Origin: a virus
IMG/VR virus record: IMGVR_UViG_3300005613_000254
Coordinates: 1-32,578 of that record
Strand: one strand, 5' to 3'
DNA length: 32,578 bases
Shown: in pieces, positions 1 to 32,578 of the stretch
Layout: the number at the start of each line of letters is the position of its first letter
Position numbering within the stretch: position 1 is the stretch's first letter
Translations under genes and position numbers: made by a program
Notes under the pieces: model-generated
Database searches by the model: none
Told to the model about the DNA's origin: nothing
What the model saw: only the letters and a program-made list of their open reading frames with translations

Positions 1-123
1 CACCAGCAGCATCAAGTTCCCGCTGCTTTTGGATCTCGTCGGCTTCGGCTTCCTGGTCAAGTAGTTCTAATTTTCGCTCATATTGAGCATTGACCAGGCT
101 AATGACATAATATGCAAGCTCGA
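1..123. repeat. Direct terminal repeat (contig overlap), left copy
   Basis: Bases 1-123 are identical to 32456-32578. Joining the two copies keeps the tape-measure reading frame open, so this is best read as the overlap left when a circular genome was assembled and opened at an arbitrary point, not as a physical phage end. True length would be about 32,455 bp. Confidence 0.95.
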
Positions 124-2200
124 CAGCTTGTTCTTTTATTTTCCTCTTCGCCTCTTTTTCATCTTCCTGGTCTTTCTTCCGCATCTTTTCCTTCTCCTCA
201 TATGTTACCTGGTCGATCTTTAAGAGCGTTTTAGCGGTCTTCTCAGCAAGTCCTATTTCTAAAGAATCGAGGGATTCTATTATTTGAATCATTTCCTCAC
301 CGTTCTTTTTACGGATTCCGAGCCTGATAATTCCTTTTTGCTCTTCGCTGAAAGCAGCGGCAGCTTCCGATTTTTCAAAAGCCTCAATCTCGTGATCGGC
401 TTGTTCCTTTTCTGATATCAACCCGTATTTTACTTTGATGTCGTATATTTCTTTTTCAAGTTTTTCAGCATTAGTTTTGGCCTGCCCCAGTTCTCGCTTG
501 CGCTCTTCTATTGATATTTTTTTTCTTTCTCCGAGAAAATCCCCCTCAAGTGACTTAATCTGTTTTATATATCCGATTCTATTTCCGAGCATTTCAGCAA
601 GATTAATCTTCATCTGTGCAAGTTCATCAGATGAAATAAGAGCACTGCCCTGAGCCTGTTGAATCCGTAGTTCCAACATAGAAATATTAAACTCGTTTAT
701 AGCTTGCGTTGCCTTTACTGTATTAATTTCGCTGGCGTTCATTACTTTATAACGCTGTTTTTCGGCTTCTATATAGTCATCAATCATTGATGTATTGATA
801 GATATAGCGCTGCCATATTCATCCATTTGAGAGATAGCGAACGGTACTTCATCAGCAAGTTGATTTATTACCACATTCATTCGATCTTGCTCATCGGCTG
901 ACATTACAGATATACTTTTAAGATCTTTATATTCATCGACCAAGGGCTCTACTTTATCTTGTAAGCGTATCACTTCATCGGCTTGTTCCTCAAACGTATT
1001 TGTTAAATCCTCCGTTGGCGTGATAGCATCTCGTAATCCCTTGGCAAGTGGCAAAAACACAGTTGCAAGACCGCCTCCTATTTTTTCCATTATGTCCCCC
1101 CAGGCATTACCAAACTGCTTGACTGGTCCTAACCCCACTTCAGCTTCTTTTTTGGCTATCTCGAATCCGTCTGCGAATAATTTATTTGCGATTGCGGCTT
1201 GTTCTGTTGCATCTTTGGTTTGGCGTAATGCCGGAACATAGCGATTCAACATTGTGTATTCTCCCTCCGCTGCCAAGGCAACCATTTTCATTGACGTATT
1301 CAAATCAATACCAAGAGCTTTGCTAAGTCCTATTGCATCCTTAGTAGCTTGCTTTAAATCATCAACGCCCATAGTCTCCCCAAGCTGCATAATTGACAAC
1401 GTTGTCTCATCACCTACCGTTGTTATTTTCTGAAGTTCTGAGGCGAATTTTCTATATTGAGGCATCAACTTATCTACATCCTTGCCATTCGATCTTAATG
1501 CTGATCCTAATTTATGTACTGCCTGAACCTGGGCATCCCATTTTTTAAATGATTCAGAAAAAAATCCTTTCAAGGCATTAATAGAAAATGCAGCGACTAA
1601 CATTCCGCCGACTTGCTTTGCCATAGCACCAAGTCCGGCAAGACTATTTTTAAATACGCCCGTCGCTTTCTTAATGTTTGTCATTTGAGTGCCGAGTCTC
1701 TTAATCTCTGATCTTAGCTTTTTGGCTTCATTTGTATTCGTCTTACCAGCGGCGGCTAAATCCATATATTTCGACCTTGCAAGTTTTAGCTTATTATTCA
1801 AGGCCTGATAAGCCCCTACGAGATTCTTATTCGTTTTTGCCTCTGAAATTGTTTGCTTATTTAGGTTCTGTTTCCTGACTTTTAACTCTGCGATGCTTTT
1901 GGCAGTGTTTGAATTTGCGAATTTTAATTGCTCTTGTAATTTCTTTTCCTGGGCAAGTAATTTATTCAGCTCTTTATTATGTGCAGATGCTTTCTTTTTT
2001 GTTTCATTTAGTGATTTGTTAGCCTTATCAATATCTGATATTTTACTTGAATCTCCGTACACATCCTTATTTTTAGATGCCGCAACTGCGATCTTTTCAA
2101 TCGCATTTAAAGTAGTTTTCAGCCCTGCGTTAACGGTTTCGATCTGCTTCTGGACTTTAACTAAATCAAAAACCTCTGATATTTTCCCGGTGTTAGCCAT
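1..2200 (-). CDS. Tape-measure protein, N-terminal part (continues at 32455 across the junction)
   Basis: Start ATG at 2198-2200; the frame has no stop down to base 1 and joins in phase with the segment ending at 31791. The whole gene is 2,865 nt (954 aa). The protein sets tail length and is threaded through the tail tube. Visible features: a Lys/Glu/Ala-rich helical N-terminus with long coiled coils, a hydrophobic segment around residues 180-205, further coiled coils, then the hydrophobic C-terminal part on the other side of the junction. It is the longest gene in the genome and sits between the tail-tube/assembly genes and the tail-tip genes, the standard place. The start overlaps the upstream stop as TAATG, suggesting translational coupling. 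At roughly 1.5 angstrom per residue, 954 aa would imply a tail near 140 nm (inference). Confidence 0.88.
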   Translation of the reverse strand, partial: MANTGKISEVFDLVKVQKQIETVNAGLKTTLNAIEKIAVAASKNKDVYGDSSKISDIDKANKSLNETKKKASAHNKELNKLLAQEKKLQEQLKFANSNTAKSIAELKVRKQNLNKQTISEAKTNKNLVGAYQALNNKLKLARSKYMDLAAAGKTNTNEAKKLRSEIKRLGTQMTNIKKATGVFKNSLAGLGAMAKQVGGMLVAAFSINALKGFFSESFKKWDAQVQAVHKLGSALRSNGKDVDKLMPQYRKFASELQKITTVGDETTLSIMQLGETMGVDDLKQATKDAIGLSKALGIDLNTSMKMVALAAEGEYTMLNRYVPALRQTKDATEQAAIANKLFADGFEIAKKEAEVGLGPVKQFGNAWGDIMEKIGGGLATVFLPLAKGLRDAITPTEDLTNTFEEQADEVIRLQDKVEPLVDEYKDLKSISVMSADEQDRMNVVINQLADEVPFAISQMDEYGSAISINTSMIDDYIEAEKQRYKVMNASEINTVKATQAINEFNISMLELRIQQAQGSALISSDELAQMKINLAEMLGNRIGYIKQIKSLEGDFLGERKKISIEERKRELGQAKTNAEKLEKEIYDIKVKYGLISEKEQADHEIEAFEKSEAAAAFSEEQKGIIRLGIRKKNGEEMIQIIESLDSLEIGLAEKTAKTLLKIDQVTYEEKEKMRKKDQEDEKEAKRKIKEQAVELAYYVISLVNAQYERKLELLDQEAEADEIQKQRELDAAG

Positions 2201-2979
2201 TATCTACTGTATTTATTTGCCGACAATTTCATCTTTTCATGTTCACGTTGCAACATTCGACATTCCTTTTCATATCGATTATGCATTGCAACGAATTCCG
2301 TTAAAGTTATATCAGATGCTATTAATCGAAACGACATGAACCGGCTTAGCTCAACCAGTAATTCATCAAAATATTGCTCAGTTACCCTTTCGCCTTCATG
2401 TTGTTTCATCATTTCTTCATACTCGTGCCGTTTTTGTTCTATCGTAATCACAATAGTTTTAGATTTTTTTATAATTGTTTCGAGTTCGTCTAGATATTGT
2501 TTTCCGGTGTTGGGATCGAGAGAAAATCGATAACCATATTTATGTAATAAATCTACCATTCTTTGAGAATATCGGACAGACAAAACAAGAACGGCGGTTC
2601 TGATCGTTAATAACCTTGCCTCCATCATACCGATTTCACGGGCAAGTGAAAGAATCCGCTTATTCGAGATCGATCCCGACAAATCGCAATATTCCATATA
2701 TAAGTATTCCCAGGCCTGGGCCAGTTGCTGCTGTGTATGCCGTCCACGAATTATAAGCCCGGAATAATCATTATGGACAAGACATTTTATAAAAACATCC
2801 AGCGTAACTTGTGTGCAATGGGTTTTGAGATTTGTTAAACGGTAATTGTTGTTTTCGGTATTTTCTGGTTGTTTTGATAAAGCATTAGGTCCTAACCATT
2901 TTACACACAATCGAAAAAATAGAGCAAGATAATATGATGTACTATTTATAAATGGCCGTAGAATTAATATATTTTTCAT
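2200..2979 (-). CDS. Conserved phage protein upstream of the tape measure (probable tail assembly), 259 aa
   Basis: A 259-aa mostly helical protein with a Lys/Glu-rich region at about residues 165-200. It ends in a TAATG overlap with the tape-measure start. I recall similar proteins directly before the tape-measure gene in Bacteroides siphophages, but no biochemical role. Position suggests a tail assembly factor or chaperone. There is no clear slippery sequence joining it to the gene before it, so the usual frameshifted chaperone pair cannot be claimed. The first 25 residues are hydrophobic and could mark a membrane-associated or mis-chosen N-terminus; a later start would not change the conserved core, which begins near residue 80. 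Confidence 0.6.
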   Translation of the reverse strand: MKNILILRPFINSTSYYLALFFRLCVKWLGPNALSKQPENTENNNYRLTNLKTHCTQVTLDVFIKCLVHNDYSGLIIRGRHTQQQLAQAWEYLYMEYCDLSGSISNKRILSLAREIGMMEARLLTIRTAVLVLSVRYSQRMVDLLHKYGYRFSLDPNTGKQYLDELETIIKKSKTIVITIEQKRHEYEEMMKQHEGERVTEQYFDELLVELSRFMSFRLIASDITLTEFVAMHNRYEKECRMLQREHEKMKLSANKYSR

Positions 2980-2985
2980 TTTATG

Positions 2986-3432
2986 TCATGGTCTTAACCC
3001 TGTTTTTTTATTCATTGCCAGAAAAAAATCAGGCATTAATACTTCGGTCGAAAATATTTGCCAATTTTTACTAGTCAAGCCAAAAATATCCGATCCATAT
3101 TTTGATTCGAGTTTGGATGATTTAAAGTCCGACGATTTGATATCTATATTTTCTCCCGATAATTTCATCTCCAACCCTTTATAAAAATCACCCGACAATT
3201 TCAAGTCAACATTGCCCTCTCCTGCTTCTGAACTTATGAATGAGAATTTATAGGCAGCGTAATTATCGGACAAATATTCTCCAATTCCCTCATTATTCCT
3301 TTTTTTGCCCTTTAACATTTGCGCCTGATTAAGAGTTATAATGTGTTTTTCGTTTTGAACAAAAAGCGCCTGTACTTCTCTTTTCAAGTCAAATGCGGAA
3401 AGATTTTCGATCATATCAACTACTGTCGGCAT
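2986..3432 (-). CDS. Tail-module protein of unknown function, 148 aa
   Basis: The 148-aa product begins with a helical stretch, then has a segment with the pattern LNQAQMLKG followed by alternating short strands and a KYGSDIFGLTSKN motif near residues 112-124. Proteins with this layout (a loading-type NQxQ motif, a G-rich beta segment and a YG..IFGL motif) are common in Bacteroidota siphophages between the tail tube and tape-measure genes; their function is not known to me. It overlaps the preceding 75-aa gene by 17 nt in another frame and is followed 6 nt later by the 259-aa gene, so it belongs to the tail operon. A minor tail or tail-completion role is an inference from place only. Confidence 0.6.
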   Translation of the reverse strand: MPTVVDMIENLSAFDLKREVQALFVQNEKHIITLNQAQMLKGKKRNNEGIGEYLSDNYAAYKFSFISSEAGEGNVDLKLSGDFYKGLEMKLSGENIDIKSSDFKSSKLESKYGSDIFGLTSKNWQIFSTEVLMPDFFLAMNKKTGLRP

Positions 3433-3643
3433 CTCTTATATCGTCCTCCTTTTTTTCTTCTTGTGGGATTAATTTTTTGGCTGCACGGTAAACTACTTTC
3501 AATGATTGTTTACGTTCTTTTTCGTCGAGCTCCTGATATGCAATCTTGTCATATTTTTTAACAAAATCCATCTCGGAGCCACACGCAAGGACGGACGGAG
3601 CATACCACCCCGTCGATCCTTGTTTTATGGTTTTACCTTTCAT
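3416..3643 (-). CDS. Small basic tail-module protein, 75 aa
   Basis: A 75-aa charged protein rich in Lys, Glu and Asp, ending in an acidic tail. It starts 8 nt after the probable tail-tube gene and overlaps the next gene by 17 nt. No domain is recognised. A short acidic-ended protein right after the tail tube could be the first part of a tail assembly chaperone pair; I looked for an evident slippery heptamer at the overlap and did not find a convincing one, so it is left as unknown. Confidence 0.5.
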   Translation of the reverse strand: MKGKTIKQGSTGWYAPSVLACGSEMDFVKKYDKIAYQELDEKERKQSLKVVYRAAKKLIPQEEKKEDDIRDADSS

Positions 3644-3651
3644 AGAATTGA

Positions 3652-4596
3652 TTAAGAGAATGTATGTTCCAGAGAATCGCTCTCATACGCATTGTCAGGA
3701 GAGCCGCCAATGCCAAGACCTGCTAACGTTGCCGGGTCTTCCAGTTGGAGGACATGATCACCCGTCGGCGTTGTGAAAGTTAAAGTGAATGCACTGTTCA
3801 CAGCATCTACAGCAACAGTATCGGCAACAACTTCAACGCCGTCCTTAGTTACATACCATGCGTCGGGATCGGCTAACTCGGTCGAGTATTGGTTGTACAG
3901 ATTCACCTTACCGTAAAGCGTTTGTACTTTGACGACCCAGGTTGTCGATGTGGTTGAAACTTCAATCAATTCGATATCGAGGATTCCCGGCACATCAACT
4001 TCTATATCTGTGGCAGCGTCTATAAATACGATGTCATCGTTAAGCTCAGAAGCCTTTGCCATTGAAAATTCAATAGTGTACATCGTTGAATTTGATCCAT
4101 CGGCGATCTTCCAGGGTTTCGTATGTACGTATTCAAGCGTAAAGCCTCGCATCGTTCCCGATCCTGCATCAACACCATAGACCCTGTTGTTTTTATCGAC
4201 AAACAAAACAGTACGGTCATCTGCATGATTAAACTTGCGGAGTGATTTATTGTACATCATACCGCCTTTTGTAAATCGGAAAGTCCAGTTATATTTCCCG
4301 TCTCTCGTTACTTCGGTTGAACCGTAACCAAGTGTAGTTTTAACGATGTCTTCGGAATTATCAGTAATTTCCTCGAAACGGAATATAGGATAGATTCTAT
4401 CTTCAGGATGCTCGTCCATTGATAGCGTTTGCAATTCAGTGATGAATGCCGAAGCTGTTAAAACGTTTGCAGCCGAAAATACCTGATCACTGGGCAGCAG
4501 TATTGCGCCCACGATTTCTTTCGGATCGATAATACACGTAGGGATTCCGGTATTCCCGTTTCTATCTGTGCATATCGGAGAATTTAATACAGTCAT
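3652..4596 (-). CDS. Probable major tail (tube) protein, 314 aa
   Basis: A 314-aa beta-rich protein with few cysteines. It lies between the head-tail completion genes and the tail assembly/tape-measure genes, where siphophages encode the tail tube subunit. The N-terminal two thirds (to about residue 205) have the alternating strands expected of a tube protein. The last 110 residues look like an added Ig-like domain (a Val/Thr-rich stretch, then a DGVEVV strand-turn), a common decoration at the C-terminus of tail-tube proteins. No motif alone proves the function. It begins 12 nt after the stop of the previous gene. It could otherwise be a head-fibre or decoration protein, which I think less likely because of gene order. 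Confidence 0.62.
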   Translation of the reverse strand: MTVLNSPICTDRNGNTGIPTCIIDPKEIVGAILLPSDQVFSAANVLTASAFITELQTLSMDEHPEDRIYPIFRFEEITDNSEDIVKTTLGYGSTEVTRDGKYNWTFRFTKGGMMYNKSLRKFNHADDRTVLFVDKNNRVYGVDAGSGTMRGFTLEYVHTKPWKIADGSNSTMYTIEFSMAKASELNDDIVFIDAATDIEVDVPGILDIELIEVSTTSTTWVVKVQTLYGKVNLYNQYSTELADPDAWYVTKDGVEVVADTVAVDAVNSAFTLTFTTPTGDHVLQLEDPATLAGLGIGGSPDNAYESDSLEHTFS

Positions 4597-4608
4597 AACT
4601 ATTTGTTT

Positions 4609-5166
4609 TTATGTTTTACTCATTATTTTTGATGGGACACAAGGTTGTTTCATAACATCCAACTCAAGGTCATTAATTTCAATGGCGTCAATGGCATCAC
4701 CGAACATATTTCCCGTGTCGCCATATAATCCGCTTTTTCCCCAATAAAGCCGATCTGTCTTCTTATGCTTCGGTGGAATCTCGGTCGAAGATTGATCAAA
4801 ATAACCACTCCGGACAATCGAAGGGATCAACAATTCGTACAACGGTTGAAGGATAGCGTCAAAGTTAATAGTATAACGCTCTGCGGCCTTATATTCCGGC
4901 TGTGTGATTGTCGCCAAAATCAAAGTGAACTTACAACGGGATTCTATATCATAACGGATTCCTTTCTCCTCTGTGAAATCTTGAAATAATGCAATCAACG
5001 GGTATTTTAAATCAGATTTAACCTGTGCCTTAGTCATCTCTTGCAATGACTTCACTATTTCAAGAGGATGTCCATGTTGATAATGAACCGCCGACCCATA
5101 ATCGGTTGCTACATCAGCTACAATGTATTGAAACATCTCAACTATTTTTTCTGTCGCTGTCAGCAT
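4609..5166 (-). CDS. Probable tail terminator / neck protein, 185 aa
   Basis: A 185-aa alpha/beta protein ending just before the probable tail-tube gene and starting 1 nt after the stop of the connector-like gene. A beta-hairpin with the pattern IESRCKFTLILATIT (about residues 75-89) and an ensuing helix with FDAILQPLYELL are consistent with the terminator/completion fold, in which a small alpha/beta protein caps the tail tube. Function is assigned by position and overall composition, not by a diagnostic residue. Confidence 0.5.
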   Translation of the reverse strand: MLTATEKIVEMFQYIVADVATDYGSAVHYQHGHPLEIVKSLQEMTKAQVKSDLKYPLIALFQDFTEEKGIRYDIESRCKFTLILATITQPEYKAAERYTINFDAILQPLYELLIPSIVRSGYFDQSSTEIPPKHKKTDRLYWGKSGLYGDTGNMFGDAIDAIEINDLELDVMKQPCVPSKIMSKT

Positions 5167-5167
5167 T

Positions 5168-5695
5168 TTACACGTTCATTTGATTAATCTTTGGGAATGA
5201 ATCGGCGTTACCTGCGACCCAGGTAGTATAGGTTGCAATGTTATCATCGAGCCATTCCCAAAGATCGTCAATCATGTCGACCATCTTATTATATGCCTGA
5301 ACCATCTTCGATAAATTGCTGGCTGCTTCTGCATTCTCAAATTTCGCTTTAGCCTCACCACTGAACATTGTCACAGACTGATTGTTCCGCATGTAATGAT
5401 AGTAAACATAGTTAGCGGAAGGTGAAATATAAAGCGTATAAGAATCATCACCGATTGTTTGTGTTTCGGTTGTATAGATTTGATCATAAAGGTCAGTCCA
5501 TTTTGATTCTTCGGCTTCAACTCCGGCAACAAACTCATCATAAAAATCATCACCCAGCAAACGCTTCAAAAATTCTTTTTCATACTTCAAAATGAAGTTC
5601 ATCAGATTTGTGAAGTTTGCAACTTCGGGATTAGTGGTACCTGTGATGTTCGGAATCTCAAGCTCGCCAACAAAATATGATGATGTCAGATACAT
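5168..5695 (-). CDS. Head-tail connector-like protein (DUF6712-like), 175 aa
   Basis: A 175-aa helical protein starting MYLTSSYFVGEL. It has the segment KYEKEFLKRLLGDDFYDEF (residues 38-56), then a central aromatic helix with YVYYHYMRN. This arrangement (early helix with LLG..xY..F, then an aromatic Y-rich helix) is what I remember of DUF6712 and related adaptor proteins in Bacteroidota phages, which occupy the slot of the HK97 gp6-type connector after the capsid gene. It precedes the tail terminator candidate by one base and follows a 73-aa gene by 3 nt. Assignment is by pattern memory and synteny. Confidence 0.55.
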   Translation of the reverse strand: MYLTSSYFVGELEIPNITGTTNPEVANFTNLMNFILKYEKEFLKRLLGDDFYDEFVAGVEAEESKWTDLYDQIYTTETQTIGDDSYTLYISPSANYVYYHYMRNNQSVTMFSGEAKAKFENAEAASNLSKMVQAYNKMVDMIDDLWEWLDDNIATYTTWVAGNADSFPKINQMNV

Positions 5696-5698
5696 ATA

Positions 5699-5920
5699 TT
5701 ATGTTGATTTATCGACTTTCTTTGCTGGTTTCACGGGATCAACAATATATCCTTTTGCTACGAGTTTTGGGATTGTATGTTCGCAAACATAGCGTTCACG
5801 CACTTTACTACCCCCAGACCTCATTGCAGGATGTTTGTCTGTCGCAATTACTTTGACCTTTTTTCGTGGATCAATAGCAATTCCTTTTTTTCCGTCTTTC
5901 GTTGTTACAAATTTTGGCAT
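5699..5920 (-). CDS. Small basic head-module protein, 73 aa
   Basis: A 73-aa strongly basic protein (many Lys and Arg) located between the capsid gene and the connector-like gene. It has a short strand-turn pattern (KKVKVIATD), a basic loop around residues 34-44 and a helix-like HTIPKLVAKGYI segment. This resembles the short proteins after capsid genes in several Bacteroidota phages, of unknown role. No catalytic or metal-binding motif is visible. Starts with ATG 26 nt after the capsid stop. Confidence 0.5.
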   Translation of the reverse strand: MPKFVTTKDGKKGIAIDPRKKVKVIATDKHPAMRSGGSKVRERYVCEHTIPKLVAKGYIVDPVKPAKKVDKST

Positions 5921-5946
5921 AATTTATATGTTTAATGGTTAGAGTT

Positions 5947-7233
5947 TTATACAACCTCGATCAATGCCTTGATGTCGTCGAATGCATCGTAAAGAAATGC
6001 AGTTGTGTCATTGTCTTTGATGTAATGATGTAACCGCATTGCGCCACGAACGGTAAGAAGCCGTTTGGTAAATTCACCTGTCAAATTATATCCTACAGCC
6101 AGTTCGATGTCTTGTAGAATTTTGATGTTTGACTTCATTTTGTTGCCGACTAACAGATATCCGGCGGTAACAAATGTTGTTGTGGAAATCGGAATACCTT
6201 CAAACGACTTTCCGTCCGGTGATAGTGATGGGTGTAGGGTATAATGACCATCTGATCCTTTTGACCCAAGAGCATTTGTATAATCAGTGGGGTGCATCAG
6301 AATCATGTCTGGTTCTTCAAACCCTACTGTCCGAACGTTTGCAAGAGCGGCGGCAATGATATCCCATTTAGTCGGCGTCACTACCTGAATGTCGGTAGCT
6401 GAAAAAGCAGCGGAGCTATAAACGGTGATACCTTTCAAATGTGAAGTTGTACCCACGCCCGTCAGTATTTCAGTATCGGCAGCTTTTTTGATCATATAGA
6501 CCAGTTCTTTATCAATCTCGGCAGCCATAAAATCGACATCATCAATCATATTTTCATGTACTGTAATGAAACCACCAACATCTTTTGCAGTTGATGTTGC
6601 TACCTCGAGATCAAAATCAATTTGTGCAAACGCTTCGGTATCCAGAACAAATACAACTGTTCCATCCTGATTCTTCTTTTCAACAAAATCAATGGATTTA
6701 GAAGTAGTCGGAGATGTACCAATTATATCCATAATAAACTGACGCTCGACGGGAACATCATTTAATCCGGTTTCACGTACAGCCTGTGGGATTGTCCCGG
6801 CAACAATGTTTGTCGAGTTTAAAATGTTCCCTGCTGTTTTAAATTGGATTTTCAATTCAGTCCCACGGGACAGATCTTTAAATGCATCAGGGTTTTTCTT
6901 ATGCCATTCTTTATACAGTTGCCCTATAGACTTGAAGCGATCCCCAAATGATTCGTTTTCTTCAAGTTTTTTCAGCGCAAGGCCTTGCTCCTTCATAGCA
7001 TCTTCGATAGCTTTGAATTTTGCTTCGCTATCAAGTTCTTTTTTAAACTTGACCATTAATTCCGAAATTTGCTTCTCAACATCTTCCTCCGTGATTGATG
7101 CTTCTTCAGCAGGTGAAATCGCATCAATTTTTTCATTAATTGCTGCAAACTCTGCGATCATTGCATCAACCATCGCTTGTTCATTTTCGGAAAGTTCAAT
7201 ACCTTCCGGTAATGTGAATTCTTTCTTTTTCAT
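5947..7233 (-). CDS. Major capsid protein, HK97 fold (Phage_capsid family), 428 aa
   Basis: A 428-aa protein with the two-part design of HK97-type capsid subunits. Residues 1-100 are charged and helical, coiled-coil like, matching a delta/scaffold domain that would be cut off by the S78 protease encoded just upstream. From about residue 130 the shell domain follows: a TIPQAV start, an N-arm, an E-loop region with VFVLDTEAFAQ, the spine helix containing DDVDFMAAEIDKELVYMI, and the P-domain strand set around residues 300-360 with a GIPISTT motif. The C-terminus has the LTVRGAMRLHHYIKD segment common in this family. Gene order TerS, TerL, portal, protease, (small gene), capsid supports the call strongly. 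Confidence 0.93.
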   Translation of the reverse strand: MKKKEFTLPEGIELSENEQAMVDAMIAEFAAINEKIDAISPAEEASITEEDVEKQISELMVKFKKELDSEAKFKAIEDAMKEQGLALKKLEENESFGDRFKSIGQLYKEWHKKNPDAFKDLSRGTELKIQFKTAGNILNSTNIVAGTIPQAVRETGLNDVPVERQFIMDIIGTSPTTSKSIDFVEKKNQDGTVVFVLDTEAFAQIDFDLEVATSTAKDVGGFITVHENMIDDVDFMAAEIDKELVYMIKKAADTEILTGVGTTSHLKGITVYSSAAFSATDIQVVTPTKWDIIAAALANVRTVGFEEPDMILMHPTDYTNALGSKGSDGHYTLHPSLSPDGKSFEGIPISTTTFVTAGYLLVGNKMKSNIKILQDIELAVGYNLTGEFTKRLLTVRGAMRLHHYIKDNDTTAFLYDAFDDIKALIEVV

Positions 7234-7268
7234 TGTGTCTGATTTTTTAATATTTGCGATTAAGTTGA

Positions 7269-7721
7269 TTAAAATAGCTGGAAATATGCTTTAACTCTCA
7301 CTGTCCCGGTTGCATAATGCTGAACCTGCATACGCATATATTTCCATGTCATTTGTACAGTCGGAACCCAAAGGAAGCCGCCGTCTGTTGTACCAAAAGA
7401 AGCTTCTTTCCAGGTAGTCGGAGAGTCGGAAGTGTATAAAATATAAGTGCTTCCGAGCGTGTAATACGTAGAATTATCCAACGATCCCTGCCAACGTACA
7501 TGTGTTGAATCGCTCGACCCGGTTATATGATCTACATAAACCTGGGCGGCGCAATAATGCGGATTACTGAATGTGATTGGCGTCGCCCCCCCAACAGGAT
7601 AGTTAACAGTTTCAGCGTTGGTAAGAGTATCCGCGTAATTTGTTACCGTGTAAACTCGTTGCGACTGGGCCCCGAAGGCAATCAGCACGAACGAGGTTAG
7701 TAACATGATGAATTTTTTCAT
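7269..7721 (-). CDS. Signal-peptide-bearing beta protein between protease and capsid, 150 aa
   Basis: The 150-aa product begins MKKFIMLLTSFVLIAFGAQS: a basic N-terminus, a hydrophobic core of about 14 residues and an AQS-type cleavage site, a typical Bacteroidota Sec signal peptide. The mature part is beta-rich and ends in a YMRMQVQHYATGTVRV strand pair. It overlaps the protease stop by 4 nt (ATGA), so it is co-translated with head genes, yet it would be exported. It looks homologous to the product of 27675-28085: both have S.D....(W/Y) followed by YMR.......G......F. A decoration-like protein is possible, but secretion is hard to reconcile with capsid assembly in the cytoplasm. Function unknown. 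Confidence 0.7.
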   Translation of the reverse strand: MKKFIMLLTSFVLIAFGAQSQRVYTVTNYADTLTNAETVNYPVGGATPITFSNPHYCAAQVYVDHITGSSDSTHVRWQGSLDNSTYYTLGSTYILYTSDSPTTWKEASFGTTDGGFLWVPTVQMTWKYMRMQVQHYATGTVRVKAYFQLF

Positions 7722-8485
7722 TGCTTTTGTTTTATGGTTTGTGATTTAATGACTTGCGCCAACAGTTCCCATCTAATCTGATTAATTTGCGGCTTGCCGC
7801 CCGGCTTCATAGTGGACTTCACGTCCGGCTTTGAAGTGTGTTCGACAAGTGCGATCAATTTCGATAGTATCCGGCGTATGTCATATTGCGATTTATATTC
7901 AATTCCTTTCAAATGTTTTTCGAGGTCGTGCATCGTTTCAGTGACAATATCCTCAAGTTCTTTGCCCCGGATTTCAAGGATAGGAGTGTTTTCATTCACG
8001 CCTATCGTTACTACCGACCCCTCCCATAAATTCAGTTCTTTAACTATAAATGCATCGTCGTCGTAAGAATAATCCATTTTATCCCAGACGTATTCGAACC
8101 CGATTGAATGCTGATTCAATGTTCCGTTCTTCATCTGGATTAGCGTTTCATCTCCAAGCGGTGTCTCGTCGATACGACCAATAGCTTCCAGTCCCCTGTC
8201 TGATTCCCATAATTCCTTGAAAGTGCCTAGCGGCATACGCATGTCGTGAAATTTCAGGTAAGCAATCTTTCGGGGAGTGTTCGATCCGACTCCACGTTCT
8301 GCCAGTGATTTTGCAAATGCACCTTTTTGTACGATGTCTCTATCGTCATCTTTATTTCCAAAAGAATTCAATATCATGTAAACTTCCCGCTTCGGCTCAT
8401 CCAGCTCCTTAGTGGTGAATCCCTCGCCGCCTTTGAAATAAATCGGGCGTATACCTTTTTTCAACTTTATATCGTTTCGATTCAT
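7718..8485 (-). CDS. Prohead protease, HK97-type (peptidase S78), 255 aa
   Basis: A 255-aa serine protease that cleaves the capsid scaffold domain during head maturation. The family signature is present in order: the FHDMRMPLGTF block with catalytic His80, the NQHSIGF block with nucleophile Ser127, and LWEGSVVTIGVNENT with Glu155 in the place of the third catalytic residue. The first 170 residues cover the protease domain; the rest is a charged tail typical of proteases with a C-terminal extension. It overlaps both the portal gene (ATGA, 4 nt) and the small gene after it. The substrate should be the N-terminal coiled-coil part of the capsid protein encoded two genes on. Confidence 0.9.
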   Translation of the reverse strand: MNRNDIKLKKGIRPIYFKGGEGFTTKELDEPKREVYMILNSFGNKDDDRDIVQKGAFAKSLAERGVGSNTPRKIAYLKFHDMRMPLGTFKELWESDRGLEAIGRIDETPLGDETLIQMKNGTLNQHSIGFEYVWDKMDYSYDDDAFIVKELNLWEGSVVTIGVNENTPILEIRGKELEDIVTETMHDLEKHLKGIEYKSQYDIRRILSKLIALVEHTSKPDVKSTMKPGGKPQINQIRWELLAQVIKSQTIKQKQ

Positions 8486-9840
8486 GATTGTGGCGTTGTT
8501 AATGAAAATGTCTGTTGGGACGACTCGGTTTCTGCATATGTTGTTCCGAGTGGCGTATCTGCATTGAATCCATATTCGGTTGTAAATTGCTCAAGGAACA
8601 TTCGGGCCTCTTCCATTGTGATTAGCTTTTTTTCGTATAATACGGTGATTGAATCTGTGATTGATTTGATCCCGTCAGCTTCTTCTTTTTTCGACTTCTG
8701 AAATACCTCCAGGTGATCAAAATAGATTTTGAATTTCAACCCCGTTCCCTTTAACAGCCAATTTGTAAATGCTTCTGCAAATACCGTTGATTCGGGAATG
8801 ATAGCATCCTGATATAGTGACTTCTTCGCCTCCAACACATTCTGGTATGTCTTCTTTGACCCGGTTGCACCAAGCAGATCGGGAGGCACGTCGTAGGCAT
8901 CTGCTATCTGTATTGTTGCATCTTCGGTCTCTTCAAACAGCATCAGGTCCTTTGTCGGGAATGTCATCGACTGCCACTTTAAAGAAGCGTTGGTTATAAT
9001 GACCTGCGATTGAGTAGATGAAAGTCCATATTTTTGAAACTGAGTCTGAATTGTATCTTTCTCTTTTTGCTCTATTGGCAGCAACCCTGCAACATCTTTA
9101 CCCTCATTCGACAAAATGCCAATAGCACCACGGCGTACCATCATCACATTACGAGCCTCCATTGCTGCATGAAGATTCCATACAGCCCATTTTAGAGGAT
9201 ACAGTCGGGATTGACCGTTAAACAATTCATCATTGTTTGTAGTTACGGGTATTGATAAATCACGTATCCGGATTAGTTGTGAAGGCAGCACCGTCATCTT
9301 CATTCCCTGCTGATTGTTTATAACATATCCGGCAATGATCTCTTCAATCTTCGATTGTTGAAAAAACCTCCCTGTCTTTTTGACTGTGATCATCCAGTTT
9401 GGAATGATCCATAATGCTTCGGTGTCTTTTCGAAACATACCGACAGGCACTAATGGCATGACATAGCACTCCCCAAATACCTGTGTCAAAATTTTCATTT
9501 GTGAATTAAAGTCCGCCCATGACTGAATCGGATTTGGTGTCTTCATCAACCGTTCAATGTTTGGCAATACGTTAATCGCCTTGTTTCCTTCATCATCCTC
9601 GATCTGCCACAACCCGTTGATATGGGCTCTCACTTTTTTATTAATAACCGTATTGACCGCATGTGAGTAGTTGTAGGCGTATGCCTGACCTTCAAGAGTA
9701 GTTGTATCCTTCAGATTTGAACTTCCTGACGTTAACAATTCATAAAAATATTCAGATCCTCGTTTAATCACAGTAGTTCCCTGACGAGTTGCTTTTACTG
9801 AAACAAATGGAAATGATTTCTTAAATTGAAAATATGGCAT
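8482..9840 (-). CDS. Portal protein (HK97/SPP1-type), 452 aa
   Basis: A 452-aa protein forming the dodecameric channel through which DNA enters and leaves the head. Visible family marks: the N-terminal segment ending VNTVINKKVRAHINGLW, a KTPNPIQSWADF motif (family form: P....t...f), the central clip/stem with DATIQIADAYDVPPDLLG (family form: i...f.VPp.llG), then a YQNVLEAKKSLY helix and the crown region. The reading frame is also open to a TTG at 9849, but the ATG at 9838-9840 is the natural start; a Bacteroidota-type promoter ends about 24 nt upstream. The stop overlaps the protease start as ATGA. Confidence 0.92.
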   Translation of the reverse strand: MPYFQFKKSFPFVSVKATRQGTTVIKRGSEYFYELLTSGSSNLKDTTTLEGQAYAYNYSHAVNTVINKKVRAHINGLWQIEDDEGNKAINVLPNIERLMKTPNPIQSWADFNSQMKILTQVFGECYVMPLVPVGMFRKDTEALWIIPNWMITVKKTGRFFQQSKIEEIIAGYVINNQQGMKMTVLPSQLIRIRDLSIPVTTNNDELFNGQSRLYPLKWAVWNLHAAMEARNVMMVRRGAIGILSNEGKDVAGLLPIEQKEKDTIQTQFQKYGLSSTQSQVIITNASLKWQSMTFPTKDLMLFEETEDATIQIADAYDVPPDLLGATGSKKTYQNVLEAKKSLYQDAIIPESTVFAEAFTNWLLKGTGLKFKIYFDHLEVFQKSKKEEADGIKSITDSITVLYEKKLITMEEARMFLEQFTTEYGFNADTPLGTTYAETESSQQTFSLTTPQS

Positions 9841-9863
9841 AACAAACAAATCAATTCAATTTG

Positions 9864-9897
9864 CAAATATATAAACAAAAATGAAAAATTGTTCAAC
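9864..9897 (-). promoter_or_regulatory. Promoter candidate for the head operon (TTG-N22-TATATTTG)
   Basis: On the minus strand TATATTTG (9871-9864) matches the Bacteroidota -7 consensus TAnnTTTG exactly, with TTG at 9896-9894 as a -33 element. The spacing of 22 nt is slightly long. Transcription would start about 16 nt before the portal ATG. Confidence 0.55.
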
Positions 9898-9923
9898 TTT
9901 TTTTAAACAATCATTTTTATCTC

Positions 9924-9970
9924 CATTATCACTTTCATTATCATTATCACTTTCATTATCATTATCATAA
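9924..9970. repeat. Hexamer repeat tract in the TerL-portal gap
   Basis: Plus-strand hexamers in one phase: CATTAT, then twice the unit CACTTT-CATTAT-CATTAT, then CATAA. The same hexamers in the same order (CACTTT-CATTAT-CATAA) occur inside the replication initiator gene at 17445-17461. No protein of credible length is encoded in this 239-bp gap (9841-10079). Confidence 0.8.
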
Positions 9971-10014
9971 TAGTTAACTAAGTATTAACTAACAGTATGT
10001 TAACTGTTAGTTAA
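9971..10014. repeat. AT-rich inverted repeats in the TerL-portal gap
   Basis: A perfect 10-bp palindrome TAGTTAACTA (9971-9980) is followed by a perfect 11-bp inverted repeat, TTAACTAACAG (9985-9995) and CTGTTAGTTAA (10004-10014), around an 8-nt loop. TTAACTGTT-like words recur in the initiator gene (about 17480, 17618, 17640). Protein-binding sites or a replication-origin part are more likely than a terminator, since the stem lacks GC. Confidence 0.7.
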
Positions 10015-10079
10015 GTCTTAATTAACTGTTTATTTTTAATAATATGAATATCAGTATATTAAGTGATTTGAATATTTAA

Positions 10080-11237
10080 TTAAGTTCTAAATTCGCTCAT
10101 CACGGCATATCTTGTCGCATCCAAAAAGTGATCATGATCCTTGACCGGTTCTTCTAATCGGATGCCGTTTATTTCTCTCCATTTGTAATTCTCAAGTTCC
10201 TTTCGTAGATCGGGATCATGAACAAAATGTAGTTTAAAACTGTTAACAAGTCCGATACCATAGGTGATTGAGCCGGGAAATTTCTTTACCGCAAGCGCCT
10301 TCAATCCCATTCGCCGGAGGTCTGCAATCATACCAGGATCGGCGGAATCACACCATATATGACCATCACCAATACTGAGGCGCATAGGCTCATATAATTC
10401 CTTAGCATTTGGTGTTGGCAAATAATACATGCATTGCACGTATAAGTTGTTACCATTCCTGCCAACTTTTGATATAGCAGTCGGTGCAGTTGATCCAAAA
10501 TCACATCCAAATGCAATTTGTTCAATATCTTTAGGAAATTCATCAATCCAGGTATATGAATTATATACAAGACCTTGCGGAGATGCACGAAGTCCAAGAC
10601 CATAGACCTTCCACATGTAATCGTCAGCCGTCCCGGCTTCTATGTTTTCAGGAGTAGGTTTGTATGATAAAATTTTTCGTTTTTCCCAGATAGATACTTT
10701 CGGATTGTCAAGTATAGTTGAATGACAAAATGATACATCTGGCCTTTTAGCAAGATCAAAAACCCAGTGATCTGATACTTTAGGATTGAAATCTCCCCAC
10801 CAAAACCGCCTGCATCTCATTTCAAGCTGATCAAATATGGGATGTTTAATATCAAGCATTTCGTTGATCCAGAAAAAATCACATCCCGCCCCGTGAAACT
10901 TAGACGGCTGGTCAGCACCGATGAAGTATATTTTATTGCCAAATATCTCGAATTGAGGAATATCCTTCACGGTTGCCATTGGTGATTCAATTCCATGCAT
11001 CGGCATTCGGACATTGAAATCATTATATAAAGTTGTTTTGAAACTATTGTAGGTTTCTTTGATCAAATAAATAACCAGATTATGAACACCCGGAACGGTG
11101 CATAAAGCTATAACGAAATCAATAGATGAAAATGTCTTACCTGATCTCGACGCTCCCTCAAGAATTGCTCCCCTTTGCTTCTGCTTCAGGGTATTCATCA
11201 AGTGTAGGAGATTCTTGTTGTATTGCGGATGTGACAT
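10080..11237 (-). CDS. terL: Large terminase subunit (TerL), 385 aa
   Basis: The DNA-packaging motor, with ATPase and nuclease domains. ATPase: Walker A GASRSGKT at residues 28-35, Walker B with catalytic Glu in FFWINE (121-126), and a coupling motif GDFNP (148-152). Nuclease (RNase H fold): acidic residues in GCDFGST (Asp246), WCDSADPGM (Asp297, Asp300) and the C-terminal DHDHFLDATRY (Asp369, Asp373). Its 385 aa is at the short end, as usual for PBSX-like terminases. The chosen ATG at 11235-11237 overlaps the TerS gene by 80 nt; a later ATG at codon 14 would still keep Walker A. It ends before a 239-bp gap with repeats. Confidence 0.95.
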   Translation of the reverse strand: MSHPQYNKNLLHLMNTLKQKQRGAILEGASRSGKTFSSIDFVIALCTVPGVHNLVIYLIKETYNSFKTTLYNDFNVRMPMHGIESPMATVKDIPQFEIFGNKIYFIGADQPSKFHGAGCDFFWINEMLDIKHPIFDQLEMRCRRFWWGDFNPKVSDHWVFDLAKRPDVSFCHSTILDNPKVSIWEKRKILSYKPTPENIEAGTADDYMWKVYGLGLRASPQGLVYNSYTWIDEFPKDIEQIAFGCDFGSTAPTAISKVGRNGNNLYVQCMYYLPTPNAKELYEPMRLSIGDGHIWCDSADPGMIADLRRMGLKALAVKKFPGSITYGIGLVNSFKLHFVHDPDLRKELENYKWREINGIRLEEPVKDHDHFLDATRYAVMSEFRT

Positions 11238-11547
11238 CAGAAGGATTTAATCCACTGAATGGAAATTTTTTATTAATCATTTGTTGCATCTGTTCGGCAT
11301 TAATAGTACCAGTAAGGTTTACTGATTGAATAGATGGGAGCATTTTATTAAACAATGCCGACATGAACTTAAGTCGTATTTCCGGATCAACCGTTTCCCA
11401 GTCTTCTTTGAATTTACCGTTTAGGTATTCAAACGAAAGGTTGTTTGCAAGTTCACGTAATTTATCGATTGCCGAATTGGTAGTACCTTTTGGCCTGCCT
11501 TTTGGGTTTAGAACTTCACCTTTTTGAATTCCTCTTTTACCTTTCAC
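11158..11547 (-). CDS. terS: Probable small terminase subunit (TerS), 129 aa
   Basis: A 129-aa protein directly before TerL and overlapping it by 80 nt. The N-terminus carries the basic motif NPKGRPKGTTN (residues 14-24), typical of DUF5681-like phage proteins that precede large terminases and of AT-hook-like DNA contact loops. A helical core follows with a KFMSALFNKMLPS segment, then an acidic tail. TerS binds the packaging site and loads TerL. The start codon is GTG (11545-11547): an in-frame TAA lies two codons upstream and there is no ATG before the conserved motif. Confidence 0.75.
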   Translation of the reverse strand: MKGKRGIQKGEVLNPKGRPKGTTNSAIDKLRELANNLSFEYLNGKFKEDWETVDPEIRLKFMSALFNKMLPSIQSVNLTGTINAEQMQQMINKKFPFSGLNPSDVTSAIQQESPTLDEYPEAEAKGSNS

Positions 11548-11583
11548 GTCTTATTGTTATTTATATTTATTAAAAATAAGCAT

Positions 11584-11592
11584 GTAAAGGTA
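11584..11592 (-). promoter_or_regulatory. Promoter -7 candidate before TerS (TACCTTTAC)
   Basis: TACCTTTAC on the minus strand resembles the Bacteroidota -7 element. It is preceded by a T-rich stretch but lacks a good TTG at -33. A related word, TATCTTTA, lies before two other gene blocks (22852 and 28109). The predicted start would lie about 30 nt before the TerS GTG. The surrounding gap (11548-11647) holds nothing else. Confidence 0.45.
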
Positions 11593-11647
11593 CAAAAAAA
11601 ATCTAAAAAGGTGCTGATTTATTTTTTAACATTTATTTTTTTTTCTA

Positions 11648-11926
11648 TTAACAGATTAAATTATCCGGTATATAAATTTTAGATTCATTTAGTATATTTT
11701 CAATTTTTTTCCGATATTCTTTGTCGGTTTGATATAGGTTGATGACTATTTTAATTGAATGAATGACCGAATGTTGATCACGGGATATTACCAGTCCGAT
11801 TTGCTTTAATGTCATTTTTGTACCAAACTTTAGAACAAAAGCGATTACCTGTCTGGGTTCGACATACTCTCGCTTCCTTGACCTTGAAAAGACTTTTTCC
11901 TTGGGTTCGCCCCATTTTTCAAGCAC
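11648..11926 (-). CDS. Stand-alone DnaA domain IV-like DNA-binding protein, 92 aa
   Basis: A 92-aa protein matching only the C-terminal DNA-binding domain of DnaA: the helix set SRSRKREYVEPRQVIAFVL, then KQIGLVISRDQHSVIHSIK, where DQHSVIHS corresponds to the DnaA signature DHsTVlHa that contacts the DnaA box. No AAA+ module is present. Such proteins in Bacteroidota phages are annotated as HTH or DnaA-like, and could bind DnaA-box-like sites in phage or host origins or act as regulators. It sits just before the packaging genes. The GTG at 11924-11926 is the best available start; the frame is open about 23 codons further up with no ATG, so the N-terminus is uncertain. Confidence 0.72.
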   Translation of the reverse strand: MLEKWGEPKEKVFSRSRKREYVEPRQVIAFVLKFGTKMTLKQIGLVISRDQHSVIHSIKIVINLYQTDKEYRKKIENILNESKIYIPDNLIC

Positions 11927-11982
11927 TAGCTTTATTAATTTTTCAGGGTCATTTATCGCTTCCTGTTTTAGAAACGATGCAA

Positions 11983-12195
11983 TTATGCATATCTTTCATA
12001 TCTCCTTTGTTTTATTTTTTCAATGATTTTTGGGTAACTGCCATGCCGTTCCCAGATCTCAAACTTATATATCCGCTCTCCTGTCCATTTGTCGAACAAA
12101 ATCCATCCTCGCAATGCTATCGAAAGTCTGGCATAAGGCGTATATGGAATAGATTTTTTTTTCCATGATGAAGACATTGGATCTTTGCTTTTCAT
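11983..12195 (-). CDS. Small basic protein, unknown, 70 aa
   Basis: A 70-aa protein rich in Lys, Arg, Trp and Tyr with a central GWILFDKWTGERIYKFEIW segment that looks like two beta strands. It starts with an ATG that overlaps the TGA of the 52-aa gene before it (ATGA), a sign that both are real and coupled. No family is recognised. It precedes the DnaA-like protein in the middle region. Confidence 0.5.
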   Translation of the reverse strand: MKSKDPMSSSWKKKSIPYTPYARLSIALRGWILFDKWTGERIYKFEIWERHGSYPKIIEKIKQRRYERYA

Positions 12196-12350
12196 GGTTT
12201 TTTAATGATAAAGGTAATAAACATTGTTCCGTTTTTCGACTGACTATTATCAATCCTAACTTCTTTTAATCGATTATCTCTTAGCGCTTCATTTATAATT
12301 TTTGCCGGGTCTTGAGGCTCCCTGATCGGTTCGGTTAGTTGTTCATTCAT
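12192..12350 (-). CDS. Small protein, unknown, 52 aa
   Basis: A 52-aa reading frame with an ATG start at 12348-12350 and a TGA that overlaps the next ATG by 4 nt. It has an acidic, Pro-containing N-terminus and a helix-strand pattern ending in GTMFITFIIKKP. The tight overlap with the next gene and a protein-like composition support it. No known family. Confidence 0.55.
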   Translation of the reverse strand: MNEQLTEPIREPQDPAKIINEALRDNRLKEVRIDNSQSKNGTMFITFIIKKP

Positions 12351-12393
12351 TTTTTAAATATTTTTTGATGAAATCTGCAAGTCTTTTTATCAT
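12343..12393 (-). CDS. Possible 16-aa leader peptide
   Basis: ATG at 12391-12393 opens a 16-codon frame (MIKRLADFIKKYLKNE) whose TGA overlaps the start of the 52-aa gene. It would form a basic amphipathic helix. It is first in the block after the methyltransferase cassette. It could be a coupling leader or chance. Confidence 0.22.
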   Translation of the reverse strand: MIKRLADFIKKYLKNE

Positions 12394-12446
12394 TTATTTA
12401 CAACATTTGTTGTTATTTATTTCTATTCTAAACAAGAACGCAAAGT

Positions 12447-12467
12447 AAAAACGGGCGGTAACACCGC
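12447..12467 (-). terminator. Weak terminator-like hairpin after the methyltransferase cassette
   Basis: On the minus strand GCGGT-GTT-ACCGC (12467-12455) forms a 5-bp GC stem followed by CCGTTTTT. It overlaps the right edge of the inverted-repeat element, so it could belong to that element instead. The rest of the gap 12351-12591 is taken up by the leader ORF and the element. Confidence 0.35.
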
Positions 12468-12580
12468 ATAAAACCAATAAAGGTTTCAGTGGGTAATTTC
12501 GGCATCGTAGCCCGTTCAAAGTTCGTTGTATCTTGATAGTTCATCGCTCGCATTCCTTTACTGGTCTTATGCAAACCGTT
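12460..12580 (-). repeat. attC-like inverted-repeat element B, downstream of the methyltransferase (121 bp)
   Basis: Plus strand: an AAC box (12460-12462), arm GCATAAAACCAATAAAGG (12466-12483), a 71-nt interior, arm CCTTTACTGGTCTTATGC (12555-12572) and a GTT box (12578-12580). The arms pair over 18 bp. The two mismatches are A/C on the plus strand and G.T on the minus strand, so only the minus strand (or the mRNA) folds into an uninterrupted stem. Element A at 13275-13396 has the same layout and an equal interior length, and shares interior words such as GA(A/T)AGTT(T/C)ATCG. The outer boxes do not fit the canonical integron consensus (RYYYAAC/GTTRRRY). Confidence 0.8.
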
Positions 12581-12591
12581 GTGTGCAAGTG

Positions 12592-13344
12592 CTACCATAG
12601 TGCTATTTGACGAGTTTCTTCTTCAAACCGTTTGCAAGCCTTTTGGTAATACTCATCATCAATCTCGTAAGCCATGAGCCTTCGTTTCATATCGTGGCAG
12701 GCTATGGCGATACTTCCACTTCCTAAATGAGTATCAAGTATTAAATCGCCCTCGCTCGTATATTTTTTTAGTAAGTGCTTATACAAATGCACAGGCTTTT
12801 GGGTTGGGTGTATCCTAATCTCTTTATCTTTCATATTATGCTGTAACATACCGTGCCAAGTTACTTTTATGTAATCCACCCCAACGCCTGTGCTTCGGTA
12901 TGCTATCTCACCTTTGCTTTTAGTATAATCTTCAGGAACTTCTTTATCCCAAAAAATACGCCCACCGCACAATCTCGGATCTGCAAAGTAGTTCACCCCC
13001 CAAACAATTTGATTTTTACTAACCCTAAAAAGCTCGTCCCAAAATTCAGTAGTTGGCACACCTAAATCCCAATCCTTTTTGGTGTAGTCTTTTGTTTTAG
13101 TTGCAGCCTTTGATGAGCTTTTTTTACCAAATCTACTATCATTAGCAACATCAATCCCATAAGGTGGGTCAATAATAGCCCAATCAAATTGTTTGTCGCC
13201 ATAGCTTCGTAAGGCTTGCAAACTATCTCCGTGTATCAATTCAATTCCATTCTTTGAAACCGCACCAGACACACAACACGTGCTATAAGCAATAGCGGGG
13301 TTAGTGCTATCCGAAAGTTTCTGCTGTTTATTATCGTTTGTCAT
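12592..13344 (-). CDS. DNA (adenine/cytosine-N4) methyltransferase, 250 aa
   Basis: An amino-methyltransferase acting on DNA. Catalytic motif IV is DPPYG (residues 59-63). HPTQKP (179-184) precedes the SAM-binding motif I DTHLGSGSIAIA (204-215), giving the beta-class circular order of N6-adenine/N4-cytosine enzymes. A target-recognition stretch lies between. There is no restriction enzyme beside it, so an orphan methylase protecting phage DNA is likely. The frame is open upstream to a TTG at 13404 and an ATG at 13383; I take the ATG at 13344. Even this start lies inside element A, so residues about 12-26 (TNPAIAYSTCCV) are encoded by the element arm; the ancestral start may be later. The gene forms a unit with the flanking elements, in wide gaps unlike the rest of the genome, which points to a mobile cassette. 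Confidence 0.9.
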   Translation of the reverse strand: MTNDNKQQKLSDSTNPAIAYSTCCVSGAVSKNGIELIHGDSLQALRSYGDKQFDWAIIDPPYGIDVANDSRFGKKSSSKAATKTKDYTKKDWDLGVPTTEFWDELFRVSKNQIVWGVNYFADPRLCGGRIFWDKEVPEDYTKSKGEIAYRSTGVGVDYIKVTWHGMLQHNMKDKEIRIHPTQKPVHLYKHLLKKYTSEGDLILDTHLGSGSIAIACHDMKRRLMAYEIDDEYYQKACKRFEEETRQIALW

Positions 13345-13396
13345 AATCTGAAAGTTTATCGTTTTTAATCCGCTACTGCTCATAGCACCATACGTT
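13275..13396 (-). repeat. attC-like inverted-repeat element A, upstream of the methyltransferase (122 bp)
   Basis: Plus strand: an AAC box (13275-13277), arm GTGCTATAAGCAATAGCGG (13280-13298), a 71-nt interior (13299-13369), arm CCGCTACTGCTCATAGCAC (13370-13388) and a GTT box (13394-13396). The arms match at 17 of 19; both mismatches become G.T wobbles on the minus strand, at the same positions as in element B. It lies in the same orientation as B, 815 bp away. The start of the methyltransferase frame lies within the interior. I have the impression that the CCGCTATTGCTTATA word recurs in Bacteroidota chromosomes, which I cannot verify here. Confidence 0.8.
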
Positions 13397-13478
13397 AGTG
13401 GCAACCTTACGGAAGCACCTCAATAGGTTGTACACACCAGTCGGGTATCGTAAATAATTTTGATTCAAGCCATGTGTG

Positions 13479-13949
13479 CTACCGCTTACCGTAATACTCA
13501 CAATTCCTTGCAGCTTCCATTGCCTTTAATCCATCACCGGTTTTTCGGTGTTCGGGTAATTTTTTCCACATATTCTCAATGCTTCGCATATCTGAAACAT
13601 CGCTCGGAAATCTCTGATATTCAAGTGGCTCTAATCCGTAGGCAATAGATACTATACTATTTGAAGATAAGCCTGTTTCCCGATCTCCCATGAATGATAT
13701 TGCCCCTGCTTTTAACTGTCTTTCAGCAAGAAATTCAATGTCTTTTTTTAATTGTTCGTTTGTCATATATGCCGTTATAACGTCAATAGGAGTCGGCTCA
13801 CTCCATCTGTTTTTGTTCCAATATACATAATAGAACTTACTATCAAATTCAAAAACAAATGACAATCCAAAAGGTTTTACTTTATTGCGCAATCCCAGGA
13901 TTTCCATATATTTTTCATATAGTTTATTTTTTATCATATCTAAAATCAT
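13479..13949 (-). CDS. Hypothetical protein, 156 aa
   Basis: A 156-aa protein. Its N-terminal 60 residues look like a small alpha/beta unit with an aromatic strand (SKFYYVYWNKNRW), followed by helices; the C-terminal part is charged. I do not recognise a family. It starts in an ATGA overlap with the 28-aa gene upstream. Its stop lies at the border of the 74-bp spacer (13405-13478) that leads into the methyltransferase cassette; that spacer holds a 6-bp inverted repeat (CAACCT/AGGTTG, 13402-13430) and no gene. Confidence 0.5.
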   Translation of the reverse strand: MILDMIKNKLYEKYMEILGLRNKVKPFGLSFVFEFDSKFYYVYWNKNRWSEPTPIDVITAYMTNEQLKKDIEFLAERQLKAGAISFMGDRETGLSSNSIVSIAYGLEPLEYQRFPSDVSDMRSIENMWKKLPEHRKTGDGLKAMEAARNCEYYGKR

Positions 13950-14032
13950 TTATATTTGGTTGGTATCCAAATTCTTTGCTGTGTCTGCTTAACTTCTATC
14001 CAAACTATTCTGTGTGTTGTTCTAATCCACAT
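13946..14032 (-). CDS. Micro-protein, 28 aa
   Basis: ATG at 14030-14032, three nt after the stop of the 69-aa gene, and TGA overlapping the next ATG (ATGA). The 28-aa product is basic and Trp/Ile-rich (starts MWIRTTHRIVWIEV). The gap-free fit between two genes is the main support; no family known. Confidence 0.42.
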   Translation of the reverse strand: MWIRTTHRIVWIEVKQTQQRIWIPTKYK

Positions 14033-14035
14033 AAT

Positions 14036-14245
14036 TCATTTTATAATTATCACAAATCTATCACTCTTTTTATTAAGGTCAGTCCATACTCCGTAAAGGA
14101 TTCCTTCAATCCGAACAACAATACCGGAACAGTATTGTTTGCCATTATTTGAAATTCGACCTTCATTTATAACCGCCCGTACTAAGTCTATTGCATCCAG
14201 ATCGCTTAGTTCTGTCCTGTTGTCTATTATTAATTTGTTTGCCAT
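14036..14245 (-). CDS. Small protein, unknown, 69 aa
   Basis: A 69-aa protein with an acidic helix (LSDLDAIDLVRAVINEG) and a beta part (GKQYCSGIVVRIEGILYGV). It resembles short accessory proteins of unknown role that I recall from Bacteroidota phages, which share a KQYC strand followed by a LNKKSD turn near the end. ATG start 9 nt after the stop of the 44-aa gene. Part of the chain of small coupled genes between the HTH protein and the methyltransferase. Confidence 0.55.
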   Translation of the reverse strand: MANKLIIDNRTELSDLDAIDLVRAVINEGRISNNGKQYCSGIVVRIEGILYGVWTDLNKKSDRFVIIIK

Positions 14246-14254
14246 ATTTAAAGT

Positions 14255-14389
14255 TTATTTTAAATAAAGCCGTAACTCATAACGACCTATTGCTACTTTC
14301 CAACCAACCTTCTCAACTCCACGCATTACTTGAAATCGGATCCATTTTCCGCCTATCAGGTATTTTCTATCCACTATTTTTATTGTCAT
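14255..14389 (-). CDS. Micro-protein, 44 aa
   Basis: A 44-codon frame from ATG 14387-14389 to TAA 14255-14257, filling exactly the space between the 123-aa and 69-aa genes (3 nt and 9 nt spacers). The product is basic with three Trp/Phe-containing strands (GGKWIRFQVMRG, GWKVAIGRYELRL), a plausible small beta protein. No family recognised. Confidence 0.55.
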   Translation of the reverse strand: MTIKIVDRKYLIGGKWIRFQVMRGVEKVGWKVAIGRYELRLYLK

Positions 14390-14392
14390 GAC

Positions 14393-14764
14393 TTAACGGG
14401 ATACGTGCTTAATTTTTTCTTGTTTTTCTTGCATTGGTCTGTTATCGTCCCTTATTATTTTCTGAATAATACTATTAGCAAAGTCAGCCATTAAATCAGC
14501 AAGCTCATAACTCTCTTTGTTGGTCCTATCCGTAATTATTGGATGATTCCATATATCTTTATTATCACCAAGCCAGTCCTCCGCATCAAATCTTTCGATA
14601 GGCAACGAAACGCCAACAGCAGCTATATTTAATGCTTGCCGAATGGCCTTAATTGAACAATCGTAGTAATCAGAAAATCCATGTTCAAAATCCCGAAGCT
14701 TATTTTCCCAATCATCCCCAAATTCATCCTTAAATACTTTTTCAATAATTTTGTGTGGTTTCAT
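14393..14764 (-). CDS. Hypothetical protein, 123 aa
   Basis: A 123-aa acidic, helical protein with Trp-containing turns (DWENKLRDFEHGFSDYY, DAEDWLGDNKDIW). No catalytic motif, metal site or membrane segment is visible. ATG start; its stop lies 3 nt before the 44-aa gene. Function unknown; the position in a run of accessory genes suggests a host-takeover or anti-defence type role at most, which is speculation. Confidence 0.5.
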   Translation of the reverse strand: MKPHKIIEKVFKDEFGDDWENKLRDFEHGFSDYYDCSIKAIRQALNIAAVGVSLPIERFDAEDWLGDNKDIWNHPIITDRTNKESYELADLMADFANSIIQKIIRDDNRPMQEKQEKIKHVSR

Positions 14765-14821
14765 TTAATTTTTGTTTATAATTTTCGCAACAAACATAGC
14801 TGCATCCCGTTAGCATTAATA

Positions 14822-15004
14822 CTAACTATTTGTTCTTATTTCAGAAAAATGTTTTCTCTCCCATTTCCTTATCAATCTCATTACTTGTTGATATTCTTTT
14901 ACATCTACTATTTCAGATGTTTCTGGGATTAGTTCTCGAAGTACATTTTTTGCACTTGAAATTATCCCTAAATCTTTTGTTTTAATGTATTCGTTTTCAG
15001 TCAT
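14822..15004 (-). CDS. Small helical protein, 60 aa
   Basis: A 60-aa protein with two helices: ISSAKNVLRELIPE and EYQQVMRLIRKWERKHF. Such two-helix proteins occur repeatedly in Bacteroidota phage accessory regions without known role. It lies 4 nt after the HTH gene's stop. The 57-bp gap after it (14765-14821) contains only a 24-codon frame that I do not accept. Confidence 0.48.
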   Translation of the reverse strand: MTENEYIKTKDLGIISSAKNVLRELIPETSEIVDVKEYQQVMRLIRKWERKHFSEIRTNS

Positions 15005-15008
15005 TTTA

Positions 15009-15254
15009 TTAAGCTTTAATTAACGAAATTTCATATTCCCCGTATTTACTTCTTCCGTTATAAATCATTTTGCACTCCCATTTCACAGGAGCTATCCCGA
15101 ACCTGCCGTTACGTAGGTCGTTCATTCTGGCAGCCAGTCGCCAACAACCGTACAATCTTCTGGCTTGTTCTTGATTAATTGTATAACCGTTGTTCAGATG
15201 ACGGGCAATTAAACGACATTGGCTTTCAATTACCATTTGTTCGGTTGTTTCCAT
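15009..15254 (-). CDS. HTH_39-type winged helix DNA-binding protein, 81 aa
   Basis: An 81-aa protein that fits the short helix-turn-helix family PF14090 (HTH_39): RLIARHLNNGYTINQEQARR (first and second helices), the recognition-helix-like LYGCWRLAARMNDLRNG, then a two-strand wing ending YGEYEISL. In phages these are putative regulators or architectural factors. It starts 4 nt after the stop of the glycosyltransferase-like gene. With no CI-type repressor in the genome it is one candidate for controlling the operator palindromes at 17972-17988 or 22908-22921. Confidence 0.7.
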   Translation of the reverse strand: METTEQMVIESQCRLIARHLNNGYTINQEQARRLYGCWRLAARMNDLRNGRFGIAPVKWECKMIYNGRSKYGEYEISLIKA

Positions 15255-15258
15255 GTCT

Positions 15259-16122
15259 TTATGGTTTTTTATGTTTTTCTGATATTATCTGTGGTACTGT
15301 TGTTTTCCATTTAATCAGGTGATGGATTCTCGGGTTTGTGGTATTCATCATAGAAACCTTAACCGACGACGGAGACATCATTACGGTAGTAAAAGCCTTA
15401 CAGTAAGTGCCGTAGCGGTGGTACATATCCGTTATGCCGCTATTGTTACTCTGGGTTGCGGTTTGTGTCAAACTAATCATAGGGATAGTGCCAAACAATA
15501 CCCCTCTGTTGCCGAGCGTAGTGTATGTATTAACGTCTTCGTTCATAGCTCCTACGAATTGAAATGGCCTATCAGTGGAGCAAATAAAGGAGTTCATACA
15601 CTTACGGATTAATGGCCTATTAATAACATACGTATTCTGAACACCGCCAATAAAATCACCGCCTTGTGCAAATGCAATACTACGAAAGCTTGTATTTTGT
15701 ATAAATTCAATATATTTTTTTAACACAAAATCAAGATTTGTAATTTTATGTACTTTTAATTTTGCCCCATCTTTACTCTTATATCTCCATTCAAATGATG
15801 TATAATCGTCATCGAGCTGGATGAAATAAGTAACACCTATCTCTCTGGCTATCTGAAAACAAGCATTACGGGCGTGGGTGATAGTACGTCGCTCGTCGAA
15901 GTTATTGCCTTCGTCTACCTGGTCCGCCATAGCTTTTTTATCGAATACCTTTACGGCTTTCTCTCCGAAGTTCATGATATATTGATCCACGGTACGGTCT
16001 TCGTTATCTACGATAAAATAAATCATTCCAGTATAACCACTTTGTTTAAGTGTTGCGATGGTTTTTACATTATTCGGCCGCCCATGAGTTAGGATAAATA
16101 CAGCAAAATCTTTATTCTCCAT
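15259..16122 (-). CDS. GT-A-type glycosyltransferase-like protein, possible DNA-base modifying enzyme (TAGT-like), 287 aa
   Basis: A 287-aa protein with a Rossmann-like N-terminus, AVFILTHGRPNNVKTIATL (residues 7-25), followed by a strand with IYFIVDNEDRT and the metal-binding DxD motif in QLDDDYTSFEW (Asp104-106). This order (ilTHgRP, VDnED, LDDDY) is the one I associate with the phage glycosyltransferases related to TET/JBP-associated GTs (TAGT). Those are thought to add sugars to modified bases. No TET/JBP oxygenase is present here, so a DNA target is only an inference; glycan decoration of a virion protein is an alternative. Its start overlaps by 11 nt the end of the interrupted gene upstream. 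Confidence 0.68.
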   Translation of the reverse strand: MENKDFAVFILTHGRPNNVKTIATLKQSGYTGMIYFIVDNEDRTVDQYIMNFGEKAVKVFDKKAMADQVDEGNNFDERRTITHARNACFQIAREIGVTYFIQLDDDYTSFEWRYKSKDGAKLKVHKITNLDFVLKKYIEFIQNTSFRSIAFAQGGDFIGGVQNTYVINRPLIRKCMNSFICSTDRPFQFVGAMNEDVNTYTTLGNRGVLFGTIPMISLTQTATQSNNSGITDMYHRYGTYCKAFTTVMMSPSSVKVSMMNTTNPRIHHLIKWKTTVPQIISEKHKKP

Positions 16123-16273
16123 ATTCTTCTAGGTATTGGTTGCGGATTTCATCGCATAATTGAACATATCCGAACTCGATTGCCTTCTCGAAATCAATAA
16201 TTACCAGGGCAGACCGTTCCATTAAGTTTTGCATCTCTTTATCCGAGTGAGCGTAGTAATCAGCTATCCGTTC
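16112..16273 (-). pseudogene. C-terminal half (53 codons) of the interrupted conserved gene, after an in-frame TAA
   Basis: Directly after the TAA at 16274-16276 the same frame stays open for 53 codons to a TAA at 16112-16114. It encodes ERIADYYAHSDKEM, then SALVIIDFEKAIEFGY. From memory of the family, the N-terminal half normally runs straight into this block through RH.VFNY..IADYYAH, so the stop replaces a Tyr codon. The end overlaps the next gene by 11 nt, as expected for a formerly intact coupled gene. An internal ATG could still give a 40-residue fragment. Confidence 0.65.
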
Positions 16274-16507
16274 TTAATGAAATACTAAGTGGCGCTGTGC
16301 TGCATATCGTAAAAATTGTTTTTCATCCTCACATAGTCCTGATGCTTCAATTTCTCTCAGAATTCGATTTGTCTTTTCTTTATTACATAGCTCGCCAAGA
16401 TATGGCTTCCTATTCTTTGGCTCATAGATAGGGGATTCGATCTTAGACGTGTATTTACCCTCCTGCTTTGGCTCGAACTCTGCTCCGAATAGATTTATTT
16501 GCTTCAT
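16274..16507 (-). CDS. Conserved phage protein, N-terminal part, truncated by an in-frame stop, 77 aa
   Basis: A 77-aa product with the conserved run GKYTSKIESPIYEPKNRKP (residues 17-35), a Lys-rich helix and EKQFLRYAAQRHLVFH. I recall this block from Bacteroidota phages and prophages as the first half of a longer protein; its function is unclear to me. Here a TAA stops it at 16274 while the rest follows in the same frame (16112-16273); a full product would be 131 aa. TAA ends many other genes here (TerL, tape measure), so code reassignment does not explain it. Likely a recent nonsense mutation, a sequencing error, or less likely readthrough. The gene starts 31 nt after the loader gene. Confidence 0.65.
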   Translation of the reverse strand: MKQINLFGAEFEPKQEGKYTSKIESPIYEPKNRKPYLGELCNKEKTNRILREIEASGLCEDEKQFLRYAAQRHLVFH

Positions 16508-16538
16508 TTCTCAATCCATTTAATTTGACCGTCGATTT

Positions 16539-17129
16539 CTATTTCCTTAAACTTTTACCGGAGAACGGAACAACCTTGCAAAGTCTGTTAATTCGATCAA
16601 CGATCCGCTCTCCGTATTTAGCAGTTAGTTCTGCTTTATCCAGATTCGAGGATAGGATCAGTAGTTTCATTTTATCCTCGCACTCGCTTATGATGTTGAT
16701 AACGGGGTAGTCGGTCGTTCCGAAGTCTTTAACTGATAACGATTCCTGGCCGATGTCGTCGATAACATAAGCCCATTGTTTAACGTAATCAGTATATCTG
16801 TAAAGATTACGGGCGGCTACCGGAGTTAATACCTTATTGTGATATATCTGAAACAAAATAGGTATAACGGAATTAACTATAACGCTTTTACCTCGGCCGT
16901 ACGAGCCAGTTAAAAACAATCCTTTGCCTTCGTTATTCAAAAGCCAATCGATTACTTGCTTGTATTCAGGTAGGTTGATAAATTTATCAAATGTCCGATC
17001 TGCTCCAACAAAAGTCTGAATAAAATCATTTTCTAAATCATTACGATCTGCGTCGATTTTAAAGATAGCTTGTTTTCTAACTTGAATCCTGCCCGATGCA
17101 AGTATCTCGTTTATCTGTTCAGCTTTCAT
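16539..17129 (-). CDS. DnaC-like helicase loader / AAA+ ATPase, 196 aa
   Basis: A 196-aa AAA+ protein expected to load the replicative helicase at the phage origin. Walker A GSYGRGKS (residues 75-82), Walker B YVIDDIG (121-127), sensor-1 Asn in ILSSN (158-162), and an arginine-rich sensor/finger region RIVDRINRLC (175-184). It ends with FSGKSLRK, as in DnaC/IstB-type loaders (family form: F.G.S.R). Its start overlaps the end of the replication initiator by 11 nt, giving an initiator-loader pair as in many phages. No phage helicase is visible, so the host DnaB is the likely partner. Confidence 0.85.
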   Translation of the reverse strand: MKAEQINEILASGRIQVRKQAIFKIDADRNDLENDFIQTFVGADRTFDKFINLPEYKQVIDWLLNNEGKGLFLTGSYGRGKSVIVNSVIPILFQIYHNKVLTPVAARNLYRYTDYVKQWAYVIDDIGQESLSVKDFGTTDYPVINIISECEDKMKLLILSSNLDKAELTAKYGERIVDRINRLCKVVPFSGKSLRK

Positions 17130-17829
17130 ATTTAAAGTTTTCTTTATTCCCGATTACTACTCCGACCTCAGTGCTGTTGCGTTGGATCAACTCATCGTTC
17201 CAGGATTTATTGTTTAAAAATGATTCTGCGTTCTTACGGTATTTCTTATCAGGCTGCGAAGCGATATATTTAGGGACATATTCCATTATCGCATGTTGAT
17301 CTTTCAGCGACAATGCATCCCATTTTTTTTCGAGCTTAGTTTTATCTCCAACTTTTTTATTATAACTATCCCAGAATTGATCAAAAGGTAGTTTTTCTTC
17401 TTTCACTTCAGGCTCATTACCATTACCATTACCATTACCATTACCACTTTCATTATCATAACCCTTTACAAAGGGTTTATTAACTGTTAATTTTTCTTCA
17501 TCAAAAAGGTTATATTTTTTTAGAATTTCGATAGCACTATATTGTTGTCGTACTTTTGAGTTTGGGAAGTTAGGGTATTGAAAATCAATGTATTTTGGAA
17601 TAAAATATATATTTTCTTTAACAGTTATTAAACGGCTTGCTAACTGTTTAATCGTGGTTTCGATATTTTTGATTCCTGTTTGAACCGTCGCAAGTTTGAT
17701 GTTTATTTCAATGATTCCCGCATGATTACATTTTGTGATGAAATAAATCCAGAGAAGTTTCCCACTAGCGGATAAATCCATAAACCAGGCATCATCAAAT
17801 AAATTCGTATCGATAAATCTTTTACTCAT
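17119..17829 (-). CDS. Replication initiator (winged-helix, DnaD/lambda-O-like), 236 aa
   Basis: A 236-aa protein in three parts. Residues 1-108 form a winged-helix DNA-binding domain (SKRFIDTNLFDDAWF start, then the FPNSKVRQQY block). Residues 120-145 are a low-complexity linker with (GN)5 repeats at about 129-138. Residues 146-215 are a DnaD/loader-binding-like tail with FDQFWDSYNKK and a final FLNNKSWNDELI, the shape seen at the C-terminus of many phage initiators. The gene is followed immediately by a DnaC-like loader. The linker DNA carries direct hexamer repeats, as in phages whose origin lies inside the initiator gene. Preceded by a promoter/operator and a structured leader. Confidence 0.8.
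   Translation of the reverse strand: MSKRFIDTNLFDDAWFMDLSASGKLLWIYFITKCNHAGIIEINIKLATVQTGIKNIETTIKQLASRLITVKENIYFIPKYIDFQYPNFPNSKVRQQYSAIEILKKYNLFDEEKLTVNKPFVKGYDNESGNGNGNGNGNEPEVKEEKLPFDQFWDSYNKKVGDKTKLEKKWDALSLKDQHAIMEYVPKYIASQPDKKYRKNAESFLNNKSWNDELIQRNSTEVGVVIGNKENFKYES
17415..17461. repeat. Hexamer repeats inside the initiator gene (candidate origin iterons)
   Basis: Plus strand CATTAC five times (17415-17444), then CACTTT-CATTAT-CATAA. They encode the GN linker of the initiator. The terminal hexamers match those in the TerL-portal gap (9924-9970), and both are followed by TTAACTGTT-type words. Confidence 0.75.
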
Positions 17830-17875
17830 AATAAAAACGGCTACGAGCCTTGCAGTATGCTAACCTCAAAGCCAT
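17822..17875 (-). CDS. Possible 17-aa leader ORF overlapping the initiator start
   Basis: ATG at 17873-17875, in the loop of the leader hairpin, opens a 17-codon frame (MALRLAYCKARSRFYYE) that runs through the 3' arm of the hairpin. It stops (TAA, 17822-17824) just inside the initiator gene, overlapping its ATG by 8 nt. Ribosomes on this frame would open the stem and could couple to the initiator start. No sequence conservation can be tested here. Confidence 0.35.
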   Translation of the reverse strand: MALRLAYCKARSRFYYE

Positions 17876-17905
17876 GATGCGAAAAGGGACTGCAAGACCG
17901 TAGCC
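17839..17905 (-). promoter_or_regulatory. Structured leader (long imperfect hairpin) before the replication initiator
   Basis: In mRNA sense the 5' arm (17905-17889) is GGCTACGGTCTTGCAGT and the 3' arm (17856-17839) is ACTGCAAGGCTCGTAGCC. The 8-bp and 7-bp helices are separated by an internal loop and enclose 32 nt. The 3' arm is followed by GTTTTTATT and then the initiator ATG 9 nt on, so the element could act as an attenuator or terminator, or as an RNA control element. A smaller ATG-g-CT/AGCAT helix is possible in the loop. Confidence 0.6.
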
Positions 17906-17960
17906 TTATTTTTGAATGTGTTTGATTCGATTTATCCATGTCTTTAAAATTAGCATAAAA

Positions 17961-17988
17961 TAAATATACACAACTTTCGACGAAAGTT
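17961..17988 (-). promoter_or_regulatory. Promoter with overlapping palindromic operator for the replication genes
   Basis: A minus-strand TATATTTA (17968-17961) fits the -7 element with one change. Immediately upstream, at the -33 position, lies a near-perfect 17-bp palindrome AACTTTCG-A-CGAAAGTT (17972-17988), suited to a repressor that blocks the promoter. Transcription would start near 17954, giving about 125 nt of leader before the initiator ATG, which contains the hairpin. Confidence 0.5.
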
Positions 17989-17996
17989 AATAATTG

Positions 17997-18239
17997 TTAA
18001 TAACTTTTATTTTTCCGATCGATCTCAATAGCTTCATCCATCTCATCGTAAGCCAGATGACAAATGTCACGAAACGGGATCAACTCCGGAAGGTTGCCAA
18101 TATATCTAACCCGACAATATTTTTCATCTTTTTCGATAATCTCGACATATATCCTTTCGTCTGTCGTTTCGCTCCATACCCAGATTTTGGCATATTCGCC
18201 GACCTTAAATTGGTTTTTTCTTTTGGATGAATTTTTCAT
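17997..18239 (-). CDS. Small protein, unknown (SH3-like?), 80 aa
   Basis: An 80-aa protein with a basic N-terminus and four to five predicted strands: FKVGEYAKIWVW, RIYVEIIEKDEKYCRVRYI, ELIPFRD. The G-Y-A-x-I start and alternating strands look like a small SH3-like barrel, but no family is certain. It ends before the operator of the replication genes and starts 4 nt after the exonuclease gene. Confidence 0.5.
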   Translation of the reverse strand: MKNSSKRKNQFKVGEYAKIWVWSETTDERIYVEIIEKDEKYCRVRYIGNLPELIPFRDICHLAYDEMDEAIEIDRKNKSY

Positions 18240-18243
18240 AATG

Positions 18244-18903
18244 TTAAAACCTTTGACTTAAAACTTTTTCAATTAATTTATCCCTCACAACGACGGCGGC
18301 AACGAGCCGCTCTGCCATGAGATCAAACTCGCTTTGATTTTTCACGATCTCAATAGCCGCCAGCCGTTGTTCAGGTTTAAACATTGGATGAAAGGAAACA
18401 AAATCCCAGACATCATATCCGCAAAACATCATCGAGGACATAACCTGGAAATAATACTGCGGTTTGCATTTCTTAAATTCCGCATTAGATGATATTAAAA
18501 GAGTGTCCATGTGATTGCGAAGCATGTAAGGACACTTCAATTCAATGCCCCGGCTTTGGCCTTTAATCAAGCCGTCGGGAGAACAACCACAATTGGTGTT
18601 TTCTGGCCAGAGAACAAAACCGACTTCCTCTATCACCTCGTTGAAAATTGCCCCGTAATGAGCTAATCCAATAGGCTCATATTCCAGACCCCAACGGATT
18701 TCAACAGATGTCAGCGGTTGCGATTCTGTTGAGAACGTTTCCGCTACTTTCTCCAGGATATATGACTGAGCTGTTTGTGGCCAGTCTTTCAACTCCTTTC
18801 CAAATGATTTACCCATCAATTTGAAAATTTCAGAGGCTGTGAATCTACCTCGTCTAAGTTCTAACCAATCCTGGGAGCGCTGTTTAACTTTTTCGGTGTT
18901 CAT
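18244..18903 (-). CDS. YqaJ/lambda-type exonuclease, 219 aa
   Basis: A 5'-3' double-strand DNA exonuclease that makes 3' single strands for the annealing protein encoded just upstream. PD-(D/E)XK core in order: the substrate-binding N-terminus RSQDWLELRRGRFTAS (residues 9-24), the helix with WGLEYEPIGLAHY (71-83), motif CGCSPDGLI with Asp110, GIELKCP with Glu121 and Lys123, then YYFQVM with the conserved Gln. It begins 10 nt after RecT and is clearly coupled to it. Together they form a RecT/exonuclease pair for phage recombination. Confidence 0.92.
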   Translation of the reverse strand: MNTEKVKQRSQDWLELRRGRFTASEIFKLMGKSFGKELKDWPQTAQSYILEKVAETFSTESQPLTSVEIRWGLEYEPIGLAHYGAIFNEVIEEVGFVLWPENTNCGCSPDGLIKGQSRGIELKCPYMLRNHMDTLLISSNAEFKKCKPQYYFQVMSSMMFCGYDVWDFVSFHPMFKPEQRLAAIEIVKNQSEFDLMAERLVAAVVVRDKLIEKVLSQRF

Positions 18904-18913
18904 CGATTTATGC

Positions 18914-19771
18914 CTATTTATCTTTAAGTTCGTCCGGTACGTCGATTGCGTCGCCGGGATCTAGTTCAATTTCTTCCTGTTTCGGCTGTGTTTTCCGTTT
19001 GGCCTTGACTTCCGGTTCAACGTGAACCTTGTCAGGCTCCTCATTTTCGGTTGCATCGGTCGAAGTCGAATCAAGATAGTTAGCATCTATAATCTCCAAT
19101 TCTTCATCGACTTCGATAGCTGCCTGATCCTGTGTTACTGCAGCCTGCATTTCAACAGACAGGGGAGCATAGCGTGAAAGCAAAAGTTTCAATACTGTTT
19201 TCCGGGCCATTGCTTCAAAATTAATTTTCCATGCTCCATTTTGGTGGTTATAGGTTTTTGAAAACTTCATGCCGTGATTCTTGATCTGGCTGGTGCTCAT
19301 GTACAATGCCTTCTCGAATCCGTTGAGAAGCGAGAAATATGCAGCATATCCTACAACGGTATCGGATTTTTTTTCTCCCGTGAAATCAAACTCGCCTGTC
19401 AAACGGTTCACATTCTGCATTTCACCTTCGTAGATTTCCGTTACGTTCACGGTCTTGAATTGACCCGTTCTCAAAGCAAGCTGTATTAAACCCTTCGCCA
19501 TAATTTGGAATTGAGCTTGTCTGCCGTATGGAATTATAGCAGCGAAGCCTAACGTCGGAGTTATCTGAAGGTTCAGCGAGGCAGCTGCGATTGCGGCGGA
19601 TAGAACCGATTTGGGTTCACATTCGATGAGCTTTGAATTTGTTGCAAGGGTTGTTACTGAAGAAATAAATGCAGGAGCATTTTTCCCCAGGATTTCGGCA
19701 AACTTTGATTTTACCATTTCATTTGACATCAATCCTTTAATGTCGTTTGACTTTTGTAGTTGGTTTTCCAT
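18914..19771 (-). CDS. recT: RecT single-strand annealing protein, 285 aa
   Basis: A 285-aa RecT-family recombinase that anneals complementary strands. The core spans residues 15-215: the helical start, then SVLSAAIAAASLNLQITP (about 55-72), FAAIIPYGRQAQFQIMAKGL (76-95), the VVGYAAYF strand and the ...EAMARKTVLKLLLSRY helix (about 187-202), all in family order. After residue 220 the tail is acidic and variable (EVDEEL, DPGDAIDVPDELKDK), a common place for SSB or partner contact. It is followed by the exonuclease 10 nt later. Confidence 0.93.
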   Translation of the reverse strand: MENQLQKSNDIKGLMSNEMVKSKFAEILGKNAPAFISSVTTLATNSKLIECEPKSVLSAAIAAASLNLQITPTLGFAAIIPYGRQAQFQIMAKGLIQLALRTGQFKTVNVTEIYEGEMQNVNRLTGEFDFTGEKKSDTVVGYAAYFSLLNGFEKALYMSTSQIKNHGMKFSKTYNHQNGAWKINFEAMARKTVLKLLLSRYAPLSVEMQAAVTQDQAAIEVDEELEIIDANYLDSTSTDATENEEPDKVHVEPEVKAKRKTQPKQEEIELDPGDAIDVPDELKDK

Positions 19772-19772
19772 T

Positions 19773-20135
19773 TTATTTATTGGGTTTAAATGAGGTACAT
19801 TCGATAATTGATTTTGTCATTCCATATTCCAAAAATTGACAGGTAGAAGCATAAAAGCATGAACAACAACGTTCTCTATGTTGATCGGTTATTCTCCCTG
19901 CTTCTACGCTTTTCGTTTGCATACCTTTAGGATGTTCGTGACCAAGATACGTGCGCAATAGAGATTGGATATAGTCCGACGGCTCATGTATAAAGTGGCC
20001 TTCGTTTCGTTCCATTTGGGTGTCGAGATAACCTCTCAAAGTCATCAAGGCAACGGAGACGGAAATCTCGTTCGGGTCTTTGTACCGCTCTTTGAACATT
20101 AGCCAAAGTTGATGGATTGTTTTTTTGTTGCCCAT
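19773..20135 (-). CDS. Cys-rich early protein, unknown, 120 aa
   Basis: A 120-aa protein whose C-terminal third holds a cysteine cluster, RCCSCFYASTC (about residues 89-99) plus a further Cys near the end, suited to binding zinc or an iron-sulfur cluster. The N-terminal part is helical. The frame is open one codon further to a GTG at 20138; I prefer the ATG at 20133-20135 because it overlaps the preceding stop (TGATG). It stands one base before RecT, so a role beside recombination is possible. Family not recognised. Confidence 0.55.
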   Translation of the reverse strand: MGNKKTIHQLWLMFKERYKDPNEISVSVALMTLRGYLDTQMERNEGHFIHEPSDYIQSLLRTYLGHEHPKGMQTKSVEAGRITDQHRERCCSCFYASTCQFLEYGMTKSIIECTSFKPNK

Positions 20136-20296
20136 CACTTCAACCCTTTTTGAACAATGTATAACTCAATGGCTTCCTGAACCATTTGAGTAATCGATTT
20201 TCCTACAGCGTTCCGCCGTAGGACTTTGTGATTCTTTTCGTCTATAAACGCTACAAGACGGTAGCGTTTATTTTGATATTGTTTTGGTCGTGCCAT
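20135..20296 (-). CDS. Ribbon-helix-helix-like small DNA-binding protein, 53 aa
   Basis: A 53-aa basic protein: KRYRLVAFIDEKNHKVLRR (strand and turn), then NAVGKSITQMVQEAIELYI (two helices). The strand-helix-helix order and length fit CopG/Arc-like repressors that bind short palindromes as dimers. ATG at 20294-20296 overlaps the stop of the Ala-rich gene (TAATG), and its own TGA overlaps the next ATG. It could repress early promoters; the palindrome at 22908-22921 is a possible site. Confidence 0.65.
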   Translation of the reverse strand: MARPKQYQNKRYRLVAFIDEKNHKVLRRNAVGKSITQMVQEAIELYIVQKGLK

Positions 20297-20925
20297 TATT
20301 TTAATAGTTTTAATCCGTTTTTTATTATTTTTAATTTCAGGTCATCAAAAGCATAAGCAGCAGAAGCAGTAGCAGAAGCAGCCCGAGCAGCCCGAGCAGC
20401 ATCAGAAGCAGCAACAACAGCAGCAACAGCAGCATCAGCAACAACAACAGCATCAGAATCAGCATCAGCAGCAGCATAAGCAGAATCAGCAACATCAGAA
20501 TCGGCATAAGCAGAATCAACAGCAGCAGCAACAACAACAACAGCAGCATGAGCAGCAGCAGCAAAAACCTTTGTTTTTCTAGATGGATTTTTCAAATATG
20601 CCTTTGCAGCTTCGATGGCTTTTCTTGGCCTCGAATCATCTGGGTGTTTATCTTCGTATATTTTCCGCACCTCTTCGGCTGCGGAAATAGCATACTGAGT
20701 TTTTTGTTTTTTATTCATCAGTCGAACAATCAGCCAATTAGCATAATCAAAGCGTCCCAGCAGCATCAACTTTTTAATAAACTTTTCGGCTGGCAGCCCG
20801 ATTAGATTATGTTGTTTGGCAAATCTTATATCCCATCCACAATCGGTGTTTTCCTTAAGAAATTTCTCCGTTATTTTTTTCATGACCTTTAATCCGTTTT
20901 TAAGATTTTTTGTTTCTGTTTTCAT
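20296..20925 (-). CDS. Imm5-like Ala-rich protein, copy 1, 209 aa
   Basis: The region up to about residue 115 includes NTDCGWDIRFAKQH, then an EEVRKIYEDKHPDDSRPRKA block and EAAKAYLKNPS. The D..RPRkAIEAA pattern plus an Ala-rich helical tail is the look of Imm5-type immunity proteins, which phages often carry without a known toxin. The tail (about 118-195) is almost all Ala/Val/Asp/Ser, encoded by GCA/GCT-type triplets. A 62-nt stretch in the tail (20352-20413) is identical to 21023-21084 in the next gene. An ATG at 20883 would remove 14 residues that derive from the duplicated 36-nt leader; either start is possible. Confidence 0.65.
   Translation of the reverse strand: MKTETKNLKNGLKVMKKITEKFLKENTDCGWDIRFAKQHNLIGLPAEKFIKKLMLLGRFDYANWLIVRLMNKKQKTQYAISAAEEVRKIYEDKHPDDSRPRKAIEAAKAYLKNPSRKTKVFAAAAHAAVVVVAAAVDSAYADSDVADSAYAAADADSDAVVVADAAVAAVVAASDAARAARAASATASAAYAFDDLKLKIIKNGLKLLK
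20342..20570. repeat. GCA-type triplet array in Imm5-like copy 1
   Basis: A long run of plus-strand GCA/GCN and ACA triplets encoding the Ala-rich tail. Bases 20352-20413 match 21023-21084 exactly. Such arrays can change length by slippage or recombination. Confidence 0.75.
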
Positions 20926-20930
20926 AGTTT

Positions 20931-21767
20931 TTATTCCTCTTCTTCTGTAAAATATGTAAGTAGTTTATCTATTTGAGCATCCCGAGTATCCCGAGCATCC
21001 CGAGCAGCAGCCCGGGCAGCATCATAAGCAGCAGAAGCAGTAGCAGAAGCAGCCCGAGCAGCCCGAGCAGCATCAGAAGCAGCAGAAGCAGCAGAAGCAG
21101 TAGCATAAGCAGAATAAGCAGCCCAAGCAGCAGCAGAAGCAGTCCAAGCAGCAGAAGCAGCAGAAGCAGTAGAAGCAGCAGCAAAAGCAGCAGTCCAAGC
21201 AGCAGAAGCAGCAGAAGCAGCCCAAGCAGCAGTCCAAGCAGCAGCATGAGCAGCAGCTAATTCTTTATCAGTCGCTTTTCCGCTAGCATGTCTTTCTGCC
21301 ACATTACACGCCTCAATGCTTAGCTTATCTGGATTGTCAACTAGTTGTAATGCTTCCCTTGCACACCACACGGCAAACAGTCGCATATCTTTATTTGTCA
21401 TGTAATCATTACGACATAAAACCCAGAAAATGTCTTCTTTATTCTTAACTTTATCCCTATATTTTTTTATAAAGTCAAAAATTGTTGCCTTGTAATTTTG
21501 CGGGATTCCGATTTCCTTTGGATGATAGCAAGGTTTCATCGCTATCAAGTCTTTGTAAGTAATGTATTTTTTCATGACCTTTAATCCGTTTTTAAGATTT
21601 TTTGTTTCGTTTGTTTCAAATGTTTCAAATGAATTTTCAAACTCTCCGCATTCCGGACATTGGTATTCATGATTGAACACGATCAATTCTTCATGAACGC
21701 CAAACCATCCGCAAGTAGGGCAAGCTATGAAAATTTCTTCTTCATCGTTTAATTTTGCGGAACTCAT
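20931..21767 (-). CDS. Zinc-ribbon plus Imm5-like Ala-rich protein, copy 2, 278 aa
   Basis: Residues 1-45 hold a zinc-ribbon with CPTCGWFG (16-23) and CPECG (37-41). Residues 50-65 are ETNETKNLKNGLKVM, the translation of a 36-nt leader also found before copy 1. From Met65 a second protein begins: a helical part with CYHPKEIG, an AVWCAREALQLVDNP block and EACNVAERHASG, then an Ala/Trp/Ser-rich tail encoded by GCA triplets (21023-21258). The Imm5-like part may thus have its own start at 21575. The arrangement looks like an array duplication that fused a small zinc-ribbon gene to the second copy. Starts by ATG in an ATGA overlap with the preceding gene. Confidence 0.6.
   Translation of the reverse strand: MSSAKLNDEEEIFIACPTCGWFGVHEELIVFNHEYQCPECGEFENSFETFETNETKNLKNGLKVMKKYITYKDLIAMKPCYHPKEIGIPQNYKATIFDFIKKYRDKVKNKEDIFWVLCRNDYMTNKDMRLFAVWCAREALQLVDNPDKLSIEACNVAERHASGKATDKELAAAHAAAWTAAWAASAASAAWTAAFAAASTASAASAAWTASAAAWAAYSAYATASAASAASDAARAARAASATASAAYDAARAAARDARDTRDAQIDKLLTYFTEEEE
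20985..21258. repeat. GCA-type triplet array in Imm5-like copy 2
   Basis: Plus-strand GCA/GCC triplet repeats with sub-repeats such as AGCAGCAGAAGC, including the 62-nt block (21023-21084) shared with copy 1. A 36-nt non-triplet repeat (21573-21608 and 20881-20916) shows that more than the array was duplicated. Confidence 0.75.
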
Positions 21768-22018
21768 TGCATGGGATTTAGAATGTTTCCGAGCGTTTCA
21801 AAAACAGACTCGTTAAAGTCCTTTTTGATTTCATCCTCAATCATCTCAAATGCATCATCCGAAAATTCGAGTATGAAAGGAAGTATATTAGTCCCATCGT
21901 AGAGAACCTCCTTAATTTCAGCCGATCCCCGGAAGCCGTTTTTGTATTCCGGTTTTTCGTAGTCGTACGTTACCGACAAAGTTATGTCGTCCCGTATTAT
22001 GTCTATCGTGTTTTCCAT
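21764..22018 (-). CDS. Small acidic early protein, 84 aa
   Basis: An 84-aa acidic protein: strands in the first half (DITLSVTYDYE, SAEIKEVLYDG), then an acidic helix with DDAFEMIEDEIKKDF. The strand-DY-strand start recalls short phage proteins of unknown function. It overlaps the zinc-ribbon gene by 4 nt (ATGA) and lies 7 nt after the gene before it. No motif gives a function. Confidence 0.5.
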   Translation of the reverse strand: MENTIDIIRDDITLSVTYDYEKPEYKNGFRGSAEIKEVLYDGTNILPFILEFSDDAFEMIEDEIKKDFNESVFETLGNILNPMQ

Positions 22019-22025
22019 TTTTATT

Positions 22026-22307
22026 TTAAGATAAAGACTTTAAATAATTCATAGCGACCCTCGAAATTTGGAGGTAATTTCCTTGCTGTCCTCCTTTAGG
22101 GGCATCATTTCCGATAGTATATTTATACCCTTTCCATTTCAATGTCATTATAATATAACAGCTCAAGTCACGTTTGTTTGCGTGACCGCATGAATACTTC
22201 CAGGAAACGGGATAGATTTTCAATCCATTGATCCGGCTATCTCTAATAGCAGTAAGAACCATTTCTTTGACTTTACCGGATTTCGTGTAAATAGTTTCTT
22301 TTTTCAT
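22026..22307 (-). CDS. Small basic early protein, 93 aa
   Basis: A 93-aa basic protein. The first half is helical (GKVKEMVLTAIRDS), then a Cys/His turn KYSCGHANKRDLSCYI and a strand pair KWKGYKYTI. Three residues (Cys, His, Cys) could sit near a metal but the spacing is not that of a standard finger. It follows the previous gene by 2 nt. Unknown family. Confidence 0.48.
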   Translation of the reverse strand: MKKETIYTKSGKVKEMVLTAIRDSRINGLKIYPVSWKYSCGHANKRDLSCYIIMTLKWKGYKYTIGNDAPKGGQQGNYLQISRVAMNYLKSLS

Positions 22308-22309
22308 GG

Positions 22310-22519
22310 CTACCAGTCTATTTCGTTATTAATTAGACTTTCCTTGATAAGATCAATTTCAGCTTCAATACAAAATAATTCTATTGAAATAAAATCTATC
22401 ATCTCCTGATTTTGTTCCTCTTGCTTATCTCTCAATAAGGATTCTTTTAACTCTTTTTTCGAAAGTGCCTTTTCAAACTTCCAAATTAGAGCTTCTCTGC
22501 TGTCTTTAGATAATTTCAT
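22310..22519 (-). CDS. Small charged helical early protein, 69 aa
   Basis: A 69-aa product from the ATG at 22517-22519: Lys/Glu-rich helices (EKALSKKELKESLLRD, then an acidic IELFCIEAEIDLIKE helix), coiled-coil like. The frame is open further upstream to 22573 but that part overlaps the preceding gene; the later start fits better. No family recognised. Confidence 0.48.
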   Translation of the reverse strand: MKLSKDSREALIWKFEKALSKKELKESLLRDKQEEQNQEMIDFISIELFCIEAEIDLIKESLINNEIDW

Positions 22520-22532
22520 GGCTTTGGTTTTT

Positions 22533-22820
22533 TTATTCAAACGTAATGTTATTTTCAACAACCGAACAAGCAATGATCCATGCTTGTTTTGATGAACATC
22601 TTGCTACGTTATAGCCGTAAGGATTCATGGTATTGTCGATAGTTTCAGCGACTTTAGCAGCAAATCCGCCAGCAGCCTGAACGCCAACAAGAAGTCTGCC
22701 AACTCTTTCAAAATTAAGACTGAACATCGAGCTATTCTCCCTGCTTGTTTCGGCAATTCTTGCAATTTCGTTTGCAATTTCTGCTGCTCTTTTGTAGTCT
22801 TCTGTTCCTTTTGCGATCAT
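22533..22820 (-). CDS. First early gene, unknown, 95 aa
   Basis: A 95-aa protein with helices at the start (EDYKRAAEIANEIARIAE), a Gly/Ala-rich middle (LLVGVQAAGGFAAKVAE) and a C-terminal part with two Cys. It is the first gene after the early promoter candidates (22845-22863), so probably among the first expressed, where phages often place host-takeover proteins. No known family. Confidence 0.5.
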   Translation of the reverse strand: MIAKGTEDYKRAAEIANEIARIAETSRENSSMFSLNFERVGRLLVGVQAAGGFAAKVAETIDNTMNPYGYNVARCSSKQAWIIACSVVENNITFE

Positions 22821-22844
22821 GGCTGTGTGATTTTGTTGATGAAA

Positions 22845-22863
22845 TAAAGATACAACAAAAATA
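22845..22863 (-). promoter_or_regulatory. Early promoter candidates (TATTTTTG and TATCTTTA)
   Basis: Two overlapping -7-like words on the minus strand: TATTTTTG (22863-22856), an exact TAnnTTTG, and TATCTTTA (22852-22845), which also occurs at 28109-28102. There is no clear TTG at the -33 position for either. They stand 25-43 nt before the first early gene, just after the late terminator. Confidence 0.5.
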
Positions 22864-22907
22864 CACTAAAACTACATTAATACCCCTGACATTTATGCTT
22901 ATTTCCA

Positions 22908-22921
22908 TTGATATATATCAA
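22908..22921. promoter_or_regulatory. Operator-like palindrome TTGATATATATCAA
   Basis: A perfect 14-bp palindrome upstream of the early promoters, followed within about 25 bp by GGTTAACC (8-bp palindrome) and another TTGATAT half-site. Likely repressor or activator sites; no matching protein is proven. Confidence 0.5.
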
Positions 22922-22946
22922 CGATGTGGTTAACCTGTTGATATGC

Positions 22947-22974
22947 AACAAAAAAGCCCCCTTTGCTGGAGGCT
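22947..22974 (-). terminator. Rho-independent terminator of the late/lysis transcript
   Basis: On the minus strand AGCCTCC (22974-22968), loop AGCAAA, GGGGGCT (22961-22955), then TTTTTG. A 7-bp stem with one G-T pair followed by a T run. It comes 27 nt after the stop of the u-spanin-like gene. Confidence 0.75.
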
Positions 22975-23000
22975 CTCTCGTGGCTAAAAATATATTTATA

Positions 23001-23546
23001 CTAAAATTTTATGAATCTTTTAGCGAAAATCAGTAAAAAATATAATAATACTAACCCTCCTAAGATACGGCCGGTCCATACCCATAACGTCTGCCACCAA
23101 TTTAGAATGTTCGTTATTTTCACGTAAACCTGGGCTGTTTTAATCGACCTGAAAACATCTTTTTCACGCCACCGGAAATAGACCTGTAACGAATCAACCT
23201 GGCATTTGACATAAGCCACGTTATTTATTACCTTAATTTTAGGTATTTTCGCTAGTTTTCCCGTTGTGTAGTGCAATATCTCCACAAGTCTAACCTTCTC
23301 CCCTTCACATTCGAGAAGTGCCGTTAGGGAGCTTGAATCGATATCAGTATAAATAATGGTGTCTCTGACTCGCTCGACAATAGAATCCATGATTACCGTA
23401 TCGGCCCCGCTCGGTTTAATGAATTTCTGGCAATTCCGCTCATTTGCACAACCGGAAATCATAAAGCCAATCACGCAAAGACCGCAAGTGAAAATGACAT
23501 ACCAGAGAAAAAGTAAGACAAATTCCCAGTTATTTTTACGGCTCAT
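23001..23546 (-). CDS. Putative unimolecular spanin (lipoprotein with C-terminal membrane segment), 181 aa
   Basis: A 181-aa envelope protein. The N-terminal hydrophobic segment (about 9-32) ends in the lipobox ISGC with lipid-accepting Cys33. A mixed beta/helical periplasmic part follows with an ERVRDTIIYTDIDSSS stretch. The C-terminus has a membrane segment, GRILGGLVLLYFLLIFAKRF. An outer-membrane lipoprotein tied to an inner-membrane segment in one chain is the u-spanin design, used to fuse the two membranes at lysis. It follows the holin with a 4-nt overlap and is the last gene before the terminator, consistent with a lysis cassette. Confidence 0.6.
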   Translation of the reverse strand: MSRKNNWEFVLLFLWYVIFTCGLCVIGFMISGCANERNCQKFIKPSGADTVIMDSIVERVRDTIIYTDIDSSSLTALLECEGEKVRLVEILHYTTGKLAKIPKIKVINNVAYVKCQVDSLQVYFRWREKDVFRSIKTAQVYVKITNILNWWQTLWVWTGRILGGLVLLYFLLIFAKRFIKF

Positions 23547-23785
23547 GATTTTTTATCTTGCGATTTGTCAATGATTTTGCCGACTTGTTCACGGGTAATG
23601 GCTCCAAGACAAAATAAAATGATAACAACCAGTGCGGCCAGTACCAGCTCATCCGGCTTAATTCCTTTTATTACGATCACGCCCAGGAATGCAAGACAAG
23701 CATAGAGTGTTGCGGCCTTACGTGATGCTTTCCCGGAAGCGTCCTCAAAGAACCCCCCGAGCCATTCGAAAAATGATCTTTTCAT
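23543..23785 (-). CDS. Putative holin, two membrane segments, 80 aa
   Basis: An 80-aa protein with an amphipathic start (FFEWLGGFFED), two membrane segments (about 24-40 and 47-63) and a charged, Lys-rich tail. Size, two-TM topology and place between a putative peptidoglycan-acting enzyme and a spanin candidate fit a class II holin. It overlaps both neighbours by 4 nt. Holins share little sequence, so the call rests on form and place. Confidence 0.65.
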   Translation of the reverse strand: MKRSFFEWLGGFFEDASGKASRKAATLYACLAFLGVIVIKGIKPDELVLAALVVIILFCLGAITREQVGKIIDKSQDKKS

Positions 23786-24213
23786 ATGACCTCTAATTTT
23801 ATACCGCCGCCCCGTTTAGAGCTGGCAGCAAGTTCATTCATTAATCTTTCGTATGTTATTCTCGAATTATATAAAATTCCATTTGATAATTTTTCACCAA
23901 CCAGAATGCAGCCGTGTGTATGTTCCGGGTTGTTCCCGCTATGAATCCTTATCCCGGTAAAATGCAAAACGGCTTTCACCTCCGGCATTATCTTTTTAAA
24001 TTTTGGTGAAAATGTCAAGTCAACGTCATATTTTCCAAAAGGTATTGCCGTTTTGCCGTAAACCTTTTCTTCTCCGGGGTCATTCAGATCACCATCCCGG
24101 TTCAAATCCCTTGTTTTGTCCTCCAGCGTGTCGCAAAAATAGATGCCGTTAATGTAGAGCAAACCCTCCGTATAGGTATCTGTTTGATTAATTCGATTTA
24201 ATGTTAACTTCAT
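23782..24213 (-). CDS. DUF5675 protein, probable cell-wall (lysis) enzyme, 143 aa
   Basis: A 143-aa DUF5675-type protein: an N-terminal strand set with GLLYINGIYFCDTLEDK, KTAIPFGKYDV at residues 54-64, and the active-site-like block GIRIHSGNNPEHTHGCILVG (87-106) with His91, His100 and Cys102. The H..(x)n..HGC.LvG shape is close to that of L,D-transpeptidase-like cysteine enzymes acting on peptidoglycan. No ordinary lysozyme or amidase gene exists elsewhere in the genome, and the holin follows with a 4-nt overlap, so this is the best endolysin candidate. Catalysis is inferred. Confidence 0.65.
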   Translation of the reverse strand: MKLTLNRINQTDTYTEGLLYINGIYFCDTLEDKTRDLNRDGDLNDPGEEKVYGKTAIPFGKYDVDLTFSPKFKKIMPEVKAVLHFTGIRIHSGNNPEHTHGCILVGEKLSNGILYNSRITYERLMNELAASSKRGGGIKLEVI

Positions 24214-24308
24214 TTTTCAAGTTTGGTTAAACGGATCTCATGTTTTGTAAGATTTTCATTAACCCGGTAGATTGCTTTTTTATTGCTTTCACTTTTCGTA
24301 TATAGCAT
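24210..24308 (-). CDS. C-terminal coiled coil of a frameshifted membrane gene, 32 aa
   Basis: In a frame shifted from the 49-aa gene, ATG at 24306-24308 starts a 32-codon frame: KSESNKKAIYRVNENLTK..., a heptad-like charged helix, whose TGA overlaps the DUF5675 ATG. It reads like the missing tail of the upstream membrane protein; a +1 shift near 24318-24325 (GATCAGCGAT in mRNA sense) would join them. Confidence 0.45.
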   Translation of the reverse strand: MLYTKSESNKKAIYRVNENLTKHEIRLTKLEK

Positions 24309-24438
24309 ATTTACATCGCTGATCCGAACGATCTATTAACTTTTTATTAGAAAGATAAAACAAACGAATTAAAAATGATACAGCGACCAGTAAAACACTT
24401 AGCAGGACTGAAATGAGAACTCCGTAAAATTGTTCCAT
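24289..24438 (-). CDS. Small membrane protein, 49 aa (possibly frameshifted)
   Basis: ATG at 24436-24438, 5 nt after the stop of the 140-aa membrane protein. The N-terminal membrane segment (GVLISVLLSVLLVAVSFLI, residues 6-24) is followed by a basic stretch, and the frame closes at TGA 24289-24291. The last 10 residues (QRCKYAIYEK) look out of place. The neighbouring frame continues with a coiled-coil tail that ends exactly at the next gene. TM-plus-coiled-coil proteins of 70-90 aa are common in phage lysis regions, so a single-base indel or a sequencing error is likely. Confidence 0.5.
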   Translation of the reverse strand: MEQFYGVLISVLLSVLLVAVSFLIRLFYLSNKKLIDRSDQRCKYAIYEK

Positions 24439-24443
24439 AATTG

Positions 24444-24866
24444 TTAAAATAAAACTATGAAATATAAAACTATATATGTCACTGTTAATACCATTAAGAT
24501 TATTTTAGCAATCCGTGACGACTTCACAGTCCACATCTTATCCCACCATGATCCGGTACCGGATGAAGTTGAGCCTATATACCAGAATGATAGTTTACGG
24601 AACCAATTACAAATGCCGTCGTAAAGCGTCCAGCTCAAGTTCAAAAATACAGACATCAACAGAATTGCTATCAGGTAATCCTGCCAGAAAAAGGGAACCC
24701 ATAATACGACGGCTCCAAGTCGGAGTAACGTACTCCAACCATGCCAGGCCTTGCTCCATTTTTCCTTTTCCACCCCGGTCTCATCATTCCAACGCAAGAT
24801 CATGCTCATGAAAATTGCCACGTAGATCAAAAATACTACTCCGAAAATTGCTGCAAAAAGTTTCAT
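24444..24866 (-). CDS. Multi-spanning membrane protein, 140 aa
   Basis: A 140-aa protein with four membrane segments: an N-terminal one (about 3-23), two in the centre around LGAVVLWVPFFW and YLIAILLMSVFLNLSW, and a C-terminal one (IILMVLTVTYIVLYFIVLF). Trp-rich loops (KAWHGWSTLLR, FWYIGSTSSG) are typical of membrane proteins next to lysis genes in marine and freshwater Bacteroidota phages, with no known function. It could be an additional holin or pinholin-like factor. Starts 3 nt after the preceding gene. Confidence 0.55.
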   Translation of the reverse strand: MKLFAAIFGVVFLIYVAIFMSMILRWNDETGVEKEKWSKAWHGWSTLLRLGAVVLWVPFFWQDYLIAILLMSVFLNLSWTLYDGICNWFRKLSFWYIGSTSSGTGSWWDKMWTVKSSRIAKIILMVLTVTYIVLYFIVLF

Positions 24867-24869
24867 GTC

Positions 24870-25121
24870 TTATCTGTTTATGTCTATATTTGAACCTGTT
24901 GTGTCCCGTTTAACTTTCGAAGCCCTCATTTCCTTTTCAAACAGGTACGCTTTCCATTCATTCATTACCCGTTTTGGCATCTGATCTAAATCCTCCTTCA
25001 TTTTCTCTAATTGATTTTCTATTTCATTATGTCGGATTTCATGTCTTACGAAATACCCGCTCATCGAAATTCCAAACAGCACCAAAAACCACCACTTTTT
25101 TAGCCATTCCAAGGTGTTCAT
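24870..25121 (-). CDS. Small membrane-anchored coiled-coil protein, 83 aa
   Basis: An 83-aa protein with one N-terminal membrane segment (WWFLVLFGISMSGYFV, about 10-25) followed by a charged helix (HNEIENQLEKMKEDLDQM) likely to form a coiled coil facing one side of the membrane. This arrangement is found in i-spanin-like and holin-accessory proteins. It overlaps the preceding gene by 4 nt. Since a u-spanin candidate exists, its role is open. Confidence 0.5.
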   Translation of the reverse strand: MNTLEWLKKWWFLVLFGISMSGYFVRHEIRHNEIENQLEKMKEDLDQMPKRVMNEWKAYLFEKEMRASKVKRDTTGSNIDINR

Positions 25122-25549
25122 TTCCGTCCTTTAAAAATCTCCATCAGTACGGTTTTCAGATCCCCGACCGTTTCGGCTGCTTCCCATTCTTTCATAGTCA
25201 CATCTCCGATTTTTTCTCCGTCAATAATTCGCTTTTTCTTTGGATGCTCTGGCATGTTTCGGGGTGTAATCTGATACTTAGTCATTACTCCACCCAAAGT
25301 AGCACGTTCCGCCCAGCAACCGTCATTAATCCATTTTGTCCATTCATCCAACCCTTTATTATAAGCCGGGCAAAAAGTGCCGTACATATTTTTCAGCACT
25401 TCACACTTGAAAAACTCTTCTGTTTTCCCTGTGAGTTCCTGCACTGTTTCGCCTTCCGGGTTGCTGATCGGGAAGTTGAAATGTTGATTTTTGCCCTGTA
25501 TCTCAACCGTGAAGTAAACCGAACCGTTCTGTAAAAAATCTATATTCAT
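25118..25549 (-). CDS. Hypothetical late protein, 143 aa
   Basis: A 143-aa protein. The first part is a small beta unit (GSVYFTVEIQGKNQHFNF), then a helical middle with several Cys and Trp (FCPAYNKGLDEWTKW, DGCWAERATLGG) and a basic turn before the C-terminal helix. Unknown family. It lies 11 nt after the tail-fibre gene and overlaps the next membrane protein by 4 nt, so it bridges the tail and lysis modules; it may be a fibre chaperone or a lysis accessory. Confidence 0.48.
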   Translation of the reverse strand: MNIDFLQNGSVYFTVEIQGKNQHFNFPISNPEGETVQELTGKTEEFFKCEVLKNMYGTFCPAYNKGLDEWTKWINDGCWAERATLGGVMTKYQITPRNMPEHPKKKRIIDGEKIGDVTMKEWEAAETVGDLKTVLMEIFKGRK

Positions 25550-25560
25550 AATTTTATAAA

Positions 25561-27672
25561 TTAATATTCAATTCCTGACACATACAATTTAACAATCGTA
25601 AAAGTATCACTTCGTTGTATGTCGAAAAAATCATTTATTAATTTAATAAATCCAGAGGCTTTATTTAGAATATTTGCAACTTGTGAATAAAATGATACTG
25701 GGTTGTCCCATGCGGCATTTAAACCAAGATACTTATCTGGATTAGCACATTTGCCTCGCATTGAAATAAAAATAGATTTTCCGCCACTTGCAATCCTACC
25801 AAGCGATTGCTCGACAATATTCACGTCACTTATATCTGCTGAAATCGTGACATTCGAATAATCATTAAAAGTAATTTGGTCATCCAACCACACCATCCCA
25901 CTGAACGGCTGGTACGTTCCTATGCTATTCCCATAAGATAATTGAGGCTCTGTGATGAGGACTTGGCCAGTGGAATTGGACAGTATAACCACAAACTCTG
26001 CCGCTGTTGCCGCTGTTGACATTGTTGTTGTTACTGAAAGTAATTCCCATGTATCTCCTCCTGTATGGAAGGATGAGTAATAATCTGAGCCATCTGATAT
26101 TCTAACTCTTACGTGAGAAGCGGTTGCGGTTTTTACCCAACAGGATAATGTAATTGTACGCCCTGCAAATTTCTTTATAAGTGGTAGTTGATCAAAACCA
26201 CCATATTTGAATAAAAGATTAATTGCACCAGGAACTAATCTTAATCCTCTGACAGCACCAACTGGTAAACTATCAGGATCATCAACAGTATAAATATCTA
26301 AACCATTTGATTTTATCCACCCATCCGGAGCTTTATTGTTAGTCGATATGTAGGATTGAGATACTTCGGAAAGAGATACGTCGTCGAACATAATATCTGT
26401 ACCCGCACCAGATGTAGCAACCTGAATCAATCTGATAGTAGCTGAATCATCTGTATTTTGAGCTACAAAATAATAAGTATGCTGAACCCATGAATCTGTT
26501 GCTTCTGCGCCACCATCTTCGCCATAATTCACAACCCCATCTGTAACGTATGCCTGGTATGTCGACTCAGTTCCTTGTTTAACATAAAACGTAAATCTAT
26601 ATAATACTCCTTTAACTATTCCAGATGAATTATTGAAGGCGAGCGGATTATTTGCACCATTTTCTGTAATAGTTAATCTATTGCCTGTCTGCCCTCCTGC
26701 ATCGCTTGTTAATACGGCACTCTCAGCGGGTGTCCACTCCGTAGTGTTATCCTGATCATCATCTGGATCGGTGCAGGTTGATGTAGGGTGCAAAGCATCC
26801 TGATACCCGTCCGAATAGTCGCTTACTGTTGCCTGAGAATTAACCAGGAAGTCTGTGTTCGTCAAAAGGTTTGGTAAAGCCCAATCAACGGTGTCGGCTT
26901 TCAAGTCTACGATCTCAACTTCATCCGGAAGCCCAATAGTCGGGTTACCACTTACTCCATCTCCATTGGTAACTTCAACCTCCGATGCCGTCCCTGTAAT
27001 TGTTCGCTCTGAATAAGTGGCCGCTCCGGTTCTGGCAACTAATCCTGTACTTGCTAATGCTTCTAATGCAGTTAGATCGGCTTGTGTAGTCCAGACCGGA
27101 TCGGCGGCTCCGGCTGCTAACAAAAACTGCCCGGAAGTACCGGCCCCCAGCCATGAAGGTGCACCTGCACCGTTTCCCATTAAAAGAGTACCTTCAGCCC
27201 CGGCGCCTAACCATGCATAGGTATTATCAGCAGTTCCATATAACAGGCCGCCGTTGGTTTCAGTTAAACCCGCAATAGACTGCAAGGAAGCATGAGTTTT
27301 CAGAGTAGTACCATCCAAAGTTAATCCGGTTCCTATAGCAGTTCCGAAAACAGCTTCCAGACATCGAACGCCTAAAGCAGTCCAGACATTTGATCGGGTA
27401 GTGTCCAGGTCGTATCTTGTTGATATCTTGTAAGATGCCGTCGACGGGATCGTATCGTAAGCGTATAATATTTTTGAAGTATCTCCGACCAGCGTTGAAA
27501 ATAAAGTCGTTTTCCACGAATCAGTCGTGAGGTCGTAGTAAAGCATCTCGCCTGTCGTGTCCTGCCCCGCAATACTAAGATCACCCGCAACAATCGTGGG
27601 CCTTATAATGTCTTGAGATGATGAGCTAATGACGATAAACGTCATTGCAAATATTATTAATACTTTTTTCAT
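25561..27672 (-). CDS. Large tail-fibre-like protein with N-terminal signal peptide and carbohydrate-binding-like domains, 703 aa
   Basis: A 703-aa protein starting MKKVLIIFAMTFIVISSSSQ, a clear Sec signal peptide. Residues 125-250 hold Gly/Ala-rich fibre repeats, GLLYGTADNTYAWLGAGAEG and SWLGAGTSGQFLLAAG, then GLVARTGAATYSERTITG and NGDGVSGNPTIGL, a pattern well known from phage tail fibres. From about 265 comes a jelly-roll, carbohydrate-binding-like domain (LLTNTDFLVN, later DIMFDDVSLSEV), and around 490-585 a second one (RTITLSCWVKTATASHVRVR to TEPQLSYG). The C-terminal 110 residues are a further beta domain. It probably binds host surface glycans. The signal peptide is unusual for a virion fibre assembled in the cytoplasm. 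Confidence 0.78.
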   Translation of the reverse strand: MKKVLIIFAMTFIVISSSSQDIIRPTIVAGDLSIAGQDTTGEMLYYDLTTDSWKTTLFSTLVGDTSKILYAYDTIPSTASYKISTRYDLDTTRSNVWTALGVRCLEAVFGTAIGTGLTLDGTTLKTHASLQSIAGLTETNGGLLYGTADNTYAWLGAGAEGTLLMGNGAGAPSWLGAGTSGQFLLAAGAADPVWTTQADLTALEALASTGLVARTGAATYSERTITGTASEVEVTNGDGVSGNPTIGLPDEVEIVDLKADTVDWALPNLLTNTDFLVNSQATVSDYSDGYQDALHPTSTCTDPDDDQDNTTEWTPAESAVLTSDAGGQTGNRLTITENGANNPLAFNNSSGIVKGVLYRFTFYVKQGTESTYQAYVTDGVVNYGEDGGAEATDSWVQHTYYFVAQNTDDSATIRLIQVATSGAGTDIMFDDVSLSEVSQSYISTNNKAPDGWIKSNGLDIYTVDDPDSLPVGAVRGLRLVPGAINLLFKYGGFDQLPLIKKFAGRTITLSCWVKTATASHVRVRISDGSDYYSSFHTGGDTWELLSVTTTMSTAATAAEFVVILSNSTGQVLITEPQLSYGNSIGTYQPFSGMVWLDDQITFNDYSNVTISADISDVNIVEQSLGRIASGGKSIFISMRGKCANPDKYLGLNAAWDNPVSFYSQVANILNKASGFIKLINDFFDIQRSDTFTIVKLYVSGIEY

Positions 27673-27674
27673 AA

Positions 27675-28085
27675 TTATGGGCGTTTAAATGTTTTCCAGC
27701 AGTTAAATGCTGCAAGTCGATCCCCGGAAGTCATATTAATATACAATCGCATATAATTCGAGGGGAGAATAAAATCCTCAAATGCCTTATTTTGAGTCGT
27801 TTTCGTTATAGCTATGCTATCGAGGTTCGGGTAGTCCAGCCACTCGGTTCCATCGATTGAAACTTGAATTTTGATGTAAGGCACACCGGCCAGAGTTGCC
27901 CCTGTCCAATTGGCCCATATCTGCCATGTGTAATTATTTCTGAATTCCGAAGCAGATTGAACGTTGATAGCGGTGTCGCTGATAATTACCAGGTCTTCCG
28001 CTATCTGAGTCGATGAAACATTTGTTTGACTGAATCCAATTCCAGACACTATGACCAAAATTGAAACGAATAAAATCTTTTTCAT
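27675..28085 (-). CDS. Signal-peptide-bearing small beta protein, 136 aa
   Basis: From the ATG at 28083-28085 the product starts MKKILFVSILVIVSGIGFSQ, a Sec signal peptide. The mature part is beta-rich with IQVSIDGTEWLDYPN and YMRLYINMTSGDRL. The frame is open to a GTG at 28112, but that would add nine residues before the signal peptide and run into the promoter, so I reject it. It looks homologous to the 150-aa protein beside the capsid gene (7269-7721). It precedes the 703-aa fibre by 2 nt and follows a promoter candidate. Confidence 0.68.
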   Translation of the reverse strand: MKKILFVSILVIVSGIGFSQTNVSSTQIAEDLVIISDTAINVQSASEFRNNYTWQIWANWTGATLAGVPYIKIQVSIDGTEWLDYPNLDSIAITKTTQNKAFEDFILPSNYMRLYINMTSGDRLAAFNCWKTFKRP

Positions 28086-28101
28086 ATTCTCATATTTTTT
28101 G

Positions 28102-28109
28102 TAAAGATA
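28102..28109 (-). promoter_or_regulatory. Promoter -7 candidate TATCTTTA before the distal fibre genes
   Basis: Minus-strand TATCTTTA, followed 16 nt later by the ATG of the small beta protein; the same word stands before the first early gene. It suggests a separate transcript for the fibre and lysis genes. No clear -33 box. Confidence 0.4.
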
Positions 28110-28147
28110 CACACTAATTGAACTTTTTATTTATTTGTTTTTTAACA

Positions 28148-29239
28148 TTAAAGTTTTTTGAGGTTCACGTTACAGTTTTCGATTACAAAATCAGTGCCAT
28201 CAGTAACTCCTTCGACAGAAATCGTAATACGATCATCGGCGGCAATCGTTACAAAACCGGAGGCAGACCCACAAGGAACGATGTTTCCATCTACAAAATA
28301 TCGTTCAGCAACAATTTTCGTTTGCAGAGTTGTTCCTTTGTAAATCATAAACCGCATTACTTTTGTAGCGGCTGCCGATCCTGACAATGAGAATGATACC
28401 TGATACTCTCCGGCAGCGGAAGCTCCTGCAATCAAACACGATCCTTCGTCCCAGTCACCAGCCTCGTCAGCGACCCAAGTATCTGTAATTTGAAACTGGT
28501 TTACATTCAACGAATCAATCACAAACACCCCGTTGTAGTTGGTCGTTCCCCGAATTGATATTACTGAATTTTCCAGCAGCCCGTGAGCGGCGGAAGTAAT
28601 TGTCAGGATTCCGCCACCTGCATTCGCCACTGCTGTAATAGTTCCGGTTGATCCGGCGTCAAACGTCCAGCCCGAAACGCTCCCGGTTGTAAATGAACGC
28701 ATGAGATTGTCTGTCGCCGCCTCGTCAATAGTAACCGTTCTGGCTGCATCGTATTGATACATTTCGGCGTAAGAAGTTGTTGAGTATGATACCTCATGCT
28801 CTGTTCCCGCTCCGTCCTGAAAATACAATGCATTATCAGATTTTGTATATAGTGCCCCTGTATCTGTTTTGGCAGTTGGAGTAGTCGTTTCGCCAAATTG
28901 CAATGCAGAACCAGCCTGAATCGTTCCGGTAGTAACTATCCCGGTCGTGTTGTCTGTCCAGTAAAATGAAGCGAATTTCGATGTGTCTTGCCTTGTATTT
29001 CCGGTAACATCTAGTTTTTCAGCAGGCGTTTCAGTCCCGATCCCAACGGAATCGTTTATGTTTTCAAGGTATGTTACGCCGTCAAGATCAGAAGCAAACC
29101 CGGACGAATCCCACGCTTCCGCTTTCAGGTTGTTTAGCTTCGTGCGCACGGATGACATCACTTCACCGTTTGCAATCCATTGAGCATTCAGCGTCAAGGC
29201 GAACGCTGTTAATCCAAATAAAATCACTATCCTTTTCAT
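28148..29239 (-). CDS. Tail-fibre/tip protein with signal peptide, GIGT...KLDV motif and C1q-like C-terminus, 363 aa
   Basis: A 363-aa protein starting MKRIVILFGLTAFALTLNAQ, with an NAQ-type signal-peptide end. Residues 64-81 (DSVGIGTETPAEKLDVTG) are the motif seen in Bacteroidota tail-fibre and chaperone-containing surface proteins. A short domain with SAAHGLLENSVISIRGTTNY (about 214-233) and FQITDTWV is common in phage tip proteins. The last 85 residues (GEYQVSFSLSGSA to VIENCNVNLKKL) have the strand pattern of a C1q/TNF-like jelly roll, usually trimeric and receptor-binding. It lies 12 nt after the preceding tail protein. Confidence 0.72.
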   Translation of the reverse strand: MKRIVILFGLTAFALTLNAQWIANGEVMSSVRTKLNNLKAEAWDSSGFASDLDGVTYLENINDSVGIGTETPAEKLDVTGNTRQDTSKFASFYWTDNTTGIVTTGTIQAGSALQFGETTTPTAKTDTGALYTKSDNALYFQDGAGTEHEVSYSTTSYAEMYQYDAARTVTIDEAATDNLMRSFTTGSVSGWTFDAGSTGTITAVANAGGGILTITSAAHGLLENSVISIRGTTNYNGVFVIDSLNVNQFQITDTWVADEAGDWDEGSCLIAGASAAGEYQVSFSLSGSAAATKVMRFMIYKGTTLQTKIVAERYFVDGNIVPCGSASGFVTIAADDRITISVEGVTDGTDFVIENCNVNLKKL

Positions 29240-29251
29240 TGTATCATTATT

Positions 29252-30151
29252 TTAAGGTGACTCGTCTTTTGAGAATATTTTTTCATCATCGACGACACGA
29301 CCATCATCCCATGTGCCGTCATGGATTGTCGCACCGCCGCTTGTAAATGCTTCGCTATACGCATTGTCAACCCGTAATGTTTCCAATGACCAACCTGCCA
29401 TCGGGAAATTCCCATCACGATTCACCTCTAATTTTGCTCCCTCGTTTCGCATATATTGAACATTGTCGATGAAAGTGTAATCCAACGAAAATGCAAGATT
29501 AATCCGTTCGGCAACCCAGTTAGGGATGCCTCGACCATCGCCAAACGTCCACTTGTATAGGTTGTAAGGTTGCGTCTGAAGCATGACGGGCCGGAAGTCT
29601 AAATCGTTATACATTGTATATTTCCCTCCGGGGGAAAATCCATCAGACTTCAATCCACCTTTTACCCGGAGATAAAACATTGGTAAATCAACGCCACCAA
29701 ACTTGCAATCCAAAATCGATTGTGAATGTCGGTACATCATGAATATGGTATCTGTATGCGTGCCTATGTTGATCGGCTCGGAAAGGAATGAGGCAGAAGC
29801 ATCGGCATAATTGATCGTGATCTTGACGTAATGAACTCCGGTCGTTACGGGAAAATAATCTTTAATATAAAATGATGTTAAATCTCCATATGCCCCGTTA
29901 TCGACAACGGTATATGTATCAATTACCGTCAAGTCGTTGTCGATCAACGTAACTACGGTGTCGGCAGTAGTCATGTCAAATGCTGCAAGAAATTGAAGAT
30001 AAAAAATATCTCCTGCGTTTACTAGTTGACAGTATTTGACATCCTGGTAATCCGACGATGGAATTTGATTTTGCCAAAAATCCCCAAGATTGACCTGGTG
30101 GAATCGCAATGGATTTAATTTTGGTATATATAATAGTCCCGTTACACTCAT
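29252..30151 (-). CDS. Minor tail / tail-tip protein, 299 aa
   Basis: A 299-aa beta-rich protein without signal peptide. Motifs worth noting: an early HQVNLGDFWQNQIP, a strand-rich middle (DTVVTLIDNDLTVIDTY), and GDGRGIPNWVAERIN (about 203-217) followed by an acidic end. It overlaps the preceding large tail protein by 4 nt (ATGA), so it is coupled to it. By place it should be a distal-tail or baseplate-like component, after tape measure and hub protein. No family recognised beyond that. Confidence 0.55.
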   Translation of the reverse strand: MSVTGLLYIPKLNPLRFHQVNLGDFWQNQIPSSDYQDVKYCQLVNAGDIFYLQFLAAFDMTTADTVVTLIDNDLTVIDTYTVVDNGAYGDLTSFYIKDYFPVTTGVHYVKITINYADASASFLSEPINIGTHTDTIFMMYRHSQSILDCKFGGVDLPMFYLRVKGGLKSDGFSPGGKYTMYNDLDFRPVMLQTQPYNLYKWTFGDGRGIPNWVAERINLAFSLDYTFIDNVQYMRNEGAKLEVNRDGNFPMAGWSLETLRVDNAYSEAFTSGGATIHDGTWDDGRVVDDEKIFSKDESP

Positions 30152-31791
30152 GATCGTATCAGATTTTCCAGATCATTTTCCTTTATTGATAATAATTTTA
30201 TAGACTGACTTCCTTTCCCTGTTAGTTTAGTTTCAACCGAAAGAACGTAGCCGTAATATTGGTTTCCGAGATATTTGAATGCAACGATTCCACGAGGATT
30301 TGTCTCTAGTGAAGCTGAAAAATCATCAGTATAAACAGCTTCAAATGATATCTCTATCGGCTTGAACCATTGCATTACTTGTGATGCAGTTGTACCGATT
30401 GTCCATCCTTCATATTCCCCGACCCATGTTTCAATAGGAGATGATTGAGTTTCATTGTTCGATTGATCTTTTAATCCGGATGTAAATTCAAGTAATTTAT
30501 CCGAAAGTCCAAACATACAGGAATCTATAAAACCCTGGTGTCTCCCTAAATTTCTACGTGGTGAAATTTCACAATTATAAGCATCATATTCCGTGTCCGG
30601 GTCATCAACTTTTCGCAACTTGTCATCGGCCATATCTCCTGCATGCCCATGATCCTCATCTGTTTCGGTGACGTTTTCGACATGAACGAAGAAAATATCA
30701 TCATCCGACGAGTCGTTCTCCCAGGCCGTTCCATCGGAGTTGACAATAATTTGTCGGATACCACGCCCGTCACCCCTGTATTTTGGCAAAATATCATACT
30801 CGTCGCCAGTGGTTTCATTCTGAGCCTCAAATGTCGATTCGGTATTAAACTCAAACCAGCCGTAATTTTTATCGTCATAATCTTTGTCTGAATACCCGGC
30901 TTTAATTGATTTTAAATTATAATCTTTATAAACAGCCAGTTTTAGATTTGATACCGACCCAACGTCATATATTTGATTTGCATTATAATGATATACTCGA
31001 TTTTCAAGAACAAATGTCTCTACGCCGTTTCGCACTTCGACCGAAAAACCGATACAAAACAGGGCATCGATGGACTTGAAAAAATCCTTGAACGATGTTT
31101 TGTAAATAGTCAACTCCATTGTAGGAGGACGACATGTCGCATTATATCTTATAGCTCTCCCGTTTGTGATCATTATTGCCTTTTTCCACGAATCGAGCAA
31201 AGAGGAATCAAATCCATATGTTCCATCGAATAACTGACCGCCAACCATTTTATCAATCAGTAACTTTGCGAAATTTTCCAGTGTCATGCATCTGAACCAA
31301 TCATAATAATCGACATTATGATCCGGCGACCAAAAAATCTTATATACACCCGGCGGGTAATTGCCGATATAATCCGGTTCTTCAAAAGACCAGTTAGTAA
31401 ATGAATATTCGACAGATTCTTTGTCTTTGATGAGTTTCACGAGTCCGGCATCGATAAGGTTGATCTCAACATTCGTATCTATATCTTTAAACGTTGAAAA
31501 GTCGAATACCCCATTATAGGCGTCGTAGTATTCCAGCGATTCGTGATCCAATGCCTCGACCGTCAGTTGTGCGTCGGATGAAAACCCATCTTCGTAAAAT
31601 GTTCTTCTCAATGCCTCAGCCCCGTCTTTTACAAATTTCAGCGGAATGGTAAACGAACGAAACATTCCGTAATATTTTTTGTTACGCTCCCACTTGATCA
31701 TTTGCTCATCCCATCCATCAGGCGCATAAATCAAGTATTGAGATTTAGCGCCCTGTTGATAGTAAAATCGAAGATCGGGAAGCAAGGACAT
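30148..31791 (-). CDS. Tail hub / distal tail protein, 547 aa
   Basis: A 547-aa protein directly following the tape measure, with start ATG overlapping the tape-measure stop (TAATG). The first part (DLRFYYQQGAKSQYLIYAPD, then SFTIPLKFVKDGAEALRR) resembles N-terminal domains of distal-tail and hub proteins in Bacteroidota siphophages, which dock on the tube end. The middle holds DDYYDWFR-like aromatic segments and a DCS/NCEISPRRNLGRHQG stretch. The C-terminal part (GWTIGTTASQVMQWF to GSQSIKLLSI) is beta-rich. The position after the tape measure is the main support. Confidence 0.62.
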   Translation of the reverse strand: MSLLPDLRFYYQQGAKSQYLIYAPDGWDEQMIKWERNKKYYGMFRSFTIPLKFVKDGAEALRRTFYEDGFSSDAQLTVEALDHESLEYYDAYNGVFDFSTFKDIDTNVEINLIDAGLVKLIKDKESVEYSFTNWSFEEPDYIGNYPPGVYKIFWSPDHNVDYYDWFRCMTLENFAKLLIDKMVGGQLFDGTYGFDSSLLDSWKKAIMITNGRAIRYNATCRPPTMELTIYKTSFKDFFKSIDALFCIGFSVEVRNGVETFVLENRVYHYNANQIYDVGSVSNLKLAVYKDYNLKSIKAGYSDKDYDDKNYGWFEFNTESTFEAQNETTGDEYDILPKYRGDGRGIRQIIVNSDGTAWENDSSDDDIFFVHVENVTETDEDHGHAGDMADDKLRKVDDPDTEYDAYNCEISPRRNLGRHQGFIDSCMFGLSDKLLEFTSGLKDQSNNETQSSPIETWVGEYEGWTIGTTASQVMQWFKPIEISFEAVYTDDFSASLETNPRGIVAFKYLGNQYYGYVLSVETKLTGKGSQSIKLLSIKENDLENLIRS

Positions 31792-32578
31792 TACATTCTT
31801 ATTTTGTTGTTAATCCATTCCTCCTGTACCGAACCCGCATGTATTGCAGTTCTAATGCCATTTTTATCGATAGAGATGTGAGTTTCTTTTTTGTTCTTTG
31901 TAACATTTTCAATCTGCAAAAGTTGCATGTTAATTGCATCTAATTTCATCGCTAGTTCCATTGTAGCAACTCCATCCGAACCCGCATTTTTTGGAATTTC
32001 CCCAAATGTAGAAGCTCCGGTCATTGCTAACAAGTCCCTATGAGGTATAACGGATGATCCTTCGGGCAAGAATGCTAATGATGGTTTTGGAGGCGTAAGA
32101 AACATTTTACCGGATTGAGTTTCAATACCTTCGATTCCTTCTTCGCCAACAATACCTAATGTAGCTCTCCCGCCTTTACGTCCGTATTTATATTGCGGGA
32201 TTGGCTGCGAGGCGATAGTTGCCACCGTTGCGATTCCGGTAGCAAGAATCAGTGCAGCAAGGACGATTCCTAAGATACCGCCCGGATCAGCAAACGCCTT
32301 TGTGACACCGATCAGCGTATTGATCGTACCTTCGATAATGCCTACGGCCTTATTGAATTTCGCCTGCTTTTGACGGATCTTCAGGTTTTCGGCTGCTCGC
32401 TCCTTTTCCTTTTGTGCAAACTTTGCTTCAATCTCATTCTTTTTATCTACGTTGTCACCAGCAGCATCAAGTTCCCGCTGCTTTTGGATCTCGTCGGCTT
32501 CGGCTTCCTGGTCAAGTAGTTCTAATTTTCGCTCATATTGAGCATTGACCAGGCTAATGACATAATATGCAAGCTCGA
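31791..32578 (-). CDS. Tape-measure protein, C-terminal part (partial in this linear view)
   Basis: An open frame from the window end down to TAA at 31791-31793. It continues in phase the gene starting at 2200 (bases 32456-32578 duplicate 1-123). Key features: a charged helix KERAAENLKIRQKQAKFNKA, a hydrophobic segment GIVLAALILATGIATVATIA, then the mature C-terminus with KYGRKGGRATLGIVGEEG, a set found at the end of tape measures in Bacteroidota phages, and a Lys/Asn tail. The stop overlaps the hub protein ATG (TAATG). A GTG at 32225 would be an artificial start. Confidence 0.88.
   Translation of the reverse strand, partial: ELAYYVISLVNAQYERKLELLDQEAEADEIQKQRELDAAGDNVDKKNEIEAKFAQKEKERAAENLKIRQKQAKFNKAVGIIEGTINTLIGVTKAFADPGGILGIVLAALILATGIATVATIASQPIPQYKYGRKGGRATLGIVGEEGIEGIETQSGKMFLTPPKPSLAFLPEGSSVIPHRDLLAMTGASTFGEIPKNAGSDGVATMELAMKLDAINMQLLQIENVTKNKKETHISIDKNGIRTAIHAGSVQEEWINNKIRM
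32456..32578. repeat. Direct terminal repeat (contig overlap), right copy
   Basis: Identical to bases 1-123. See the left copy for reading: evidence of a circular assembly, with the duplicated stretch inside the tape-measure gene. Confidence 0.95.

Follow-up and report, generated by a model that had tools for sequence, protein, structure and literature searches.

A DNA methyltransferase gene in the phage genome studied here is very probably carried on a cassette belonging to an integron-like system, one found widely in Bacteroidota and borrowed by their phages. The genome is represented by a stretch of 32,578 nucleotides from virus record IMGVR_UViG_3300005613_000254 (the whole of which is referred to below as the window), in which terminase, portal, capsid and RecT genes identify a phage. 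Genome comparisons show a family of sites to which those of the window belong, their organisation in arrays, cassette ends that are complementary to one another, gain and loss of whole cassettes and, in near-identical lytic phages, one relocation at the predicted junctions.

Folding sites in the phage window

Two elements, E1 and E2, lie at either end of the methyltransferase gene (Table 1). Read on the minus strand, both consist of AACG, a short spacer, a 19/20-nt arm, a 71-nt interior, the opposite arm, 1-2 nt and GTT. Pairing on this strand is uninterrupted and includes G.T wobbles at two stem positions, identical in the two elements, whereas the plus strand carries A.C mismatches at those positions. 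In a stem search the minus strand scored 18 for each element, and none of 60 dinucleotide-preserving shuffles of the whole window gave a stem scoring even 16. Single-strand folding energies for E2 and E1, respectively, gave z-scores of -2.1 and -0.8 as DNA and of -4.7 and -2.5 as RNA; as these are only modestly unusual, the main evidence is the recurrence of the elements rather than their energy.

Table 1. Features of the methyltransferase cassette and its surroundings, with window coordinates
Feature	Position	Strand	Basis
Phage terminase large subunit	10080..11237	(-)	PF04466
E1, attC-like folding site 3' of the methyltransferase; site to which the cassette would have been joined	12460..12580	(-)	98 bits, 2.6e-19
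GTTGTGTG, one cassette end, complementary to the other end	12578..12585	(+)	Sequence reading; rule tested separately
Mobile cassette, 816 bp (inferred)	12579..13394	(.)	G^TT of E1 to G^TT of E2 (plus strand); inferred from cassette-end rule and crossovers in homologous phage arrays
DNA methyltransferase (N6_N4_Mtase) gene	12592..13344	(-)	PF01555, 8.7e-19
CACACAAC, other cassette end, R''-like box beside E2	13270..13277	(+)	Sequence reading; rule tested separately
E2, attC-like folding site at the 5' end of the methyltransferase cassette	13275..13396	(-)	AACG..GTGTT on minus strand; 111 bits, 3.6e-22
E3, probable third site with a longer loop	14615..14811	(-)	27.5 bits, 2.9e-4

Neither an Rfam search of the window nor BLASTN with E2 against phage and plasmid collections gave a match, the latter because these sites diverge too fast, such that a structure model is needed. 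The covariance model described below recovers both elements with high scores (Table 1), although E1 and E2 are themselves among the sequences from which it was built, and it also located E3, within which the start of an open reading frame (14393-14764) falls. The unit from E3 to E2 lacks complementary ends and its status is uncertain.

The conserved ATG of the methyltransferase sits within E2 (protein start MTNDNKQQ...), and when the protein was used as a query two phage contigs matched its first 43 residues only, i.e. the part encoded by E2, at 86-87%. Copies resembling E2 precede other genes in five further loci (L010, L014, L015, L016 and L034). That in L010, 122 bp long, is followed by a different methyltransferase gene, which likewise has its start codon within the element; here and in L016, the frame of a methyltransferase other than that of the window begins at the same ATG. 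The element therefore travels with unrelated genes. The interior of E1 resembles the chromosomal form of the element; E1 and several chromosomal interiors have words in common (e.g. CTATC / CTGTC, AAAGTTGA, GCGGGCTAC) that are missing from the phage elements bearing start codons, and the loop may have a conserved role of its own.

An element family and a rule for cassette ends

Pattern scans (39 viral and 49 genome stretches) identified arrays of up to five elements with differing genes between them, and an alignment of 49 elements was used to build the covariance model. Within this alignment 94% of stem cells are paired, and 255 cells are changed on both sides of the stem as compared with 65 in shuffles, a count that is partly circular in that the elements had been selected by their stem. 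At one stem pair, however, G.T is present in 47 of the 49 elements and T.G never; this is not circular, because a Watson-Crick pair would have scored higher in the selection. The R-box consensus RYYYAAC / GTTRRRY is met on each side in just 4/49 elements, only AAC..GTTR being kept. TJE1 was intended as a canonical attC control, but its array was not located within the 8 kb examined.

The model matches 86 of 148 sampled Bacteroidota genomes and 3 of 99 from a control phylum, one of these three having been picked beforehand. Among relatives of a Lutibacter genome elements occur in 43/60, with numbers per genome reaching 52 or more (the count was limited at 52); array size ranges from 4-13 elements in phages to 52 or more in a Lutibacter genome. 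That the elements are chance inverted repeats, a possibility for which the modest DNA folding z-scores might be cited, is virtually ruled out by the many copies and their strong specificity for one phylum, and by the failure of all 60 shuffles to reach the observed stem score. One phage element (L042:565-690, minus strand) holds in its loop a tRNA-Ser (cga) called by ARAGORN at 580-674, i.e. a tRNA-like gene within an attC-like site.

The two ends of an integron cassette are known to be mutually complementary (the attC core and inverse core sites). We compared the 8 nt after the GTT of one element with the 8 nt before the AAC of the next, counting as paired those with at least 6 pairing positions. 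By this measure 39/48 chromosomal units and 29/37 phage units have ends that pair with each other across the gene, as against 3-4% of random pairs, and the same test found no such pairing between the two flanks of a single element. Applied to the window, the rule therefore delimits a cassette made up of the methyltransferase and its 5' element (Table 1), and this unit is inferred to be the mobile one, both from the rule and from crossovers in homologous arrays.

A sequence-only reading of the window had described E1 and E2, with their coordinates, anatomy, non-canonical outer boxes and strand asymmetry of wobbles against mismatches, and all of this held; E3 had not been noticed. It had proposed a covariance-model search of Bacteroidota genomes and phages, which found many further copies and arrays with different genes between the elements. 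The possibility it had raised as fatal, that the element is tied to this methyltransferase only, is not borne out, as unrelated genes follow it. Its picture of a gene held between two equal elements is corrected here: the unit is the methyltransferase plus E2, with E1 as the joining site.

Cassette movement in Flavobacterium phages

No clean comparison yielding an empty site was available for the window phage, and none is shown among its nearest relatives, because these share at most 54% of the terminase; Flavobacterium phages were used instead. Each of the Baltic Sea isolates, a group described as virulent (PMC7077304), has about 10-13 elements within the 7 kb that was examined. Two of them, lillamy9-2 and lillamy9-3, show no difference over the 8500 bp compared other than the location of one 439-bp cassette, found at 5636 in one phage but at the array head, at 2036, in the other; the crossover falls inside a shared GTTAT. 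This relocation is a single event, observed in two database genomes. In a wider comparison of nine phage pairs, 40/46 boundaries of identical sequence blocks lie no more than 20 bp from a predicted crossover, a distance met by 7.8% of random positions. Furthermore, ten phages share one identical unstructured sequence before the head G^TT, followed by seven different first cassettes. A head site with exchangeable first cassettes and clean junctions are the marks of site-specific excision and insertion at an attI-like site; this is inferred from comparison of phage genomes, as is the position of the crossover at G^TT, which rests on junctions and not on a recombination assay.

Gene orientation

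Arrays are tandem, with differing genes in one orientation, and this orientation differs between chromosomes and phages. Of 53 genes in chromosomal arrays, 50 have the canonical orientation, in which the site follows at the 3' end of the gene, and no gene begins within a site. All 40 genes in phage arrays, by contrast, are inverted and have the site at their 5' end, 16/40 having their start within the folding site; the methyltransferase gene of the window is likewise inverted relative to a standard integron cassette.

The phage arrangement invites the alternative that the elements are mRNA leader structures, which would regulate methyltransferase translation and be carried along when the gene is transferred by homologous recombination. 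In its favour are the frequency with which the phage start codon lies inside the element and an E2 RNA hairpin more stable than its shuffles. Against it, chromosomal genes almost always run the opposite way and never start in the element, cassette ends pair across the gene, and the relocation of a cassette involved no more than a few bases shared at its junction. We consider this explanation most improbable, although a leader role in phages may exist in addition to the role as cassette sites that we favour.

A candidate recombinase

No tyrosine recombinase (PF00589) was found in the window, nor in 12/14 other array-bearing phage records, but in two phage records a gene for such an enzyme lies 1-1.3 kb away from the array (a phage copy is at L180 2060-2887), and in strain CP2B the array starts about 355 bp from a recombinase gene, which occupies L122 6086-7264. 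Recombinases nearest to arrays score below the cut-off for integron integrases (TIGR02249); the top-scoring family for them is NF040815 (XerA-like, named site-specific tyrosine recombinase/integron integrase), against which they score 193-244 bits, 4/8 exceeding the curated cut-off of 220 bits. Many differ from that family in having an extra N-terminal region of about 90-100 aa. The insertion specific to IntI, present in the IntI of L130, is missing from all ten aligned array-linked recombinases, and the spacing from box I to HxLR is 86-96 in these proteins, 133 in IntI and 98 in Xer. In a tree they group apart from both IntI and Xer, although long branches and the absence of an outgroup mean that the sister group of IntI is not resolved.

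Elements occur in 47/49 genomes with an XerA-like recombinase and in 37/97 without one (p=1.3e-12; this test on 148 Bacteroidota genomes omits two that had been chosen for their elements), and the XerA-like gene lies within 15 kb of elements in 24 of the 34 genomes where both positions were listed. Chromosomal arrays are thus associated with an XerA-like recombinase lacking the IntI insertion. The 37 genomes with elements but without this recombinase include some drafts or possible remnants. Two layouts were seen: in G008:C27, G003:C2 and G068:C1 the recombinase has a long form, of about 390 aa, and is transcribed towards the array, whereas in G054:C33, G062:C44 and G070:C4 it has a short form, of about 280 aa, and points away from the array, which is the arrangement of classical integrons.

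IntI (TIGR02249) was considered as the partner enzyme, being plausible from weak matches, and was ruled out by the missing insertion, by co-occurrence and by distance. A related proposal would be that the elements are nothing more than attC sites of classical integrons, on which a host integrase of IntI type acts, and that classical integrons of Bacteroidota are simply under-recorded. True IntI is indeed present in 46/148 Bacteroidota genomes, the cassette-end rule is identical to that of integrons, and P12002L_attC2, from a Polaribacter phage, recombines with IntI1 in E. coli (PMC9892861). However, elements occur in 23/46 genomes with IntI and in 61/100 without (p=0.28, i.e. no association), and true IntI lies within 15 kb of elements in just 1/14 genomes. 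Four IntI loci scanned with the covariance model gave no match, though these loci may be empty platforms; the R-box consensus is rarely met, and the stem has wobbles in place of bulged bases. This proposal is accordingly judged unlikely. It remains possible that IntI also acts on some sites, given that our model detects the P12002L array and that one P12002L attC was used by class 1 IntI1, but whether the assayed site is one of the modelled elements is unverified. Many Bacteroidota have true IntI without these elements nearby.

Alternatively, the housekeeping recombinases XerC/XerD might move the elements, the array-linked recombinase being coincidental. This would account for the phages without a recombinase, since all hosts would have Xer, and for the genomes that have elements but no XerA-like gene. 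The array-linked recombinases, however, are separate from the Xer group on the tree and adjoin arrays far more often than expected by chance, and we regard a role for XerC/XerD as improbable. The reading we prefer is that the XerA-like recombinase is the acting enzyme and folded single-stranded DNA its substrate, which is inferred in the absence of a recombination assay; phages without the gene would use the copy of their host or of a co-infecting phage, on the assumption that the enzyme acts in trans.

The sequence-only reading had suggested a cassette moved by a folded-strand mechanism. Arrays, complementary ends and the moved cassette support this, recombination itself being inferred without an assay. 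Its statement that no integron integrase is present, and that a different and undescribed recombination system may be at work, also held, in that the recombinase beside chromosomal arrays is not IntI; proximity to a tyrosine recombinase, which it had put forward as a check, was found for chromosomal arrays. The clean cassette boundaries it had sought in related phages were found in Flavobacterium phages, where one cassette has relocated, and are not shown for the window phage.

Proposed mechanism and relation to known systems

In the mechanism we propose, one strand of the attC-like site would fold into a long hairpin, marked off from the other strand by its G.T wobbles, and a tyrosine recombinase would cut at G^TT (on the plus strand in the window). 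The cassette would leave as a circle, its two complementary ends completing a site, and would re-enter either at a further element or at a head site that is unstructured and attI-like. In phage cassettes the gene is inverted, its 5'-end site often supplying the start codon, and a methyltransferase swapped in by this route would probably protect the DNA of the phage against restriction by its host.

Integrons have been described chiefly from Proteobacteria, and folded-strand recombination is regarded as requiring the IntI-specific domain. The present system resembles IntI integrons in its tandem cassettes, each with a folding site, in G^TT crossover, complementary ends, one marked strand and insertion at an unfolded head site, and in the canonical gene orientation of its chromosomal arrays. 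It differs in its recombinase, which is without the IntI-specific insertion and does not group with IntI, in R boxes that mostly misfit GTTRRRY, in marking the strand by conserved G.T wobbles within a continuous stem, and in phage cassettes that are inverted and often start within the site. A long imperfect hairpin with strand asymmetry (by G.T wobbles, not bulged bases), complementary cassette ends, tandem arrays of one orientation and, in ten phages, a head site that receives new cassettes are all met. The system works like an integron, yet two defining features of IntI integrons, the IntI domain (stated as such in PMC9668308) and the R-box consensus, are not met, and it is therefore better described as a variant of the integron than as a member. 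A bolder reading, which we think likely, is that Bacteroidota have their own integron lineage, in which an XerA-like recombinase acts on folded attC-like sites without the domain taken to define integron integrases, and that their phages maintain a separate pool of cassettes, inverted and rich in methyltransferases, which they exchange during lytic growth.

A gene cassette carried by a phage, as put forward in the sequence-only reading, has a precedent: clusters of attC sites without an integrase (phage CALINs; Qi et al. 2023, PMC9892861) have been published from lytic phages, including Polaribacter phage P12002L with methyltransferases. Both studies describe lytic-phage attC clusters with DNA methyltransferase cassettes. 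That work, however, used standard attC models and assayed two P12002L sites, whereas the present model finds 8; its main text does not mention Flavobacterium, and its relevant passages do not cover inverted orientation, a Bacteroidota recombinase or cassette movement in phages. IntegronFinder 2.0 (PMC9024848) reported that Bacteroidetes had earlier shown only In0, and then one complete integron, in Salinibacter. Here too integrase genes occur in the phylum without attC detected by standard models, but that survey sought IntI and the present arrays go with a different recombinase. No published link between XerA-like NF040815 recombinases and cassette arrays was found in the literature searched. 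Likewise, Bacteroidota-wide arrays, a non-IntI recombinase, inverted phage cassettes and their movement were not found in the open-access literature searched; subscription papers and preprints were outside its scope, and an earlier description is not excluded.

If the reading is correct, a phylum-wide cassette system without the IntI domain would change the count of integron-bearing bacteria, provide a second recombinase with which to study single-strand choice, and be a source of cassettes missed by standard attC models.

Cassette contents

DNA-modification enzymes account for 18/46 phage cassette genes (13 N6/N4 methyltransferases, 4 C5 methyltransferases and 1 Mom), a share biased upwards in that some of the phages had been found via methyltransferases. 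Being rich in such genes, phage cassettes probably help against host defences. Lytic phages appear to swap them, and the system would give phages a means of exchanging anti-restriction genes rapidly. Enzyme activities are inferred here.

Reduced plating of Baltic Flavobacterium phages on a second host, LMO6, was linked by the authors to the missing of a specific methyltransferase (PMC7077304), and the methyltransferases of these phages lie in cassettes of the kind described here. The sibling phages snusmum6-1 and snusmum9-1 (L145 and L146), which come from different isolation hosts, are distinguished near the array head, at about 2040-2900, where snusmum6-1 has one methyltransferase cassette more. 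Beside the methyltransferase cassette of the window lies a gene for a TET-associated glycosyltransferase (PF20691; 15259-16122, minus strand), which suggests hypermodified bases in the DNA of this phage.
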